From: Halomonas caseinilytica
GTDB lineage: Bacteria; Pseudomonadota; Gammaproteobacteria; Pseudomonadales; Halomonadaceae
NCBI RefSeq assembly: GCF_001662305.1
Contig: NZ_BDEP01000005.1
Coordinates: forward strand, 98,382 to 162,381
Direction: 5' to 3'
Length of the DNA: 64,000 nucleotides
Shown here: positions 1-64,000 of the stretch, piece after piece
Layout of the letters: each line of letters starts with the position of its first letter
Position numbering within the stretch: the first letter of the stretch is position 1
Made by a program: the position numbers and the translations under genes
Notes under the pieces: generated by a model
Database searches by the model: none
What the model was told of the DNA's origin: nothing
The model's input: the letters and a program-made list of their open reading frames with translations, nothing else

Positions 1-595
1 CGGTGGTGTGCAGCACATGGGTGGCGGTTTCGATCTCCGCCAGCAGGGCTGGAATGCCGGCGGCGCGAGCGGCGTGCCCGGCTCTGGCGAGTGCGGAATG
101 GACTCGGCCGGTCTTGAGTCGTCGCGTCGCGATGCCCGCTACCACGAGTTCATGGGCGGCTCGCAAGGCCGGTGGCAAGGCGGCGGGATCGATGCCCGAG
201 AGGCGTTCGTCGGCCGCGTCGAGGCGACCGAGCAGCAACAGATGGCGGGCCTCGAGGTGACGAGCATGGGAGGCATTCACGAGATCGCCGTGTGACGCGA
301 GGGTCGCGTGGGCATCCTCGAGCGCCCTGGCGGGCCAGCCGAGGTCACGCGAGACGAGCGCAATCTCGGCCTCGGCGATGATGCATCGCGCACGCGCCAC
401 CGTGTCCTTCGAGCCAAACGCTCGCGCGGCATCGCGCAGCCGTTCCCGGGCCAGCGCGAGATCGCCGAGCCGCGCCATGGCGATGCCCCTCAGGGCGAGG
501 GCTGGCGCATCCTCGCGCAGGGCAATCCGGTTCAGTGCGCCGAGCGGGTCGCCCTGCGCGAGCGCGCGCCCCGCAGCCGCGATCAGGGCATCCAT
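1..595 (-). CDS. Probable regulator-type protein with helical-repeat N-terminus, partial (runs off the left edge)
   Basis: An open frame starts at an ATG whose complement is 593-595 and stays open for about 198 codons to the window edge. The translation begins MDALIAAAGRALAQGDPLGA and is rich in Ala, Leu and Arg, with helix-pair spacing reminiscent of TPR-like repeats (for example LALRGIAMARLGDLALARER). I associate this type of N-terminus with helix-turn-helix regulators encoded next to small stress genes, but the DNA-binding part would lie outside the window, so the function is not established. It is transcribed away from the DUF899 gene; the 128-bp gap between them is locally AT-rich and could hold divergent promoters. 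Plus-strand frames here look like shadows with unnatural composition. Confidence 0.55.
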   Translation of the reverse strand, partial: MDALIAAAGRALAQGDPLGALNRIALREDAPALALRGIAMARLGDLALARERLRDAARAFGSKDTVARARCIIAEAEIALVSRDLGWPARALEDAHATLASHGDLVNASHARHLEARHLLLLGRLDAADERLSGIDPAALPPALRAAHELVVAGIATRRLKTGRVHSALARAGHAARAAGIPALLAEIETATHVLHTT

Positions 596-723
596 GGAAA
601 TGTCGCCATCATTGTTACTCCCGGACGCGCCGTGCATGTACTAACTATATCTCATGGGTCGGTATCGACAGGCCCGAGAGATGACACGAGCGATCATGCA
701 CGATTCGAAAGGAGAATGCCGAG

Positions 724-1506
724 ATGACGGGACATCGAACCGGGACACGCGAAGAATGGCTGAGGGAGCGTCTCGAACTGCTCCAGGCGGAGAAAGCGCT
801 GACCCGGCGCAGTGATGAATTGGCGCAGTGGCGGCAGTCGCTGCCATGGGTACGGATCGACAAGTCGTATCGATTCGATACCGAGAAAGGAGAGGCCTCG
901 CTCAAGGATCTCTTCCAGGGGCGCTCGCAGCTGATCGTCTATCATTTCATGTTCGGGCCGGACTACAAGGCGGGTTGCCCGTCCTGTTCGATGATCGCGG
1001 ATGGTTTCAACGGCTTCACGACCCATCTGGCCCATCATGACGTCACCCTGATGGCAGTATCACGAGCACCACTGGCGGTCCTGCAAGCCTACAAGCAGCG
1101 CATGGGCTGGTCCTTTCCCTGGGCGTCGTCGCCCGATGGCGACTTCAACTTCGATTTCAATGTCTGGTTCACCGAGCAGCAACAGCGTGACGGCGACATC
1201 GAGTACAACTATCAGCGCGAGCCTGCCTTCGCATGGCGGGAGGGGAAAGAAGGCGGTGGCGAGGCACCGGAAGCGCAGTTCGCGGCCATGTGCGGCACCG
1301 ATTCACCCACCTACCAGCGCGACCGGCCGGGAATGAGCACCTTCGTCCTGGAGGATGGCGTCGTCTACCATTGCTATTCCGCGTATTCGCGTGGACTGGA
1401 TGGCTTGTGGGGCGCCTATCAATGGCTCGATCGAGCTCCCAAGGGACGCAACGAGTCGGGAGGGATCTGGTGGCGCCGTCACGACGAGTACGGTGACCAT
1501 GCATGA
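724..1506 (+). CDS. DUF899 family thioredoxin-like protein
   Basis: The 260-residue product matches the DUF899 family, which has a thioredoxin-like fold and an unknown reaction. Seen directly: an N-terminal helix (EEWLRERLELLQAEKALTRR), the family segment SQLIVYHFMFGPDYKAGCPSC with a CPSC dithiol at about residues 85-88, then the conserved patches SRAPLAVLQAYKQRMGW and FPWASSPDGDFNFDF. The ATG at 724 follows AAAGGAG (708-714). The length is normal for the family. The CxxC suggests redox chemistry, but no substrate can be assigned. The gene is divergent from the regulator-like partial gene at the left edge, which may control it. The downstream gene arfB is convergent, with only 33 bp between the stop codons. 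Confidence 0.9.
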   Translation: MTGHRTGTREEWLRERLELLQAEKALTRRSDELAQWRQSLPWVRIDKSYRFDTEKGEASLKDLFQGRSQLIVYHFMFGPDYKAGCPSCSMIADGFNGFTTHLAHHDVTLMAVSRAPLAVLQAYKQRMGWSFPWASSPDGDFNFDFNVWFTEQQQRDGDIEYNYQREPAFAWREGKEGGGEAPEAQFAAMCGTDSPTYQRDRPGMSTFVLEDGVVYHCYSAYSRGLDGLWGAYQWLDRAPKGRNESGGIWWRRHDEYGDHA

Positions 1507-1539
1507 CGGCACCCTGCGGATCCGGATGGACATGTCCGG

Positions 1540-1953
1540 TCAGGGCTTGACCTTGCCGCGCAGGGCCTTGGTCTTGCCCTTCTGCACCTTCTTGTCGACC
1601 CGGCGGCGCTGGGAGCCCCGGGTCGGCCGGGTCGCCTTGCGGGTCTTGCGCGGCCGCACGGCGCCCTGGATCAGTTCGCGAAGCCGTTCCAGGGCGTCTT
1701 CCTTGTTCAGCTCCAGGGTGCGATGGTTCTGCGCCTTGATGATGATGACCCCTTCCTTGCTGATGCGTTGATCCGACAGCGCCATCAGGCGTTCCTTGTA
1801 GAAGGGCGGCAGGCTCGAACCGGGGATGTCGAAGCGCAGGTGCACCGCCGAGGCGACCTTGTTGACGTTCTGTCCCCCCGCGCCCTGGGCGCGAATCTGG
1901 GTGATCTCGATTTCCCGGTCGTTCAGTTCCACGGTGTTGGAAATACGCAGCAT
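1540..1953 (-). CDS. arfB: Alternative ribosome-rescue factor ArfB (YaeJ-type peptidyl-tRNA hydrolase)
   Basis: The 137-residue protein has the class I release-factor catalytic core without codon-recognition domains. The GGQ loop (RAQGAGGQNVNKV) is at residues 26-28, followed by the RF-1 fold and a strongly basic C-terminal tail (RRRVDKKVQKGKTKALRGK) that in this family enters the empty mRNA channel of a stalled ribosome. ArfB hydrolyses peptidyl-tRNA on non-stop complexes. The start chosen is the ATG complementary to 1951-1953, preceded by GGGGAG; the frame is open 28 codons further upstream, but that extension is not family-like and has no ribosome site. Upstream on the same strand lies the DUF3820 gene, with 19 bp between, so the two are probably cotranscribed. 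Confidence 0.95.
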   Translation of the reverse strand: MLRISNTVELNDREIEITQIRAQGAGGQNVNKVASAVHLRFDIPGSSLPPFYKERLMALSDQRISKEGVIIIKAQNHRTLELNKEDALERLRELIQGAVRPRKTRKATRPTRGSQRRRVDKKVQKGKTKALRGKVKP

Positions 1954-1972
1954 AGGCTCCCCGGGTCCGGGG

Positions 1973-2194
1973 TCATGCCTGCGACGCGTGTCGCAGTGGG
2001 TCAAGCAATCCGCCCAGACCGTTATGGTCGATTTCATGCATCAGGTGCAGCAGCCGGCCGATCTCGCCGCCTGGAAAGCCCTCTCGGGCGAACCAGTTGA
2101 GGTAGGGGCCAGGCAGGTCGGCGATCAGGGTCCCTTCGTACTTGCCGAAGGGCATCCGCAGGGTCACCAGTCGTTCCAGGTCCTCGGGGTTCAC
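1973..2194 (-). CDS. DUF3820 family small protein
   Basis: This 73-residue protein carries the DUF3820 signature: LRMPFGKYEGTLIADLPGPY near residues 12-31, followed by LNWFAREGFPGGEIGRLLHL. Members are small, single-domain and widespread in gammaproteobacteria, and some are annotated as putative quorum-sensing-regulated virulence factors, but no activity has been firmly assigned. The gene lies 19 bp upstream of arfB in the same direction and likely shares its transcript. No membrane segment or signal peptide is visible. Length and motif are typical for the family. Confidence 0.85.
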   Translation of the reverse strand: MNPEDLERLVTLRMPFGKYEGTLIADLPGPYLNWFAREGFPGGEIGRLLHLMHEIDHNGLGGLLDPLRHASQA

Positions 2195-2245
2195 GGGCGT
2201 GCTCCTGTCATGACAAGGGCGGTATCTTACGGCAATGGCCGGTAT

Positions 2246-3142
2246 TCAGGGAAATGCCGGGGTGGTATCCGCGGCGATGGCCTTGCCCAGCCAGTCCTCG
2301 AAGGCGTGCATAGCCGGTGTGACGGGGCGGGACTTCAAGCGCGTCAGCCAGTAGCTGCCCATGGAAGTGTGCAGGTCGAAGGGCTGGCGGATGGCGCCGC
2401 TGGCCAGTTGTCGAGTGAACATCCGGGGCGGGCAGAGCGCCACTCCGGCCCCCTGCAGGGCGGCGTCCATCATTGCCAGCGAGGAATCGAAGACGATGCC
2501 CTGGGCGAGAGGTGGTGTGGCATGCACGCCGGCGGCTTCGAACCAGCTCGCCCATTCGTGTTCGCGGTAGGAGCGCAGCAGGGGATGCTGTGTCAGGTCG
2601 GCCGGCTCGCGCAGGGTGGCGGCGATGCGCGGAATGCACAGCGGGGAAAGCGGCGCCTCGAACAGCGGTATCGCCTCGGTGCCGTGCCAGCCTCCATCGC
2701 CGAAGCGTACTGCATAATCCAGCCCTTCGGCGGCGATGTCGGCTCGATTGTTGTGGGTCGACAGGCGCATCTCGATGAGTGGATGACGCGCTTGAAAGTC
2801 CGGCAGGCGGGGCAACAGCCAGCCCACGGCGAAGGTTCCCACCGCGCCGACCATCAGGATGTCGCGGACCCGCCCCGTCTCCAGGCGTTCCAGCATCTCG
2901 GCCATGCGATCGAAGGAATCCTGCATGATGGGCAGCAGCGCCTCGCCTTCCGGCGTGATCAGCAGGCCCCTGGGCAGACGCTTGAACAGCGCCACGTCGA
3001 GCCGGTTCTCAAGCAGCTTGACCTGATGGCTGACGGCCGCCTGGGTGACGTTCAGTTCGTTGGCTGCCTGAGTGAAACTGGCATGTCGCGCGGCGGCCTC
3101 GAAGGCACGCAGGGCATTGAGGGGAAGGTGGGGTCTGGCCAT
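2246..3142 (-). CDS. ampR: LysR-family regulator AmpR
   Basis: The 298-residue LysR-type regulator has a winged helix-turn-helix at residues 8-65 (LNALRAFEAAARHASFTQAA, then VTQAAVSHQVKLLE) and a periplasmic-binding-protein-like effector domain. It resembles AmpR specifically, with blocks such as EGEALLPIMQDSFDRMAEML, STHNNRADIAAEGLDYAVRF, HPLLRSYREHEWASW and GSYWLTRLKSRPVTPAMHAF all present. In enterobacteria AmpR senses murein-recycling intermediates and switches a divergent beta-lactamase gene from repression to activation. Here it is divergent from a class A beta-lactamase across a 180-bp gap, the expected arrangement. The exact binding box was not identified by eye. Confidence 0.93.
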   Translation of the reverse strand: MARPHLPLNALRAFEAAARHASFTQAANELNVTQAAVSHQVKLLENRLDVALFKRLPRGLLITPEGEALLPIMQDSFDRMAEMLERLETGRVRDILMVGAVGTFAVGWLLPRLPDFQARHPLIEMRLSTHNNRADIAAEGLDYAVRFGDGGWHGTEAIPLFEAPLSPLCIPRIAATLREPADLTQHPLLRSYREHEWASWFEAAGVHATPPLAQGIVFDSSLAMMDAALQGAGVALCPPRMFTRQLASGAIRQPFDLHTSMGSYWLTRLKSRPVTPAMHAFEDWLGKAIAADTTPAFP

Positions 3143-3322
3143 GACAAGCCCTAACTCAGCTTATGTGTGAGGCAAAATATCATGGTTTGTGGTGCGAATG
3201 GCCGCTATATAGGCTTGATCTTCGATGATGTCGTGAAGGAATCGGATATCTGGCCGAGCAGCGTTTAATCTGGCCTGTTTGCCGCTTGATCGAAGTGTTT
3301 CCTCACATGTAAGGAGAATGTC

Positions 3323-4225
3323 GTGTCGTTATCCCTGACCCGTCGTGGGTTCACTGCCCTGCTTGGTTCCCTGGCCGTGGCGGGAGCCATGCTAACCCCG
3401 ATGATCACCCTGGCCGATGCCGAGAGCGCTGGCCTGGAGGCCGAGCTGGCATCGCTGGAGCAGCGGCTTGATGGTCGTCTTGGCGTCACGGTGACCGATA
3501 CCGGCAGTGGCCGGCATTGGGGCCATCGCGAGGACGAACGTTTCCCCATGGCCAGTACCTTCAAGGTCCTGGCCTGCGCCGCCTTGCTGGATCGCGTGGA
3601 TGCCGGCCAGGAAGAACTGCAGCGCCGCGTGATCTACGAGAAGGATGATCTGGTGACCTATTCGCCGGTCACCCAGGAACATGTCGGGGAACCCGGCATG
3701 ACGCTGGATTCGCTCTGCGAAGCTGCCATGGGCTACAGCGACAACAGCGCAGCCAACATGGTGCTGAAGGCGATCGGTGGCCCCAGTGCGGTGACCGATT
3801 TCGCACGCTCGCTGGGCGATGACATGACGCGCCTCGACCGCTGGGAAACCAAGCTCAACGAGGCCACTCCCGGCGATCCGCGCGACACCACCACGCCGGC
3901 GGCGATGGCGGCCGACCTGCAGGTGCTGTTCCTCGGCGATCGACTCTCGAAAGAGTCCCGAGAGCGACTCACCGACTGGTTCCTCGGCAACCGGACGGGC
4001 GATGCTCGCCTGCGCGCCGGCCTACCCGATGACTGGCGGATCGGCGACCGGACCGGCAGTGGTGAACATGGCTCGACGAACAACGTGGCGGTGGCCTGGC
4101 CGTCGGACGGCGAACCGGTGATCATCAGCGCCTACCTCACCGAGTTCGAAGGCGACATGGACCAGCGCAACGCTGCCATCGCCGAGGTCGGAAAGCTCGT
4201 GACAAGAGCCTTGCAGCAACACTGA
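3323..4225 (+). CDS. Class A beta-lactamase with RTG motif and Tat-type signal peptide
   Basis: The 300-residue enzyme shows all class A landmarks: nucleophile motif STFK at residues 78-81, SDN at 139-141, the omega-loop general base in RWETKLN (Glu175, equivalent to Ambler 166), and the triad RTG at 243-245 where most class A enzymes have KTG. Arg at Ambler 234 is a hallmark of the CARB/RTG carbenicillinase group. Cys85 and Cys132 fall at the Ambler 77/123 disulfide positions. The N-terminus LTRRGFTALLGSLAVAGAML fits a twin-arginine (Tat) export signal. The start is GTG at 3323, six bases after AAGGAG; a nearby ATG at 3318 is out of frame. The divergent ampR suggests inducible expression. 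Substrate range is inferred, not known. Confidence 0.93.
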   Translation: MSLSLTRRGFTALLGSLAVAGAMLTPMITLADAESAGLEAELASLEQRLDGRLGVTVTDTGSGRHWGHREDERFPMASTFKVLACAALLDRVDAGQEELQRRVIYEKDDLVTYSPVTQEHVGEPGMTLDSLCEAAMGYSDNSAANMVLKAIGGPSAVTDFARSLGDDMTRLDRWETKLNEATPGDPRDTTTPAAMAADLQVLFLGDRLSKESRERLTDWFLGNRTGDARLRAGLPDDWRIGDRTGSGEHGSTNNVAVAWPSDGEPVIISAYLTEFEGDMDQRNAAIAEVGKLVTRALQQH

Positions 4226-4318
4226 ACGGCTGTGGTTGCTGCACTCGCGTCGGGCCGGCCTTGAATCTCTCGGGGCCGGCCCACATGCAAGGGAGACACA
4301 CCCACGCGAGGAGGCGGC

Positions 4319-4951
4319 ATGACGACACTGGTGATCGGCGCCAACGGACAGATCGGGCGCCAGTTCTGCGAGCTGGCCAAAGCGGCGGGCGAGCCCATCA
4401 AGGCGATGGTGAGAAGCGAAGAACAGCGCGCCTGGTTCGAGGAGCGTGGCATCGACACCGTGGTGGCCGATCTGGAAGGCGAGCTGCGCCATGCCTTCGA
4501 AGGCTGCGACCAGGTGCTCTTCACGGCAGGGTCCGGGCCGCATACGGGGCCTGACAAGACGTTGATGATCGATCTTCATGGCGCGATTCGAGCCGCCGAC
4601 CTGGTGAGTGAGCTGGGACTGTCGCGCTATCTGATGGTCAGCGCCATGCGTGCCGAGGATCCGTTGACTGCCCCCGAGAAGTTGCGTCCCTACACGGCGG
4701 CCAAGTTTGCCGCCGATGCGCACCTTCGCCATGCTCGCGTGCCGCATGTCATCCTCAAGCCCGGCCGGCTGACCGATGAGGCCGCCACCCGCAAGGTCGC
4801 CACCTCGCTCGAGGAAACCGGTGGTGAGAATACCGTCTCCCGGGCCAATGTGGCGCACGCGCTGTTGCATCTGGTCCAGGCGCGCACGCTGGCTGACCGT
4901 GAATTCGACCTGCTCGACGGCGAGCGCGAGATCGCCGAGGCGCTGTCATGA
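4319..4951 (+). CDS. NAD(P)H-binding SDR-type protein (atypical short-chain dehydrogenase)
   Basis: The 210-residue Rossmann protein has the nucleotide-binding glycine motif VIGANGQIGR at residues 5-14, then VVADLEGELRHAFEGCDQVL and the SRYLMVSAMRAEDP block typical of atypical SDRs of the YwnB/NmrA-like type. These proteins often act as NADP sensors or reductases; no substrate can be named. The ATG at 4319 follows GAGGAGGC. The stop overlaps the next start by four bases (ATGA at 4948-4951), so the two genes are translationally coupled. A long GC-rich inverted repeat (GGGCCGGCC at 4252-4260 and its partner at 4274-4282) lies upstream and may end the beta-lactamase transcript, but has no T-run. 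Confidence 0.85.
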   Translation: MTTLVIGANGQIGRQFCELAKAAGEPIKAMVRSEEQRAWFEERGIDTVVADLEGELRHAFEGCDQVLFTAGSGPHTGPDKTLMIDLHGAIRAADLVSELGLSRYLMVSAMRAEDPLTAPEKLRPYTAAKFAADAHLRHARVPHVILKPGRLTDEAATRKVATSLEETGGENTVSRANVAHALLHLVQARTLADREFDLLDGEREIAEALS

Positions 4952-5313
4952 GCGACGGGGGCGCCTCCGGGAGTGGCGAGCAGGCCCTTGCCGATCAGGC
5001 GCGGCGGGTGCTGGAAACGGTGCCCGACACGGCCTTGCCGATGACCTATCGCCAGCTGGCCGAGGCGCTCGGGTTGACACCACCGCGCACCATCCAGCGC
5101 GTGACGACGGCCTTGGAAGCGCTGATGCGCGAGGACGCTCAGCAGGGGCGTCCCATGATTGCCGCTCTGGTCGTCAGTCAGCGAGGCGAGGGGCTGCCGG
5201 CGACGGGCTTCTTCGAGCTGGCCGCCGAGCTGGGGCGACTTCCGGCCGATCCCGCGAGGCAACTCGATGCCTACCGCGAGGAATGTCGCCGTGCCCTGGC
5301 GACGCGTGGCTGA
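4948..5313 (+). CDS. Conserved hypothetical protein with helix-turn-helix-like N-terminal half
   Basis: The 121-residue protein is of unknown function. Residues 26-60 (TALPMTYRQLAEALGL, then TIQRVTTALEALMRED) look like a DNA-binding-type helix-turn-helix and resemble N-terminal helical parts of small MGMT-like or winged-helix proteins. The second half contains RPMIAALVVSQRGEGLPATG followed by FFELAAELGR, a pattern I recognise from uncharacterised proteobacterial proteins. It overlaps the upstream NAD(P)-binding gene by ATGA, so the two are coexpressed. The downstream gene is convergent, 10 bp away. No signal peptide or membrane segment is visible. Confidence 0.7.
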   Translation: MSDGGASGSGEQALADQARRVLETVPDTALPMTYRQLAEALGLTPPRTIQRVTTALEALMREDAQQGRPMIAALVVSQRGEGLPATGFFELAAELGRLPADPARQLDAYREECRRALATRG

Positions 5314-5323
5314 GGAGATTCCC

Positions 5324-6106
5324 TCAGCCGGACCCGACGATCAGCCCGAGCACGCTGACCAGGATCAGCACCGCACCGAGCACACGGAAGAAAACGCCGC
5401 TGCCGGCGGACAGCATGTAGCGGTGGGCGCGTTCGCCGAGCAGATGGCCGACCAGCGCACAGGGCAGCAGCCAGAGCTGGTGGATCAGTTGCAGGTCCAC
5501 GCCGGCGATGAGGAACGAGACCATCTTGATCGCCACCAGGATGAACCACAGCACGAACAGGGTATCGCGCAGCTGGTGCTTCGCCACATGGCTGGCGAAC
5601 ACCGAGACGATCAAGGGCGCGCCGATCAGCGAGGTGCCGCTGACATAGCCGCCCAGTCCCAGCAAGGTGCAATCGACCACCTTGCCCTGGCTGCGAAACG
5701 GCTTGTTCAGCAGGTAGCTCGTGCCGTAGACGAGCACGATCGCGAAGATGATGATCGACATGATGTGGCCCGGCAGGGTCAGGAGACCCACCACGCCGAT
5801 CAGCTTCGGCACGATCATGATCTTCAGTGCCCGGAATAGGTAAGCCCAATCGATGTTGCCGCCATCGTTCCCTTGTCCGGCCTCGGAGTTGCTAGCCTGG
5901 CGATGGCCGCGCCAAGCGATCCAGCTCGAGAAGATCAACAGATGGATGGCGACGATCGGCAGGAAGACCAGCGGCTCATCGAGGACCAGCAGCAGAAAGG
6001 GCAAGGCCAGCACCGCGCCACCGAAGCCCAGACTCGTCCTGACGAAGCCGCTCCAGGCGAAGATCAAGCCGATGAGCGCATACTGGTACCACGCGAGATC
6101 TGCCAT
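5324..6106 (-). CDS. TauE/SafE-family membrane permease
   Basis: The 260-residue integral membrane protein has about seven to eight hydrophobic helices, including FLLLVLDEPLVFLPIVAIHL and IVPKLIGVVGLLTLPGHIMS. The family signature region GYVSGTSLIGAPLIVSVFAS is present. TauE/SafE proteins are proposed exporters or permeases for sulfite, sulfoacetate and other small anions; the substrate here is unknown. The gene begins 3 bp after the stop of the YbaK gene upstream on the same strand, so the two probably form one transcript. Downstream it is convergent with the hypothetical gene ending at 5313. Confidence 0.85.
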   Translation of the reverse strand: MADLAWYQYALIGLIFAWSGFVRTSLGFGGAVLALPFLLLVLDEPLVFLPIVAIHLLIFSSWIAWRGHRQASNSEAGQGNDGGNIDWAYLFRALKIMIVPKLIGVVGLLTLPGHIMSIIIFAIVLVYGTSYLLNKPFRSQGKVVDCTLLGLGGYVSGTSLIGAPLIVSVFASHVAKHQLRDTLFVLWFILVAIKMVSFLIAGVDLQLIHQLWLLPCALVGHLLGERAHRYMLSAGSGVFFRVLGAVLILVSVLGLIVGSG

Positions 6107-6109
6107 GGT

Positions 6110-6583
6110 TCAGGCGATTTCCGGTGTCTTGCAGACATCCACCCACTCGGCGCCGACGAGTTCGGCGAGCCGGGCCGGCGCGAGGCGGACGGCGCTGTTC
6201 ACCTCGCCGGCGGCGGGCAGCACCTCGTCGTAGGCCTTGAGCGAGGCATCGCAGTAGACCGGCAGCGGCGTGGCCAGGCCGAACGGGCAGACGCCGCCCA
6301 CGGGATGGCCGGTCAGTGCCAGCACGGTCTCGGCATCGAGCATCTTGGCCTTGCCGGCGAAGGCATCGCGCATCTTGCGATTGTCGAAGCGCGCGTCGCC
6401 ACTGGCCACCACCAGTACCTGTCTATCGCCGATCCGGAAGGCCAGGGTCTTGGCGATCTGGCCGGGCGCCACCCCATGCGCCTCGGCGGCCAGTTGGACG
6501 GTGGCCGTACTGGTCTCGAGTTCGAGTATCTCGATGTCGGGGGCGTTTTCGGCGAGAAAGGCGCGCACACTGGCGAGGCTCAT
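6110..6583 (-). CDS. YbaK/EbsC-family aminoacyl-tRNA deacylase
   Basis: The 157-residue protein of the YbaK/ProX/EbsC fold hydrolyses mischarged aminoacyl-tRNAs (Cys-tRNA-Pro or Ala-tRNA-Pro in studied members). Seen: GVAPGQIAKTLAFRIGDRQV with the conserved lysine of the active-site strand, then VASGDARFDNRKMRDAFAGK and TGHPVGGVCPFGLATPLPVY, the family's GxxxGGVCPFG block. The start chosen is the ATG complementary to 6581-6583, preceded by GGGAGTC; a frame open ten codons further upstream lacks a good ribosome site. The TauE/SafE gene follows 3 bp downstream. Confidence 0.9.
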   Translation of the reverse strand: MSLASVRAFLAENAPDIEILELETSTATVQLAAEAHGVAPGQIAKTLAFRIGDRQVLVVASGDARFDNRKMRDAFAGKAKMLDAETVLALTGHPVGGVCPFGLATPLPVYCDASLKAYDEVLPAAGEVNSAVRLAPARLAELVGAEWVDVCKTPEIA

Positions 6584-6654
6584 GATCGACTCCCTGATGC
6601 ATTGATGAGCCATGATGATAGCGAATCGGGTCAGGCTGTGAAGGCGTGTCGACG

Positions 6655-7425
6655 CTATTCCCGCAGGCGCTGCGCCACGTCCTCGAGGAAGGTCTGGATG
6701 CGGGCCGCATTGGTGCCGAGGTCGCTGCGACCGATTCGAGAGGCCGAGCGCATGTCGACCTGAACGCCGCTCGGCGTCTCCGTCAGCCGGACCACGATAT
6801 CGTCCTCGAAGCCGAACCAGCGTGTGGTAGCGGTGGCTTCGAGCCGGTGGGACGTGACCTCGGCGACGTGCCAGTCACGGGCATCGACCGTGGCTTCCAC
6901 GGCGGCCATGACGCGCGCCAGGGGCTTATCCAGGGTGAGCGGCGCGAGGCGCGGATAGGCAATGCGCTGCTGCCGGGCGAAGGGCTTGCCGGGATAGGCG
7001 ACTGCGTTGGGTGCCGCCTGGCGCTCGTCAGCCAGGGCCTCGAAGGCGGGCGGGTCGGTCATGTCGGTGGTGATGTCGTGGATCGGCGGCGCGGTGCGGG
7101 CCATGTGCATCATCTGTGCTGGCAGCGCGATGGTTGCGGCCACGGCCAGGATCACCACCATGCCGACCAGTGCCGGCCGCCAGCGCCGGCATAGTCCGGC
7201 CACCATGAAGGTCAGTAGGCCGAGCACGCCCGCCCCCAGGGCCAAGTGTGAACCCTGGCGAAGCAATGTGAACGAGGACCCCAGCGACAGCCACTCCAGG
7301 CGGTAGGCCGGACCCGCGGCGCCCATCAGTGCCACCGATATCACCAGCAGGAGGACACCCAGCCAACCCAGCACGACGGGCCAGCGACCGCCGCGAGGGC
7401 GTGGCTTGAAGGACAGGGACGACAT
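6655..7425 (-). CDS. DUF1499 family membrane protein
   Basis: This 256-residue protein has three N-terminal hydrophobic segments (near residues 16-36, 58-80 and 85-103) followed by a soluble DUF1499 domain. The family pattern is visible: TDMTDPPAFEAL, then YPRLAPLTLDKPLARVMAAV, ATATTRWFGFEDDIVVRLTE and VDMRSASRIGRSDLGTNAAR. The function of DUF1499 is unknown; members are often membrane-anchored. It is a separate unit, about 70 bp from the YbaK start and 148 bp from kdpE. Confidence 0.85.
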   Translation of the reverse strand: MSSLSFKPRPRGGRWPVVLGWLGVLLLVISVALMGAAGPAYRLEWLSLGSSFTLLRQGSHLALGAGVLGLLTFMVAGLCRRWRPALVGMVVILAVAATIALPAQMMHMARTAPPIHDITTDMTDPPAFEALADERQAAPNAVAYPGKPFARQQRIAYPRLAPLTLDKPLARVMAAVEATVDARDWHVAEVTSHRLEATATTRWFGFEDDIVVRLTETPSGVQVDMRSASRIGRSDLGTNAARIQTFLEDVAQRLRE

Positions 7426-7573
7426 ATCACGCGTTCTCCCGATGCGGATGACAAACCACCATCATAGGCCTCCGACCCCGGCTTTGCCGACCGGGTGCCG
7501 AAAAAATCCTCGCCAGGAGACGGAAAAGCCGCTCGAAGCGGTGGCTCGGACGTACCGACATCAAGGCGACCGG

Positions 7574-8287
7574 TTATGCCTCGGGATCTCGAGGGGCCAG
7601 CAAGCGATAGCCGATGCCCGCTTCGGTCTGCAACAGGTGTGGCGACTGTGGATCGTCGCCCAGCTTGTGGCGTAGCTTGCTGATCACGATGCGCAGGTAG
7701 TGGCTATCGTGGGCGTGATCGGCGCCCCATATATCGCGCAGCAACTGGGTTTGTGTCACCACGCGCCCGACCTGCCGGACCAGCAGGGCGAGCACGGCGT
7801 ATTCCTTGGGCGTGAGATGCACAGGGTCGCCATGCAGACTGACGCGATGGGCTGACAGGTCGATGGTCAGCCCTGCGTGTCGATAGCATTCGACGTCGCC
7901 CGTGGTGTCCGGCCGTCGCCGGTGGCGCAGCAGCGCGCGTACGCGAGCGAGGAGTTCCTGGATACCGAACGGCTTGGTGACGTAATCATTGGCACCATTG
8001 TCGAGTGCGCGGACCTTTTCGCTTTCCTGACCACGCACGGAGACGATGATGACCGGGATGTCGCTCTGCGCCCGCAGCGCATCCAGCACGGCTTGCCCGT
8101 CCATGTCGGGCAGTCCCAGGTCGAGCAGAACGAGGTCGGGGGCTTCCTCGCGGGCCCGAGCGAGGCCCTGGGTTCCCGTTTCGGCCTCGATCACGCTGAA
8201 GCCCTGGGAGACCAGGCTGATGCGCAGGAAGCGTCGGATCTGTGGTTCGTCGTCGATGACGAGCACTCGGTCGCGTTCAGTCGGCAT
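7574..8287 (-). CDS. kdpE: KdpE-type two-component response regulator
   Basis: The 237-residue OmpR/KdpE-class regulator has a receiver domain with acidic pocket Asp12-Asp13 (VIDDEP), phosphoacceptor Asp56 (LVLLDLGLPDMDG) and the conserved lysine in NDYVTKPFGIQE. The winged-helix DNA-binding domain follows (VHLTPKEYAVLALLV, then QLLRDIWG and YLRIVISKLRHKLGDD). KdpE normally activates kdpFABC during potassium limitation or osmotic stress. Here it follows the KdpD-like kinase with an 11-base overlap, in a run led by trkH, and no kdp ATPase is visible. A small hairpin followed by CTTTT lies just beyond the stop (7524-7548, read on the minus strand) and might terminate the transcript. Confidence 0.93.
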   Translation of the reverse strand: MPTERDRVLVIDDEPQIRRFLRISLVSQGFSVIEAETGTQGLARAREEAPDLVLLDLGLPDMDGQAVLDALRAQSDIPVIIVSVRGQESEKVRALDNGANDYVTKPFGIQELLARVRALLRHRRRPDTTGDVECYRHAGLTIDLSAHRVSLHGDPVHLTPKEYAVLALLVRQVGRVVTQTQLLRDIWGADHAHDSHYLRIVISKLRHKLGDDPQSPHLLQTEAGIGYRLLAPRDPEA

Positions 8288-10259
8288 GAGGGGGCTCCGA
8301 GTCTTGCGTGTCCTCCGTGACCGGCAGGGGCAGATGGAGGGTGATCATGGTGCCGATCCCCTGCGGGCCGAGCCTGGCATCGACACTGCCACCATGCGCG
8401 CCGACCATGCCCTGGCAAATGGCCAGCCCCAGGCCACTGCCATAGCGGCTGCGGTCGCCTTCGCTGCCGGTGTGGAACATGTCGAACACAGCTTCCCGCA
8501 TCTCGGGAGCGATGCCCGGCCCCTGGTCCATCACCCGGATCTCGAGCTGCCGGTGGTCGGTATCGAGCCGGCCCTGGATGCACACCTGGCCGCCCGGTGG
8601 GGAGAAGCGTGCGGCGTTGTCGATGACGTTGACCAGTGCCTGCTCGATCAGGGCGGGATGAACATGCAACAGCGGCAGGTCCGTGGGCCAGTCGAGTCGA
8701 AGCTCGAGGGGGGACAGCGCTGGCGCCAGGCGTTGCACGGCAGCCGACACCAGGTCGTCGAGGGAGATCCAGTCGCGCTCGAGCTTGAGGTTGCCGTGTC
8801 CCAGCCGGGTCATGTCCAGCAGGTTCTGGATATAGCGGTCGAGGCGTTCGCTCTCGCTGAGAATGCCGTCCAGCAGTTCCGCCTTGTCCTGCGGGCTCAA
8901 CTGCGCTTCCAGGTCGCGCAACGAGCTCGCCGAACCGATGATCGACGCCAGGGGCGTGCGCAGGTCATGGGAGACGGAGGAAAGCAGTGCCGAGCGCAGG
9001 CGTTCGTTCTCTTCCGAGACCCGCGTCGTTTCCAGTTCGCCGACCAGGCGTGTCCGTTCCAGTGCCATGGCCAGCTGGCCGACCAGCGACTCCAGCAGCG
9101 CTTCGTGATCGGGACTCAATGGCGCGGGGCGCTGCCCGAGCTTGATGCCCACCATGCCGATGCTCCGCCCCCGTGCCGACAGGGGCAGCATCCGCCAGCC
9201 TTGGTCGTCCTCGTCGAGCTGCCCGGTACCCACGCCACTGGGGCGCTGGTGCTGCCAGCTCCAGCTTGCTGCGGTCAGGGCTGGCGCATCCGGTACGGTT
9301 CCCTGTGGTATGGCCTGCCGAATGCATGGATGGCTGCCACCTGGCTCGAAATCCAGGAAGGCGACCGGGACATGCAGCCATCGCTCCAGCGCAGTGAGGC
9401 CGATATCGCACACCTGTTCCCGATCGGTCGCCGCGGAGAGGGAGCGTGAATAGGCCAGCAGTCGCTGGGACTGCTCCTGGCTGTGACGCAGGGCGTGCAG
9501 GCGTCGACGCCCGGTCCCGGCGAGTTGGCCCACCACCACGGCGACCAGCAGGAAAAAGACTACGGTGAGCAGTTGTTCCTTCTCGAGGATGGCCAGCGAG
9601 AAGCGGGGCTGCATAAAGAAGAAATTGAAGGACAAGAACCCCAAGAAGGCACTCAGCATGGCCGCCCTGGTACCGGCGAGGGCCGCACTGGCCAGTACGG
9701 CTGCGAGAAACACCAGGGAGAGGTCGGCCAGCTCCAGCCAGGCCTGCAGGAGCCAGGCGGACCCCAGGGCACAAAGGGACGTCGCCGTCGCGATCGCGGG
9801 TTCGCGCAACTGGAATCGCTGCCAGGTCCTGCGTGGACGGAAGCGGGGACGCTTGCTGGTCTCGGCGATCATGACCAGGTCGAATGCGCCGCCCGCATGG
9901 AGCAGGCGCTCGGGTAGCGAGCGACGCCAGAAGCGCCATCCGGAAGGACGCGAACAGCCCACCAGCAGGGTCGTGATACGGTGCTCGTCGGCGTAATGGA
10001 GCAGCTCCGCCACACGGTCCTGACCCTGGATCGTGTGCATTTCGCCGCCCAGGCGAGCGACCTTGGAAGCGTCCTGCTCCAGGACGAGGCGTCTGTCGGC
10101 ATCGAGGCGGCCGCCGTCGACATGCACAGCCCCCCAGGGCAACTGCTCGCGTTCGGCGAGACGGTGAGCCGAGCGGATCAGCGCGGCATCCTCGCTGCTA
10201 CCGCTGAGCGCCGCCAGCACACGCGGGCCATGCAAGGAGGTGTTGGACGATCGGGTCAT
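8277..10259 (-). CDS. KdpD-like sensor histidine kinase lacking the N-terminal KdpD sensor domain
   Basis: This is a roughly 660-residue kinase. Domains in order: a universal-stress-protein-like region (about 15-130, with LLVGCSRPSGWRFWRRSLPE), a four-helix DUF4118 membrane block (about 150-240), a GAF-like region (about 270-400), then HisKA with the phosphohistidine near 431 (SSVSHDLRTPLASIIG) and a HATPase domain (NVIDNAARFSPPGG, DQGPGIAPEM, GSGLGLAICQG). Canonical KdpD is about 890 residues and begins with a nucleotide-binding KdpD domain that is absent here. The start chosen is the ATG complementary to 10257-10259, preceded by AGGAAG; an ATG ten codons earlier is also possible. It sits 66 bp after trkH and overlaps kdpE. 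Confidence 0.9.
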   Translation of the reverse strand: MTRSSNTSLHGPRVLAALSGSSEDAALIRSAHRLAEREQLPWGAVHVDGGRLDADRRLVLEQDASKVARLGGEMHTIQGQDRVAELLHYADEHRITTLLVGCSRPSGWRFWRRSLPERLLHAGGAFDLVMIAETSKRPRFRPRRTWQRFQLREPAIATATSLCALGSAWLLQAWLELADLSLVFLAAVLASAALAGTRAAMLSAFLGFLSFNFFFMQPRFSLAILEKEQLLTVVFFLLVAVVVGQLAGTGRRRLHALRHSQEQSQRLLAYSRSLSAATDREQVCDIGLTALERWLHVPVAFLDFEPGGSHPCIRQAIPQGTVPDAPALTAASWSWQHQRPSGVGTGQLDEDDQGWRMLPLSARGRSIGMVGIKLGQRPAPLSPDHEALLESLVGQLAMALERTRLVGELETTRVSEENERLRSALLSSVSHDLRTPLASIIGSASSLRDLEAQLSPQDKAELLDGILSESERLDRYIQNLLDMTRLGHGNLKLERDWISLDDLVSAAVQRLAPALSPLELRLDWPTDLPLLHVHPALIEQALVNVIDNAARFSPPGGQVCIQGRLDTDHRQLEIRVMDQGPGIAPEMREAVFDMFHTGSEGDRSRYGSGLGLAICQGMVGAHGGSVDARLGPQGIGTMITLHLPLPVTEDTQDSEPPHAD

Positions 10260-10325
10260 GGCGGCTTCCTGAGCGTTGTCCGGCATCATGGGAAAGTCAC
10301 GTCAAACGTCATGGCAAAGAGGCCG

Positions 10326-11804
10326 CTATTGTCGCCAGAACATGGGCGTCAGCAGAACCAGTACCGTGAGGATCTCCAGGCGGCCCATCAGCATGCCTGC
10401 GCAGAGTAGCCACTTGGCGGCATCCGGCAATGGCGCGAAGTTGCCGGCAGGACCGATCGTCTCGCCCAGGCCGGGGCCGACATTGGTGACCGCCGTGGCC
10501 GCACCGGTCAGGGCCGTGATGAGATCGAGTCCCAGCAGGCTCAGCCCAAGGGCCAGGCCGGCGACCGTCAGGAAGAAGAAGAACGAAAAGGCCACCACAC
10601 CTCGGGTGATGTCATCGGTCAGCGGCTGGTTGTTGTAGCGCGAGACGAAGACGCCGCTGGCGTGGATCAGATAACGCAGTTGGTTGCGCAGCAGCAGCAT
10701 GGCCACCTGGAACCGAAAGATCTTCATGCCGCCGCTGGTGGAACCACTGCATCCGCCCACGAAGGTGAGATAGAAGAAGGCCACGACGGGCATGGCCCCC
10801 CAGGCGCTGTAATCATCGGAGGCATAGCCCGTGGTGGTGACCACGGAGATGACGTTGAACGTCACGTGAGTCAGTGAGGTAAAAGGTGCCGAGCCCTGAC
10901 CGATTCGCCAGGCCGTGAGTGCCAGGATGACGATCAGCAGCAGCAACAGCAGGCCTTGTACCTGCTGGTCACGCACCAGGGCCAGGCGCGAGCCCCGCAG
11001 GAAGCGGATGTAGAGCACGAACGGCAAGGCGCCGCACAGCATGAACAGGCTGCCCATCCAGAGCAGTTGTGGCTGTTCGGCATAGGCGCCGAAGGACGCA
11101 TCGGAGTTGGCGAAGCCGCCGGTGGCCAGTGAGGTCATGGCATGCACGACGGCATCGAGCGGGGTCATGCCGCCCAGGTAGTAGGCCAGTGCGGCCAGCG
11201 CGGTGAAGCCACAGTAGATGCTCAGGGTCGCCTTGGCGATGCCGCCCGTGCGTGGCATCACCTTGTCGGACCAGTCGGAGGATTCGGTGTGGAACAGGCG
11301 CATGCCGCCTACCTTGAGGAACGGCAGGATGGCGATCCCCATGACGATGATGCCGATGCCGCCGAGCCACTGCATGATACCGCGCCAGAGCTTGAGGCCA
11401 TCCGAGAGCTCCTCGATATGCACCAGTATCGTCGACCCTGTGGTGGTGATGGCCGAGACGGATTCGAAGACCGCGTTGGTCAGGGTCAGTTGTGGTGCGC
11501 CCAGCGCCAGCGGCAGGCTGGCAAAGCCGCTGATGGTCACCCAGCTCAGCGTCGTCAGCACGAACATCTGCCAGGGCTTGAGGCTGATGGGAACTCGCCA
11601 GGTAACGAGCCACGATAGCGCCGCCGCCGCGAGCACGATGGCGATCGACAGGCCGAATGCCATGGCATCGGGCTCGCCTTCGACGATCAGTATCAGCAGT
11701 GGAATCGCCATGAACATGGCCAGCACTACCCATAACACGGCGAGCACCTTGAGAATGGGTGCCCACCGGCGCAGTGCATCCGTGACCCTCCGGACGTCAG
11801 GCAT
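10326..11804 (-). CDS. trkH: TrkH-family potassium uptake protein
   Basis: The 492-residue integral membrane protein has the four pore-loop repeats of Trk/Ktr potassium translocators: SAITTTGSTIL in the first, MTSLATGGFANSD in the second, SVVTTTGYASDD in the third and ATAVTNVGPGLGE in the fourth. TrkH imports potassium together with cytoplasmic NAD-binding TrkA, which is not in this window. The start is the ATG complementary to 11802-11804, preceded by AGGAGGGCC; 18 further upstream codons are open but lack a site. It heads the trkH-kdpD-kdpE run, so potassium uptake is probably controlled by, or controls, the two-component pair. In halophiles potassium uptake is part of the first response to salt shock. 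Confidence 0.94.
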   Translation of the reverse strand: MPDVRRVTDALRRWAPILKVLAVLWVVLAMFMAIPLLILIVEGEPDAMAFGLSIAIVLAAAALSWLVTWRVPISLKPWQMFVLTTLSWVTISGFASLPLALGAPQLTLTNAVFESVSAITTTGSTILVHIEELSDGLKLWRGIMQWLGGIGIIVMGIAILPFLKVGGMRLFHTESSDWSDKVMPRTGGIAKATLSIYCGFTALAALAYYLGGMTPLDAVVHAMTSLATGGFANSDASFGAYAEQPQLLWMGSLFMLCGALPFVLYIRFLRGSRLALVRDQQVQGLLLLLLIVILALTAWRIGQGSAPFTSLTHVTFNVISVVTTTGYASDDYSAWGAMPVVAFFYLTFVGGCSGSTSGGMKIFRFQVAMLLLRNQLRYLIHASGVFVSRYNNQPLTDDITRGVVAFSFFFFLTVAGLALGLSLLGLDLITALTGAATAVTNVGPGLGETIGPAGNFAPLPDAAKWLLCAGMLMGRLEILTVLVLLTPMFWRQ

Positions 11805-11961
11805 GAAAGAGGCCCTCCTTTGCATCCACCTCACCGACGATGAGAAACATGAAAGCACGAGGTGACGTAAAAAGTCCGTAAAACTGCGGAGGCTGATGGT
11901 ATTCGGGGAGGGGGCTCAGCGGTAGCTAGCTTGGTGGCCCTGGATCTCCTGCTGCTCACCC

Positions 11962-12335
11962 ATGAGCCGGCAGACTGCGAACCCACTATCGACGAGATTC
12001 CGCGGACTGGTGCGCCGGTGCGGTGATAGTGAGCACATCGCCATCGAGAGTGCCACCCCGGAGGCGGCCTTCGAGTTGCAGCGGCGCGGCTATCGCGTGC
12101 TGGACGCCCAGGAGCCCCTTGAACTGGCGCGTGCCTTCAAGGTGCCCAACGAGATCAAGATGGTGCGCTCATCATGGCGGGTTGTGGAAGAGGCATGACG
12201 CTCTGCGTGGAAAGCTTCATCGGCCACGAGGACGGCGGCGAGGGCGTCAAGCTCGAGGAACAGTTGTATATTCGCGACGACGGCCGGGTCGAGCTGCTGT
12301 CGGATTATCCCTTCGATCCCAGGCTGACGGCCTAG
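11962..12335 (+). pseudogene. Internally deleted relic of an M24 (Xaa-Pro peptidase / DddP-like) gene
   Basis: Two pieces of one family lie head to tail in different frames. The first (11962-12195) ends in VLDAQEPLELARAFKVPNEI plus KMVRSSWRVVEEA, the segment that precedes the catalytic pita-bread domain in creatinase/DddP-type proteins. The second begins at 12194 with MTLCVESFIGHEDGGEGVKL and ends EEQLYIRDDGRVELLSDYPF DPRLTA, the family's C-terminus. The roughly 170 residues normally between them, with most metal ligands, are gone, and the junction shifts the frame. I read this as a deletion pseudogene, not two small genes. It lies just upstream of a betaine-type binding protein; DddP-type enzymes act on the betaine analogue DMSP, so a lost osmolyte-related function is a speculative reading. 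Confidence 0.8.
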
Positions 12336-12471
12336 GCCGTGTCCCGGCAGGGGCGTCGCTGCCATTCCCTTTTCTCATGGCCGGCATTCTCAATCCAGGG
12401 GCGGGGAAGGGCACAGACCTTGTTACTATCGAGCATCGATAACATAACGCGAGAACGGGGAGACCTCTCAA

Positions 12472-13341
12472 ATGAAGAAAGCCTCATCCGCATTGCTGGC
12501 TCTTGCCCTCATCCCGGCGAGCCAGGCCCTCATGGCACAGGACAAGGAACTGGTCATCGGCACCAATAACTGGGCCGAGAATATCGCCGTCGCCAATATG
12601 TGGAAGATTCTGCTGGAGGACGAGTACGGTTACGACGTCAAACTCTCCAATGTTAGCAAGAATGCGCTCTACGCGGCCATGTCCCAGGGTGACATCGATA
12701 TCTCCATGGAGATCTGGCTGCCGATCACCGACAAGCCCTTCCTCGAACCCTACAAGGACGAGCTCCAGGTGCACGATGCCTGGTACGAGGGCGCCGGGCT
12801 GGGGCTGGTCGTGCCCAGCTACGTCGATATCGACACCATTCCGGAACTCAAGGAACGTGCGGATGACTTCGAGTATCAAGGCAGTCCCTCGATCCTGGGC
12901 ATCGACAGTGGCTCCGCGATCGCCGGTTTGACCGACGACGCCATCGAGCAGTACGAACTGCCGCTGTCGCAGGTCAACAGCTCAGGCCCCGCCATGATGG
13001 CGGCCCTCGACGGTGCCTACGCAAGCGAGGAACCCATCGTCGTGACCCTGTGGAGCCCGCACTGGGCCTTCGCCGAATATGATCTCAAGTATCTCGAGGA
13101 TCCCGAGGGCGTCTATGGCGAGAACGAAACCATCTACTGGTTCTCGCGCGGCGACTTCGCCGGCGATGATCCCTGGCTGACCGAGGTGCTGAATGCCTGG
13201 AAAATGGACGACGACAGCCTCGGTGGACTCATGGCGACCATTGAGGAAGTCGGTGACCCCGAGGAAGGCGCCCAGCAGTGGATCGACAACCACCGCGACA
13301 CCATTGATCCGTGGCTGGCTGCGGGCGAGGCAGCCGAGTGA
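12472..13341 (+). CDS. Glycine betaine-type ABC transporter substrate-binding protein
   Basis: The 289-residue OpuAC-type protein has a cleavable signal peptide (MKKASSALLALALIPASQAL, cleavage after about residue 22). The mature part starts KELVIGTNNWAENIAVANMW, and WLPITDKPFLEPY and VVTLWSPHWAFAEYDLKYL contain the tryptophans that form aromatic cages for quaternary ammonium ligands in this family. Asp/Glu-rich surface composition fits a halophile. No permease or ATPase gene is adjacent, so it is an orphan binding protein here. The start follows GGGGAG at 12457-12462. The ligand (betaine, choline, DMSP or similar) cannot be decided from sequence alone. Confidence 0.9.
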   Translation: MKKASSALLALALIPASQALMAQDKELVIGTNNWAENIAVANMWKILLEDEYGYDVKLSNVSKNALYAAMSQGDIDISMEIWLPITDKPFLEPYKDELQVHDAWYEGAGLGLVVPSYVDIDTIPELKERADDFEYQGSPSILGIDSGSAIAGLTDDAIEQYELPLSQVNSSGPAMMAALDGAYASEEPIVVTLWSPHWAFAEYDLKYLEDPEGVYGENETIYWFSRGDFAGDDPWLTEVLNAWKMDDDSLGGLMATIEEVGDPEEGAQQWIDNHRDTIDPWLAAGEAAE

Positions 13342-13488
13342 CCGATGTCACCGAGCAAGCCGCCGGTGGCTCGCCAGCCCAGTGGGCACCGAAGCCCGTG
13401 AGGCATGAATGTCCACCGTACTCGCAGGACCGCGTCAGGGCGTGGTCCTGCTTCAGGGGATCGATCATGGCCGGCACTCGGCCCCATT

Positions 13489-14277
13489 TTATATGGCAGG
13501 GTAGTCTTCGGGATGGTCGGGCCAGGACGTCAGAACCTCGAAACCTTCCTCGGTGACGGCCACCATGTGCTCCCATTGAGCCGATAGGGAGCGGTCCTTC
13601 GTGATGACTGTCCAGTCATCGCTCAACGTTCTCACGAAACGTTTTCCCGCATTGATCATGGGTTCGATGGTAAAGATCATGCCGGGCCTGAGTTGCAGTC
13701 CCTCTCCTGGCTGCCCGTAATGCAGAATCTGCGGCTCATCGTGGTAGACCCGGCCGATGCCGTGCCCGCAATACTCTTGAACGACGCTATAACCGTTCCG
13801 GTGGGCAACGGTTTGAATGGCGTGCCCGATATCTCCGAGCGTCGCGTCGGGGCGCACGGCGTGAATACCGGCACGCATGGCGTCATAGGTCGTTTTCACC
13901 AAGTGCCGTGCCTTGGTGCTGGGCGTGCCAACGAAGTACATGCGACTCGTATCGCCATACCAGTCGTCTTTGATCAGCGCGACATCGATGTTGACGATGT
14001 CGCCATCCTTCAACGCCTTGTCCGACGGTATGCCGTGACACACCACATGATTGATAGAGGTGCAGATTGTCTTCGTGAAGCCTTGATAGCCCACGTTAGC
14101 CGGAATGGCTTGCTGCACGTTGACGATGTAATCGTTGCAGATCCGGTCAAGTTCGTCGGTCGTGACCCCCGGCTGAACATAAGGCGCAATCATGGTGAGC
14201 ACTTCAGCGGCCAGCTTTCCGGCAGTACGGGACATGGCCAGGTCGGTAGGCGTGTGGATCGTGATCTCGCTACCCAT
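13489..14277 (-). CDS. map: Type I methionine aminopeptidase (paralogue linked to a ParD-like gene)
   Basis: The 262-residue pita-bread metallopeptidase removes initiator methionine. Metal ligands are visible: Asp in VNIDVALIKDDWYGDTSRMY, His in QEYCGHGIGRVYHDEP, Glu in IFTIEPMINAGKR and Glu in SAQWEHMVAVTEEG. The conserved substrate His is in INHVVCHGIPS. The start is the ATG complementary to 14275-14277, which lies inside the end of the upstream ParD-like gene (8-base overlap), so the two are cotranslated. Housekeeping map usually sits next to rpsB; this separate copy with a small DNA-binding partner is a recurrent but less studied arrangement. Confidence 0.93.
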   Translation of the reverse strand: MGSEITIHTPTDLAMSRTAGKLAAEVLTMIAPYVQPGVTTDELDRICNDYIVNVQQAIPANVGYQGFTKTICTSINHVVCHGIPSDKALKDGDIVNIDVALIKDDWYGDTSRMYFVGTPSTKARHLVKTTYDAMRAGIHAVRPDATLGDIGHAIQTVAHRNGYSVVQEYCGHGIGRVYHDEPQILHYGQPGEGLQLRPGMIFTIEPMINAGKRFVRTLSDDWTVITKDRSLSAQWEHMVAVTEEGFEVLTSWPDHPEDYPAI

Positions 14278-14530
14278 GGGAAGCCGCCTCTTCGTCATGG
14301 GCCTGTGCAAGGCCCTTGGCGCCGGCAAGTGCTTGTAAATCCAGCCCGCCTGCCTGTTCAGCGCGGATCAGCAAGCGACTGAGTTCGCTATGATCCAGAT
14401 CCGGATGTAGCTCAGCCAGCATGCCGATGCGCATCCAATGCTCGGCTTGGGCATTGATCGACCGGCTAAGCGCGTGACTGGTGAGGCGTAGAACCTCATG
14501 CATGTCCTCGGAAATTTTCACGATCCCCAT
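14270..14530 (-). CDS. ParD-like ribbon-helix-helix family protein
   Basis: This 86-residue protein starts MGIVKISEDMHEVLRLTSHA and continues LSRSINAQAEHWMRIGMLAE. It is an RHH-type N-terminus followed by helices, recognised as the ParD-like antitoxin family. The start is the ATG complementary to 14528-14530. No ParE-type toxin follows; the next gene, overlapping by eight bases, is methionine aminopeptidase. Two tandem 11-bp repeats lie 17-39 bp upstream of the start and may be its operator. A role as autorepressor of the pair, or as a partner of the peptidase, is an inference. Confidence 0.85.
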   Translation of the reverse strand: MGIVKISEDMHEVLRLTSHALSRSINAQAEHWMRIGMLAELHPDLDHSELSRLLIRAEQAGGLDLQALAGAKGLAQAHDEEAASHG

Positions 14531-14547
14531 GACGACCTCACTTATAT

Positions 14548-14569
14548 ATGATTCGTATATGTTTCGTAT
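14548..14569 (-). promoter_or_regulatory. Tandem 11-bp repeat, probable operator of the parD-like/map pair
   Basis: Read on the plus strand, ATGATTCGTAT (14548-14558) is followed directly by ATGTTTCGTAT (14559-14569), ten of eleven bases identical and exactly one helical turn apart. The block lies 17-39 bp upstream of the parD-like start in an AT-rich patch (it adjoins TATATA at 14544-14549). Ribbon-helix-helix proteins typically bind short tandem or inverted repeats in their own promoters, so autoregulation is the simplest reading. Confidence 0.6.
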
Positions 14570-14821
14570 GCTATGCAAGGCGTGGCCATTTGGCAACTCA
14601 TGAGCTCCGCAAGACAAGGGGCCGTGGTTGAACATGGAGCACGGTATTGTCCAGCCAGGGCTGCCTTGGCTATAAGCGTATAGCGTTACGTCCCGGCTTA
14701 TGGTCCTCGGTGGCACTGATGAAGGCTTGAGGTCACTTAGGCTTAGCAGCACCTGCTGGCCAGCCTGGGTGGCATAGGGGCCACTGCTGAAGGGTGGGTG
14801 AAACCGTGATTTCCAATAATA
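14570..14821. other. Intergenic stretch without a recognisable gene
   Basis: Between the ParD-like operator and the TetR promoter no open frame with family-like composition was found on either strand. The minus-strand frame covering it is an upstream extension of the ParD-like gene with no ribosome site. No terminator or repeat was recognised. Confidence 0.5.
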
Positions 14822-14859
14822 AAACCGACTTGACGGTTTGTTTTTTGCGATGCTATCTG
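14822..14859 (+). promoter_or_regulatory. Promoter with overlapping palindromic operator for the TetR-family gene
   Basis: AAACCG (14822-14827) and CGGTTT (14834-14839) form a perfect inverted repeat around ACTTGA. A -35-like TTGACG (14830-14835) sits within it, and a -10-like TATCTG lies at 14854-14859 with an 18-bp spacer. The TetR gene begins 46 bp further on. A palindrome covering the -35 box is the expected layout for autorepression by a TetR-type dimer. Confidence 0.5.
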
Positions 14860-14905
14860 TGTGAGAGGCCATACAACAACAAGCGCCAACGAAGAGACCA
14901 TCATC

Positions 14906-15490
14906 ATGAAGTGGCAGCAACGCAAAAGCTGGGAAACACGCCGTAAGCTACTGAATGCCGCGCTGATCTGCCTGGAACGCGATGGGTTTCACAGCTTCCG
15001 GCTGGATCGCGTCGCCGGCGAGGCCGGTGTATCGAAAGGGGCCTTGACGCACCACTTTGCCAACAAGGACGACCTGTTGGTCCATGCCATCGAGAAGGTG
15101 CTGGATGAGTTCGTCGAGGCATTGGCTTGCGGTGCCGATGAGTTTCACGACGGTCATCTGACGCTGGATGGGTTTCTCGATCTGGTGTGGCATTACATGA
15201 GCGGTCAGTTATATATGGTGACGCTCGAAATTGCCCTGAAGGCACGCCACGAGCCGGATTTCAAGAATCTGTTGACGCCCCAGGTGCGGCGCTTCCATTC
15301 ACGCATCGATGATATCTGGGAACGGCTGTTTCCCCATCTTCCTCCCGAGAGATCCCGTCATTTGATGAATCTTTCCATGAACCTGCTTCGTGGCATGGGA
15401 ACGCAGAGCGTGTTCCGAGAAGATTCTCAATATTTCAACGAACTATTGAACAGTTGGAAAGCCATTCTGCGACAGGAAGTCGCTTCCTGA
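14906..15490 (+). CDS. TetR/AcrR-family transcriptional regulator
   Basis: The 194-residue regulator has an N-terminal helix-turn-helix: RRKLLNAALICLERDGFHSF, then VAGEAGVSKGALTHHFANKD. The C-terminal half is a helical ligand-binding domain of the TetR_C_6-like class (LVWHYMSGQLYMVTLEIALK). The start is ATG 14906. A palindrome overlaps its promoter. The symporter and amidohydrolase genes follow in the same direction (72 bp and 10 bp gaps), so it probably controls uptake and hydrolysis of whatever small molecule they handle. Confidence 0.88.
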   Translation: MKWQQRKSWETRRKLLNAALICLERDGFHSFRLDRVAGEAGVSKGALTHHFANKDDLLVHAIEKVLDEFVEALACGADEFHDGHLTLDGFLDLVWHYMSGQLYMVTLEIALKARHEPDFKNLLTPQVRRFHSRIDDIWERLFPHLPPERSRHLMNLSMNLLRGMGTQSVFREDSQYFNELLNSWKAILRQEVAS

Positions 15491-15562
15491 GCGTGACGGT
15501 GCGCTATCACTCTTCCGTGCGCCATCTCCTACCCATAACAATCTCAATCAGGAATTGAAGTC

Positions 15563-16957
15563 ATGCATGAAACTATATTGATTGCTTATCTGATCTTGAT
15601 GGTCCTGGCAGGCATCTATTTCTCGAAGCGCAAAGTCCGTGATGATGCCGACTTCCTTGTAGCGGGGCGCTCGCTGCCATTCTTCGTCGTAACGGGGACG
15701 CTACTTGCCACCTTTGTCGGTTCTGGATCGGTGATTGGCGGTGCGAGCTTTGTCTTCCAGAACGGTCCGGGGGCCGCGATTTTCTTTTTCGCCGGCACGC
15801 CCATCGGGGCGTTCATCATGTACTGGTTCCTGGCCAGGCGTATCCGTGACTCCGAGGCGACGACCATTCCCGAGTTGATTGAGAGCCGGTACGGAAGCTT
15901 GGCGCGTACGGTCGCTTCACTGATCATCCTGCTGGCCTACATCGGTATCGTTTCCTATCAGTTTCTGGGTGGTGGCTATGCGCTCAACATTGCCTTCGGC
16001 CTGCCGACCTGGCAGGGCACACTGATATCGGCAGGCATCATTACCCTGCTTGCCATGCTGGGTGGGCTGGTGTCGGTTGCCTACACAGATTTCATCAGCG
16101 CGATCATCATTTTTGTCAGCATGTTGATTGGTGTACCGATTGTCTTGAGCGAACTTGGTGGGTTCTCGGGCATGCTGGCGGCCTTGCCGAGCGAACAACG
16201 TACCCTGACCGGGGGGCTCAGTGCATGGTAGGCAATCAGCTATTTCCTGCCCTTGTTTCTCCTGCTGCTTGGTGACCAGAATCTCTTCCAGCGTTTTGCC
16301 GCAGCCAGGGACTCAGGCACGGCTCGCCGTTCGGCGATGGGATTCATGGTCACGGGGTTTGTCTGCATCGTGCTTATCGTCCTCTTGGTCAGTAGCACAC
16401 GCGTGTTATTCCCCGATATCAATCCTGACACCGCCATGCTGGTCATGGCACAGCAAGGATTGCCGAGCGTGCTGGGCGCATTGCTGCTGTCTTCGGTCGT
16501 GGCCCTCATCCTGACGACGGGGAATTCCTATTTGCTCTCGTCTTCGGCCAATCTGACACAGGATATCATCACCGGCCTGTTCAAGGTCTCGATCCCGGCA
16601 GCGAAACGCCTGATCTTCAATCGAATCAGTGTTACGGCGCTGGGGATTGTCGCTTATATCCTGGGTGCGTTTTTCCCCAGTGTTCTGGCCATCCAGATGT
16701 ACTCGTACGGCATGTACGGGGCGGCCATCACCCCGGCCTTGCTCGCCGCCCTGCTATGGAAGCGTGCCACGCCTTCAGGAGGGCTGGCCGGCATGCTCAC
16801 CGGTGGTGCGGTCACGCTGATCTGGGAGATCGGCCTGAGCAAACCGCTCGAGTGGAACAGCGTGCTGGTCGCCATGCCATTGGCCACGTTCGCGCTCGTT
16901 GTTGTCAGCCTGTTGACACAACCCGCATCGAGCCACACGCAAACCACACGAGGATAA
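15563..16957 (+). pseudogene. Sodium:solute symporter (SSS family) interrupted by one in-frame TAG
   Basis: A single reading frame of 464 codons encodes a complete SSS-family symporter apart from one amber codon at 16229-16231 (codon 223). Before the stop: FLVAGRSLPFFVVTGTLLAT and GGLVSVAYTDFISAIIIFVS; after it, in the same frame: ISYFLPLFLLLLGDQNLFQR and ALLLSSVVALILTTGNSYLL. These are the expected consecutive transmembrane blocks. A CAG-to-TAG change is the simplest origin. No other damage is visible, so the lesion is recent, a sequencing error, or suppressed. An ATG at 16253 could in principle restart translation, but half a transporter is unlikely to work. It lies 10 bp before the amidohydrolase gene. 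Confidence 0.8.
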
Positions 16958-16967
16958 GGAGTTCTGC

Positions 16968-18182
16968 ATGCTGATCATCAAGAATTGCCGACTTTTCGAT
17001 GGTCTCAGCGAGACCGTCAAGGACGACCAGAGCGTTGTGATCGAAGACGGCCGCATCAGTCACATCGTCGACGGTGTCGAGAGCTCGGCCCACGCTGATG
17101 TGATCGATGCCGCCGGAGCGACGCTGACACCTGGGTTGATCGATGCACACGTGCATGTTCTTGCGGCATCGGCGAGTCTCAAGCAGGTCGACTTGATGGC
17201 GCCTTCCTATGTCGCACAGTTTGCGCATCATTCACTGCGCGCCATGTTAAGGCGGGGGTTCACCAGTGTCCGGGACGCAGCGGGGGCTGATTACGGGCTG
17301 GCACAAGCCGTTGAAGAAGGGCTGATCGATGGTCCCCGGCTCTTTTACTGTGGCAAGGCCTTGAGCCAGACCGGAGGGCATGGTGACTGGACGCCATTCG
17401 AGGGTGGATGCCTCTGTGGTTGCGGGGCCTCAACGAGTATTTCCCGCATCGCCGATGGCGTGGAAAACGTGCAGCACGCCGCTCGGGACGAGCTGCGCAA
17501 GGGAGCCAACCATATCAAGATCATGGCTGGCGGCGGCGTGGCCTCACCCTCTGATCCGATAGATGTGTTGCAATACACGGAAGACGAGATCCGGGCGATC
17601 GTCTGGGAAGCGAAGGCATGGGGCAAATATTGTCTGGCGCATGCCTATATTCCTGAAGCCATCTCGCGTTGCCTGGAATACGGGGTGCGCTCGATAGAGC
17701 ATGCCAATCTGATCGACAAGTCAGCTTGTGAGCTGGCCAAGCAACGTGAAGCCTTTATTGTGCCCACGGTCAGCACGTACGAGGCACTGGCCAAGTATGG
17801 AAAGGAGATGGGATTACCTGCGGTTAGCTGCGCCAAGGTAGAAGATGTTCGCCAACAAGGTCTGGATGCCCTGGAGCTCCTCCGGGATAGCGGCGTTCAG
17901 GTCGGCTTGGGCAGTGACTTGCTCGGTGAGATGCAACGTTATCAAATGCGCGAATTCATGTTGCGCGGAGAAACCTTTTCGCCCATTGAAGTGCTCAAGC
18001 AGGCGACCTCAAACAATGCTCGCCTGCTTGACCGTGAAGGAGAGATTGGCGTGATACGCCCTGGGGCACTGGCTGACCTGGCCCTGTGGGAAGGGCAGCC
18101 CGATGAGGACCTCGGAGTGCTCGAGTATCCGGAAAAGACGCTCAAGGCCGTCTTCAAGGAAGGGCGACAGATCACCTGGTAA
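16968..18182 (+). CDS. Metal-dependent amidohydrolase (imidazolonepropionase-like / Xaa-dipeptidase group)
   Basis: The 404-residue amidohydrolase-superfamily enzyme has N-terminal beta-sandwich strands, then the TIM-barrel metal motif GLIDAHVHV with His61 and His63. It continues with a bridging lysine candidate Lys184 (ANHIKIMAGGGVASP), His225 (CLAHAYIPEA), His245 (SIEHANLID) and Asp317 (VGLGSDLLG). The closest group I recognise is that of cyclic or Xaa-Pro/Xaa-Arg dipeptide hydrolases (Sgx9260-like). It is coupled to an upstream sodium symporter and a TetR regulator, which suggests import and cleavage of a dipeptide-like compound. The substrate is unknown. A strong terminator lies 113 bp after the stop. 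Confidence 0.88.
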   Translation: MLIIKNCRLFDGLSETVKDDQSVVIEDGRISHIVDGVESSAHADVIDAAGATLTPGLIDAHVHVLAASASLKQVDLMAPSYVAQFAHHSLRAMLRRGFTSVRDAAGADYGLAQAVEEGLIDGPRLFYCGKALSQTGGHGDWTPFEGGCLCGCGASTSISRIADGVENVQHAARDELRKGANHIKIMAGGGVASPSDPIDVLQYTEDEIRAIVWEAKAWGKYCLAHAYIPEAISRCLEYGVRSIEHANLIDKSACELAKQREAFIVPTVSTYEALAKYGKEMGLPAVSCAKVEDVRQQGLDALELLRDSGVQVGLGSDLLGEMQRYQMREFMLRGETFSPIEVLKQATSNNARLLDREGEIGVIRPGALADLALWEGQPDEDLGVLEYPEKTLKAVFKEGRQITW

Positions 18183-18294
18183 TCCATCGCCCCTGTGACG
18201 AAAGGTTCAGCATTCCATGAGCCAGCATTATCTCCAGGTTGATTGTGGAGATGGTCAGAGAAGAAACTATAAGGTTGATGGATGACTGGATAAT

Positions 18295-18324
18295 AAAAAC
18301 CGAGCCATTGGGCTCGGTTTTTTT
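18295..18324. terminator. Rho-independent terminator, probably bidirectional
   Basis: A 12-bp stem, AAAAACCGAGCC (18295-18306) paired with GGCTCGGTTTTT (18311-18322), encloses an ATTG loop. It has an A-run on the left and a T-run on the right, so it can end the amidohydrolase transcript on the plus strand and the OmpW-like transcript on the minus strand. Confidence 0.9.
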
Positions 18325-18349
18325 AATGCTTCAGGCACTGCCATGACCT

Positions 18350-18985
18350 TCAGAATCGATAGCTAATGCCACCCATGACCACCAGGGGATCGATATCGAC
18401 CGTGGTGTCGTAACTTGAGCCGCCGATGGTTGCCGTGGCATCCGTGTCGATATCCAGATACCAGGCGGCTGCATTGAGCGCCCAGTGATCGTCGAGCAGC
18501 AGGTCAACGCCGAGCTGAGCGGCAACGCCCCAGGAATCATCCAGCTCCAGGTTGCCGCCGTTGACGTGCTCATCGGAAAAGTGGGTGTAATTGACCCCAA
18601 CGCCCGCATAGGGTTGAACCGGTGATGTCGTGCCACCCAAAGGATAGTATTGAACGGTCAAGGTGGGTGGCAGGTGCTTGGTCGAGGCAATGTTGGCGCC
18701 GTCCAGCGCGATGTCATGTTCAAAGGGCTCTGCCGCGAGCAGCTCGATGCCCACCTTGTCCATGAAGCGATATCCGAGGGTAAAGGCCGCACCTCTGTCC
18801 GAGTCGACATCGACGTCGCTGACGCCAATGGAATTGAAGTTGCCGTTGTCACTCTTGGGATCGACCTTGGCAACGCCTACCCGCGTGTAAATGTCACCCT
18901 TGCCATAAGATGCCAATGCGGAAGAGGAGAAAGCTCCACCTGCCAGGGCCAGGAAAATGGCAGATAATGCAGTAACCTTCTTCAT
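18350..18985 (-). CDS. OmpW-family outer membrane protein
   Basis: This 211-residue small beta-barrel protein has a signal peptide (MKKVTALSAIFLALAGGAFS, cleavage after ALA near residue 26). It continues YGKGDIYTRVGVAKVDPKSD, then FTLGYRFMDKVGIELLAAEP and TLTVQYYPLGG, the OmpW pattern, and ends in the aromatic C-terminus MGGISYRF expected by the barrel-assembly machinery. OmpW proteins form eight-stranded outer-membrane channels for hydrophobic compounds and respond to salt and metal stress. The start is the ATG complementary to 18983-18985, preceded by GGGAG. A GGCCAA-CC-TTGGCC palindrome at 19033-19046 lies in the upstream region. Confidence 0.9.
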   Translation of the reverse strand: MKKVTALSAIFLALAGGAFSSSALASYGKGDIYTRVGVAKVDPKSDNGNFNSIGVSDVDVDSDRGAAFTLGYRFMDKVGIELLAAEPFEHDIALDGANIASTKHLPPTLTVQYYPLGGTTSPVQPYAGVGVNYTHFSDEHVNGGNLELDDSWGVAAQLGVDLLLDDHWALNAAAWYLDIDTDATATIGGSSYDTTVDIDPLVVMGGISYRF

Positions 18986-19192
18986 TAGATCGACTCCCTC
19001 GAAAATGCTGGCGTCTGAACGCTGAGTGCAGAGGCCAACCTTGGCCAAACTGACATTCTCTACTTTACTTGTTTCTGATTTATCTTTCCTGAGGCAGGTT
19101 GTCGCATTGCGGGTGTCGATTCGACAGGCTCCCGTTCGACCATATCAGGCATCAAGAAACGTCACGATGTCTATCAATCGAGGGAGTTGACC

Positions 19193-19843
19193 ATGATCCA
19201 GCTATACGGAGCACCTCCGACACGTGCCCTGCGTGTTCTTTGGTTGCTCAACGAGCTAGGCCTGGAGTACGAGATATGCCCGGTGGACCTTCTGCAAGGT
19301 GAGCACCTGCAGCGGGACTTTCGTTCCCTCAACCCGGCGGCCCGGGTTCCCGTGTTGGTCGATGGGGATCTGGTGGTGACCGAGTCGTCGGCGATCCAGC
19401 TCTACCTGGCCGAGAAACATCCCCAATCGGGGTTCATGCCCGAGACCGTGGAGGAAAGGGCCCAGATGTATCGCTGGATCTTCTTTTTGGCGACCGAAAT
19501 CGAGGCCCCTCTGTGGCGCATCGCTCGCCATACCTTCCTTTATCCGGAAGATAAGCGCTTGCCTGAGGATGCCGCGCTGGCCCGGCAGGAATGCGTGGAG
19601 ATGGTGGCCGTGCTCGAGCGGCACATGGCGGATCGTGATGTCATGGTGGGCAACCGGCTCAGCGTGGCCGATTTCAATGCCGCCTATACGCTGGACTGGG
19701 CGAACGAAGAGAAGATGCTTGATGAGGCGCCGAGGTTGAGAGCATACCTGACGTCGATGCATGCCCGTCCCACGGCACCGCCCACGATTGCTGAGGCGTT
19801 CAAGGCGCTGGAAAAGGGGGATGCCATCGGCGGGGCGGGGTGA
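19193..19843 (+). CDS. Glutathione S-transferase family protein
   Basis: The 216-residue protein has a thioredoxin-fold N-terminal domain (MIQLYGAPPTRALRVLWLLN, FRSLNPAARVPVLVDGDLVV, TESSAIQLYLAEKH) and a helical C-terminal domain with the N-capping box VGNRLSVADFNAAYTLDWA. The E-S-S-A segment is the usual glutathione gamma-glutamyl contact. The start chosen is ATG 19193, six bases after AGGGAG; an in-frame TTG at 19187 overlaps the ribosome site and is unlikely. It is monocistronic. The substrate is unknown. Confidence 0.9.
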   Translation: MIQLYGAPPTRALRVLWLLNELGLEYEICPVDLLQGEHLQRDFRSLNPAARVPVLVDGDLVVTESSAIQLYLAEKHPQSGFMPETVEERAQMYRWIFFLATEIEAPLWRIARHTFLYPEDKRLPEDAALARQECVEMVAVLERHMADRDVMVGNRLSVADFNAAYTLDWANEEKMLDEAPRLRAYLTSMHARPTAPPTIAEAFKALEKGDAIGGAG

Positions 19844-19940
19844 TCTGGCCCAGGGGCACGACATTGATAGTGGAAAATTATAAGCAGGTTAACTATATTG
19901 ATGGGTTTGTCCCATTCGATTCTGCATCCTGCGAGGTCGC

Positions 19941-20672
19941 ATGAACCCTACCATCGAGTTGATGAAGTCCCACCGTTCGATTCGCCAGTTCACCGAGCAG
20001 CGGATTCCCCGCGAGACGCTGCTCGAGCTGATCCGTGCCGGCCAGGCAGCTGCCACGTCCAGCCATGTGCAGGCCTACAGCGTCATCCACGTGAAGAACC
20101 CGAGCAATCGCGAGCGGATCGCCGAGCTGGCCGGTGGTCAGGACTATATCGTCAGTTGCTCCGACTTCCTGATGTTCTGTGCCGACATGAAGCGGCCTAC
20201 CGAGGCATCCGAGCGTACCGGTGCCGCTGTCACGCGAGGGACGACCGAGCAGTTGCTGGTGGCCAGCGTCGATACGGCGCTGATGGCGCAGAACGTGGCG
20301 CTTGCCGCCGAGTCCGAGGGCCTGGGCATCTGCTACATCGGCGGTATCCGCAACAATCCGGAAGCCATCAGTGACCTGCTGCGGCTGCCGAAGCACGTGT
20401 ATCCGGTGTTTGGCATGTGCCTTGGCTATCCGGCCGACGAGCCGGACATCAAGCCGCGCCTGCCGGTGGAGGCGATCCTCAAGGAAGATGTCTACGAGGA
20501 CGACGAGGCGCACGTGGCCGCTTTCGATGCGTCCATGCAGCGCTATTACAGCGAACGCAAGGGAGGCAACAAGAGCTCCGACTGGTCCCGCAATCTGACA
20601 CCGCTCTTCGCGACCAAGCTGCGTCCGCACATGCGGGACTTCCTGGTCGAACGTGGCTTCGAGATGAAGTGA
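19941..20672 (+). CDS. nfsA: Oxygen-insensitive NADPH nitroreductase (NfsA-type)
   Basis: The 243-residue FMN nitroreductase is of the NfsA/FRP group. It shows the FMN-binding N-terminus MKSHRSIRQFTEQRIPRETL, then AGQAAATSSHVQAYSVIHV, VDTALMAQNVALAAESEGLG and ICYIGGIRNNPEAISDLLRL, and PVFGMCLGYPADEPDIKPRL. Such enzymes reduce nitroaromatics and quinones with NADPH. The length is typical. The gene stands alone; the following 270 bp contain no convincing gene. Confidence 0.92.
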   Translation: MNPTIELMKSHRSIRQFTEQRIPRETLLELIRAGQAAATSSHVQAYSVIHVKNPSNRERIAELAGGQDYIVSCSDFLMFCADMKRPTEASERTGAAVTRGTTEQLLVASVDTALMAQNVALAAESEGLGICYIGGIRNNPEAISDLLRLPKHVYPVFGMCLGYPADEPDIKPRLPVEAILKEDVYEDDEAHVAAFDASMQRYYSERKGGNKSSDWSRNLTPLFATKLRPHMRDFLVERGFEMK

Positions 20673-20942
20673 GTCGCCAACCCCCTCCATGACCAGCGAC
20701 CCGACACTCGGTTGGGACGACGTCTCCTTCCTCGTGATTCACGAACCAGTCGCTCAGCTCGGCGCTCGCTTCAACGGGTCGTCGAGCATACGTCGTGCAT
20801 GACCCACCCGATGGCGATTCGAGCACAAGAAACGGAGTGCTTGGATTAGCTCTCTCCACGAGAGTTGGCATGGGAACCGCAACTTGCATGGCGAGTTCTT
20901 GGCGTCATCGGTTCCTCATTCCATCGGAAAAAGGGGGAAATC

Positions 20943-21713
20943 ATGCAGACACTTCAGCAAAAGGTCACCATCATCACGGGAGCCAGTTCCGGCATCGGTC
21001 GTGCCACGGCACTGTTGTTCGCCAGTGAAGGGGCGAAGGTCGTTCTTGGCGCGCGGCGTCAGTCAGAACTCGATGGGGTCGTGGAGGACATCAGGGCATT
21101 GGGCGGTGACGCCATTGCCGTGGTGGGGGATGTCCGGGAAGAAGCGCACACCAAGGCGCTGGTCAACACAGCCGTCGGCCGCTTCGGCGGCCTCGACATT
21201 GCCTTCAACAATGCTGGCGTGATCGGGCGAATGGCGCCCGCCTCCGAGCTGACGCGCGAGGAGTGGAGTCAGGTGATCGAAACGAACCTCACCGGAGCGT
21301 TTCTGGGCGCCAGACACCAGGTGCCGGCGCTGCTTGAGCGAGGCGGTGGCTCGCTGATCTTCACCTCGAGCTTCGTTGGCTACACGGCCAGCATACCCGG
21401 TATGTCGGCCTATGCGGCGAGCAAGGCCGGGCTCATCGGATTGGCCAAAACGCTGGCCGTCGAGCACGGTGCGCAGGGCCTGCGGGTCAACGCCCTCCTT
21501 CCGGGCGGGGCGGATACGCCTGCCAACATGGTGAACGCACCGGATGCGACGCAGGAGGTACGGGACTTCGTCGAAGGACTGCATGCCCTCAAGCGGATCG
21601 CCAGCCCCGAGGAAATCGCCAAGGCCGTGCTATTCCTGGCCTCCGAGGCCTCGAGTTTCGTGAGTGGCAGCGCGATGCTCGTGGACGGCGGATTATCCAT
21701 CAACAGGACCTGA
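20943..21713 (+). CDS. Short-chain dehydrogenase/reductase
   Basis: The 256-residue classical SDR has the cofactor motif TGASSGIGRA at residues 13-22, the NNAG motif (AFNNAGVIG), catalytic Ser (FTSSFVGYTA), the YxxxK pair in SAYAASKAG, and the C-terminal SGSAMLVDGGLSI. It acts on an unknown alcohol/ketone pair with NAD(P). The start is ATG 20943; the open frame 26 codons upstream has no ribosome site. A MerR-TipAS regulator follows 95 bp downstream in the same direction and may control it. Confidence 0.92.
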   Translation: MQTLQQKVTIITGASSGIGRATALLFASEGAKVVLGARRQSELDGVVEDIRALGGDAIAVVGDVREEAHTKALVNTAVGRFGGLDIAFNNAGVIGRMAPASELTREEWSQVIETNLTGAFLGARHQVPALLERGGGSLIFTSSFVGYTASIPGMSAYAASKAGLIGLAKTLAVEHGAQGLRVNALLPGGADTPANMVNAPDATQEVRDFVEGLHALKRIASPEEIAKAVLFLASEASSFVSGSAMLVDGGLSINRT

Positions 21714-21808
21714 GTATGCGTGTTGCGAGATTTTGTTACGGGGCATTTGACCCTCACGCGACGTGAGGCGCCAGACTTCAGCCACGCGTGGAGGAGAGGA
21801 GATACAGC

Positions 21809-22834
21809 ATGCTGTTACGTGTCGGTGAACTGGCCAGACGCACCGGACTGACCGTCCGGACGCTGCACCATTACGACGACATCGGCCTGCTCAAGCCCTC
21901 CACGCGTTCCGACGCCGGTTATCGGCTCTATCGACGCCAGGATGTCGCGCGCCTGCATCGCATACAGGCGCTGCGTTCCCTGGGTATGTCGCTGGCCGAT
22001 ATCGGCACCTTGCTCGACCAGCCGTCTCCACCGCTGTCGACCGTCATCGAGCGGCAGATGCGCCTGCTGGAACACCAGATCGTGCAGAAGACTCAGCTGC
22101 GCGACCGTCTGGCGAACCTGCATCGCCAGGTCGTGAACGGCGAGGAACCGGCAATGGACGACTGGCTGAAAACACTGGAGTTGATGACGATGTACGACCG
22201 CTACTTCTCCCCGGAGGAGCTCGATCGATTGCCGCTCTACCAGGCCGACAACGCACGCTGGGCGGAATGGAAGGACCTGGTCAAGGAAGCCGAGGCGCTG
22301 TTGCAGCAGGGCACCTCTCCCGCATCATCCGAGGCGCGGGATCTGGCGATGCGCTGGATGGCGAAACTCGAGCGTGATACCGCCGGCGACCCGGCTCTGC
22401 TCGAAAAGCTGAATGCCATGCATGCCAACGAACCCGATGCGCAGGAGCAACTGGGTATTTCCACGCGGGTCTCGGATTTCGTGATGCAGGCGTTCGCCGA
22501 GTACAAGCTGACCTTCTATCGGCGCTATCTCTCGGATGCGGAGTTCGATCTCATGCGAGAGAACTACCCGCAGTGCATGCATGAGTGGCCGCCCTTAATG
22601 GCCAGGTTGCGTCAGTTGCTGGAGCAGGGCACGCGCCCCGAGGAACCGGCCGCGCAGCAACTGGCCCGGGAATGGCTGGCCTTGCTGCAACGTTTTGCCG
22701 GCGACGACCCAGCCACGCACCAGAAGATCCGGCAGGCCAATGAGCAGGAACCGGCACTGAAGGACAGTACCTGGATGAATGATCGCATGAAGGATTACCT
22801 AGGCCAGGCCGTTGCGAGCCTGACGGCGGGTTGA
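21809..22834 (+). CDS. MerR-family regulator with two tandem TipAS-type ligand domains
   Basis: This is a 341-residue protein. Residues 1-75 form a MerR winged helix (LLRVGELARRTGLTVRTLHH, then YRLYRRQDVARLHRI), and 76-115 form the dimerisation coiled coil. Residues about 127-233 and 234-337 are two similar helical units: MYDRYFSPEELDRL corresponds to FYRRYLSDAEFDLM, and RDLAMRWMAKLERD corresponds to QQLAREWLALLQRF. TipAS domains in TipAL and related regulators bind cyclic peptide antibiotics. Two copies in one chain suggest an internal duplication. The start is ATG 21809, preceded by GGAGAGGAG. It ends at a strong terminator. Confidence 0.9.
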   Translation: MLLRVGELARRTGLTVRTLHHYDDIGLLKPSTRSDAGYRLYRRQDVARLHRIQALRSLGMSLADIGTLLDQPSPPLSTVIERQMRLLEHQIVQKTQLRDRLANLHRQVVNGEEPAMDDWLKTLELMTMYDRYFSPEELDRLPLYQADNARWAEWKDLVKEAEALLQQGTSPASSEARDLAMRWMAKLERDTAGDPALLEKLNAMHANEPDAQEQLGISTRVSDFVMQAFAEYKLTFYRRYLSDAEFDLMRENYPQCMHEWPPLMARLRQLLEQGTRPEEPAAQQLAREWLALLQRFAGDDPATHQKIRQANEQEPALKDSTWMNDRMKDYLGQAVASLTAG

Positions 22835-22856
22835 GGCCGTTATCCATGCCGCTTCG

Positions 22857-22887
22857 GGGCCACGCCGAGACGTGGCCCTGTTTTTTT
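22857..22887 (+). terminator. Rho-independent terminator after the MerR-TipAS gene
   Basis: GGGCCACG (22857-22864) pairs with CGTGGCCC (22871-22878) around a six-base loop, followed by TG and seven T residues. It lies 23 bp beyond the stop codon at 22834. Confidence 0.92.
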
Positions 22888-23068
22888 GCGGCTCGTCATC
22901 GGGGCCAAGCTTACTGCGACCGCCCAGAGCCTAGCCGATACGCCAGTCACTCTATGAACATTGCACGTTGCGACTACAGTTACAGTGATCGACATCGGCA
23001 AGAGATTCCCGAGCAACCATCGAATGCATGAATTGAATGCACGAGAAGCCCCGCGGATGAGGTGACGC

Positions 23069-23419
23069 ATGAAGGTCAAACGCATCATGGCTAACACGGC
23101 CACGGAAGATCTCGACAAGGCAGAAGCCTTCTATGGCCGCATCCTGGGCCTGGAGCGGCTCATGGATCATGGCTGGTTTCGCACCTACGGCTCGGACGAG
23201 CGAATGCGGGTCCAGGTGAGCTTTGGTGCCGAGGGTGGCTCGGGTACCGAGGTGCCCGATCTCTCCATCGAAGTCGATGATCTCGAGACGGCGCTGGCAC
23301 GCTTCGAGGAAGCGAGCGTGCCTATAGAATACGGCCCAGTCAGCGAGCCCTGGGGCGTGCGGCGTTTCTACGTTCGCGACCCGTTCGGCAAGCTCGTCAA
23401 TATCCTGCAGCACGAGTGA
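23069..23419 (+). CDS. VOC (glyoxalase/bleomycin-resistance fold) family protein
   Basis: The 116-residue single-module vicinal-oxygen-chelate protein shows the first beta-alpha-beta half with TEDLDKAEAFYGRILGLERL and the second with SIEVDDLETALARFEEASVP, ending RFYVRDPFGKLVNILQH, where the family's late Glu/Gln/His metal-ligand strand lies. It could be a lyase, dioxygenase relative or binding protein; the catalytic role is undecided. The start is ATG 23069. No operon partner is evident. Confidence 0.88.
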   Translation: MKVKRIMANTATEDLDKAEAFYGRILGLERLMDHGWFRTYGSDERMRVQVSFGAEGGSGTEVPDLSIEVDDLETALARFEEASVPIEYGPVSEPWGVRRFYVRDPFGKLVNILQHE

Positions 23420-23520
23420 GTGAAGCCGGCTTTCGGGCAGCGCATCGTCCCTCGCATCGGTTTGCCTCCATGACGGCTCTCTCCCGCATCGGCCGGAGCG
23501 GAGCTGATATGCGTCAGTCG

Positions 23521-24015
23521 TCAGCCTTGAAGCATGTGCGCGTATCCCTGGCTTGCGACCCACAAGCCAAGGCCGAAACTGGCATGTATGAAGAGGCTGC
23601 TAAGCCTGGCGACATTCGGCCGAGGAGTCTTGCGCGCGGCTATCCCCGCCCCCAAACAAGGCTGCAGGATGAGAAAGGGGACGAGTGCCGTCAGCACACC
23701 AAACATTAGCGGCGGTAGGAGGGTCGCATGCTCGAGCCATTCCGCCCCTGCCAGACTGAGAAATACAGCAGCGAAAACGATCCCGACGAGGTAGTGTGCA
23801 GCCCACCCCAGGGCAGATTCGCCGCGAACCCGGCTGCTTTTGCTGATAGGGCGGTGGACGATTGTGCCGTTGGGAAGATGCCCCAGCCAGCGTCCCACCA
23901 TCGCGTAATTCAGTGAAGGAATGCTGAGCAGGCGACTTCGCAGCAGAGCGATGACATCCATAAAGATGGTCGCACCTATTCCAATGAGCACGGCATCTAT
24001 CGTCAGGTCAGTCAT
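23521..24015 (-). CDS. DUF2938 family membrane protein
   Basis: The 164-residue membrane protein has about four hydrophobic segments (AVLIGIGATIFMDVIALL, HYLVGIVFAAVFLSLAG, PPLMFGVLTALVPFLIL, HASFGLGLWVASQGYA) and the conserved GRWLGHLPNGTIVHRPI stretch of DUF2938. Its function is unknown. The start is the ATG complementary to 24013-24015. A MerR-type promoter with 19-bp spacing points toward it from the intergenic region shared with the divergent MerR gene, so it is probably the primary target of that regulator. Confidence 0.85.
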   Translation of the reverse strand: MTDLTIDAVLIGIGATIFMDVIALLRSRLLSIPSLNYAMVGRWLGHLPNGTIVHRPISKSSRVRGESALGWAAHYLVGIVFAAVFLSLAGAEWLEHATLLPPLMFGVLTALVPFLILQPCLGAGIAARKTPRPNVARLSSLFIHASFGLGLWVASQGYAHMLQG

Positions 24016-24155
24016 TGCTGGGCTCCTGCTACTAGCGAGTCTTTCATTTCGAGGCACTTCAGGTCGACGTGACCTGGCTCGTGAGGGACGCGGTCATGGG
24101 TATCAGAGCTCACCATGTGATTTGATTTCCTTGGGCAGTCAAGTTGAGATCGAAT

Positions 24156-24186
24156 AAGCTACTACTTCAAGTCAACTTGAAGTCAA
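24156..24186 (-). promoter_or_regulatory. MerR-type promoter and operator between the DUF2938 and MerR genes
   Basis: On the minus strand, -35 TTGACT (24181-24186) and -10 TAGCTT (24156-24161) are separated by 19 bp, the stretched spacing that MerR proteins compensate by twisting DNA. The spacer holds the near-perfect palindrome ACTTCAAGT-TG-ACTTGAAGT (24164-24183). It directs transcription to DUF2938 and lies 8 bp from the MerR start codon, so binding should also affect merR expression. Confidence 0.72.
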
Positions 24187-24191
24187 GTCGC

Positions 24192-24614
24192 ATGCTGGAC
24201 ATTACTGAGCTTTCACGAAAAAGCGGGGTTCCCGCCTCAAAACTGCGCTATTACGAGGAAGTCGGGCTTATTCGATCCGTCGGGCGGAAAGGGCTGCGTC
24301 GTGTCTTCGAACCCGATGTGTTGCCACGTCTTGCGTTGATTGCGTTGGGGCAGGCTGCGGGATTCTCATTGGCCGAGATCCGCGGAATGCTGGGACAGGG
24401 GAAGGAGCCAAGCATCGACCGAGACATGCTGGCTGCCAAGGCAGATGCTGTGGATCGCCATATCAAGGAATTGAGCGCGTTGCGTGATGGATTGCGTCAT
24501 GCCGCGACCTGCACGGCTCCTAGCCATCTGGAATGCCCGACCTTTCAGCGCCTGATGAGGATCGCCTTGACGCGCCAGGGGATGCGAAAAAAGGTTCGTC
24601 CGACGCGGCAGTGA
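24192..24614 (+). CDS. MerR-family transcriptional regulator
   Basis: This 140-residue protein has a MerR winged helix (MLDITELSRKSGVPASKLRY, then YEEVGLIRSVGR) and a dimerisation helix (DRHIKELSALRDGLRHAATC). Cysteines sit at the C-terminal end (TCTAPSHLECPTF), as in metal- or redox-sensing members, but the arrangement is not that of SoxR. The start is ATG 24192; an upstream in-frame ATG at 24144 would place coding sequence over the operator. It is divergent from DUF2938, with a MerR-type operator between. A matching operator lies 3.1 kb away, before the FMN reductase at 27388. Confidence 0.88.
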   Translation: MLDITELSRKSGVPASKLRYYEEVGLIRSVGRKGLRRVFEPDVLPRLALIALGQAAGFSLAEIRGMLGQGKEPSIDRDMLAAKADAVDRHIKELSALRDGLRHAATCTAPSHLECPTFQRLMRIALTRQGMRKKVRPTRQ

Positions 24615-24747
24615 AGAAGGGACTTCTCGTGGTGAAAGCACATGCTGGCGGCCTCGCTGCCATCCCGCGGAAATCTTGCGCTGCTATCGTCATGGCATTG
24701 GCGATGCATCGTCGCGTCGCGCGCTCCAGGCTTCCCCGGGAGGAATC

Positions 24748-25572
24748 ATGCACGAGTCGTCTCTGATCGCGTCATTGCAACACGCTGCCCGCCTTGCCGG
24801 TGCGCATCTTCTCGAGGGCTACCAGGCTGCCGGTGCCATCGACTTCGAAGCCAAGGGGGCCTCCGACTTCGTGACGCACTATGACCGTGCGGCGGAGCGG
24901 ATCATCATCGACTGCCTCCAGCGCGCTCATCCCGGCCTGGCCTTTCTCGGCGAGGAAAGCGGCGTGACGCCGTCCGGGGCCGGCGATACCACGGTGATCA
25001 TCGATCCGCTGGATGGCACCAACAACTTCCTGCATCGGGTGCCTCACTTCTCGGTCTCCATCGCCGTGCGCCAAGGCCGTTCATTGACCCACGGCGTGGT
25101 CTATCAGCCGCTGCTGGACGAGATGTTGTGGGCGGTGGCGGGGGAAGGCGCGTATCGCAACGAGCAACGCATCGCCGCGCCGCCGGCCCGGGCCCTGCAC
25201 GAAATGCTGATCGCCACTTGCCTGCCCTATCACGACAAGGGCGACTGCCCGACCAGCCTGGCCCAGTTGACGGCGCTGATGCCCCGAGTCGCCGGCATCC
25301 GTGTGCCCGGTTCGGCGGCTCTCGAGGTCGCCTATGCTGGCCTCGGCCGCTTCGATGCCTTCTGGTCCCAGGGCGCTCGGCTCGAGTTGTGGGATGTCGC
25401 CGCCGGCATCGTCATCGCCCGCGAGGCAGGTTGCACGGTCACCGATATTGCCGGTGACTCGACGCCCGACGAATGGGCCAGCCTGCTGGTGGCGCATCCC
25501 GAGCGGCACGGGGAGTTGCTCGAGATACTGTCTGCCGGCGGGCTCAGTCGTATTTGTGCTGCCAGCCCTTGA
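24748..25572 (+). CDS. Inositol monophosphatase-family phosphatase
   Basis: The 274-residue lithium-sensitive-type phosphatase has metal ligands in AFLGEESGV, IIDPLDGTNNFLHRVPHFSV and LELWDVAAGIVIAREAG. The family covers inositol-1-phosphatase (SuhB), HisN and CysQ; the sequence looks closest to the general IMPase group. The start is ATG 24748, preceded by GGGAGGA. Its 3' end overlaps the convergent gene at 25544 by 29 bp, so the two C-termini share DNA. Confidence 0.9.
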   Translation: MHESSLIASLQHAARLAGAHLLEGYQAAGAIDFEAKGASDFVTHYDRAAERIIIDCLQRAHPGLAFLGEESGVTPSGAGDTTVIIDPLDGTNNFLHRVPHFSVSIAVRQGRSLTHGVVYQPLLDEMLWAVAGEGAYRNEQRIAAPPARALHEMLIATCLPYHDKGDCPTSLAQLTALMPRVAGIRVPGSAALEVAYAGLGRFDAFWSQGARLELWDVAAGIVIAREAGCTVTDIAGDSTPDEWASLLVAHPERHGELLEILSAGGLSRICAASP

Positions 25573-26542
25573 CCGCGATCTGTTCCTTGAGCAGTTCCAG
25601 CATGTCCACCAGCACCTGCTCGGTGATCTGCTCGGTCTGCGGGTCGGTGTGCAGCCAGGCATCGAAACCGCTCTCGGCCAGGTGCTCCACCAGGTTGGAG
25701 AACTCCTTCGACTTCAGACCCGCCAGGGCCTCGTCGACCAGTCGGCAGGCCAGGTCCGAGAATGAGGCTTCCAGTCCACGAGCCAGTTGGCTGCCCAGCG
25801 GCAGGCGCGTAATCCGCTGAAGCTCCGGACTCTCCGCCAGGGTACGGCCGACCAGCCCGCGCACATAACGCAGCGTATCGTCACGATTGTGGGTATAGGC
25901 ATCATCCGCCATGACTTCCAGGCGCTGGCTGATCTCGCGGATCAGCGCCTGCTTGCGCGGTTCCACCACGCGCTCGATCACCGGTGCCGAGAGCCCGTCG
26001 CCAGCGCGCAGCTCCTGTTGCACGTTGTCGAGCATGCGGATGGCGATGCGATCGGTGAGCTCCTCCATGAGAATGTCGTAGTACTTGGCGACCACGCTGT
26101 AGAGGTACCAGCGGCGCACGTCGATCAGGCCCATGCGCTGCAGGCGGTGCAGCAGCGAGATGACGCGCAGGATACGCAGCAACCGAAAGCCACCCAGCGG
26201 GATGCAGCCGAGCACGTCGTACCAGTGCACGAAGGGGTAGAAGAACCAGCGGTGGTAGTGCCGCTCGGCGATGGCCACCGCCCAGCCCAGCAGCACGTCG
26301 AGCAGGAAGACGGCCACGAATGCCAGGTCGATGGTGAGGAAGTTGGCATGAATGTGTTCGTCGTAGGCACCGTGCAGACCGGGCGCCACGGCCTCGAAGG
26401 CGGCGTTCAGCGGCGGCAGCAGGAAGAGGCTGTCGAACAGCAGCAGCGCCAGGTTGGCGATCACCAGCACGATGATGAACAGGTCCCACACCAGGTGGGC
26501 TCGCTCCAGGGCGGGCGAGGTCGTGCGCGTCGTGGGCATCAT
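25544..26542 (-). CDS. Voltage-sensor-like (ion-transporter-fold) membrane protein without obvious pore
   Basis: This is a 332-residue protein. Residues about 15-150 contain four hydrophobic helices (AHLVWDLFIIVLVIANLALL; FLTIDLAFVAVFLLDVLLGW; YPFVHWYDVLGCIPLGGF) and an Arg-spaced helix RLLRILRVISLLHRLQRM that looks like an S4 voltage sensor. No selectivity-filter pore loop follows. Instead there are about 180 residues of soluble helical sequence (MEELTDRIAIRMLDNVQQEL onward). The family is common in marine and halophilic gammaproteobacteria and uncharacterised. The start lies just after GAGGAGG, with two adjacent ATGs. Confidence 0.82.
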   Translation of the reverse strand: MMPTTRTTSPALERAHLVWDLFIIVLVIANLALLLFDSLFLLPPLNAAFEAVAPGLHGAYDEHIHANFLTIDLAFVAVFLLDVLLGWAVAIAERHYHRWFFYPFVHWYDVLGCIPLGGFRLLRILRVISLLHRLQRMGLIDVRRWYLYSVVAKYYDILMEELTDRIAIRMLDNVQQELRAGDGLSAPVIERVVEPRKQALIREISQRLEVMADDAYTHNRDDTLRYVRGLVGRTLAESPELQRITRLPLGSQLARGLEASFSDLACRLVDEALAGLKSKEFSNLVEHLAESGFDAWLHTDPQTEQITEQVLVDMLELLKEQIAVKGWQHKYD

Positions 26543-26580
26543 GCCTCCTCAATATGCCGGAACGTCCTTTCCTTCCCAGC

Positions 26581-26787
26581 CTAGAGTGCCTCGTCCAGAC
26601 GATCCACGGCGGCGGCCAGCTTCTCGTCGATGACGTGGAGATACGCCGTCCAGTCGTCGACGTGGTTCAACTCCGCCTTGCCGTCCAGCAAGACCAGCGG
26701 CACGTCGAAACGCATGCAGGCGCGCAGGCAGGCGTAGCTCTCCATGTCCACCATGTCGGCGTCGATGGCGTTGTAGGCGGCACCCGC
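26581..26787 (-). pseudogene. Truncated 3' fragment of an MTA/SAH-type nucleosidase gene
   Basis: The minus-strand translation gives DMVDMESYACLRACMRFDVP, then LVLLDGKAELNHVDDWTAYL and HVIDEKLAAAVDRLDEAL before a TAG at 26581-26583. It matches the last third of the intact nucleosidase encoded at 31615-32262 but lacks the first two thirds and has a 12-bp in-frame deletion that removes four residues (RGIS) before the catalytic-loop aspartate. It cannot be functional. Its upstream end runs into soxR remnants. Confidence 0.88.
26602..26661. repeat. Left copy of a perfect 60-bp direct repeat
   Basis: These 60 bases are identical, base for base, to 31648-31707. Similarity at a lower level continues to about 26784. 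Both copies are the 3' part of nucleosidase genes in the same orientation, 5,046 bp apart, and bracket the accessory segment. Confidence 0.9.
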
Positions 26788-26832
26788 GAATCAGCTCTGG
26801 CATTGTTGCATGGGGGACTGCACCGGTGTTCA

Positions 26833-27216
26833 TCAGTCTTCAGCGTCCGGCTCCAGTAGCCGCGCTCCCGGCCCTTCGGCACCCAGCTCATCCCAGGGAT
26901 TGCGTAGCCGGCAGGCATCGATCGAGAGGCAGCCACAGCTGATGCAGTCGCCGAGCTGGTCGAAACGCTTCAATGTGGCGGTCCAGTTCTGCCCGCCAAC
27001 GCTCGGAAAGGCGTTGCCCGTCGTCGGTGGTTACGGTGCGATCCGTCTGAGTATGGCTCGCTGGCACCGTCGCTGGCTACCGGCGTTGCTTCAGCTTTTG
27101 ATCGGGCCCTTCTGTTCGTAGAAGCGGAGGGCGGAAACCGCGACACCGCTGCGTTTTGCGACCTCTCCCACACTCATTGCGGATCGTATGTCCCGGCCGT
27201 TTCGTGTTGTCGTCAT
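26833..27216 (-). pseudogene. soxR: Degenerate soxR (redox-sensing MerR-family regulator)
   Basis: From an ATG complementary to 27214-27216 the translation reads SVGEVAKRSGVAVSALRFYE QKGPIKS, then a TGA stop, then SNAGSQRRCQRAILRRIA. About 35 residues are missing before [19 protein letters not shown], and a one-base frameshift precedes [20 protein letters not shown] with the SoxR [2Fe-2S] cysteines. It ends in [17 protein letters not shown]. The nonsense codon, deletion and frameshift together make this a clear pseudogene. SoxR senses redox-cycling drugs; its presence beside reductase genes suggests a former oxidative-stress module. Confidence 0.88.
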
Positions 27217-27305
27217 GCTTGCCCCCTGGCGTCTGTCTGGTTATTTCCCTCTGGCTATTCCACTCACACTATTCCCCCCATAGCCATTCTCCATGATCCG
27301 GTTCG

Positions 27306-27336
27306 TTGACCTCAACTTAACTTGAGGTAATAGGCT
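27306..27336 (+). promoter_or_regulatory. MerR-type promoter and operator upstream of the FMN reductase gene
   Basis: -35 TTGACC (27306-27311) and -10 TAGGCT (27331-27336) are 19 bp apart. The spacer region contains ACCTCAA-CTTAAC-TTGAGGT (27309-27328), a palindrome with 7-bp arms. The layout and consensus match the promoter at 24156-24186, so the MerR encoded at 24192 is a candidate regulator. The soxR relic next door is the alternative. Confidence 0.7.
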
Positions 27337-27387
27337 CCTCGTGCACCTGATGAAGAATCAGCCAGTGACTGATAAAGGAGATAACAC

Positions 27388-27963
27388 ATGTCCAACCCCA
27401 TCCATGTAGCCGTCATCCTCGGGAGTACCCGCGAAGGCAGACTGTGCGACACCTTGGCGGCGTGGGTCGCCGGAGAACTCGACAAACGTCACGACCTGAC
27501 GTTCTCCCTGATCGATCCGGCCAGCCTCGATTTGCCCGGTTGCCATGAAAACCAGGCCAACGAAGGAATCCACCGCCTCCGGGATCAGCTCGACCGGGCT
27601 GACGCCTTTGTTGTGATCACCCCCGAATACAATCACAGCTTCCCGGCGGCACTGAAGTTCCTGGTCGATTCCAGCTATGCCGAGTGGCAGACCAAGCCCG
27701 TTGGATTTGTCAGTTACGGCGGGATTTCCGGGGGACTGCGTGCGGTCGAGCAGTTGCGGCAGGTGTTTGCGGAACTGCATGCGGTAACGGTGCGCGACAG
27801 CGTCAGTTTCATCAACGTGTGGGAGCAGTTCGCTGATGACGGGAGTCTGGCCAGCCCGGACCGTGCCGTGGCGGCGTTACAGCGGGTGGTGAGCCAGCTC
27901 CACTGGTGGGCGACCGCGACGCGGGCTGCGCGGGAGACAGTGCCATATAGAGAAGTCGCCTAG
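27388..27963 (+). CDS. NAD(P)H-dependent FMN reductase-family flavoprotein
   Basis: The 191-residue flavodoxin-like oxidoreductase has the N-terminal phosphate-binding loop VAVILGSTREGRLCDTLAAW, then the family block FVVITPEYNHSFPAALKFLV and VGFVSYGGISGGLRAVEQLR. Such enzymes reduce FMN, quinones or azo compounds with NAD(P)H. The start is ATG 27388, preceded by AAAGGAG. A MerR-type promoter lies 52 bp upstream. An MBL-fold gene follows 91 bp downstream in the same direction. Confidence 0.92.
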   Translation: MSNPIHVAVILGSTREGRLCDTLAAWVAGELDKRHDLTFSLIDPASLDLPGCHENQANEGIHRLRDQLDRADAFVVITPEYNHSFPAALKFLVDSSYAEWQTKPVGFVSYGGISGGLRAVEQLRQVFAELHAVTVRDSVSFINVWEQFADDGSLASPDRAVAALQRVVSQLHWWATATRAARETVPYREVA

Positions 27964-28054
27964 CAGCTGATGATATTCGTCGGAGTGCTGACAACGTTCG
28001 CAACCGGACGCTTCGAGTCATTCTTGCCAACAAGACGAGACAATGGAGACCACC

Positions 28055-28702
28055 ATGAAACAGATTTTTCCTGACCTGTGGCAAACCGAAGTGGAGAGTC
28101 CGTTCCCGGGGCTGACTACCCACGCTTACCTGCTTACCCGAAAGCAAGGCAATGTGCTCTTCTACAATACCGGCCATGTACATGAGATCGATGCCATGGC
28201 CGAACTGGGTGGCGTAGACTGGCACTTTCTGAGCCACCTGGATGAGCTCGGTAAGTCGCTTCTATGGGTGCGTGAGCGCTACGGCGCGAAATTGGGAGGA
28301 CCTGTCCGCGAACGTGAGGCTTTCGCGGAAATTCTGGAGCCGGACCTGTTGTTCAAGGAGCGGGAAACACTCGCTGGCGGGATTGAGGTGATTCCGACCC
28401 CTGGCCACACCCCTGGCAGTACCTGCTTCCTGGTCAGTTCGACGACCGGGAAGACCTACCTGTTTACCGGCGATACGCTATACAGGAACAGGGTAGGGCA
28501 ATGGAGCAACGGCTTTATGGATGACATGAGTGATCGTGACGCTCTGGTGGCAAGCCTCAGACTGTTGCGTGACCTCAGGCCCGACGTGGTGATTTCCAGT
28601 GCCTTCGCCGACCAGCAGGGTTACGAGGCGATGTCTCCCTCGGACTGGGCCGGCCACGTGGATGGGGCATTGCAGCCGCTGCTGACGAATGAATCGGGCT
28701 AG
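28055..28702 (+). CDS. Metallo-beta-lactamase-fold protein with degenerate metal site
   Basis: The 215-residue MBL-fold protein has a weak usual HxHxDH motif: the equivalent segment reads HFLSHLDELGKSL, retaining one His and the Asp but not the full set. The later motifs TPGHTPGSTCF (His) and LFTGDTLYRN (Asp) are intact, while the final His is replaced in VISSAFADQQG. It may bind one metal, bind none, or act on an unusual substrate. The start chosen is ATG 28055, five bases after GGAGA; an ATG at 28043 overlaps the ribosome site. It probably follows the FMN reductase on the same transcript. Confidence 0.85.
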   Translation: MKQIFPDLWQTEVESPFPGLTTHAYLLTRKQGNVLFYNTGHVHEIDAMAELGGVDWHFLSHLDELGKSLLWVRERYGAKLGGPVREREAFAEILEPDLLFKERETLAGGIEVIPTPGHTPGSTCFLVSSTTGKTYLFTGDTLYRNRVGQWSNGFMDDMSDRDALVASLRLLRDLRPDVVISSAFADQQGYEAMSPSDWAGHVDGALQPLLTNESG

Positions 28703-28779
28703 TATCGGGCCAGTGAAAGCGGTATCGGGGCCGGAGGTACTTTTCGCCCCCTCCGGGCCCTGATGCCAATGTTTTCTCC

Positions 28780-28942
28780 AACCGATGCCCATTTATCCCT
28801 CTTCCATCCTCTCGCGATACATCACTACTCGGTTTCTGCCGTTGCCCGCGTGCATCGAGCGCCGCCATCACGAAGGGCATGGAGCGGCCGTCGGGATTGA
28901 GCATCACCCCGACGGTCGCGGGATCGTCGAACAGGCGGACGA
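28780..28942 (-). other. Possible coding relic downstream of the HxlR gene
   Basis: In the minus frame, [20 protein letters not shown] is followed by RSMPFVMAALDARG and then unlikely sequence. The part GRSMPFVMAALDARG resembles GRSVLFVMAADAEYG at the N-terminus of the nucleosidase at 31615-32262, and 16 consecutive bases (CGCCGCCATCACGAAG at 28861-28876) are shared with that gene. It may be the lost N-terminal end of the truncated nucleosidase at 26581-26787, or a chance match. A short hairpin (28731-28756) without a T-run precedes it. Confidence 0.3.
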
Positions 28943-29290
28943 TCACGGTGCCGAGCGCCGTGACAAAAGTTTCTCGACCTCTGTCATATGTTCCGTTCCC
29001 CAGGCGCAGAGCGGCTTCAAGGCTTCGGCGAGAGTCTGGCCGAACGCAGTGAGGGAATACTCGACTTTCGGCGGAATTTCCTTGAAGTCGAGCCGGTCGA
29101 CGATCCCATCAGCCTCCAGTTCCTTGAGTTGCTGAATGAGCATTTTGTCACTGACATTGCCGATGGCGCGCCTCAGATCGCCATAACGTCGCGCTTGGTG
29201 GGCAAGGTGGAACAAAATCAAAGGTTTCCACTTGCCGCCGATGACAGCCAACGCAGCGTCCAGCCCACAGGTAAAGCCAGATGTTGTCAT
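28943..29290 (-). CDS. HxlR-family transcriptional regulator
   Basis: The 115-residue winged-helix protein of the HxlR type shows [20 protein letters not shown], then [20 protein letters not shown] and [20 protein letters not shown], ending with [20 protein letters not shown]. The single Cys near the N-terminus (Cys8) is the position used for redox or aldehyde sensing in several members such as YodB and HypR. It is divergent from an SDR gene across 105 bp that contain an 11-bp direct repeat, so it likely controls the SDR and itself. Confidence 0.92.
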
Positions 29291-29305
29291 TTCGCATGCT
29301 CCAGT

Positions 29306-29330
29306 AGGTACTTACTAAAAGGTGCATACT
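29306..29330. promoter_or_regulatory. Direct repeat, probable HxlR operator
   Basis: AGGTACTTACT (29306-29316) and AGGTGCATACT (29320-29330) agree at nine of eleven bases and are separated by AAA, giving a 14-bp period. They lie between the divergent hxlR and SDR genes, 16 bp from the hxlR start. Each half also has internal dyad character (AGTA on one side, TACT on the other). Confidence 0.5.
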
Positions 29331-29395
29331 TTAATAAAAGAAAGCAAGTCTCTATTCTCCATTGCGAAGCAGCTATCACTTTCCAGGAGATCGAG

Positions 29396-30142
29396 ATGGG
29401 TAGACTTGAAGGTAAAGTCGCCGTCATAACCGGCGGCAACAGCGGCATCGGTCTGGCGACGGCCAAACGGTTTGTGGCGGAAGGTGCCGAGATTTTCATT
29501 ACCGGCCGTCGTCAGGAGGAACTGGACAGGGCGGTGGAGGCGATCGGCCCCGGAGTGACCGCGGTGCAGGGCGATGTTTCGCATCTGGACGACCTTGAGC
29601 GGCTGTTCGAGACGGTGCGTGCGAAAAGTGGACGAATAGACATTCTCTTCGCCAATGCCGGGCTTGGAAATCTAGCTTCGCTTGGCGCCATCGACGAGGC
29701 ATCGTTCGATTTGACCTTCGACGTCAATGTCAAGGGAACGCTGTTCACAGTGCAGAAGGCTCTGCCGCTTATGCAGGCCGGCGGATCCATCATTCTCACC
29801 GGTTCCACGACCGGTTCGACGGGAACTCCTGCGTTCAGCGTCTACAGCGCGACCAAGGCTGCAATCCGCAACTTTGCCCGAAGCTGGGCCCTGGACCTGA
29901 AAGGGACAGGCATCCGCGTAAACGTGCTCTCTCCCGGCGCCACCGAGACACCCGGCCTCAAGGGCTTGGCAAATGTGGGCGAGGAAGATGCGTTGCTGGA
30001 AGGCTTTGCCTCGCAGATACCTCTTGGTCGTATCGGGCACCCCGAGGAGACGGCGGCGGTGGCGCTCTTTCTTGCCTCGGACGAAAGCAGCTTCATGACT
30101 GGTAGCGAGGTCTTCGCTGACGGCGGAGCCGCACAAGTCTGA
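29396..30142 (+). CDS. Short-chain dehydrogenase/reductase (HxlR-linked)
   Basis: The 248-residue classical SDR has the [10 protein letters not shown] cofactor motif (12-21), FANAGLGN, catalytic Ser in [17 protein letters not shown] with the Tyr and Lys, and the terminal [14 protein letters not shown]. The start is ATG 29396, preceded by AGGAGA; the open frame extends 136 codons upstream through the hxlR gene but is not family-like there. It is probably repressed by the divergent HxlR protein and may detoxify aldehydes or quinones. Confidence 0.92.
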
Positions 30143-30401
30143 TGACCGCTCAAATCCAGATCCTGAACTTTCTTGCTTGGGGCCTTTTCTCCGAGCGGCA
30201 TGCTCTGCTGCGCTTCAGCTCGCGAGTAGCCCCTGCCCGACGAGAATGCCCGTCTCAAACACCAACTGGCCGAGACGTCGGAAGAGCCTGAAATCACAAA
30301 AAAGCGGCCGCGTACTGCGCCAAGCCCCTCAAGTGAAGTACGTGTTCAGGCGCTGTGGCGCGGTCAGAATCGGAGGCAGAAGGCCGATGGAAGGAAAGAG
30401 C

Positions 30402-31361
30402 ATGAAGGCTGCATATTATGATGTTCCAGGCGGGCCGGAGGTCCTGAGCTACGCAGAAGTCGAGGCTCCGGGTTGTCCCGAGGATGGAGTTCTCCTCCGG
30501 GTGGAGGCAATCTCGATCGAGGGGGGCGATCTCATCAATCGGGCGACGGCGGCGCCTCAGGCAGCAGGCCACGTTCCTGGCTATGCGGCCTCGGGTGAGA
30601 TCGTCGAGGTTGGTGCGAAGGTTCGCGACCGCTTCATCGGGCAAAAGGTGACCTCATTCGACATGGGCGGATCCCATGCCGAATTGCGTGCCGTGAAGGC
30701 CTCGCGGACATGGATCGTGCCGGACGGGTTGGAGATGGCGGCTGCGGCCGCCTTGCCCATCTCGTTCGGAACCGCTCATCACAGCCTGTTCGCGCGCGGC
30801 AACCTGGCCGACGGCGAGACCATGCTCGTGCAGGGCGGAGCGGGCAGCGTCGGGGTCGCGGTGATCCAACTGGCACATCGCGCCGGTTCGAAGGTGTTGG
30901 CAACCGTCTCGGGCGCGGATCGCGCCGCGCGACTGCGGATTTATGGGCTGGACACCGCAATCGACTACCGCTCAGAGGATGTGACTGCGGCCGTCATGCG
31001 GCTGACCGACGGCCGCGGCGTGGATCTGGTCGTCGATCCCGTCGGCTCCACGCTCGCGGAATCGCTTGCCGCACTCCGGCCCGAGGGACGTCTGGTCTTC
31101 GTTGGCAATGCAGGGCGTGCGTCGCTGGACCTGGACCTCTGGCCCGCCTTGCAGGCCAACCAGACGCTTCTGGGTGTGTTCATGGGCAGCCAGCTCGAAA
31201 AACCCGACGTCCACAGGACGGTCGACGACATGTTGCGCCTGGCCGCCACCGGTGAGCTGGAGGTTCCCCTCGATCGACGGTTTTCGCTTTGCGAGGTCGC
31301 GGCGGCACATGCCTATGCCGAGAACAATTCCATTCTGGGCCGGGTCGTCCTTGTCCCTTGA
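30402..31361 (+). CDS. Zinc-independent quinone oxidoreductase / MDR-family alcohol dehydrogenase
   Basis: The 319-residue medium-chain dehydrogenase/reductase is of the quinone oxidoreductase (Qor-like) type. It shows an N-terminal GroES-like fold (YDVPGGPEVLSYAEVEAPGC) and the Rossmann motif VQGGAGSVGVAVIQLAHRAG, then DYRSEDVTAAVMRLTDGRGV and DLVVDPVGSTLAES. No catalytic or structural zinc cysteines are visible, which favours an NADPH:quinone reductase. The start chosen is ATG 30402, preceded by AAGGAAAG; an ATG five codons earlier is possible. The 259 bp between the SDR and this gene contain no convincing gene. Confidence 0.9.
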   Translation: MKAAYYDVPGGPEVLSYAEVEAPGCPEDGVLLRVEAISIEGGDLINRATAAPQAAGHVPGYAASGEIVEVGAKVRDRFIGQKVTSFDMGGSHAELRAVKASRTWIVPDGLEMAAAAALPISFGTAHHSLFARGNLADGETMLVQGGAGSVGVAVIQLAHRAGSKVLATVSGADRAARLRIYGLDTAIDYRSEDVTAAVMRLTDGRGVDLVVDPVGSTLAESLAALRPEGRLVFVGNAGRASLDLDLWPALQANQTLLGVFMGSQLEKPDVHRTVDDMLRLAATGELEVPLDRRFSLCEVAAAHAYAENNSILGRVVLVP

Positions 31362-31430
31362 CCTGCAAGACCCGGGACCGCCGTGAAGGCATGTGACGGA
31401 AATTGCGTCATGGACAGGAACGCGCGTCGA

Positions 31431-31568
31431 GAGGACAGTGACGACGTCTTCTCGGGCAACCTGTGCCCGCTGGGGCTCAAGGCGGTTACCCGCATCTCCC
31501 TGGCGCACTACAACAGCGTGGATGAAGTCGACGCCTGCGTGGAGGCTTTATCTGAAGTGTTGCCGTAG
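31431..31568 (+). pseudogene. 3' stub of a class V aminotransferase / cysteine desulfurase-like gene
   Basis: The plus-strand frame gives GLKAVTRISLAHYNSVDEVD and then ACVEALSEVLP before a TAG. This is the C-terminal pattern of class V PLP-dependent enzymes (Arg-Ile-Ser, His-Tyr-Asn, EVD, EAL). Nothing of the PLP-binding body precedes it; the upstream sequence is unrelated. It looks like the right-hand scar of a recombination event next to the nucleosidase repeat. Confidence 0.6.
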
Positions 31569-31614
31569 GGCTGATGCATCGAGATACCGCGCCCGCACGT
31601 GGGAAGGTGGCGCG

Positions 31615-32262
31615 TCAGCAGCCCTCCTTGAGTGCTTCTCCCAATCTATCCACGGCGGCGGCCAGCTTCTCGTCGATGACGTGGAGATACGCCGTCCAGT
31701 CGTCGACCCCTTGTAGCTCCGCCTTGCCGTCCGAGATGCCGCGCAGCACCACCAGCGGCACGTCGAAACGCGTGCAGGCGCGCAGGCAGGCGTAGCTCTC
31801 CATGTCCACCATTTCGGCGGCGATGGCGTCATAGGCCACGCCCGAGACGATGTTGGCGCCGGTCGACAGCGACGCCTCGCGAATCCCTGGGATGCGCAAC
31901 GGCAGGGACAAAGTGGCCGGCAGATCGAGAAAGGGCGTGACGCCCGGCTCGAAGCCGAGCGGCGAGGCGTCCATGTCGCGGTAGGAAACCGAGGTCGCCT
32001 GATAGACCTCGGTCTGCTCGAGATCCCGGCTGCCCGCCGAGCCTAGTGACACCACCAGGTCCGGCAGCCGCCCGCGTGCCTCCAGCTCCGCCAACGCGGC
32101 GGTGAGCTCCACCGCCGCCTCGACCGGCCCCACGCCGGTCATGAAGGGAACGAAACGCGCCTTCAGATGCGGGCCGTATTCAGCGTCCGCCGCCATCACG
32201 AAGAGAACGGAGCGACCGCTCAGGTTCGTCAGCGGCGCCGGTGTGCGTGGTGTCTGGTTCAT
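31615..32262 (-). CDS. 5'-methylthioadenosine/S-adenosylhomocysteine nucleosidase-like protein
   Basis: The 215-residue protein has a nucleoside-phosphorylase-like fold: VLFVMAADAEYGPHLKARFV at the start, LPDLVVSLGSAGSRDLEQTE as the glycine-rich strand, the nucleoside-contact block AEMVDMESYACLRAC with its Glu, and LRGISDGKAEL with the catalytic Asp. MTAN-type enzymes cleave adenine from methylthioadenosine or S-adenosylhomocysteine; the exact substrate here is not certain. Its 3' third is duplicated as a truncated copy at 26581-26787. Confidence 0.85.
   Translation of the reverse strand: MNQTPRTPAPLTNLSGRSVLFVMAADAEYGPHLKARFVPFMTGVGPVEAAVELTAALAELEARGRLPDLVVSLGSAGSRDLEQTEVYQATSVSYRDMDASPLGFEPGVTPFLDLPATLSLPLRIPGIREASLSTGANIVSGVAYDAIAAEMVDMESYACLRACTRFDVPLVVLRGISDGKAELQGVDDWTAYLHVIDEKLAAAVDRLGEALKEGC
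31648..31707. repeat. Right copy of the perfect 60-bp direct repeat
   Basis: Identical to 26602-26661 and inside the intact nucleosidase gene. Recombination between the two copies would delete about 5 kb and leave one nucleosidase 3' end. Confidence 0.9.
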
Positions 32263-32471
32263 CCCGAGAGTCTCCCGCAGCCCATCAATCTCATCATCAT
32301 GGCGGGAGGCAGCGTTAGCGCCAAGCGCTGAGTAGCCTGGCTGGTGCTGGTTTGGATGTTCTGCGTAGGCAGACGTGGATTAATGGTTGAAGCCGAAAAT
32401 GTCGCCAAACGGTGACATTCTGTATCCCCCCTTCTAGGCTGACTGATAACCCAACCGGCAAGAGACTGCTG

Positions 32472-32813
32472 ATGGCCAATCACATCGCCTCCCGCAACAT
32501 CTTGCACCCGCATGCACGCAGGGGGCGGATATATTATTGCGATACCCTGCTCGCCGATACCTGCGACGTCATTGAGCTGCGCGAGAAAGACTATCCACAG
32601 CGGCAATATCTGCCGCGATCCGATGTGGATATGTCAAAGCTCACCATCTCCGAAACTATGACCCACTGCCCCTTCAAGGGCGGCAGCACCTACTACTCGC
32701 TGCCCGATATTGCCGATGTGGCCTGGAGCTATAAATGGCCAATTGACGAGATGCAACCCATCGCCGGCCTAGTGGCATTTGACGCGTACAAGGTGACGGA
32801 GAGCGTGGAATGA
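32472..32813 (+). CDS. DUF427 family protein
   Basis: The 113-residue DUF427 protein shows RIYYCDTLLADTCDVIELRE, then QRQYLPRSDVDMSKLTISET, MTHCPFKGGSTYYSLPD and VAWSYKWPIDEMQPIAGLVA with the family's late FDAYKV. DUF427 domains are small beta-rich folds of unknown function. The start is ATG 32472; upstream codons in frame lack a ribosome site. It is the last typical host-like gene before the AT-richer cassette region. Confidence 0.85.
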   Translation: MANHIASRNILHPHARRGRIYYCDTLLADTCDVIELREKDYPQRQYLPRSDVDMSKLTISETMTHCPFKGGSTYYSLPDIADVAWSYKWPIDEMQPIAGLVAFDAYKVTESVE

Positions 32814-32998
32814 AGGCTAGTGTAGTGGCTCAGCCGTATTATCTAGTGCGCGTGTTTATTGGGATCCTATTGCAGGGTAGATGGATGTTCTCTTTGAAAA
32901 TAATGGGTTATCGGAGTGGTATAAAAAATTGAACGCGCATGCTCATTTAAGTGGAAAACGAGTGTGCTCGCTAATACCTATAAGGGCGAAGGAGGAAT

Positions 32999-33535
32999 AT
33001 GCATATAGCATGTCTTGCTTGGGGGTCATTGGTGTGGGATGCCCGCGACCTGGCTCTATCTTCGCCGTGGTATAAGGATGGCCCAAAAGTACCTGTGGAG
33101 TTTGCCCGACAGTCGAGTGGTCATAGACTGACACTTGTTCTTGGCCGATCGTTTCAGGAAATGCCTTCGTTATGGGCTTGGATGGATGGTGATGATCTAG
33201 ATCGCGCGATAGAGAGTCTTCGTCGAAGGGAGGAGACAGCGACCAAACGAATTGGAGTCTGGAGAACTGAGGAGAAAGCACCAGGCCTTATTCCAGGTTT
33301 GCCAGCTTGGGCAATAGCCAGAGGTGCTGATACCGTGATTTGGACTGCATTGTCGCCGAAATTCCAAGGTGAGGATGGCAGGGTTCCTTCCGTTGACGAG
33401 GCCTTGGCCTACTTTCGTTCACTGGGCCAAGAATACCAGCAAGGCGCTGAAGAGTATGTCAGAAAAGCTCCGGGGCAGATACGGACACCATACCGAGCGG
33501 AATTCGAAATGCACCTGAGATGGTTCCCAGAATAG
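32999..33535 (+). CDS. Hypothetical protein of a conserved YGSL-like (gamma-glutamylcyclotransferase-fold?) family, first cassette gene
   Basis: The 178-residue soluble protein starts MHIACLAWGSLVWDARDLAL and continues WYKDGPKVPVEFARQSSGHR and LTLVLGRSFQEMPSLWAWMD. The AWGSLVWD beginning resembles the YGSL nucleotide/substrate loop of gamma-glutamylcyclotransferase-like folds, and I recognise it as a conserved but uncharacterised family. Codon use is markedly less GC-rich than in flanking host genes. It starts at ATG 32999 after AAGGAGG. A good attC-like site begins 10 bp beyond its stop, so it looks like an integron cassette gene. The preceding 185 bp are AT-rich with no gene seen. Confidence 0.75.
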   Translation: MHIACLAWGSLVWDARDLALSSPWYKDGPKVPVEFARQSSGHRLTLVLGRSFQEMPSLWAWMDGDDLDRAIESLRRREETATKRIGVWRTEEKAPGLIPGLPAWAIARGADTVIWTALSPKFQGEDGRVPSVDEALAYFRSLGQEYQQGAEEYVRKAPGQIRTPYRAEFEMHLRWFPE

Positions 33536-33544
33536 CGGGCATAG

Positions 33545-33607
33545 ACTCAACCACAGCGTCAAAGCGGAACGGCTTTTCCGCTGGCGCTACAAATCTGGGC
33601 GTTAGGG
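33545..33607 (+). other. attC-like integron recombination site
   Basis: ACTCAAC (33545-33551) fits the RYYYAAC end and GTTAGGG (33601-33607) is close to the GTTRRRY end, 63 bp overall. Between them are nested arms: AGCG pairs with CGCT, and AGCGGAA pairs with TTCCGCT around CGGCTT. The spacing and imperfect hairpin are those of an attC site, placed between two same-strand cassette genes, 10 bp after one stop and 10 bp before the next start. Confidence 0.75.
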
Positions 33608-33617
33608 ATTGGCAGGG

Positions 33618-34376
33618 ATGAGTGAAAGATCACCAGATAAGTTTGCGCGAATTACGGCAGTCATATCGCTAGTCATTGCGATAGCTGCCGTTGCCATACC
33701 CTATGTTCAACAAAAAGCCGCTCTCATGCAGCAACAGGAGCAGTTTGATAAGCTCCATCGGGAAGATGTCTCTATCAAGTTGAATCCGTACTTAAAGGGA
33801 GTTATTTACATTACAGGGACAAAGCTCGAACGCTTGGGAAGCGTTGTTCAGGTTCCGTGGGAGCTCACCATTTCGAACACCGGGAGCCGACAACTTTCTA
33901 TCAAAAATTACGATCTGACGCGTGGTGATTCACCCGGGACAACGTTCTACTCAGATATTGATGGTGGGTTGCTAACCCTGGGTTCCCAGCCAGTTGGCTA
34001 CCCAATAATTCTAAAACCAGGTGAAATGCGGAAATTCTTGCTTTTCGTTGGGATTACTGTGCCCGACAAAGTAGTTGAAATACTGAAAGGTATAAACGAG
34101 GGGGATAATATCGATAGGGAGGTGGCCACTGCTGCATTAGCGAAAGAGGGGTTAGATCTATACGGAAACGAGGTCAGCTATAAAGAATTTGAAGGTGGCG
34201 CCTATTTTCTATCCGTTGATGAAAAGAATATGAATGGGCAAAGGTTCTGGTGTGTAGTGCACACTGGTCGCGGTAATAGTTTCGTAGTTTCGGCCAGTGA
34301 ATACGAAAGGCCGAGTGACAATGATCCCTTACTAAGGGATGCCGCCGACCGCTTTTCCGGTGCGGGGCGTCTCTAA
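33618..34376 (+). CDS. Hypothetical single-pass membrane protein, cassette gene
   Basis: The 252-residue protein is not recognised. Residues about 10-30 form one hydrophobic helix (FARITAVISLVIAIAAVAIP) followed by a short coiled stretch (QQKAALMQQQEQFDKLHRED). The remaining 210 residues look like a beta-rich globular domain (VPWELTISNTGSRQLSIKNY). The topology would place the large domain on one side of the inner membrane. Start ATG 33618 is chosen over TTG 33609, which is almost inside the attC site. Low GC, same strand, and attC-like ends on both sides support a cassette origin. Small membrane proteins in such arrays are sometimes defence effectors, but nothing specific supports that here. 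Confidence 0.7.
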   Translation: MSERSPDKFARITAVISLVIAIAAVAIPYVQQKAALMQQQEQFDKLHREDVSIKLNPYLKGVIYITGTKLERLGSVVQVPWELTISNTGSRQLSIKNYDLTRGDSPGTTFYSDIDGGLLTLGSQPVGYPIILKPGEMRKFLLFVGITVPDKVVEILKGINEGDNIDREVATAALAKEGLDLYGNEVSYKEFEGGAYFLSVDEKNMNGQRFWCVVHTGRGNSFVVSASEYERPSDNDPLLRDAADRFSGAGRL

Positions 34377-34403
34377 AAGGGCAGGTGAGACTAGGCGTTA
34401 TAT
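34341..34403 (+). other. Degenerate attC-like site (right end only clear)
   Basis: GGCGTTATAT with core GTTATAT (34397-34403) has the same right end as the attC-like site at 39585-39591. An internal block, ACCGCTTTTCCGGTG (34349-34363), aligns with the arm region of the site at 33545-33607. No RYYYAAC left end is visible; the site appears merged with the 3' end of the preceding gene. Confidence 0.4.
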
Positions 34404-34415
34404 GCCCTAAGAGGT

Positions 34416-35069
34416 ATGAGTGTGACTAAAAATCAACTGGCAAAAAGAATTGATCCATTCGATGCGTCGCTTCGGTATATGCTTGTTGTGGTGTTCCCGA
34501 AAAGCACATCAAAGAACTTTTCACTAGTTCTGAATATTGCAGAAGGAGCTGAGCAGTATGCGGTAGCAGACATAAATGGGAAGTCCACATATTTTGTCTG
34601 CTTTGGTGAAAGTCAGTCAGATGCAGGCCGAGCAGTTGCGATATTGGATTATGTGAGAACCTGGAAGGGAGTGCAGGTTTTTTCTAAGGGTAAGCTGCTG
34701 CAGAACTCTTATCATATGGCACCGGTGCTTAACTGCTATCTTGAATCGCAATCGTGTCGAGATTACCAAGCTCACTGCTACAAGGTAATTGATGACCCAT
34801 TCTCTGAAGAAGTTGAGGGGCGGGGTACATTATCGATAAGGGTAGTGGACAAACCGTCTATAAAGCACGAGGTTGAGATGGATCGTTACCTGTTCCCCTG
34901 TAACTTTTTATTCAATCGATTTAGGTTTCAGAAGGATCACCCATCTTCGATTGCTGACCAGATTCAGGCATCCGCTGTAAAGAGTGTCTGTGACTGGTGT
35001 CCAAATTTTGAGCCAGTCAAATGGAGGAAAGTGGGAACGCGAAAGGTTCTCAAGGATTTCTTCGATTGA
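34416..35069 (+). CDS. Hypothetical soluble protein, cassette gene
   Basis: The 217-residue protein is not recognised. It has no signal or membrane segment. Segments YMLVVVFPKSTSKNFSLVLN and GKSTYFVCFGESQSDAGRAV suggest alternating strands and helices in the N-terminal half. The C-terminal half is rich in Cys and aromatic residues (HCYKVIDDPF, SVCDWCPNFEPVKWRK). Start ATG 34416 lies 12 bp after an attC-like core, and another attC-like site begins 18 bp after the stop. Low GC and lack of family resemblance fit an integron cassette. Confidence 0.7.
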   Translation: MSVTKNQLAKRIDPFDASLRYMLVVVFPKSTSKNFSLVLNIAEGAEQYAVADINGKSTYFVCFGESQSDAGRAVAILDYVRTWKGVQVFSKGKLLQNSYHMAPVLNCYLESQSCRDYQAHCYKVIDDPFSEEVEGRGTLSIRVVDKPSIKHEVEMDRYLFPCNFLFNRFRFQKDHPSSIADQIQASAVKSVCDWCPNFEPVKWRKVGTRKVLKDFFD

Positions 35070-35087
35070 GAAAGTGCATGACAATAG

Positions 35088-35151
35088 TGTTAACTCGGGC
35101 TGGCTTCTACGCTGCTTCTCCGAAGCCAGCCGGTTACGCTAAGCGTTATAC
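35088..35151 (+). other. attC-like integron recombination site
   Basis: TGTTAAC (35088-35094) and GTTATAC (35145-35151) flank a perfect 10-bp inverted repeat, GGCTGGCTTC (35098-35107) with GAAGCCAGCC (35122-35131). The overall size of 64 bp and the GCGTTATAC right end match the site at 39514-39591. The left end departs from RYYYAAC at one position. Confidence 0.65.
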
Positions 35152-35171
35152 TGCATTGCATGAGAGTGTGT

Positions 35172-35200
35172 TTTCGACCTTTAGCGGGAATTGGTCGAAA
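35172..35200 (+). promoter_or_regulatory. Inverted repeat upstream of the OLD-nuclease/helicase pair
   Basis: TTTCGACC (35172-35179) and GGTCGAAA (35193-35200) form perfect 8-bp arms around 13 bases, followed by a very AT-rich stretch before the gene start at 35267. It could be an operator or a leader hairpin controlling expression of the nuclease/helicase cassette. No regulator gene is obvious nearby. Confidence 0.5.
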
Positions 35201-35266
35201 GTGTAAAAAGGAGTAATTTTAAAATTAATATCCTCTTGTTTCTGGTCCTTCTTTAAGGTTTTGCAC

Positions 35267-37420
35267 ATGAAAATCACTTCCTTTTCTTTAAAAAATTACC
35301 GGCGTCTGGCCAATGTAACCTTGGTGCTTGATGATAAAACAACGGTTCTTGTCGGCGCTAACAATAGTGGTAAAACCTCCTGCATTGGAGCGTTACATAC
35401 ATTCCTGAGAAGCCCAGACAACCTAAACGTTAGAGATATATCGAAGCAGAATTGGAAGGCAATCCAAAAGCTAGGTGAACAAGTCGAAGAGGAATTTCCT
35501 ACTAACGAGGAAATGGAGGACCTATCCGAAGATCTTGTCATGTTGTTGCCGAGCTTAGATATCGAGATAACGGCGGAAGCGAATGAGGCGTATAAGGTTC
35601 GTGATATTCTCCCTGACTTGGAATGGAGTGGTGGTGCTCTATCTGTTCGTATAAACTATGAAGTGACCGATGTCTCAAAAATGTTTCGCGAGTTTGTTGA
35701 TACAAGAGTTATAGTTTCCGGGCATGAGGGTGAGGTAAGTCTGTGGCCTAAGGATCTATGTGATTTCTTGGAGAAAGGCCGAAACTTCAGTAAGTTCATA
35801 AAGCAAAAGCACTACGTCTTGAGCAAAGGGGCCGAGACTAGTGAGGACGAAATTTTGCAGCCTCTCAAATCTGAAGCTTTGAAAAAATTAATTCGAGTAG
35901 ATGCTATATCCGAACAACGTGGACTAGGTGCTGAAGATGACGCAGACCAAAAAGGACCATATTCAGAAAAGCAGCGGCTCAACAAGCTACTTCGAGACTA
36001 TTATGAGGGTATTTTGAACCCAGAAGATTCCCCGGAGGCTGACGACCTCAAAGTCTTGGGGCAACAGCAAAATTTAGAAAAGGACTTTACCAAAAGGCTG
36101 AACAAGCAGTTTGAATCTCCTTTCGAAGAGTTGAAAAGTATGGGTTACCCTGGTATCGGTGGTAATCCAACTGTTGAAATTGCCGCGAAAGTTAGCGGAA
36201 CGGATGCTTTGCAAAAATCGTCATCGGTTCGATACCGTCTTGATGACAAGGAGGAAGAGTTTCTTCCTGAAAGTTACCTTGGGCTTGGCTACCAGAATCT
36301 AATATACCTAACCTTTAGGCTTTTAGAATTTCGCGACAAATGGATGCGTGTTGGCAAATCGGCTTCTTCAGAGGATAATGTCGAAGATCAGATTGAACCA
36401 ATTCACTTAGTATTGCTTGAAGAGCCGGAAGTTAATCTTCACGCTCAGGTTCAGCGTGTTTTTATATCGAAAGCTTACGATACTTTGCGGAATCATTCCG
36501 ATTTGCGCGACCAGGAAGAAAAGAAAGATAAGCCTGAATACCAGACTCAGCTCGTGATTAGTACTCACTCCAGTCATATTATTAATGACATTGACTTCAA
36601 AGATTTACGTTACTTTCGACGAAATGATCCGAATGCGTCCATCGCGATGGACCATACATCAATTGCAAATATGTCAGAACTTTTTGCGCACGCGAAAGAC
36701 GAGCTTTTGTTTGTAAGAAAACACTTGAAACTCACTCATTGTGATATCTTCTTTGCCGATGGCGTTATATTCGTTGAGGGGCAGGCTGAGCGCCTTCTGG
36801 TGCCAGAGTTTATTTCCAATAGCTTCCCAGACTTATCTAATCGGTACATCTCTATGCTTGAGGTGAGCGGTGCTCACACGCACAAATACAGAGAGTTAGT
36901 CGAGAAGCTTGGGGTCGCGACTCTAGTGCTGACTGATCTTGACTCTGTTGATAACCAAGGAAAGTCTTGCTTTCCGCAAAGAAATTCTGATCAAAAGAGC
37001 AATAATGATACTTTGAAGATGTGGCATCCACGGAAAGAAACTGTTGATGAACTAGTAGACTTACCAAAAACAGGACATGCGACAATAAGCCAAGGTGCGC
37101 CGCTTTACGTTGCCTTCCAGAAGCCGGCTCTGATTTGTGGGGAGGAAGCTTTGTCCCGAACTTTTGAAGATGCTTTGATTTTGGCTAATTTTGATTATGA
37201 GTATTTCCAGAAAAAACCCAAGATAAAAGCTGCCCATGAAAGTGGTGGTGAATCGTTGTCAAAGTCACTTTATGAATATGTGCAAGGATTGAATAAGGGG
37301 GACTTTGCCTTTGATTGCCTATTCCATCTCGCGGAGAATGAGTCGAATAGCTTCACTCCCCCCGAATACATGAGCGATGGCCTCAAATGGCTGGCAGCTC
37401 AGCTTTCACCAAAAACATAG
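35267..37420 (+). CDS. gajA: OLD-family ATPase-TOPRIM nuclease (GajA-like)
   Basis: This is a 717-residue overcoming-lysogenization-defect (OLD) type protein. The N-terminal ABC-like ATPase has Walker A GANNSGKT (30-37), a signature-like LGLGYQN (338-344), Walker B LVLLEEPEVNLHA (381 onward) and H-loop STHSSH (432-437). The C-terminal TOPRIM nuclease has its Glu in VEGQAE (503-508) and acidic pair in VLTDLDS (557-559). Pairing with a UvrD-like helicase 9 bp downstream is the Gabija architecture; GajA nicks DNA when nucleotides fall during phage growth. At 717 residues it is longer than the roughly 580-residue prototype. Start ATG 35267 is preferred over TTG 35261, based on AAGG spacing. Confidence 0.85.
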   Translation: MKITSFSLKNYRRLANVTLVLDDKTTVLVGANNSGKTSCIGALHTFLRSPDNLNVRDISKQNWKAIQKLGEQVEEEFPTNEEMEDLSEDLVMLLPSLDIEITAEANEAYKVRDILPDLEWSGGALSVRINYEVTDVSKMFREFVDTRVIVSGHEGEVSLWPKDLCDFLEKGRNFSKFIKQKHYVLSKGAETSEDEILQPLKSEALKKLIRVDAISEQRGLGAEDDADQKGPYSEKQRLNKLLRDYYEGILNPEDSPEADDLKVLGQQQNLEKDFTKRLNKQFESPFEELKSMGYPGIGGNPTVEIAAKVSGTDALQKSSSVRYRLDDKEEEFLPESYLGLGYQNLIYLTFRLLEFRDKWMRVGKSASSEDNVEDQIEPIHLVLLEEPEVNLHAQVQRVFISKAYDTLRNHSDLRDQEEKKDKPEYQTQLVISTHSSHIINDIDFKDLRYFRRNDPNASIAMDHTSIANMSELFAHAKDELLFVRKHLKLTHCDIFFADGVIFVEGQAERLLVPEFISNSFPDLSNRYISMLEVSGAHTHKYRELVEKLGVATLVLTDLDSVDNQGKSCFPQRNSDQKSNNDTLKMWHPRKETVDELVDLPKTGHATISQGAPLYVAFQKPALICGEEALSRTFEDALILANFDYEYFQKKPKIKAAHESGGESLSKSLYEYVQGLNKGDFAFDCLFHLAENESNSFTPPEYMSDGLKWLAAQLSPKT

Positions 37421-37429
37421 GGATAAGTT

Positions 37430-39397
37430 ATGTCAGAAGAATTCTACTTGGCGGACATGAAACCCGTAGATTATGACAGTAGCGTTGATAAATCTATCAG
37501 AGAGTGCCTGCGCATAGGTTCCGGAAAAGGCTTTATCACTTTCGCTGGGGCGGGATCAGGAAAGACCTATTCTCTAAAAGAGGCTCTTGATTTTCTAAAG
37601 AAAGAGTATTCTGGTGATTTTGTTCGTCAAGGAAAGAAAGTTGCCGTTGTAACATTTACGAACAATGCAGCCAATGAAATCGTGGACCGGGTTGAGCAAA
37701 GTCCTATCTTTGCGGTTTCGACGATTCATAGTTTTTGCTGGTCGGCTATTTCCGGTTTTAATGAAGATATTCGAAAGTGGTACTTGGAAACAATTCCCGC
37801 TGATTTAGAAAATCTCAAGGAAAAAGAAAGGAAAGGCCGCGCAGGAAAGGCTTCCGATGCTCGAAAAAGGGATATCTGCCGCCTGACTAAGAAAATGGAA
37901 TGGTTAGCGCAACCTCGCTCATTCGTTTACGATCCAAACGGCGTCAACTCTTCCCAAAATTCGCTGTCGCACGCAGATGTTTTGAAACTTTTCTATAACT
38001 TATTGACTACCAAGCCTATGATGGAAGAAATCATAGTAAACAAATTCCCTTTCATATTCATCGACGAAAGCCAAGATACTAATAAAGACGTAGTTGGTGC
38101 ATTCTTTGATCTGCAAAAAAATAAGTCGGATAAAGTAGTTGTCGGTCTGTTTGGGGATACTATGCAGCGTATCTTTGGCGGAGGAGAACCTGAGCTTGGT
38201 AAGACTAAGCCAAGCGGCTGGACTACTTTCGACAAAAAAATGAACCATCGCTCAGCGCGGCGCATCGTTGGTTTGGGTAATCAAATTCGTCGTGAGGATG
38301 ACAGACTTAATCAATTTGCCAAAGATGGAGCTGATGAAGGTTTCGTTCGCTATTTTTTACTGTCGCACGGTGTTTCAGATAAAGACAAAGTCGAAGCGGA
38401 AATTCGTGAGGCTATGGCGAAAGTTACGGGTGACGCGGACTGGGAAGACACTCAATCCAAAGAAACTGCTATTTTGCTTTTGGAACATAAAATGGCTGGG
38501 CGTCGGCTTGGTTTTCATGATCTTTGGGACAAGCTTTCAAAATCAGACAAGATTAAATATCGGATCTCTGAAGGTGAAAGTGCCGAGCTGAATTTCTTTT
38601 CTAGCATTGTTTTTCCTTTGGCTGAGGCGAGCCGGAAGAAAAAGCGAGCCGAATTGATGTATATCTTGAGAGAAAACAAGTCTCCGCTGTTGGAAGCCAG
38701 GGTGCTTGACGAAAATAAGGACGATCCGCTCGCGCTTGCTCGAGCCGCGGAACATGCATTTAGAAATGTGGTTTCAAATGATAAGGTCAGTTTTCGCTCA
38801 GTTTTAGAAGTACTTGCTAAGTACGATCTGCTTATAATTCCAGAAAAATTACAGTCGTTTGTGACAAATTCAGAAGAAACTGAGGTTGAACCAGAGTCAG
38901 ATCAAATGGGAGATAGGCCGGAGGTTGAACCAGAACCTGAAGAGCGGGATAATAGCGAGATTGCTGCTTGGGCTGAAGCTTTGGAGACTGATTTCTTCCA
39001 GATTCAGAACTATAAGAACTACATTGATGAGAATTCAATTTTTCGAACCCATCAAGGCGTGAAGGGTAATGAGTTCGAGCGTGTAATGGTTGTCATGGAT
39101 GATGATGAAGCAGGCGGATTCTTGTTTTCCTATGAGCAGTATTTTGGCGCTAAGGAGATTTCTCGAGAAAGTCAAAAGAAACGAAGTTCTGGAGAAGAAA
39201 CTGGTTTGGACCGCACTCGCCGGTTATTTTATGTCACATCCACTCGTGCAAAGAGTAGTTTAGCTCATGTGATTTATACATCCGATGTGACTAAAGTGAA
39301 GGAAAGCCTTATAGAAAAAAATTGGCGCGAAAATCTGAAGTCATTGAGGTGCAAAGTCACCTCTGAATCCACATTTAATGTTGATTCGCAAATTTAA
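37430..39397 (+). CDS. gajB: UvrD/Rep-like superfamily 1 helicase (GajB-like)
   Basis: The 655-residue SF1 helicase has Walker A FAGAGSGKTYSL (about 38-49), motif Ia VVTFTNNAANEI, motif II FIFIDESQDTN (208-218), motif III-like GLFGDTMQRIF, motif V HQGVKGNEFERV (541 onward) and motif VI RRLFYVTSTRAKSSL (about 600). An acidic linker (EVEPESDQMGDRPEVEPEPE) separates the later motifs. In Gabija, GajB is thought to hydrolyse nucleotides or DNA ends generated by GajA. The gene starts 9 bp after gajA, preceded by AGGGAT. It is longer than the roughly 490-residue prototype GajB, so a Gabija-like variant is the careful label. An attC-like site follows. Confidence 0.85.
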   Translation: MSEEFYLADMKPVDYDSSVDKSIRECLRIGSGKGFITFAGAGSGKTYSLKEALDFLKKEYSGDFVRQGKKVAVVTFTNNAANEIVDRVEQSPIFAVSTIHSFCWSAISGFNEDIRKWYLETIPADLENLKEKERKGRAGKASDARKRDICRLTKKMEWLAQPRSFVYDPNGVNSSQNSLSHADVLKLFYNLLTTKPMMEEIIVNKFPFIFIDESQDTNKDVVGAFFDLQKNKSDKVVVGLFGDTMQRIFGGGEPELGKTKPSGWTTFDKKMNHRSARRIVGLGNQIRREDDRLNQFAKDGADEGFVRYFLLSHGVSDKDKVEAEIREAMAKVTGDADWEDTQSKETAILLLEHKMAGRRLGFHDLWDKLSKSDKIKYRISEGESAELNFFSSIVFPLAEASRKKKRAELMYILRENKSPLLEARVLDENKDDPLALARAAEHAFRNVVSNDKVSFRSVLEVLAKYDLLIIPEKLQSFVTNSEETEVEPESDQMGDRPEVEPEPEERDNSEIAAWAEALETDFFQIQNYKNYIDENSIFRTHQGVKGNEFERVMVVMDDDEAGGFLFSYEQYFGAKEISRESQKKRSSGEETGLDRTRRLFYVTSTRAKSSLAHVIYTSDVTKVKESLIEKNWRENLKSLRCKVTSESTFNVDSQI

Positions 39398-39513
39398 GAA
39401 TCTATAGAGTCGAATGAATAGACAACTGATCCGTTGAGTTGTGATGTTATGACGAATTAAGTGAAAGGTCCGATTATGGAAGTTTAGGGTGGCTTGAGGC
39501 TTGCGCAAGCTCC

Positions 39514-39591
39514 GTATAACAAAGCGCTAGCGCTGCTGTTGGGCAAGTTTTCCGCTTCGCTCCAAATTTGCCGCTGAGTGCGGCGTTATAT
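39514..39591 (+). other. attC-like integron recombination site, end of the array
   Basis: GTATAAC (39514-39520) and GTTATAT (39585-39591) are near reverse complements and bound 78 bp. Inside, GGCAAGTTT (39542-39550) and AAATTTGCC (39564-39572) form imperfect arms around a roughly 13-base loop, and the right end reads GCGGCGTTATAT. This is the clearest attC by eye. It lies 116 bp after gajB and 71 bp before the 3' end of recD; the gap 39398-39513 has a small ACAACT/AGTTGT hairpin but no gene. Confidence 0.78.
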
Positions 39592-39662
39592 CTTTCTCAA
39601 GTGATGCTGCTGGTCGGAAACCGGCCCACAACCAATGATTGATCAAAGGGAGCTGATATCAA

Positions 39663-41834
39663 TTAACTCCGCAACCCACTTACCCTCATCACTCTCCGCT
39701 GCGCGGCGTCCAGTAGTTGCCCTCGGCCGATTTCCACCAGTGTCAGCCAGTGGCGGGCGCGGGTGATGCCGGTGTAGACGAGTTCCCTTGTGAGAATCGG
39801 GTTGGGGGCGTCGGGGAGTACCAAGGCGGCGTGGGTGAATTCCGAGCCTTGGGATTTGTGTACGGTCATGGCGAACACGGTTTCCACGGCTTGCAGGCGT
39901 GAGGGCAGTACCCACTTGATGCGGTCGCTGCCGTCGCCGGCGGGGAAGGCGACGCGCAGCAGGCGTGGGTTGTTGTCGCTTGGGTTGGCATCGGGGCGCG
40001 GCATGGCCAGCGTGATGCCGATATCGCCGTTCATCAGCCCGAGGCCGTAGTCGTTCTTGGTCACCAGCACCGGGCGGCCGGGGTACCAGAGGTGGCGGCC
40101 GTCCTGGCTGTCGATCAGTCCTTCCTTTTCCAGTGCCTGACGCACGCGTTCGTTCAGGCCTTCCACACCCCAGGGGCCGCGCCGCAAGGCGCACAGCAGT
40201 TGGAAGTGGCCGTGGGCTTCGAGCACTTTTCTGGCCCAGTCGTCGAAGGCCGTTTGATCGGCGTCGTCCGCCGGGCGTTGCTCGGCCATGATCGAGAGAA
40301 AGTGACGATAGCCGACCGGAGGCGTTCTGCTGGCGGCGGCGGTACTTGTCTCGGCCTTGGGAAAGCCTTCGGGATAGCCGGTCACCGTGAGGCGGGCCAG
40401 GCGGCGTTCGTCGTCCTTGGGTAGCTTCAGGTGCGAGAGGTCGGCGAAGCCGGCGCTGAGAGCCTGCTGAATCGCCCGGCGCTGCTCGGCGGGTTCGTTC
40501 TCTCGATCGAGCGGGGCGTTGATGGCGGCGGCCAGTTGGCCGATGCCGCTGTCGGCGGTGAAGCGGTGGCTGACGCGCAGCATGGCGATGCTCTGGTCGA
40601 GCGGCTGGCCGTCGGCGTCGAGATAGTCGCCGGGCAGTGTCTGGCCGGTGGCATCATTCAGCCAGTCGGCGGTGGCCGGGGTGTAGTGGCCGCCATCGGC
40701 GCGGACGCAGAGGTCGCCGAGGATCGAGCCGGCTTCCACCGAGGCGAGCTGGTCCTTGTCGCCGAGCAGGACCAGCCGGGCGTGGGGCGGCAGCGCTTCG
40801 AGCAGGGCGGCCATCATACCCACGTCGACCATCGAGGCTTCGTCGACCACCAGCATGTCGAGCGGCAGCGGATTATGGCGGTCGTGGCGGAAGCGTCGTG
40901 TATCGGGGCGTGAGCCGAGCAGGCGGTGTAGCGTGGAAACGTCCTGCGGCACGGCCTTGTGGAGCCGTGCGGCGGGGCTTGTCTCGCCATCGCTCGGTGT
41001 TGTCTCGATCTCGGCCTGGCTGGCCAGGGCGCCGAAGGGCAACTGGCCGACCTGGCCGGCGATGGATTCGTTGAGCCGGGCGGCGGCCTTGCCGGTGGGC
41101 GCGGCGAGGCGGATGCGCAGGGCGGGCTCGCCGGCGCCCAGGGTGAGGGCCTGGAGCAGGGCGAGCAGGCGCACTACGGTAGTGGTCTTGCCGGTGCCGG
41201 GGCCGCCGGTGATCACCGCGAAGCGCGAACGCGTGGCCAGGGCGCAGGCGGTCTTCTGCCAGTCGAGCTCGTCGCGGGGCGCGAAGAGGGTATCGAGCAG
41301 CGGCCGCAGGCTGGCGGCTTCCATGGTCGTTTCATCGACCGTGAGCCGCGCTGAGATCCGGCTGTGGATATCCTGCTCGTGCTGCCAGTAGCGGCGCATA
41401 TACAGCCGGGGTCGTTCGGCGTCGCCATCGAGCACCAGGGGCGTGGCGCCGGGGCCGTCGCCGACCAGCTCAGGCTGGTGCAGGGCGGCGCGCCAGGTGG
41501 CGACATCGAGCCCGGCCATCACCTGGCTGGGCAGTGGCGGCGGTTCCTCCAGGCTGTCCCCCTCGGGGGGCAGCGAGAGGGCGAGGTCCGGTGTTTCCAG
41601 GGTGAGGGCGAGGTCGAGGCAGACATGCCCGCGCCCGAGCTGGTGGCTGGCGAGTGCCGCCGCCAGCAGCAGTGCGGGTGAGGCCTCGCTTACCTCGCGA
41701 CGCAGGAAATCGGCGAAGGCGCGGTCGAGCGAACGCAGCCAGCCGCGCGCCACCCAGCGCTCGAGCAGGGCGAACAGCGCTTCGTGATCGTCGAGGGCGC
41801 GCTCGGGGGAAACAGTCGTGATATCCGGCGTCAT
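39663..41834 (-). CDS. recD: RecBCD subunit RecD (5'-3' helicase)
   Basis: This 723-residue protein has the RecD helicase core: Walker A VITGGPGTGKTTT (about 207-219), the second motif LAAPTGKAAARLNESI, Walker B LDMLVVDEASMVDVGMM, VLLGDKDQLASVEAGSILGD, and late motifs YGLGLMNGDIGI and FAMTVHKSQGSEFTHAALVL. RecD is the fast 5'-3' motor of the RecBCD end-processing enzyme. Its start overlaps the recB stop (ATGA at 41831-41834). Its 3' end faces the integron-like cassette array. Confidence 0.96.
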   Translation of the reverse strand: MTPDITTVSPERALDDHEALFALLERWVARGWLRSLDRAFADFLRREVSEASPALLLAAALASHQLGRGHVCLDLALTLETPDLALSLPPEGDSLEEPPPLPSQVMAGLDVATWRAALHQPELVGDGPGATPLVLDGDAERPRLYMRRYWQHEQDIHSRISARLTVDETTMEAASLRPLLDTLFAPRDELDWQKTACALATRSRFAVITGGPGTGKTTTVVRLLALLQALTLGAGEPALRIRLAAPTGKAAARLNESIAGQVGQLPFGALASQAEIETTPSDGETSPAARLHKAVPQDVSTLHRLLGSRPDTRRFRHDRHNPLPLDMLVVDEASMVDVGMMAALLEALPPHARLVLLGDKDQLASVEAGSILGDLCVRADGGHYTPATADWLNDATGQTLPGDYLDADGQPLDQSIAMLRVSHRFTADSGIGQLAAAINAPLDRENEPAEQRRAIQQALSAGFADLSHLKLPKDDERRLARLTVTGYPEGFPKAETSTAAASRTPPVGYRHFLSIMAEQRPADDADQTAFDDWARKVLEAHGHFQLLCALRRGPWGVEGLNERVRQALEKEGLIDSQDGRHLWYPGRPVLVTKNDYGLGLMNGDIGITLAMPRPDANPSDNNPRLLRVAFPAGDGSDRIKWVLPSRLQAVETVFAMTVHKSQGSEFTHAALVLPDAPNPILTRELVYTGITRARHWLTLVEIGRGQLLDAAQRRVMRVSGLRS

Positions 41835-44800
41835 GCGGCGGCCTCCTCGGCGTCGCGGAACAGGGCGTCGAGCCCTTCGATCAGTTCGTGGGATGGGCGC
41901 TCGGCATGCACGCCGCGTGAGGGCGCGCGAGTGCCGCGCAGGAAGACGTAGAGCGCGCCGCCCAGATGGCGGTCGATGTCGTAGTCCGGCAGGCGGGAAC
42001 GGAGCAGTCGGTGCAGGGCCAGCAGGTACAGGCAGTACTGCACGTCGTAGCGTTTCTCGAGCACCGCATCCATCATGGCCTCGGGCGAGTAGGCGGCGTC
42101 GTCCGCTCCCAGGTGGTTGGATTTCCAGTCGAGCACGTAATAGCGCCCCTGGTGTTCCGCCACCAGGTCGATGAAGCCCTTGAGCATGCCGTTGAGCCGA
42201 TCGGGGTCGAGCGCCGGCCGGGGCCTTCCGCCGAGTGTGTGAGTGCTTACGAGGGCGTCCAGCCGGCGGGTGTCGACCCGGTGGGCGGCCAGCCAGAATT
42301 CCATCTCGATCTTGTAGCTCTCGAGCTGGTCGAGGCGCAGCGGGGTGTCGTCCGTGGCCGTCTCCGCTGGGCTGTCAGGCACCGGCAGTTCGGCGCTCAG
42401 CAGGCTGGGCAGCCATTCGGCGAGGGCGGGAATCTGGCTTTCCCAGCCGCGTCGGTTGGCGCGGCGGGCCAGGGTCTCGTCGCGCAGCTCGGCGTCCTCG
42501 ACGACCCGGGCGAAGCCGTGCTGGCCGGCCCATTCCAGCAGGCCATGCAAAAACGTGCCCGCCGAGGGGCCGCGAGGAAATCTATGCAGTGAGCCCTCGC
42601 TCACCGTAGCGGCGCCGGCATCGTAGGGCTCGCCGATTACTTCCATCGCCGTGGCTTCGCCAGCGGTGGTGGGCTCCGGTGACGGCTCGGCCTCGACGCT
42701 GGTAGCGGATTCCGTGTCGTTATCCGGAGTGGCGCCGGTACGTAGTGCCGAGTAGCTGGCGATCCACCAGTGTTCGCGAATGGTGCGTTGCGGGCGGCGA
42801 GCCGGGGCCAGTGGCGCTTCGTCGTCGTCCGGCGGTACGGGCGTGGTGTCCACGTCGGGGGCGTCGCTGACGACGACCGTGGCGCCTTCGCTGCCATCAT
42901 GAGCCGCGTCATCGAGGGCTTCCAGCGCGGGGCGCAAGGCGTCGGGTGGCAGCGGTTGGCCGCCGGCGACGAGCCAGCCAATGGCCGAGTGCTCCAGGCC
43001 TTCCAGCGGGGCGAGGCCGAGCCAGGTGGCGTGCCGTGCCCGGGTCAGGGCGACGTAGAGCTTGCGCATGTCCTCGCTGAGCCGTTCGTGATCGGCACGC
43101 TCGCGTATCGTCTCGTCGGCTTCCAGGGAAAGGTGCAGCCGGCCCTCGTCATCGTGCCAGCGCAGCGGCAGGTCGGTTTTCTTGGTCGGCCGGGCCGCGG
43201 CGATGAAGGGCAGGAAGACCAGCGGGTACTCCAGCCCCTTGGACTTGTGGATGGTGACGACCTGAACGAGATCGGCGTCGCTCTCCAGACGCAGGCGATG
43301 GGCCTCGCCCTGTTCCTGCGGCCGGGCGATGGCCTCGCGCAGGTGGCGCAGCAGGGCGTGCTCGCCGTCGAGCTCGTTGCTGGCTTGCTGGAGGAGTTCG
43401 CCGAGGTGCAAGAGGTCGGTCAGTCTCCTTTCCCCCTCGGGCACGGCCAGCAGCCGTCCTGGTACGCTGAAGTCGGCGAGGATCTGGTGAATCATCGGCA
43501 GCACGCCACGCTGTCGCCATTGGCGGTGGTAGTCGCGGAACTGCATCACTCGGGCTTCCCAGGCCAGTTCGTCCTGCTGGTTGCCGCCGCTCATGGCGTC
43601 CAGCTCGGCCAGCGTCAGGCCGAGGCTGGGGCTGGCCAGGGCGGCGCGCAGGGCGCGGTCGTCGTCGGGTGCGGCGCAGGCGGCCAGCCACAACTCCAGC
43701 TCGGCGGCGGCCTCGGTCTCATACACGCCTTCCTTGTCGGAGAGGTAGACGCTGCGCACGCCGCGCTCGAGCAGCGCACGGCGGATGGCACGTGCCTCGC
43801 CGGCGTTGTTGACCAGCACGGCAAGATCTGACGGCGCCAGGGGGCGGAAATCCTCGCCTTCGGTGAAGCCGGTTCGGCCGGCCTGGCCTTCGCGGAGCAG
43901 TGCGGCCATCTGGCTGGCGCAGCGCGCGGCCAGCTCCCGCAGGTAGGCGGATTTCGACAGCGGCGTCTCGGCGTCGACGTGCCAGAGAGTCAGGGCTGCC
44001 TGGGGCGCGCCGTCGCGGGTCAGTGAGTCCTTGCGTCCCTTGGCGCTGACGGGCTGAAAGGGAACGGGGTCTTCTCCGCCCTGGCGGAACAGGAAGGCGC
44101 CGCCTTCGTTGTGTGCCTCGGCGTATTCGAATACGCGGTTGACCGCGGCGACCATGTTGGCGGCGGAGCGGAAGTTGGTGCCGAGGGTGACGTGGCGACC
44201 GGCGGTGTCGCGCCGGGCCTGGAGATAGGTGTGAATATCGGCGCCGCGAAAGGCGTAGATGGCCTGCTTGGGGTCGCCGATCAGCAGTACGGCGCTCTTT
44301 TCAGCGCCCGAAGCCGCGCTCTGTTCAGCGCCCGATGCCGCGCTCATTTCACTGTCATCAACGACACCACGGTTCTCGGCGAGTCGATAGACGTGGTCGA
44401 ATAGCCGGTACTGCACCGGGTCGGTGTCCTGGAACTCGTCGACCAGCGCCACCGGGAACTGGGCGCGGATACGCGAGGCCAGGGTCTCGCCGGCCTCGCC
44501 CTGGAAGGCTGCATCGAGCCGGTGCAGCAGGTCGTCGGGGCCGAGTTCGGCACGGCGGCGCTGGACCGTCTCGCGGCGCCGCGCCATCCAGTGCACGGCG
44601 TGGGAGAGCAGGTTGGCGAAGGGCTCGGGCAGTTCGGCCAGGCGGTCGCGCAGTTCGGCCAGGGCGTCCAGGGCGGGATGCGTCGGCGGCGGGCCTTCCT
44701 TCCAGATCTCGGCCAGGCCCTCCGGCGTCAGGCGTTTCCAGGCGGCATCGGTGAGATCGGGCGTCACGGCCTCGGGGTCACTGGCCCAGTCGCGCAGCTT

Positions 44801-45763
44801 GTTGAGCCAGTTGGCGCGGTTCTTGGCGTTGAGCTTCTGGCCATTGAACGCCTTGCGGGCGGCGGCGTCATCGAGCAGTGCTTCCAGTTCGTCGACCCAG
44901 GCCGGCCAGGGCGCCTTGAGTTCGCCGAGGATGCGTTCGCGCTCGGCCCGGGCGCTGGCCAGCGTCTCGGCCGGAGGTGGCGCCTCGGGCAGGGCGGCGG
45001 CGTGGGCCCGCAGGCGGCCGACGGCCTCGTTGAGGGCGTCCGGCGAAGCCCAGTGCTGGGTGATCACGCCCAGGGCCTCGGGGTCGAGGGCGTAGTAGAA
45101 GGTTCGCCAGTAGTCCCGGGCGATCTCCTGATCCATCGCCGACTGGTCGAGTTCCATGGTCAGGGCGAACAGGCTGCCGCTGTCGAAGGCGTGCTCGCGC
45201 AGCATGCGGTGGCACCAGGCGTGAATGGTGGAGACGGCGGCTTCGTCCATCCATTCGGCGGCCAGGCGCAGGCGGCGGGCGCAGGCCGGCCAGCTTTCCC
45301 GGGGGTAGCTGTCGCGCAGGGCGAGCAGCGGGTCCGCAGGACGCTCGGCGGTGGAGGTGCTGCCGGGCGCTGGCTCTGCCGAACTCTGTGGCTCGGCGAA
45401 GAGGTCGGGGGTGGTGTTCCGGGACGGACTTCCTTCAAGGCCTGCTCCAGGCGCCCCTTCGGCGCCTTTCCCCACCGCGCTGGTATCGGCCTGAAAGGCG
45501 TCGGCGGCTTCGACGAGCCGGGCGCGGATGCGTTCGCGCAGTTCCTGGGTGGCGGCGTTGGTGAAGGTTACCACCAGGATTTCCGGTGGCGTCAGTGGTC
45601 GGGGAAAGGCCGCGGTGTCGTCGGCGTCGCGCGGACCGAGCACCAGCCGCAGGTAGAGCAGGGCAATGGTGAAGGTCTTGCCGGTGCCGGCGCTGGCCTC
45701 GATCAGGCGGCTGCCGGGCAGCGGCAGGTGAATCGGGTCCAGGTTGGGGGCGTGTTCGCTCAT
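41831..45763 (-). CDS. recB: RecBCD subunit RecB (3'-5' helicase and nuclease)
   Basis: The 1310-residue protein has the UvrD-like helicase with Walker A IEASAGTGKTFTIALLYLRL (21-40), EILVVTFTNAATQELRERI, a DEFQDTDP box (VALVDEFQDTDPVQYRLFDH) and VVTIHKSKGLEYPLVFLPF. The C-terminal RecB nuclease domain contains YYVLDWKSNHLG with its Asp-x-Lys and the AVLEKRYDVQYCLYL motif. The start is the ATG complementary to 45761-45763, overlapping the recC stop. A much longer open frame on this strand (to 46921) is an antisense-like extension through recC and is rejected. RecB unwinds and degrades broken DNA until Chi is met. Confidence 0.96.
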   Translation of the reverse strand: MSEHAPNLDPIHLPLPGSRLIEASAGTGKTFTIALLYLRLVLGPRDADDTAAFPRPLTPPEILVVTFTNAATQELRERIRARLVEAADAFQADTSAVGKGAEGAPGAGLEGSPSRNTTPDLFAEPQSSAEPAPGSTSTAERPADPLLALRDSYPRESWPACARRLRLAAEWMDEAAVSTIHAWCHRMLREHAFDSGSLFALTMELDQSAMDQEIARDYWRTFYYALDPEALGVITQHWASPDALNEAVGRLRAHAAALPEAPPPAETLASARAERERILGELKAPWPAWVDELEALLDDAAARKAFNGQKLNAKNRANWLNKLRDWASDPEAVTPDLTDAAWKRLTPEGLAEIWKEGPPPTHPALDALAELRDRLAELPEPFANLLSHAVHWMARRRETVQRRRAELGPDDLLHRLDAAFQGEAGETLASRIRAQFPVALVDEFQDTDPVQYRLFDHVYRLAENRGVVDDSEMSAASGAEQSAASGAEKSAVLLIGDPKQAIYAFRGADIHTYLQARRDTAGRHVTLGTNFRSAANMVAAVNRVFEYAEAHNEGGAFLFRQGGEDPVPFQPVSAKGRKDSLTRDGAPQAALTLWHVDAETPLSKSAYLRELAARCASQMAALLREGQAGRTGFTEGEDFRPLAPSDLAVLVNNAGEARAIRRALLERGVRSVYLSDKEGVYETEAAAELELWLAACAAPDDDRALRAALASPSLGLTLAELDAMSGGNQQDELAWEARVMQFRDYHRQWRQRGVLPMIHQILADFSVPGRLLAVPEGERRLTDLLHLGELLQQASNELDGEHALLRHLREAIARPQEQGEAHRLRLESDADLVQVVTIHKSKGLEYPLVFLPFIAAARPTKKTDLPLRWHDDEGRLHLSLEADETIRERADHERLSEDMRKLYVALTRARHATWLGLAPLEGLEHSAIGWLVAGGQPLPPDALRPALEALDDAAHDGSEGATVVVSDAPDVDTTPVPPDDDEAPLAPARRPQRTIREHWWIASYSALRTGATPDNDTESATSVEAEPSPEPTTAGEATAMEVIGEPYDAGAATVSEGSLHRFPRGPSAGTFLHGLLEWAGQHGFARVVEDAELRDETLARRANRRGWESQIPALAEWLPSLLSAELPVPDSPAETATDDTPLRLDQLESYKIEMEFWLAAHRVDTRRLDALVSTHTLGGRPRPALDPDRLNGMLKGFIDLVAEHQGRYYVLDWKSNHLGADDAAYSPEAMMDAVLEKRYDVQYCLYLLALHRLLRSRLPDYDIDRHLGGALYVFLRGTRAPSRGVHAERPSHELIEGLDALFRDAEEAAA

Positions 45764-48700
45764 GACTTGTCTCCCCTCGGCTGGCGCTTTGCGGTGCCCG
45801 ACATCTGCTTCTGGGTGACCTTCACCATATAGTGCAGTGGCCCGTAGAGGCGTTCGGCCAGTTCGCCGAAGCGTCGACCGGCGGCCTGGTGGCGGGCCAG
45901 CTCGTCGAAGTCGCGCCACTGGCGGGCCAGGTAGGCGTCGCGGCTGAGTTCGCCGCCCTGGTGGTCGTTGCCTTCCAGGGTCTGGACGGCAGCCTTGGCG
46001 GCCTTGAGATCGGTTTCTTCGGCGTTCTCCGCGTCGCCGAGGTAGCGCTCGACCCCGCTGGCGTCGCCGCCTTTCTCGATCCAGGCGAAGGCGGTGTCGC
46101 GGGCCAGCGGCAGCGGCGCGGTCATGCCGGCCTGCCAGGCCGAGGCGATGGCGGTCAGCCGGGCGCGGGCTTCGTCTGCGGGCAGCGGATACAGCGTGCC
46201 CTCGCCGGCCCGGGAGCGCAGCTCGGTGATCATCGGGCCGACGGCGATCTGGGCGGCCAGATGCTCGACCCAGGGTGTCAGCCAGTGTTTCCAGTTGTAC
46301 TTGCTCTGATTGATCAGGCTGCTGGTGAGCAGCAGCAGGCGGCAGGTTTCGCCCTGGTCGTTCTCGCGCAGCTCGCCGAGCCAGTCCTCCACGGCCAGTT
46401 CGCCGCCGTCGGCGTCCAGCGAGAGCGAGACCGGTGCCGGCATCGGCCGGGCGTGGGGCCAGGCGTCGAGCAGTTCGGCGTATTTGACGAACAGCTCGTC
46501 CAGGGGCGCGACGAGGTCCTCGCGCATGCGTTGGGCGAAGCCGCCCATGGCCAGCCGGCCCTCGCGCTCGAGCCGCGCCAGGGTCTCGTCGACGACGGGC
46601 ATGGGCGGCTCGCTGGCTTCCACGGCGCGTCGCCCGGCGCCGATCAACTCGTTCTGGAGTTGCCAGTGGGCCAGGCCGTCGAGGTCGAAGGGCTCGTGGT
46701 CGGGGCTTTCGGCAGCCTCGCGCTCTAGGTACACGCCGAGCCGGGTGTGGAAGAAGGCCTTGACCGGATCCTTGAGGAAGGCGCCGAGTTGCTTGAGCGT
46801 CAGTGGAGTTTCCTGGGCCATGGGGGGCAAGGTGGGGGTGCGCGCACAGCTTGTGGCGTTTGTCGGCGTGGCCGTTGAGTCGCGTCCCTTGGCACTCTGC
46901 GGTGCATGAATCGCCCGCCATTCATGGGCATAGGTGAACAGCCCCTGGTCGGCGGTGGCGTCGGGGCGGTGGGACTGGCGGAAGTAGGTGCGGCTGAAGG
47001 GCTGCAGCGGGTGCTCGGTGGTCAGGGCATCGAGCAGCGCCTGGCCGTCGCCTGCCTGTTCATCCGCTGCGTGCCCGGCCAGGCGCCAGCCGTCGGCGAT
47101 ATGGTCGCGCAACTGGCCGAGCAGCACCGAGGGCGGCTGTAGGGCGTTGTCGTGAATGCTGCGGCCGACCCAACTGATCATCAGCCGCTCGCGGGCCGAG
47201 AGCAGCGCCTCGAGGAACAGGTAGCGGTCGTCCTCGCGGCGCGAGCGGTCGCCGGGACGGTAGTCGTGGCCCATCAGGTCGATGTCCAGCGGGCGCTGGG
47301 TGCGCGGGTAGTCGCCGTCGTTCATGCCCAGCAGGCAGACGTGGCGGAAGGGAATGGCGCGCATCGGCATCAGGGTGGCGATGTTCACCGCGCCGGCCAG
47401 GAAGCGCTGGGAGAGGTTGTTGCCGTCGATCTGGCCGAGCCAGTGCTCGCGTACTACCGAGAGCGGCAGGGGCTCCTCGAGGCCGGCATCCTCGGTGGTG
47501 TCGCGCCATTCGTCGAGCAGTTCCTCGAGCCGGGTCAGGGTGGTGAGATCGGCTTCGTCGGCGGCGCTGAAGCAGTCGGCGAGCAGCTCGCGCAAGCGCT
47601 GGCACCAAGTGGCTACGTCGGCGGGCTCGCTCAGGCGGCGCCAGAGAGTGTCCAGGGTATCGAGCAGATCCACCAGCGGGCCGGCCAGCGCGGCTTCCAG
47701 GCCGCCGATGTCGCCGAACGGCTCAATGCCGTGCCAGGGGCCGTCGGCGTTGTCGCCCACCGCATAACCAAGCAACAGGCGGCGCAGGCCGAAGACCCAG
47801 GTGTTGGCGGTGAGCCCGTCGGGCAGGTCGAGGCGGGCACGCTGGTCGGCGCTGAGTCCCCAACGAATGCCGGCGCCTTCGATCCAGCGGCGCAGTACCG
47901 GCAGGGCCTCGGCGTCGAGCCCGAAGCGCTGGCGCAGGGCGGGCACTTCGAGCAGGTCAAGCAGCTCGCCCACGCTGAGCCGCGATTCGGGCAGGTGCAG
48001 TAGCGCCTCCAGGGCGATCAGCAGCGGCTGGCGGTGGCGGCTGGTCTGGTCGGAGAGCGTGAAGGGAATATGGCGCGGATCGTCCGGTGCCAATCGCCCG
48101 AACACCGCCTGGACGGCGGCGGTGTAGGTGTCGATGTCGGGCACCATGACCAGGATGTCGCGGGGTTTGAGGCTCGGGTCGGCGTCGAAGGCGGCCAGCA
48201 ACTGATCATGGAGGATCTCGACCTCGCGCAGGGCGCTGTGGGCGACATGGAAGCGCAGGCTGGTGTCGTGCTCCGGGTCGACGGCCGGCCAGGTGTCGCG
48301 GGTCTCGCTCGGCGGGCGCAGCTCGAGGATGTCGTCCTGCAACTGCTGGAGCAGGCCGGGTGCGTCGCAGCCTTCCAGCGGCGACTCGAAGAGGTCGATG
48401 CGCAGCGACTCGGCCTCGAAGCGGGCTCGGTAGCTTTCCTGGTCGTCGAATTCGTCGAGCAGGCGCAGGTAGTCGCGGCCCTGCTTGCCCCAGGCGGCCA
48501 GCAGTGGTTGGGCGTGGAGGTGCAGTTGGGTGTCGTCCAGCTCGATGGGCATGCCGGGGCGGCGTTGCTGGCGCTTGCGTGCGGCACGCAGCAGGTCCTT
48601 GTGCTCTATGATGTCGGCCCAGTAGTGGCGACATGGGTTGTGCACGCAGAGCACCACCTGGCTGACTCGGGCGATGGCGGCCAGGGCCTCGAGGGTCTGG

Positions 48701-49449
48701 CGGGGCAGCGAGGAGATGCCGAACACCATGACACGACGCGGCAGGCCGGCAGGACGCGTCTCGGGGGTAAGTTCCTTGCAGGCTTCGAGAAAGCGGCTGT
48801 GCACCAGGGCACGGCTGGTGCCCAGCCCCGTCGCGCCGATGTCGTCGCGCAGGTAGCGCCACAGGGCGGGCTGCCAGCGCTGATCGTCGTCGAGCGGCCG
48901 GGCCTGGCCGCGGGCGTCGATGAGCTCGTCGCGGCCTTCCGCCCAGGCCGCCAGCCAGTCGGCGCGGTAGACCTGGTACTGGTCGAACAGATCGGCCAGG
49001 CGCTCGGCGAGCTGGTGGCGCTTGCGCAGGTCATCGTCATCGGCCAGAAAGCGCGCCAGCGGGGCGAACAGCGGGTCGTCGAGCAGGGCGGGCAGCAGGC
49101 GCATCAGCCGCCAGATCAGCCGGGGCTTGTCGAGCGGCGACTCCGGCGGGACGGCACCCTCGCCCTCGCGATGCACCAGCACGCTGCGGTAGGCCTGCCA
49201 CAGGAAGCGCGCCGGCAGGGTGACGTCGAGCGCCGCCGCCACGCCACTGCCCTGCGGATCATCGGCGGCCAGGGCGAGCTTGAGCCACTGGCTGATGCCG
49301 TTGCTCTGCACCAGGATGGTCTCGTCTTCCAGCGGCGTCAGCGGATGGCTGCGCATCCAGGTCACCGCCAGGTCGCGCAGGTCCTCCAGGCGATTGCCAT
49401 GCACCACCATGAAGCCGGGTTGCAGGGTGGTGTCGGATGTGGCGAGCAT
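45760..49449 (-). CDS. recC: RecBCD subunit RecC (Chi recognition)
   Basis: The 1229-residue first gene of the operon begins FMVVHGNRLEDLRDLAVTWM, as expected for RecC, and shows ETILVQSNGISQWLKLALAA, VFGISSLPRQTLEALAAIAR, HVCLLGMNDGDYPRTQRPLD and DRYLFLEALLSARERLMISW. RecC has an inactivated helicase fold that scans for Chi. The start is the ATG complementary to 49447-49449, preceded by GGAA. The stop overlaps recB (ATGA), so the three subunits are translationally linked in the order C-B-D. Confidence 0.96.
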   Translation of the reverse strand: MLATSDTTLQPGFMVVHGNRLEDLRDLAVTWMRSHPLTPLEDETILVQSNGISQWLKLALAADDPQGSGVAAALDVTLPARFLWQAYRSVLVHREGEGAVPPESPLDKPRLIWRLMRLLPALLDDPLFAPLARFLADDDDLRKRHQLAERLADLFDQYQVYRADWLAAWAEGRDELIDARGQARPLDDDQRWQPALWRYLRDDIGATGLGTSRALVHSRFLEACKELTPETRPAGLPRRVMVFGISSLPRQTLEALAAIARVSQVVLCVHNPCRHYWADIIEHKDLLRAARKRQQRRPGMPIELDDTQLHLHAQPLLAAWGKQGRDYLRLLDEFDDQESYRARFEAESLRIDLFESPLEGCDAPGLLQQLQDDILELRPPSETRDTWPAVDPEHDTSLRFHVAHSALREVEILHDQLLAAFDADPSLKPRDILVMVPDIDTYTAAVQAVFGRLAPDDPRHIPFTLSDQTSRHRQPLLIALEALLHLPESRLSVGELLDLLEVPALRQRFGLDAEALPVLRRWIEGAGIRWGLSADQRARLDLPDGLTANTWVFGLRRLLLGYAVGDNADGPWHGIEPFGDIGGLEAALAGPLVDLLDTLDTLWRRLSEPADVATWCQRLRELLADCFSAADEADLTTLTRLEELLDEWRDTTEDAGLEEPLPLSVVREHWLGQIDGNNLSQRFLAGAVNIATLMPMRAIPFRHVCLLGMNDGDYPRTQRPLDIDLMGHDYRPGDRSRREDDRYLFLEALLSARERLMISWVGRSIHDNALQPPSVLLGQLRDHIADGWRLAGHAADEQAGDGQALLDALTTEHPLQPFSRTYFRQSHRPDATADQGLFTYAHEWRAIHAPQSAKGRDSTATPTNATSCARTPTLPPMAQETPLTLKQLGAFLKDPVKAFFHTRLGVYLEREAAESPDHEPFDLDGLAHWQLQNELIGAGRRAVEASEPPMPVVDETLARLEREGRLAMGGFAQRMREDLVAPLDELFVKYAELLDAWPHARPMPAPVSLSLDADGGELAVEDWLGELRENDQGETCRLLLLTSSLINQSKYNWKHWLTPWVEHLAAQIAVGPMITELRSRAGEGTLYPLPADEARARLTAIASAWQAGMTAPLPLARDTAFAWIEKGGDASGVERYLGDAENAEETDLKAAKAAVQTLEGNDHQGGELSRDAYLARQWRDFDELARHQAAGRRFGELAERLYGPLHYMVKVTQKQMSGTAKRQPRGDKS

Positions 49450-49581
49450 GGCAGTTCCTTCGCGGCGGCGAGCATGCCTTCATGGTGCCGCAAATCGGTG
49501 GCGGTATAAATGTGGTGGTTGCTGGTCAAGGACAATCACTGGCGTCAAGCATGGGACTGCGTGCATCACGGGAGCTGGCGC

Positions 49582-50070
49582 ATGAACACCGAACGTTTCG
49601 AATGCGACACGCCGATCGGTGTGATCGCCGACACTCACGGCACACTGCGCGACGAGGCGCTGACGATGCTCGAGGGTTGCGGGCTGATCCTGCATCTCGG
49701 CGATGTGGGCAGCCGCGATCAGGATGCGGCGATACTCGAGCGGTTGGCCGAGCTGGCGCCGGTCCATACGGTGCGGGGCAACGTCGACACCGCGGCCTGG
49801 GCCGAGCGGCTGCCCTGGCATCTCGATCTGGTGGTCAACGGCTGGCGTCTGCACCTGGTGCACGACATCGCCGACTTCGATAGTGCCACTTCCTGCGACG
49901 TCGTGCTGCATGGCCACTCCCACAAGGCGCGCAACGAATGGCGCAACGGCCGGCTGCTGTTCAATCCTGGCGGTGCCGGCCGGCGTCGCTTCTCGCTGCC
50001 GCTGACCCTGGGCAAGCTGTGGGCCGACGAGGCCGCGCTGCGCAGCGCCATCCTGCATCTGCCGGTGTGA
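49582..50070 (+). CDS. YfcE-type metallophosphoesterase
   Basis: The 162-residue calcineurin-like phosphoesterase has the metal motifs IGVIADTHGTL (D-x-H), LILHLGDVGS (GD), VRGNVDT (GN), VVLHGHSHKA (GHSH) and FNPGGAGR. Small enzymes of this type are phosphodiesterases such as YfcE/MJ0936. The start chosen is ATG 49582, preceded by GGAG; an open stretch 24 codons upstream is not family-like. It is divergent from recC and convergent with arsB. Confidence 0.92.
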   Translation: MNTERFECDTPIGVIADTHGTLRDEALTMLEGCGLILHLGDVGSRDQDAAILERLAELAPVHTVRGNVDTAAWAERLPWHLDLVVNGWRLHLVHDIADFDSATSCDVVLHGHSHKARNEWRNGRLLFNPGGAGRRRFSLPLTLGKLWADEAALRSAILHLPV

Positions 50071-50124
50071 GCGCGACACGGCGGCACTGCACTCCTGAGT
50101 CCGGGCGCTTCGGGCATGAACGAT

Positions 50125-51435
50125 CTAGGGGGCCGGCAACACGGGCAGCCACAGTGCCAGGGCGAGCAGCGTGGCCAGCAGCACCGGCGGGGTGATGACC
50201 AGCCCGACCTTCATGTACTGCCCCCAGCCGATGCGGTAGCCCTTGCCGGCCAGCACATGTAGCCAGAGCAGGGTGGCGAGGCTGCCGATGGGGGTGAACT
50301 TGGGCCCTAGGTCGTTGCCGATGACGTTGGCGTAGACCATCAACTGCTGAGTCTGCTGCGCGACATCCGCCTGGTCGATGGCCAGCGCGCCGATCAGCGT
50401 GGAGGGCATGTTGTTCATCAGTGAGGCCAGGATGGCGGAGGCGAAGCCGGTGCCGAGGGTCGCCACGATCGTGCCTTGCTGGCCCAACCACACCAGCACA
50501 TTCGCCGCTCGGGCGGTCAGCCAGGCATTGCCCAGGCCATAGACCACCAGGTACATGCCCAGCGAGAACAGCACGATCTGCCAGGGAGCGTTGGCGATGA
50601 CCTTGCGAAGCGGGATGACATGCAGATGTCCTGGCGTCAGCCATCGACCGGCGATGGCCATCAGCACGATGGCGGCCACGCCCATGATGGCAGCGAACGG
50701 GATCGGCCAGCGGGTCGTCAGGAACAGGGCGATCAGCAGCACGCCCAGCAGCGGAAAGGCGGCGCGAAAGACCTGGTGATCGCGAATCGCTGAGGCCGGT
50801 GCCTCGAGTCGCTCGACATCGTAGCGGGCGGGGATATCGCGGCGGAAGTACCAGCCCAGCACGACGAGGGTGGCGATCAGCGAGACCAGGTCGACCGGTA
50901 CCATGATCTGGGCGTAGCGCGTGAAGCCGATATCGAAGTAGTTGGCGCTGACGATGTTGACCAGGTTGGAGATGATCAGCGGCAGGCTGGTCGAGTCGGC
51001 GACGAAGCCGGTGGCGATGATGAAGGCCAGGGCAGCCCCCGGGCTGAAATCGAGCCGCGCCAGGATGGCGATGACGATGGGCGTCAGCAGCAGGGCCGCG
51101 CCATCGTTGGCGAACAACGCCGCGATCATCGCGCCGAGCATCACGATCAGTGGAAACAGCAGGCGGCCGCGGCCGTTGCCCCAGCGGGCGATATGCAGTG
51201 CGGCCCAGGCGAAAAAGCCCGCTTCGTCGAGGATCAGCGAGATGATGATCAGGGCGACGAAGGTGAAGGTAGCGTCCCAGACGATGTGCCAGACGGTATC
51301 CACATCGCCCCAGTCGACCACGCCGGTGGCCAGTGCCACTGCCGCGCCGCCCAGGGCGCTCCAACCGATACCCAGCCCTTTCGGCTGCCAGATGACCAGC
51401 ACCAGCGTGGCCACGAAGATGGCGAAAGCCAGCAT
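50125..51435 (-). CDS. arsB: ArsB-type arsenite efflux permease
   Basis: This 436-residue protein has about eleven to twelve membrane segments and belongs to the ArsB/NhaD ion-transporter superfamily. Typical ArsB blocks are [60 protein letters not shown] and [15 protein letters not shown], ending [20 protein letters not shown]. ArsB exports arsenite by exchange with protons. The start is the ATG complementary to 51433-51435; the longer frame upstream lacks a site. It is the last gene of an arsR-arsH-arsB transcript. Confidence 0.95.
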
Positions 51436-51463
51436 GTTCGATTCCCTTCTGTCGGCGATCCTT

Positions 51464-52180
51464 TCAGTGCGTGGCCTGATTGACGCGTCGGGACACGGCT
51501 TCGGCACTCTCTACCCGCTCCGAGTAACGGTCGGTCAGGTAAGCGGCGCGCCCGCGCGTCATCCAGGTGAACTTCACTAGTTCCTCGCAGACATCGACGA
51601 CCCGGTAGTAGAGCGGCGAAAGATGCATGCGACCGGCCTCGTCGAACTCGTTGAAGGCCTTGGGCACGGACGACTGGTTGGGGATGGTCAGCATGCGCAT
51701 CCAGCGGCCGAGGATGCGCAGTTGATTGACGGCATTGAAGCTCTGGCTACCGCCGGAGACCTCCATGACCGCGAGTGTCTTGCCTTGGGTCGGTCTGACA
51801 CCGCCCAGCGCCAGGGGTATCCAGTCGATCTGGGCCTTCATGATGCCGGTCATGGCGCCGTGACGTTCGGGGCTGACCCACAGCATGCCCTCGCTCCACT
51901 CGGCCAGGTCGCGCAGCTCCTGCACCTTGGGGTGCTCGGCGTCGGTATCGTCGGGCAGCGGCAGGCCGGAGGGATTGAAGGTGCGCACGTCGCAACCGAA
52001 CCAGCGCAGCAAGCGTGCGGCTTCCTCGGAGAGCAGGCGCGAGTAGGAACGTTCGCGCAGCGAGCCGTACAGCACCAGAATGCGCGGGGGATGACGAGGT
52101 TGGTCCGGGCCGACCAGAGCGTCGACGTCGATGGGGTGCAAGTACTCGGGGTCGATGTTGGGTAATTGATCCAGCCTCAT
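51464..52180 (-). CDS. arsH: ArsH flavoprotein (organoarsenical oxidase / NADPH FMN reductase)
   Basis: The 238-residue ArsH carries the FMN loop [20 protein letters not shown], then [40 protein letters not shown] and the [20 protein letters not shown] block specific to ArsH. It oxidises trivalent methylarsenicals and reduces quinones with NADPH. It overlaps arsR by ATGA (52177-52180) and is followed by arsB after 28 bp. Confidence 0.95.
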
Positions 52181-52563
52181 GAGGCGTCCTCACCGTTGCA
52201 CAGGTTCTCGCCAGCCTCTCGGCTGCAGTCGGCGGCGGGGTGTTGCAACTCCCGAAGGAGCGGTTCACACAGTTCGGCGCGTCCGGCGCAGCAGTCGCGC
52301 ACCAGGAAGCTGAGTGTCTCTCGCATGTGATCCAGGTTGGCTCGATAGATGATCGAGCGGCTCTGTCGACGCGAGCTCACCAGTCCTGCCCGCGACAGCA
52401 CGCCCAGATGCGTCGACATGGTGTTGTGCGGCACATCCAGTAGCCGGGCGATCTCGCCGGCCGGGAGACCTTCCGGTTCGTACCGTACCAGGACGCGGAA
52501 GGTCGCCAGGCGGGTCGCCTGGGAAAGTGCCGTGAAGGCGTCGAGAATCTTTTCATTGTCCAT
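52177..52563 (-). CDS. arsR: ArsR/SmtB-family arsenic-responsive repressor
   Basis: The 128-residue winged-helix repressor shows [40 protein letters not shown] and [20 protein letters not shown]. The usual ELCVCDL site in the recognition helix is absent. Instead cysteines Cys91, Cys92 and Cys99 ([12 protein letters not shown]) lie C-terminally, similar to the Acidithiobacillus-type site that binds As(III) with three cysteines. It should repress its own arsR-arsH-arsB operon until arsenite binds. It overlaps arsH by four bases. Confidence 0.93.
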
Positions 52564-52701
52564 ATGTCGAGAATTACAGAAATGAAGGCGAAAATCAATT
52601 GATGCTGAGATTCGTGGCTCAGGCGCCTGGCAAATCGCCGCTCGTCATGCGGATCAGCGACGGCACCGCCGTCGGGGTGCCGTCATGGGAGGCAGGGCGA
52701 C

Positions 52702-54219
52702 TCAGCGGTAGGTAGCGTCGAAGCGCTGGCGCAGCTCGTTCTTCTGCACCTTGCCCATGGTGTTGCGGGGCAGGGCGTCGATGAAGAAGACGCGTTTTGG
52801 CTGCTTGTACTTGGCCAGGCGGCCCTGCAGGTGATCGAGCACCTGCGCTTCGTCGAGGCTGGCGCCCGGCTCGCAGACTACCGCCGCCGTGACGCCTTCG
52901 CCGAAGTCCGGATGGGGCAGGCCGATCACCGCCGACTCCTGTACGCCTTCGAGCTCGTCGATCACCTGTTCGACTTCCTTGGGATAGACGTTGTAGCCGC
53001 CGGAGATCACCAGATCCTTGTCGCGACCGACGATTTGCACGTAGCCGTGATCGTCGATCATGGCCAGGTCACCGGTGATGAAGAAGCCGTCTTCCAGCAG
53101 CTCCTCGCGGGTCTTCTCGGGCATGCGCCAGTAGCCGATGAAGACGTTCGGGCCGCGTACCTGCAGCAGGCCGATCTCGCCTTCGGCGACTTCCTCACCC
53201 GTATCGCGGTCGGTGATGCGGATTTCCACACCGGGCAGCGGCTTGCCGACGGTGCCGGCGCGGCGCGGGCCGTCATAGGGGTTGGAGATGTTCATGTTGG
53301 TTTCGGTCATCCCGTAGCGCTCGAGGATGGCGTGCCCGGTTCTGGTCTCGAAGGCTTCATGGGTCTCGGCGGTTAAAGGGGCGGAGCCGGAGACGAACAG
53401 CCGCATATTGGCGGTGCGCTCGGCCGTCAGGCGCTCGTCGGCCACCAGTCGGGTGTAGAAGGTGGGCACGCCCATCATCACGCTGCCGCGGGGCATTTCC
53501 TCGAGGATGACCTCGGCGTCGAACCTGGGCAGGAAGAGCATGCTCGAGCCGGCCATCAGGCTGACGTTGCAGGCCACGAACAGGCCGTGGGTGTGGAAGA
53601 TGGGCAGGGCGTGGATCAGTCGATCTTCCGCCTCGAAGCGCCAGGCTTCCACCAGGGTCTCGGCGTTGGAGGCGAGGTTGCGGTGGGTCAACATGGCACC
53701 CTTGGAGCGACCGGTGGTGCCGGAGGTGTAGAGAATGGCGGCCAGGTCGTCGGCCTCGCGTGGCACTGTCTCGTTGCGCGGCGTGGCGCGTGCGGCCTTA
53801 TCCAGCAAACTGCCGTCGGCATTGGCTCCCAGGGTTTCCACCGCCGGGCAGCCGGCCTCGGCGGCAATGGCACGGGCATCCTCGTGGACCTGGGGCCGGC
53901 AGACGAACAGGGCGGGTTCGGCGTCGCCGAGGAAGTAGCGGATCTCATCAAAGGTATAGCCGGTGTTGAGGGGCAGATAGACGCCGCCGATTCGTAGGCA
54001 GGCGAGGTAGAGCAGGATGACTTCGGGGCTCTTGTCGACCTGGACGGCGACCCGGTCGCCGGGCGAGACGCCCAGCTCGGTCAGGGCGCCGGCCAGGCGC
54101 GCGCTTTCGGCGAGTGTGTCGGCGTAGGAGTAGCGTCGACCCTCGCGGGTGGTTATGAAATCGGCGTCGCCGCGCTGCTGCATGCGGCTGGCGAAGCTCT
54201 CGAAGAGGTTGTGGCTCAT
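52702..54219 (-). CDS. matB: Malonyl-CoA synthetase
   Basis: The 505-residue adenylate-forming enzyme has the P-loop YTSGTTGRSKGAMLTHRNLA, then FVSGSAPLTAETHEAFETRT, YGMTETNMNISNPYDG with the malonate-type binding region, FITGDLAMIDDHGYVQIVGR, DLVISGGYNVYPKEVEQVID and the terminal lysine region LPRNTMGKVQKNELR. It activates malonate to malonyl-CoA with ATP. It overlaps matA by four bases, and together they convert malonate to acetyl-CoA. Confidence 0.94.
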   Translation of the reverse strand: MSHNLFESFASRMQQRGDADFITTREGRRYSYADTLAESARLAGALTELGVSPGDRVAVQVDKSPEVILLYLACLRIGGVYLPLNTGYTFDEIRYFLGDAEPALFVCRPQVHEDARAIAAEAGCPAVETLGANADGSLLDKAARATPRNETVPREADDLAAILYTSGTTGRSKGAMLTHRNLASNAETLVEAWRFEAEDRLIHALPIFHTHGLFVACNVSLMAGSSMLFLPRFDAEVILEEMPRGSVMMGVPTFYTRLVADERLTAERTANMRLFVSGSAPLTAETHEAFETRTGHAILERYGMTETNMNISNPYDGPRRAGTVGKPLPGVEIRITDRDTGEEVAEGEIGLLQVRGPNVFIGYWRMPEKTREELLEDGFFITGDLAMIDDHGYVQIVGRDKDLVISGGYNVYPKEVEQVIDELEGVQESAVIGLPHPDFGEGVTAAVVCEPGASLDEAQVLDHLQGRLAKYKQPKRVFFIDALPRNTMGKVQKNELRQRFDATYR

Positions 54220-55571
54220 TTCAGCTCTCCCTTGGCCTGCTGTTTCCTGGCCTTGCGGGCGAGGTCGCGTACCTCGCTCGAGCAGGCCACGGTGGCGTTG
54301 GCGGTGTAGTTCTCGTGGTTGCGTTCGATGTCGTTGAGCACGTAGAGGTAATTGACCATCAGGCCGACGGCCTGCTCGAGCCCCTTGTCGGAGATGTCGC
54401 CGAGCCAGTTGATGCGATGCAGCTCGGCGCCGTTGCCGAGGTGAAAGCGAGCCACCGGGTTGAGCGGCAACCCCCGGTCGTTCTTTTCCTGCGTCAGATA
54501 GCGGGCGGCCATCGGCCGCACGACGGCCTTGAGGGCCTCGGCACGTTCGGGATCCCGGTGCCAGCCCGGCTCGTCCAGGGCCGCGAGCGCCTCGCGCTGG
54601 GCCTCGGACGTACTGTCGTCGTCACGCTGTGCCTTCAGCCATTGGGCAAAGCCCGGCACCGGCGAGAGGGTGACAAAGTGCTTGAGCTGGGGCAGTTCCT
54701 GCTTGAGTTCCTGCACCACTTGCTTGATCAGGAAGTTGCCGAAGGAAATGCCGCGTAGCCCGGTCTGGCAGTTGCTGATGCCGAAGAAGGCGGCGGTGTC
54801 GGCATCCTCGGGTGCTTCCACGTCGCTGTCTTCTCCCGCCAGGATCGGCTGGATGTGATCCGGCAAGCCCTTGCACAGCGCCACTTCGACGAAGATCAGC
54901 GGTTCATCGCCGATGGCGGGATGGAAGAAGGCAAAGCAGCGCCGGTCACGGGTATCGAGCCGTCGACGAAGGTCGTTCCAGTCGTGGATTTCGTGCACCG
55001 CCTCGTAGTGGATGATGCGCTCGAGCAGCGAGGCCGGTGTGTTCCAGTCGATGCGCTTGAGCATCAGGAAGCCGCGATTGAACCAGGAGGCGAAGAGGTG
55101 GGCGAAGTCGGCATCGATGCCCGCCAGCTCTGGGTGTTCGCGACGCAGGGCGAGCAGGACCTCGCGCATGCGGACCAGTTGATAGGTGCCGTCGCGGGCG
55201 AGGTTGAGTCGCCGGAACAGCTCCTGACGCCGTGGTTCGCAGGCCTCGAACAGGCCGTTCAGGGTGGCGTTGTCGCGAGACTCGCGATAGGCGGCGTAGG
55301 CCTGGTCGATCCGTGTCGGATCGGCGGCGAATTCCTCGGCGAGCCGGGCGAAGAAACGCCGGCGTTCGCTGCCATCCAGCCGCTCGTACATGGCCAGGGC
55401 GCGGCTGGCCAGGGCGATGCTCGAGGCCTCGCCATCGCTTTCCAGCAGGGCACGACAGGCGCCCACCAGGTCGGCGTGGTCAGGATTGGTGTTGTACCCG
55501 TGGCGACGTCGCAGCAAGGCGTCGCGCTGGGTGATGTTGTTGAACATCTCCTGCAGGAAGGTCATGTTCAT
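54216..55571 (-). CDS. matA: Malonyl-CoA decarboxylase
   Basis: The 451-residue enzyme matches malonyl-CoA decarboxylase, with an N-terminal helical domain, then DDHWALN-independent family blocks FFHPAIGDEPLIFVEVALCK, AAFFGISNCQTGLRGISFGN, KHFVTLSPVPGFAQWLK with the conserved Ser, and ARFHLGNGAELHRINWLGDI with the conserved His. It decarboxylates malonyl-CoA to acetyl-CoA. The start is the ATG complementary to 55569-55571, eight bases after AAGGAG. It lies between the TRAP permease gene and matB. Confidence 0.94.
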   Translation of the reverse strand: MNMTFLQEMFNNITQRDALLRRRHGYNTNPDHADLVGACRALLESDGEASSIALASRALAMYERLDGSERRRFFARLAEEFAADPTRIDQAYAAYRESRDNATLNGLFEACEPRRQELFRRLNLARDGTYQLVRMREVLLALRREHPELAGIDADFAHLFASWFNRGFLMLKRIDWNTPASLLERIIHYEAVHEIHDWNDLRRRLDTRDRRCFAFFHPAIGDEPLIFVEVALCKGLPDHIQPILAGEDSDVEAPEDADTAAFFGISNCQTGLRGISFGNFLIKQVVQELKQELPQLKHFVTLSPVPGFAQWLKAQRDDDSTSEAQREALAALDEPGWHRDPERAEALKAVVRPMAARYLTQEKNDRGLPLNPVARFHLGNGAELHRINWLGDISDKGLEQAVGLMVNYLYVLNDIERNHENYTANATVACSSEVRDLARKARKQQAKGELK

Positions 55572-55584
55572 GACGTCGACTCCT

Positions 55585-56919
55585 TCAGCCCATGAGCAGG
55601 TCGGGTAGCCACAGGGCAAGGCCCGGGAAGAGACACAGCAGGACGATTCCCAGCACCATGCACAGTGCGTAGGGGAGGCTGCCGAACAGGATGTCGCGCA
55701 ACGAGATGTCCGGTGCGATGCCCTTGATGATAAAGAGGTTGAGGCCGACCGGCGGCGTGATCAGGCCGATCTCCAGGTTGATGGTCAGCACCACGGCGAA
55801 CCAGTAAGGATCGAAGTTGGCGGCCAGAATGATTGGCAGCAGGATCGGGGCGGTCATCACGATCACCGCCACCGGCGGCAGGAAAAAGCCGGCTACCAGC
55901 AAGAAGACATTGATGACACCCATCAGCACCCAGCGATTGACCTCCAGCTCGGCGATGGCGCCGGCCACGGTCTGGGTGATGAACAGCGACGACAGGGCGT
56001 AGGCGAACACCTCGGCACAGGCGATCACCAGCATGATCATCACGCTCTCGCGCAGAGAGTCGCGCATGATCAGCTTGATGGGACCGACCTGCCACATGCG
56101 GTAGATGAGAATGGCCAGTGCCAGGCACAGAAAGGCGCCGACGCCGGCGGCCTCCGAAGGCGTGGCCACTCCGCCGTAGAGCGCGAACAGGATGCCCGCT
56201 ACCACGGCCAGGAAGGGCAGCACCCGGATCAAGGCCTTGATGTTGGAGTCGACGTTGGTCTTGACGGTCTCCTTCAGGCGCTCGGTTGTCTGGGCTATTG
56301 GTGCCTGATAGCCGCCGGCCAGCTTGCAGGCAATGATGGTCCAGACCATGAATAGCCCCGCGAGCATGAAGCCCGGCACCACCCCGGCGATGAATAATCG
56401 GCCGATGGAGGTCTCGCTGGCGATGCCGTAGATGATCATGGTCACCGAGGGCGGGATCAGGATGCCCAGGGTACCGCCGGCGGCAATGCTGCCAGCGGCG
56501 ACGCCATCCGGATAGCCGCGGGTGCGCATCTCGGGGATGCCCATCTTGCCGATGGCCGCGCAGGTGGCGGGGGAAGAGCCAGAGAGAGCGGCGAAGATCG
56601 AGCAGGCGCCGATGTTGGAGACCGCCAGGCCTGCCGGGAGCCGTCCCATCCACAGGTCCAGCGAGCGATAGAGATCGCGGCCGGTGGGCGAGGAGGCCAC
56701 GGCGGCACCCATCAGGATGAACATGGGAATGGCAACGAAGCCGAAGTCGGCGATGCGCTCGAAGAAGGTCTCGCCGAAATAGGTCAGTTCCGGCAGGCCC
56801 CGGTCATACAGCAGGGCGAGCAGCGAGACGCCGCCCAGGGCGAAGGCGATGGGAGTGCCGATGGCCATCAGTGCCACGAGGGCGAGGGCCACGATGATGC
56901 CGAGTGTAATCGGGTCCAT
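55585..56919 (-). CDS. TRAP transporter large permease (DctM/MatM-type)
   Basis: The 444-residue DctM-family protein has about twelve membrane segments. Family blocks are GIGTPIAFALGG-like MAIGTPIAFALGGVSLLALL, FVAIPMFILMGAAVASSPTG, GSSPATCAAIGKMGIPEM and GTLGILIPPSVTMIIYGIAS. It forms the sodium-driven transport channel with the small DctQ subunit. The context with matA and matB makes malonate the likely substrate, as in Sinorhizobium matPQMAB. The start follows GGAGG. Its stop is 13 bp before matA. Confidence 0.93.
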   Translation of the reverse strand: MDPITLGIIVALALVALMAIGTPIAFALGGVSLLALLYDRGLPELTYFGETFFERIADFGFVAIPMFILMGAAVASSPTGRDLYRSLDLWMGRLPAGLAVSNIGACSIFAALSGSSPATCAAIGKMGIPEMRTRGYPDGVAAGSIAAGGTLGILIPPSVTMIIYGIASETSIGRLFIAGVVPGFMLAGLFMVWTIIACKLAGGYQAPIAQTTERLKETVKTNVDSNIKALIRVLPFLAVVAGILFALYGGVATPSEAAGVGAFLCLALAILIYRMWQVGPIKLIMRDSLRESVMIMLVIACAEVFAYALSSLFITQTVAGAIAELEVNRWVLMGVINVFLLVAGFFLPPVAVIVMTAPILLPIILAANFDPYWFAVVLTINLEIGLITPPVGLNLFIIKGIAPDISLRDILFGSLPYALCMVLGIVLLCLFPGLALWLPDLLMG

Positions 56920-56920
56920 G

Positions 56921-57442
56921 TCAGTCCTCCCCGCGCAGCAGTTCGGCGATGTACTGCAGGGTCAGCAGACTACTGCCCACGGCCAGCGGCAGCAGGGCCG
57001 GCCAGAGCGGCGGATTCCATACCGTGCCGGTGGTCCACTGCCCATGCCAGGCCTCGGCCAGATAGATCCAGGCGCCGTAGCTCAGGGCCGCGCAGAAGCC
57101 GAGGCCGACCAGCGAGGCCATCCACTGCATGACCTTGCGGGCCACGCCTCCCACCATGTCGGGCAGCAGGGTAATGGCGACATGGCCACCGGTCATCAGC
57201 ACGTAGGCACTGCCCATCAGCATGGCGCCGGTGACGGAGAAAACAGTGAATTCCGTCTGCCAGCTGGTGCTCATGCCCAGCACGTAGCGCACGAACACCA
57301 TGTGGCAGACCGCGAACACGCCGGCGATGAACATCACGGCAGCCAGGTAGGCGGCGTAGCGAGAGACGCTGTCCATCATGCGAATATAGAGATCGATGAG
57401 TGGCAGGCGTCCGGCAAAGGGTGAAGTATTGGCCATGGCCAT
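56921..57442 (-). CDS. TRAP transporter small permease (DctQ/MatQ-type)
   Basis: The 173-residue DctQ-family protein has four hydrophobic segments (near 30-50, 65-85, 105-125 and 145-165) and the family stretch FVRYVLGMSTSWQTEFTVFS, then GSAYVLMTGGHVAITLLPDM. It pairs with the large permease one base downstream. The start is the ATG complementary to 57440-57442, five bases after GGGAGG. Confidence 0.92.
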   Translation of the reverse strand: MAMANTSPFAGRLPLIDLYIRMMDSVSRYAAYLAAVMFIAGVFAVCHMVFVRYVLGMSTSWQTEFTVFSVTGAMLMGSAYVLMTGGHVAITLLPDMVGGVARKVMQWMASLVGLGFCAALSYGAWIYLAEAWHGQWTTGTVWNPPLWPALLPLAVGSSLLTLQYIAELLRGED

Positions 57443-57505
57443 GTCGTCCTCCCGAAGTCAGGGACACCGGCGTGGTGGGCCGGTGTCGGTGGCGGAGCCG
57501 GTGGG

Positions 57506-58510
57506 TCAATCGACGGCCAGGGCGGCATCGATGAGGGCTTGCCCATCGGGGACGTTCTCGGCGAAGTTCTTGTAGGCGCTCTGCTTGGCGATCTCCAGCC
57601 AGGCGTTGTAGTCCTCTTCGCTCATGCTCACGACCTCGACGCCGTTCTCCTCGAAGACATCGACCATCTGCTGGTCCAGGCCGGCTGCCTGCTCGGCGAA
57701 GAACTCCTCGGCGTCCTGGCCGGCTTCCATGAGCGCCTGCTGCTGCGCCTCGTCGAGTTTCTGCCAGCTCTGCTCGGCGATCAGGATCGGTTCGTACATG
57801 AACCACAGGGCGTGCTCGCCGGGTTCGGTCAGGCACTCGACCTGCTCGTAGATGCGGTACGAGACGAAGGACATCGATGAGGTGTTGGCGGCATCCAGCA
57901 CGCCGGTCTGCATGGCGGTGTAGATATCCGAGGAGGGCATGGAGGTGATCGATGCGCCTGCGGCTTCCAGCATTTCCTCGAAGGCCGGGCCGGCGGCGCG
58001 GAAGTTCTGGCCCTCGACGGTGTCCGGCGAGGTGATGCAGCGATCGCTGGAGGCGAAGCCACCGGCCAGCCAGGCATCGGCCAGCACTCGGGCGCCACCT
58101 TCCTGGATGACGTCCTTGATCATGCCCATGAACTCGGAGTCGTTCAGCCGCTGGGCGTGCTCGTGGTTGCGCACCAGGCCGGGCATCAGGGTAGCGGAGA
58201 ACTCGGGGTGGCGGCCGCTGGCGTAGTCGAGCGGCAGCGCGGTGATGTCCAACCGGCCCCGAGACAGAGCGGCCCACTGCTCGCGTGCCTTGAACAGCGA
58301 CTGACCGGGATAGACCTCGACTTCGAGCCCTACATCGGCGTCGGCGACCCTCTCGGCCATCAGTTGGACCATTTCATCACGCACGTCGCCTTGCCCGCCG
58401 GGAAATTGGTGGGAGGCGCGCAGTACCGTCTGGGCAGCCGCGGTAGAACTGGCGGCGAGCGTGGCGATAGCCAGGCCGGCCACCAGGGGTGGCATGTATG
58501 AGCGTTTCAT
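57506..58510 (-). CDS. TRAP transporter periplasmic solute-binding protein (DctP/MatP-type)
   Basis: The 334-residue DctP-family protein has a signal peptide (MPPLVAGLAIATLAASSTAA, cleavage near residue 27) and mature start TVLRASHQFPGG. The family arginine region for carboxylate binding is around QNFRAAGPAFEEMLEAAGAS, followed by PSSDIYTAMQTGVLDAANTS. It is strongly acidic, as usual for halophile periplasmic proteins. As first gene of the operon and adjacent to the regulator, it likely captures malonate. The start follows AAGGAG. Confidence 0.93.
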   Translation of the reverse strand: MKRSYMPPLVAGLAIATLAASSTAAAQTVLRASHQFPGGQGDVRDEMVQLMAERVADADVGLEVEVYPGQSLFKAREQWAALSRGRLDITALPLDYASGRHPEFSATLMPGLVRNHEHAQRLNDSEFMGMIKDVIQEGGARVLADAWLAGGFASSDRCITSPDTVEGQNFRAAGPAFEEMLEAAGASITSMPSSDIYTAMQTGVLDAANTSSMSFVSYRIYEQVECLTEPGEHALWFMYEPILIAEQSWQKLDEAQQQALMEAGQDAEEFFAEQAAGLDQQMVDVFEENGVEVVSMSEEDYNAWLEIAKQSAYKNFAENVPDGQALIDAALAVD

Positions 58511-58547
58511 GGCGTCTCCTTGGAGATTGTTCTTGTATGAAGTGTGT

Positions 58548-58586
58548 ATCAGCTAGGCTGATGTATACTTCAATAGCCGTATTGAA
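58548..58586. promoter_or_regulatory. Two palindromes between the TRAP/mat operon and its GntR regulator
   Basis: ATCAGC-TAG-GCTGAT (58548-58562) and TTCAATA-GCCG-TATTGAA (58569-58586) are both perfect inverted repeats in the 145-bp divergent intergenic region. GntR/FadR-type dimers bind short palindromes of this size. TGTATA at 58563-58568 between them could be promoter material. They are good candidates for the malonate-responsive operator. Confidence 0.6.
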
Positions 58587-58655
58587 ATACCAGTGTCAAA
58601 TTTAGGACCTTAGACCAAGGGGTGAGGCAAGCGCGTGAAGAGAGGAGCCCAGACC

Positions 58656-59330
58656 ATGAAACGGTCGAATACGCAGCGACTTCGGGATGCACTGGAAGAC
58701 GACATCATCAATGGGCGGCGCGCACCGGGGGAGCGCCTGGATCCGGAAGCTCTGGGCCGTGAGTTCGAGGTGTCGCGCACGCCGGTGCGCGAGGCGATCC
58801 AGCAGCTGGTGGCCAGCGGTCTGGTCACGGTCTCGCCGAAGAAGGGAACCTTCGTGGCCAAGGTGGGCATCGATCAGTTGATCGAGATGTTCGAGGTGAT
58901 GGCCGAGCTGGAGGGAATGTGCGGGCGGTTGGCCGCCCGGCGGATCAGCGACGCGGAACTGACGGAGCTGCGCGAGGCCCTGGCGCGATGCGAGACGGCA
59001 GCTCGGGCGGGCGATCCCGACGAGTACTATTACGAGAACGCGGCCTTTCACGACTGCATCTATCGGGCCAGCCACAACGGTTTTCTGGATAGCGAGGCGC
59101 GCCAGTTGAAGCAGCGGCTCAAGCCCTACCGACGCCTGCAGCTTCAGGTGCGTCAGCGCATGGGCAGCTCGTTGGAGGAGCATCGCGAGATTGTCGCTGC
59201 CATCGAGGCCGGAGAGGCCGAGCGGGCCGAGCGGGCGCTACGCGATCACGTGCTCATCCAGGGCGAGCGCTTCAGCGACTTCGTCGCCAGCGTGCGCCGG
59301 CTCGGCACCCTGCAGGAGGATGCCGTCTGA
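58656..59330 (+). CDS. GntR-family (FadR subgroup) regulator of the malonate operon
   Basis: The 224-residue regulator has a winged helix (QRLRDALEDDIINGRRAPGE, then LGREFEVSRTPVREAIQQLV) and an all-helical FCD ligand domain with metal-binding-type residues (ENAAFHDCIYRASHNGFLDS, then EEHREIVAAIEAGEAERAER). It is divergent from the TRAP/matAB genes, the position held by MatR-type regulators in malonate operons. The start is ATG 58656, preceded by GAGGAG; a GTG at 58635 is an alternative. Confidence 0.9.
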   Translation: MKRSNTQRLRDALEDDIINGRRAPGERLDPEALGREFEVSRTPVREAIQQLVASGLVTVSPKKGTFVAKVGIDQLIEMFEVMAELEGMCGRLAARRISDAELTELREALARCETAARAGDPDEYYYENAAFHDCIYRASHNGFLDSEARQLKQRLKPYRRLQLQVRQRMGSSLEEHREIVAAIEAGEAERAERALRDHVLIQGERFSDFVASVRRLGTLQEDAV

Positions 59331-59340
59331 GCGAGCCACT

Positions 59341-59829
59341 TCATGCCAGTTGAAAAGAAATCTCGCCGGCTTCGTGGGCCAGCAGCCATTGCTTTCGCCC
59401 GATGCCACCGGCGTAGCCGGTGAGTCGGCCGTCGCTGCCGATCACCCGGTGGCAGGGCACGACGATGGCGATGGGGTTCTTGCCGTTGGCGGCTCCCACC
59501 GCGCGCTGGCCGCCCTTGCAGCGGAGTTGCTCGGCGATCTCGGCGTAGTTGCGGGTCTGCCCGTAGGGAATGGTGGTGAGCGCCTCCCAGACGCGCTGCT
59601 GGAAGTCGGTGCCTTCGGGCGCGAGCGGCAGGTCGAACTCGCGGCGTTCGCCGGCGAAATACTCGGCGAGCTGCTGCCGGGCACGCTCGGTGATCTCGTT
59701 GGGGCGTGGCGCAGCGTCCTTTTCCATGACGAAGGCGATCTCGTTGATGCCCGAGGCCGTGGCGCTCAGGCGCAGTAGGCCGAGGGCGTCGCTTTGCGGG
59801 GGCTGGTAGTAGTCGAGGGCGTCGGTCAT
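59341..59829 (-). CDS. ogt: Methylated-DNA--protein-cysteine methyltransferase
   Basis: The 162-residue MGMT has an N-terminal ribonuclease-like domain and the catalytic domain with FQQRVWEALTTIPYGQTRNY, the helix-turn-helix arginine region, RAVGAANGKNPIAIVVPCHR (active-site Cys126) and VIGSDGRLTGYAGGIGRKQW. It repairs O6-methylguanine by suicidal transfer. The start overlaps the stop of the AdaA-AlkA gene (59826-59829), so both repair proteins come from one mRNA. Confidence 0.95.
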   Translation of the reverse strand: MTDALDYYQPPQSDALGLLRLSATASGINEIAFVMEKDAAPRPNEITERARQQLAEYFAGERREFDLPLAPEGTDFQQRVWEALTTIPYGQTRNYAEIAEQLRCKGGQRAVGAANGKNPIAIVVPCHRVIGSDGRLTGYAGGIGRKQWLLAHEAGEISFQLA

Positions 59830-61229
59830 CGGCTCGCCTCCATGACGTTCGGTTCCAGGTTGTCGGGCGCCGGCTCCCGAGACCATAGCTGAAGGGTCAG
59901 GTAGCTGCGCCAGGGTGCGGCGTCGGCCGGGTCGATGCCGCCCAGGTGGCCAAGGGCTCGTCGTACCCCGGCGTCGCCATCCAGCCAGATGTCGGGATGC
60001 CCTATACCGCGCATGGCGGCGTAGTTTGCCGTCCAGGGACCGATGCCCTTGAGGGCCGTCCACTGGAGCGGATCGTCGCCCGATCCGGCACCAGCGTACC
60101 AGCTCGCGAAGCGTTGCAGGGTCGCCTTGCGTGCACCGGGCATGCGCAGGAAGGCGAGTTCGCTGGCGGCAATGGACTCGGGCGTGGGGAAATGATGGCC
60201 ATGCTCGGTCGGCTCGCCCAGTCGGGCGACCAGGGTGCCGACCAGTCGACGCGCGGCGACGATGGAGACCTGCTGGCCGAGGATCGCCCGCACGCCGGCC
60301 TCGAATGGCGACCAGACGCCGGGCAGGCGCAGGCCCGCAATCAGCGGCAACCCCGGCACGACACGACCGAGATGGGCCTCGATGGTAGCGGTATCGGCAT
60401 CCAGGTCGAGAACCCGGCGAATCCGCCGTACCACCGGTGCCAGGGCAGCAAGATCGTCCAGCGCCAGGTGCACGCGGAAAGCGTGGTGTTCGGGATGATG
60501 CTCGGCGGTGAACCAGCCGCGGGCGTTGCCCCAACGGATATGGCGGCCATAGTGATGCTCGCCGACCCACTCCAGGCCTTCGATGGCGCGTTGGCGGTGG
60601 AAGCCGTGTAAGGACTGCCAGGCATAGGGCGGCCGGTAGGCGAGCGTCAGCGTCAGGTCGTCGCCGCCATCGCCACCGTGGCGGCGCAATTCCCGAGGAG
60701 CCAGGCCGATGTGGCGGCGAAAGGCGTCGTTGAAACGCCTCAGGCTGCGAAAACCGCTGGCGTGGGCGACCTCGGTGACGGGCAGCCTGGTCTGATGCAG
60801 CAGTTGCTTGGCGAACAGGCACTGGCGATGCAGCGCATAGGACTTGGGTGAGACGCCGAGACGTTGCTGGAACAACTGGCGCAGATAACGTTCGCCGATG
60901 CCCAGGCGCTCACAGAGCGCGCCCAAGGTGGCCTCGCTCAGGGCGCCCTCGTCGATCAGCCGCAGGGCTCGTTCGAAGGTGGTGTGGGGGCCACGCCAGG
61001 CGGGCGAATCCGGTGCACTGTCCGGCCGGCAGCGCAGGCAGGGGCGAAAGCCATCCTGCGAGGCGGCCAGGGCGCTCTCGTAGTAACGCACGTTGCGTTC
61101 ATGGGGTGGGGTGGCCGGGCAGATCGGGCGGCAGTAGACGCCGGTGCTGGTCACCGCGATGAAGAAGCGGCCGTCGAACCGGGCATCCCGAGCCAGACGA
61201 GCCTGGCGGCACTGGGCGGGGTCCAGCAT
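59826..61229 (-). CDS. AdaA-AlkA fusion: methyl-phosphotriester sensor/AraC regulator plus 3-methyladenine DNA glycosylase
   Basis: This is a roughly 467-residue fusion. The N-terminal Ada-type zinc domain has four cysteines (GVYCRPICPATPPHERNVRY, then FRPCLRCRPD). An AraC helix-turn-helix follows (LCERLGIGERYLRQLFQQRL; VAHASGFRSLRRFNDAFRRH). The C-terminal AlkA glycosylase has FEAGVRAILGQQVSIVAARR, the helix-hairpin-helix LKGIGPWTANYAAMRGIGHP and catalytic Asp region DIWLDGDAGVRRAL. It senses alkylated phosphates and excises alkylated bases. Start ATG 61229 is preferred because GGAGGAG precedes it; an ATG seven codons earlier is possible. It overlaps ogt. Confidence 0.93.
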   Translation of the reverse strand: MLDPAQCRQARLARDARFDGRFFIAVTSTGVYCRPICPATPPHERNVRYYESALAASQDGFRPCLRCRPDSAPDSPAWRGPHTTFERALRLIDEGALSEATLGALCERLGIGERYLRQLFQQRLGVSPKSYALHRQCLFAKQLLHQTRLPVTEVAHASGFRSLRRFNDAFRRHIGLAPRELRRHGGDGGDDLTLTLAYRPPYAWQSLHGFHRQRAIEGLEWVGEHHYGRHIRWGNARGWFTAEHHPEHHAFRVHLALDDLAALAPVVRRIRRVLDLDADTATIEAHLGRVVPGLPLIAGLRLPGVWSPFEAGVRAILGQQVSIVAARRLVGTLVARLGEPTEHGHHFPTPESIAASELAFLRMPGARKATLQRFASWYAGAGSGDDPLQWTALKGIGPWTANYAAMRGIGHPDIWLDGDAGVRRALGHLGGIDPADAAPWRSYLTLQLWSREPAPDNLEPNVMEASR

Positions 61230-61317
61230 GATGGCGTTCTCCTCCGGCATCCCGAATCGATGTGGCCAGTGTATCGCGACGTATCGCGGAAACTAGCCGG
61301 AATCGGCAGTGAAGACG

Positions 61318-61782
61318 TCAGTCCGTTCTCAGTGGCCCGTTGGTCTTGAGGGTGTCCATGGCGACCTGAGTGGCAATGTCGTGGATGCCGTCCAGAGGAC
61401 TGACCACTTCGGCAAGGAAGCTCGACAGCGCACCGAGGCTGCCCACCACCACCTTGATGATGAAATCGTGGTTGCCGGTAACGGTATGGCACTCGATCAC
61501 CTCGTCCCGTTTCAGCAGAGCGGCTACGGCGCTTCGCGGGTCGTCCATGCGGTGCTTGTCCATGGAAAGGAAAATGAAGGCCGTGACCTGCAGGCCCAGG
61601 GCGTCGGGGGAGACGCGAAGCGAATATCCCTGGATCACGCCCTCGCGTTCCAGTCGTGCAAGGCGTCGCGAACATTGGCTGGTGGAAAGGTTCACCCGCT
61701 CTGAGAGTTGCCCCAGCGTCAGGCGGGCATCGCGCTGCAGGATATGCAGGAGTTTCAGATCAAAACGGTCGAGTGATGTCAT
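61318..61782 (-). CDS. Lrp/AsnC-family regulator, probably of kynurenine genes
   Basis: This 154-residue protein has an N-terminal helix-turn-helix (DLKLLHILQRDARLTLGQLS, then STSQCSRRLARLEREGVIQG) and a RAM ligand-binding domain (VIECHTVTGNHDFIIKVVVG). It is divergent from kynU across 135 bp. In pseudomonads an Lrp-type regulator (KynR) responds to kynurenine and activates kynureninase genes, so the same role is inferred here. Confidence 0.88.
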   Translation of the reverse strand: MTSLDRFDLKLLHILQRDARLTLGQLSERVNLSTSQCSRRLARLEREGVIQGYSLRVSPDALGLQVTAFIFLSMDKHRMDDPRSAVAALLKRDEVIECHTVTGNHDFIIKVVVGSLGALSSFLAEVVSPLDGIHDIATQVAMDTLKTNGPLRTD

Positions 61783-61917
61783 TTCTCTTTATAAAGCCAT
61801 TATGCGCAATAATTTTGCATAAAAGTGGGGTTTAGCGTGGAAAAACGCAACCTCTCGTCATCCATCTGCTCCTAGAATGCCCTGCAGCGATTCCCTTTGC
61901 CTGCCCGGAGATTCGAT

Positions 61918-63147
61918 ATGAGAGTGAACCTGGATCGTGTTCGTGAGCTTGATCGCCAGGATCCACTGGCGACCTTCAAGGAGCGCTTCGCGCTGCCGGA
62001 GGGCGTGCTCTACCTCGATGGCAATTCCCTCGGTGCCCAACCCCTTGCGGCCCGAGATGCGGTCGCCGAGACCCTGGATCAGTGGCGTGACGAGCTGATC
62101 AAGGGATGGAATCAGGGATGGTTCGATGCGCCGGAACGGCTCGGTAACCGGCTTGCCCCGGTGCTGGGGGCGGGTGAGGGCGAGGTGATCGTCACCGATA
62201 ACATCACGCTCAACATCTTCAAGTTGCTGGGCTATATCATCGGCCAGCGTGATGAAGGACGCGGGGTGGTACTGAGCGAGGGCGGCAACTTTCCCACCGA
62301 TGGCTACATCGCCCAGGGCTTCAGTCGCTTCGGCGGGCATGAGCATCGTTTCCTGCCCGAGGGGGCGCCGCTCGAGGCACATCTCGACGGTGTCGATGTG
62401 GTGGTGCTGAGCCAGGTCAATTACCGTACCGGTGCGTTGCGCGACATGGCGGCCGTCACCCGCCAGGTGCATGCACACGGCGCCGAGATCATCTGGGACC
62501 TGGCCCACTCGGCTGGGGCCTTGCCGGTGGACCTGAACGGCTGCGGGGCCCGTTATGCCGTGGGTTGCACCTACAAGTACCTCAACGGTGGCCCTGGTGC
62601 CCCGGCGTTCCTGTACGTCCAGCGCGATCACCAGGACGGTGGCTGGCAGCCGCTTTCCGGCTGGCACGGTCATGCCGCGCCCTTCGACTTCGAGGCGGAT
62701 TATGCCCCGGCCGGCGATATCACCCGCTTTCGCACCGGGACCCACTCGGCGTTGACCTACCGTGCCCTGGAGGCATCGCTCGACATGTGGCAGGACGTCG
62801 ATCTCCAGGCATTGCGCACCAAGAGCCTGGCGATGAGCGAGCTGTTTCGCGATTGTCTGGCTGATTTGCTCGAATCCTACGGCATTACCGATATCACCCC
62901 GGCGGCCGGGGAGAGGGGCAGCCAGGTATCGCTGGTGGACACCGAGAATGGCTTCGCCATCGTCCAGGCGCTGATCGCCCGGGGTGTGATCGGCGATTAC
63001 CGCGAGCCCGGCTTGATGCGTTTCGGCTTCACGCCGCTCTACCTGAGCTTCGAAGATGTCTGGCAGGCCGCCGGGCATTTCCGCGAGGTGCTGGAAACCG
63101 GCGAGTACCGGGAGTCGCGCTTCAACGTGCGCGGTGCCGTAACCTGA
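61918..63147 (+). CDS. kynU: Kynureninase
   Basis: The 409-residue PLP enzyme cleaves kynurenine to anthranilate and alanine. Seen: YLDGNSLGAQPLAARDAVAE, WNQGWFDAPERLGNRLAPVL, VTDNITLNIFKLLGYIIGQR, the PLP-contacting IIWDLAHSAGALPVDLNGC (Asp194, His197) and the Schiff-base Lys220 in VGCTYKYLNGGPGAPAFLYV. The start is ATG 61918, preceded by GGAG. A formamidase-like hydrolase gene follows after 9 bp, so both late steps of tryptophan-to-anthranilate conversion are linked; no kynA is in the window. Confidence 0.95.
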   Translation: MRVNLDRVRELDRQDPLATFKERFALPEGVLYLDGNSLGAQPLAARDAVAETLDQWRDELIKGWNQGWFDAPERLGNRLAPVLGAGEGEVIVTDNITLNIFKLLGYIIGQRDEGRGVVLSEGGNFPTDGYIAQGFSRFGGHEHRFLPEGAPLEAHLDGVDVVVLSQVNYRTGALRDMAAVTRQVHAHGAEIIWDLAHSAGALPVDLNGCGARYAVGCTYKYLNGGPGAPAFLYVQRDHQDGGWQPLSGWHGHAAPFDFEADYAPAGDITRFRTGTHSALTYRALEASLDMWQDVDLQALRTKSLAMSELFRDCLADLLESYGITDITPAAGERGSQVSLVDTENGFAIVQALIARGVIGDYREPGLMRFGFTPLYLSFEDVWQAAGHFREVLETGEYRESRFNVRGAVT

Positions 63148-63156
63148 GGATGCGCC

Positions 63157-63915
63157 ATGAGCGATGCCCTGGATCGCGAGTATTCACCGAGCCACTACGC
63201 CCGGGATGTCGCAGCCACCCTGGCGCGGCAGGCGGCGATGGGGCGGCAGGTGGTCGAGCGCCATGCGCCATGCCGGCTTGCCTATGGTGACGATCCACTG
63301 GCCAGGCTGGATCTTTTCGTGCCTCGGGGCGACGGCCCCTGGCCATTGATGGCCTTCATCCATGGAGGTTACTGGCAGGAACTGGACCATACCGCCACTG
63401 ACTTCCTGGCCGAGCGTTATCTGGCACGAGGCATGGCCTTCGCTTCCCTGGGCTACGGGCTGGCGCCGGCGACATCAATCGAGACCATGGGCGAGCAGTG
63501 CGCGCGCGGGCTGGCGGAGGCGCGGACGGCGCTCGATGCGCGGGGCGGTGTCGACGCCGTGACGCTCGGCGGTCACAGTGCCGGGGCCCAACTGGCCTGT
63601 CGAGTGGCTGATGAGGCAGGCAAGGACATCGACGCGCTGCTGCTGGTCAGCGGTGTCTATGACCTGACGCCGCTGGTCGACACCTACGTCAATGTACCGC
63701 TTTCGCTCGACCCGGCGCAGGCCCGGGCGTTGAGCCCGCTGTTCGGTGAGCTGACCGGACTGCCGCCGAGCCGAGTGTTGATCGCCGAGCACGACTCGCC
63801 CGCCTTCCGTCGCCAGGGACGCGACTTCGTGAGCGCACTGAACGCTGCCGGTGGCAGGGCGGATCTCGTCGACCTGCCGGACTGCGATCATTTCGACATT
63901 CTCGACCATCTCTAG
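63157..63915 (+). CDS. Alpha/beta hydrolase, probable kynurenine formamidase (arylformamidase type)
   Basis: The 252-residue alpha/beta hydrolase has the oxyanion motif FIHGGYWQELDHTATDF (HGGYW at 69-73) typical of animal-type arylformamidases, nucleophile Ser141 in LGGHSAGAQLACRVADEA, an Asp/Glu region RVLIAEHDSPAFRRQGRDFV and the C-terminal His in DCDHFDILDHL. Its position 9 bp after kynU supports hydrolysis of N-formylkynurenine. It differs from the metal-dependent KynB family, so this is a functional replacement. The remaining 85 bp to the window end hold no gene. Confidence 0.88.
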   Translation: MSDALDREYSPSHYARDVAATLARQAAMGRQVVERHAPCRLAYGDDPLARLDLFVPRGDGPWPLMAFIHGGYWQELDHTATDFLAERYLARGMAFASLGYGLAPATSIETMGEQCARGLAEARTALDARGGVDAVTLGGHSAGAQLACRVADEAGKDIDALLLVSGVYDLTPLVDTYVNVPLSLDPAQARALSPLFGELTGLPPSRVLIAEHDSPAFRRQGRDFVSALNAAGGRADLVDLPDCDHFDILDHL

Positions 63916-64000
63916 GCTGCCGAGGCGGCCATCACCACAACAACAATGGAGGCCGCGACGCGGCTTCCCCTGGATCTATTGGGGTCATCATCTAATGTAG

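Follow-up and report, generated by a model that had tools for sequence, protein, structure and literature searches.

The 64-kb window (the whole stretch of DNA that was analyzed) contains a run of low-GC genes, all on the same strand, in the interval between a DUF427 gene and recD. The DUF427 gene (32475..32813, plus strand; PF04248, E 9.6e-24 on the longer frame 32412-32810) is the host-side neighbor of this array; its position is conserved, and it also lies beside recD in relatives. At the other end, the array is abutted by the host gene recD (39663..41834, minus strand; PF21185, E 1.4e-29), after which come recB and recC, named by eye from their open reading frames. The sequence-only reading had placed the low-GC, same-strand genes between about 32.8 and 39.6 kb next to recD. 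This is borne out: they lie between 32.9 and 39.6 kb, and the GC content per kb is 43-51% between 33 and 40 kb versus 57-72% in the surrounding kilobases.

The first three genes of the array, all on the plus strand, are open reading frames without a match in Pfam, PADLOC or NCBIfam: gene A, the first in the array (32999..33535; 178 aa), gene B (33618..34376; 252 aa) and gene C (34416..35069; 217 aa). Protein searches listed 87 matches for gene A, mostly unnamed, 16 for gene B and 40 for gene C. Gene B has a counterpart (40%) in one other of 250 family genomes, at a locus with a single weak attC-like match (14.4 bits, E 0.016 in 3.7 kb), and gene C was found in the source genome only among 293 genomes of the order; neither gene could be placed in another array through these relatives.

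Downstream of gene C lie gajA (35267..37420, plus strand), which encodes a 717-aa protein with an OLD-like ATPase and a TOPRIM nuclease domain (PADLOC GajA PDLC00093, E 5.4e-239; PF13175 and PF20469), and gajB (37430..39397, plus strand), which encodes a 655-aa UvrD-like helicase (PADLOC GajB PDLC00111, E 7.4e-224; PF00580). Both are full length by the PADLOC models and they are adjacent, with 9 bases between them. The pair is predicted to be a Gabija anti-phage defense system, an identity that the earlier reading had overlooked. The Gabija leader showed no promoter-like site. A plasmid origin was considered and set aside: the 315 plasmid records that match GajA all have less than 60% identity, the best listed being 41%, and that collection holds no close plasmid copy.

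attC sites and an attI-like site

The attC sites were located with a covariance model, R1, built from 28 attC sites of 13 of the 20 fetched integrase-linked arrays of relatives, the window being excluded. A scan for the RYYYAAC/GTTRRRY consensus was abandoned in favor of this model, just one of its 20 window matches being an R1-supported attC. Rfam gave no match in the window at gathering thresholds.

Over the whole 64 kb and both strands, R1 gave three matches at E<=10, which all lie on the plus strand. The strongest is the last site and the 3' edge of the array (39514..39591; 49.5 bits, E 9e-11), where an attC had indeed been proposed. This best R1 scorer is not special when folded alone as single-stranded DNA (z -1.31; 22 of 200 shuffles fold as well or better). 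The second match (35076..35151; 38.3 bits, E 1e-7) confirms a site that had been drawn at 35088-35151, but its true start lies 12 bases earlier, and the supposed outer box is part of the inner arm. The R' box of this site, GTTATAC (35145-35151), forms the 5' boundary of the Gabija cassette. The third match, a degenerate attC-like site that overlaps the end of gene B (34326..34403; 12.5 bits) and that had been noticed at 34341-34403, is marginal, with E 0.95 in the window and E 0.1 in a search of 6.9 kb alone. Finally, the sequence-only reading had counted 33545..33607 (plus strand) among its clear sites, and this claim did not hold: R1 did not recover it at E<=10, even with filters off in the search of the 6.9 kb alone. 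This stretch shows an AAC/GTT-like frame, and most shuffles fold less well than it does (z -2.37); it may be a decayed attC.

With the ends set by the usual G/TT rule, the Gabija cassette measures 4,440 bases (35146..39585, plus strand). It has attC recombination boxes on either side (those of 35076-35151 and 39514-39591), and is the sole unit of the array still between two well-formed attC sites. Because the site at 33545-33607 was not recovered and that at 34326-34403 is marginal, genes A, B and C rank only as candidates for separate cassettes.

At the 5' edge of the array, model R2 identified an attI-like site (32928..32980, plus strand; 21.5 bits, E 1.1e-5), which is on the same strand as the attC sites and had also been overlooked. 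It is in the right place for the attI at the front of a complete integron; the match is weak and the core is mutated, reading CTATA versus CTGTT in all 20 R2 model sites. Because this site stands at the 5' edge, the array looks like an integron minus intI rather than attC sites alone. Furthermore, the sites within the array follow integron order and direction.

Integron integrase and orphan attI sites

The earlier reading had pointed to the rest of the genome for intI and further attC sites. One intact integron integrase was found there, on contig C7 (395.9 bits versus a cut-off of 265); IntI above the cut-off was found on this contig only, and not beside the attI-like site. Within the 64-kb window, tblastn with this IntI gave no match at E<=1e-3, and none of the 14 listed TIGR02249 matches in the genome lies there. 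The R1 search of the genome scored 150 of 2718 attC candidates and the R2 search 150 of 659 attI candidates, and further weak sites of either kind may exist.

In the genus, orphan attI sites abound: of the 150 attI matches listed, 120 have no integrase match within 2.5 kb, and attC sites lie downstream in 19 of 20 orphan-attI regions. An attI match at E<=1e-3 is present in 85 of 90 genus genomes, including the source genome, and an IntI match at E<=1e-60 in only 33; among the 57 genomes without such an IntI match, 52 retain attI. Family-wide, attI matches at E<=1e-6 occur in 193 of 250 genomes and in 17 of 24 genera. Remnants of intI are found beside 8 of 20 orphan attI sites, which weakens the idea that orphan attI is a wholly new dispersed element.

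Related Gabija cassettes in other genera

Related cassettes are present in Idiomarina, Pseudoalteromonas and Chromohalobacter. Their GajA proteins are 80-87% identical to that of the window, versus 48-63% for RecD in the same genome pairs, and they have a common start at the same box, preceded by unrelated DNA. The blastn matches to the three genera begin at window positions 35141, 35129 and 35145, that is, at the R' box or at most 16 bases before it, and identity is 65-69% over the 120 bases past the R' box versus 38-45% over the 120 bases before it. As to the 3' edge, the Idiomarina match reaches the last attC, where it is split by a 1.6-kb IS110-family insertion, and more attC sites follow downstream; in Chromohalobacter this edge is an attC-like relic. 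In Pseudoalteromonas, the blastn match ends short of the attC, and neither R1 nor R2 gave a match. The unit occurs in unrelated surroundings with the same 5' edge in all three genera, whereas the 3' edge coincides with an attC or a relic of one in Idiomarina and Chromohalobacter but not in Pseudoalteromonas. Because these cassettes start at the same edge, the Gabija unit likely moves as one cassette, and it appears from these alignments to have been carried between bacterial families with its edge kept. This illustrates how a 4.4-kb, two-gene defense system can pass between bacterial families as a single cassette.

The recD flank in relatives

A recD gene was recovered from 85 of the 90 genomes of the genus. 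The interval from the DUF427 gene to recD constitutes a slot whose contents vary between species, and which is framed by attI and attC in several. The sequence-only reading had suggested comparing the recD flank in related strains; the comparison, run across species, shows the flank to be variable and defense-like. A defense-like gene is present in 13 of the 14 relatives scanned, a count that is based on 20 large ORFs, chosen by size, in 14 of the 18 recD flanks that were usable. An attI match is present in 6 of the 18 usable flanks, and in other species, too, the recD flank has an attI followed by attC sites but no intI. Several flanks carry attC but lack an attI match (L071, and L090 with weak matches only). 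In 4 of the 20 fetched relatives (L073, L078, L082 and L083) a second, partial recD 3' end lies beside the insert, and in L078, L080, L082 and L088 inserts with defense genes have no attC at E<=0.01. The window interval has no second recD end, and no recombinase is evident among its ORFs.

Origin of the array

We consider it fairly probable that an integron array devoid of intI lies beside recD, stretching from the attI-like site at 32928 to 39591, where the last attC ends. An IntI-type integrase, either lost by now or encoded at another place, likely assembled it, and its last cassette is a complete Gabija match with a predicted anti-phage role. The sequence-only reading had proposed an integrase-less array of this origin. 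Its proposal agrees with the lack of an IntI match in the window, with the intact IntI elsewhere in the genome, and with the Gabija cassette reappearing in other genera, where it starts alike but has other neighbors. It needs amendment: one of its clear sites was not recovered and another was misplaced, an attI-like site is present, the largest cassette is a Gabija match, the recD flank is variable and defense-like across the genus, and single-cassette movement has support in the Gabija unit alone, that of genes A-C being inferred.

Most likely, the array was built cassette by cassette and is now decaying. IntI would have brought the Gabija cassette in via its attC, either at attI or at another attC, and we propose the same route of entry for genes A, B and C. 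The array's own intI, if ever present, would have been deleted. With the attI core decayed, further cassettes are predicted to be unlikely to enter at the front. On the other hand, because only its two flanking attC sites remain well formed, the Gabija cassette is predicted to be still excisable by the contig C7 IntI. The two closest species speak against our reading: their cargo differs although neither has an IntI match at E<=1e-60, and such a difference calls for no currently active integrase.

It is possible, although in our view somewhat short of an even chance, that nothing but decay has taken place: a former complete integron lost its integrase long ago, no site-specific movement has occurred since, and species differ by unequal cassette loss and by homologous exchange between recD and the DUF427 gene. 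The decayed attI core, the unrecovered and the marginal attC, the intI remnants at orphan attI sites, and the many genomes that keep attI without an IntI match are all in line with this, as is the proposal that CALINs are degraded integrons, as set out in PMC9024848. Against it speak the good conservation of both attC sites flanking Gabija, the intact IntI in the genome, and the apparent transfer of the Gabija cassette between families with its edge kept.

More tentatively, and rather unlikely in our estimation, many lone attI sites may serve as docking sites round the chromosome, forming a distributed integron filled in trans by a single integrase, resident or borrowed. The site beside recBCD would then have become a slot for defense cassettes, some of which, e.g. 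Gabija, read the state of RecBCD. It is improbable that the cassettes bypassed attI and entered the genome directly at a chance site (attG) beside recD. Such insertion has been published, as cited in PMC12444791, and the attC-bearing recD flanks lacking a clear attI match would fit it, but the 5' edge bears an attI match both in the window and in a third of the usable flanks of relatives. Very improbable, and disfavored for the window, is an ordinary genomic island that integrated at the recD 3' end, with attC-like sites being incidental: the partial second recD ends and the attC-less defense inserts of some relatives recall one, but the window has neither a repeated recD 3' end nor an evident recombinase gene, and its sites keep the arrangement of an integron.

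Comparison with known systems

Like sedentary chromosomal integrons, the window array holds defense genes as cassettes of a chromosomal integron, but it lacks an integrase; Darracq et al. 2025, cited in PMC13064858, is reportedly the key paper on a sedentary chromosomal integron with defense cassettes. The array also has what marks a CALIN, i.e. at least two clustered attC sites with no integron integrase nearby: R1 matches strongly at two places 4.4 kb from each other and marginally at a third, R1 being our own model and not that of IntegronFinder, and the 64-kb window has no match to the genome's IntI. It differs from a CALIN by the attI-like site at its front. CALINs are described in PMC9024848 and PMC12444791 as proposed degraded integrons that are mobilizable in trans, and the latter reports CALINs near recD in Xanthomonas cissicola. 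Because IntegronFinder, as described in PMC9024848, seeks attI only for class 1 and not outside it, it would not report an attI-like feature such as this one. Whereas CALINs are defined by attC alone and are usually taken as degraded integrons, integrase-less arrays are recognizable here by their own attI, and with arrays so marked the question of whether an integrase serves them in trans or they are fossils becomes testable at the bench at definite sites.

As in known Gabija systems, gajA and gajB are adjacent and full length in the window, where they form one integron cassette beside recBCD; the Gabija described in PMC12407980, on the other hand, sits in a pathogenicity island of Pseudomonas aeruginosa PA14. 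Gabija here adjoins the genes of RecBCD, and according to PMC12407980 it is reported to be licensed when this repair complex is blocked. By analogy with another Gabija, GajA and GajB are predicted to block the circularization of linear phage DNA left untouched by RecBCD, and phages that block RecBCD would be the targets. Finally, the core defense hotspots of P. aeruginosa, as presented in PMC10250203, are fixed chromosomal slots whose defense systems differ from strain to strain. The recD flank is likewise a fixed slot with varying defense content, but it differs from these hotspots in lying between the DUF427 gene and recD, and in being framed by attI and attC in several species.

Array beside recD, and the integrase of the source genome

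The window covers bases 98382-162381 of contig C5, up to the end of that contig, in a draft genome of 3.57 Mb and 38 contigs. Relatives that include a Chromohalobacter locus and a Halomonas litopenaei protein point to a halomonad as the probable source. For attC we built a covariance model, R1, from DNA adjoining integron integrases at 20 places in the genus: a motif scan of these loci left 38 filtered candidates, of which 28, from 13 of the 20 loci, were aligned, and the classical attC architecture was placed by hand on one of them. Its pairs are supported, with 83.6% of cells paired versus 59.7% in shuffles, and both-sided changes in 167 cells versus 69.6. Because the motif-based choice favours canonical sites, R1 may miss decayed attC. 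The sequence-only reading had described three attC-like sites and a degenerate one in the array. Searching the window with R1 gave small E-values at 39514-39591, exactly as described, and at 35076-35151, where the site had been drawn as 35088-35151. The degenerate site (34341-34403) was matched at 34326-34403, but with an E-value of 0.95, and the site claimed at 33545-33607 gave no R1 match, even with filters off. The window held no further R1 match at E<=10.

The integrase loci of relatives have a conserved attI outside intI (20 sequences, mean identity 79%), from which a second model, R2, was built. At E<=10, R2 matched the window twice: at 32928-32980 (21.5 bits, E 1.1e-5), directly before gene A, the first of the array, and in the same direction as the array, and at the partly palindromic reverse of this stretch (12.5 bits, E 0.0075). 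The core reads CTATA at this attI-like site; CTGTT is invariant in 20/20 model attI. Elsewhere in the source genome (150 of 659 candidates scored), R2 matched only C28:74569-74634, with its palindromic reverse, 138 bases from the end of contig C28. An intact IntI frame starts 48 bases from the start of contig C7, and R1 has four attC matches at E<=0.001 on C28. The end of C28 is similar to the attI-intI stretch of relatives; therefore, C7 and C28 probably adjoin, and together would form the integrase-bearing integron of the source genome.

The recD flank in relatives

The 3' side of recD was taken from 20 genus genomes; two flanks (L076, L084) end less than 0.8 kb from recD, leaving 18 usable. 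In the usable flanks, attI (R2, E<=1e-5) is present in 6/18 (L072, L077, L083, L085, L086, L089) and attC (R1, E<=0.01) in 7/18 (L071, L072, L077, L085, L086, L089, L090). When window 32.9-39.6 kb was compared by blastn with all 20 flanks, no match was longer than 60 bases. The L090 flank contains attC, but no DUF427 match frames its interval. A tblastn search with the source genome's IntI found nothing in the 20 flanks. Judged by RecD, the nearest species are G025 (98%), where the cargo is an ATPase with a Ppl-like end, and G021 (97%), where it is AbiU; in each, an attC lies between cargo and recD (R1, 61.6 and 48.1 bits, respectively), and IntI has no match at E<=1e-60 in either genome.

For a defence scan, 14 of the 18 usable flanks (all except L074, L083, L087 and L090) contributed 20 large ORFs; as raw counts, PADLOC matches were found at E<=1e-8 in 13/14 flanks and at E<=1e-50 in 10/14. 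The types were AbiU (twice), Lamassu, retron RT type V, a helicase model, Gabija, DRT3, AriA-like, type I restriction-modification and Avs5; the scanned ORFs of L079 had no match at E<=1e-8. Four of the 20 flanks (L073, L078, L082, L083) have a second, partial recD 3' end beside the insert, which suggests that other insertion types also use this place. The recD-side attI at L085 5623-5696, L086 4839-4909 and L089 7476-7549 are extended palindromes matched by R2 on both strands. Separately, window 26789-31610, with oxidoreductase-like and regulator-like genes by eye, is missing from most relatives, the matches of 14/20 flanks jumping from 26.8 to 31.6 kb.

attI sites without an integrase in the genus and family

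R2 matched 85/90 genus genomes at E<=1e-3, the source genome included, with 340 matches in total, some of them palindromic doubles; IntI matched 33/90 at E<=1e-60, and was above the family cut-off in 27. Of the 340 R2 matches, 150 were listed: 30 of these lie no more than 2.5 kb from an IntI match, whereas the other 120 have none so near. The 120 include contig-end splits such as the C28 site; checked at contig starts, 6 of them lie within 2.5 kb of one. Single-contig genomes are free of this problem, and from them we took 21 of the 22 listed attI without intI nearby (orphan attI; weakest omitted), in 20 regions. R1 found 76 attC there at E<=0.05, of which 76/76 are on the strand that the attI predicts and 70/76 on the predicted side, with at least one attC on that side in 19/20 regions; intI remnants occur in 8/20. 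In the family, R2 matched 193/250 genomes and 17/24 genera at E<=1e-6. Some loci have two attI (L020, 4475-4542 and 12568-12636; L115, 2593 and 6751; L116, 2505 and 12002), which could be tandem integrons or attI carried within arrays.

The Gabija cassette

Genes A, B and C, the first three of the array, matched nothing in Pfam, PADLOC or NCBIfam at E<=0.01, and their relatives are mostly hypothetical or unnamed proteins on short contigs. The two large genes encode GajA and GajB (Pfam, PADLOC). Scanning named genomes gave three GajA relatives, whose blastn matches start at window 35145 (Idiomarina), 35141 (Pseudoalteromonas) and 35129 (Chromohalobacter), that is, at the R' box (GTTATAC, 35145-35151) or at most 16 bases before it. 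Identity is 65-69% in the 120 bases after the box versus 38-45% in the 120 before. The Idiomarina match reaches 39521 and, after an interruption of about 1.6 kb containing an IS110-family transposase (PF02371), resumes at 39529-39591; this insertion (L021 10250-11845) lies within the attC, immediately past its first box. An intI fragment (residues 26-153, 48% identity) lies closely upstream of the match, and R1 found three further attC after it. The Chromohalobacter match ends at 39330; an attC-like relic lies after gajB (R1, 30.3 bits, E 5.5e-5), and R2 places an attI ahead of the gene preceding Gabija. The Pseudoalteromonas match ends at 39416, in a locus with no R1 or R2 match at E<=1. GajA shares 80-87% identity with the three genera versus 48-63% for RecD pieces of the same genomes, which indicates that the Gabija unit has crossed between bacterial families. 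The gajA leader (35145-35266) is conserved between genera and has, by eye, an inverted repeat near 35170-35200, possibly a regulatory site.

Integron integrases recombine the folded bottom strand of attC with attI or a second attC, so that a cassette is placed or removed, and the anatomy of the Gabija unit fits a cassette handled in this way. That only the two attC flanking Gabija are well formed points to this unit as the part of the array most likely to be still mobile. Genome G004 has a divergent gajA-gajB (about 28-29% identity; L058 2252-6508) in an integrase-linked array, with attC on both sides, which suggests that Gabija was turned into a cassette on more than one occasion. Another divergent Gabija (about 27-28% identity) lies in the recD flank of G077.

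Comparison with known systems

PMC12407980 reports that Gabija of Pseudomonas aeruginosa acts on linear DNA not handled by RecBCD, and that loss of recB was not tolerated by a strain expressing Gabija at a high level. The position of Gabija beside recD, here and in G077, is no more than suggestive of a functional tie to RecBCD; many unrelated defence genes also occupy this place. For attI standing without intI, we found no description in the portions of the openly licensed literature covered, where absence means little. Among the papers listed, Gabija and attC are both mentioned in PMC12342005 and, in separate places, in PMC8649781. Hypersaline metagenomes were described, in an excerpt of PMC7923331, as containing CALINs (attC clusters without an integron integrase) rather than full integrons at most sites. 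Passages of PMC9024848 and PMC12444791 already treat CALINs, their likely origin through decay and their mobilisation in trans, as well as CALINs near recD in Xanthomonas cissicola.
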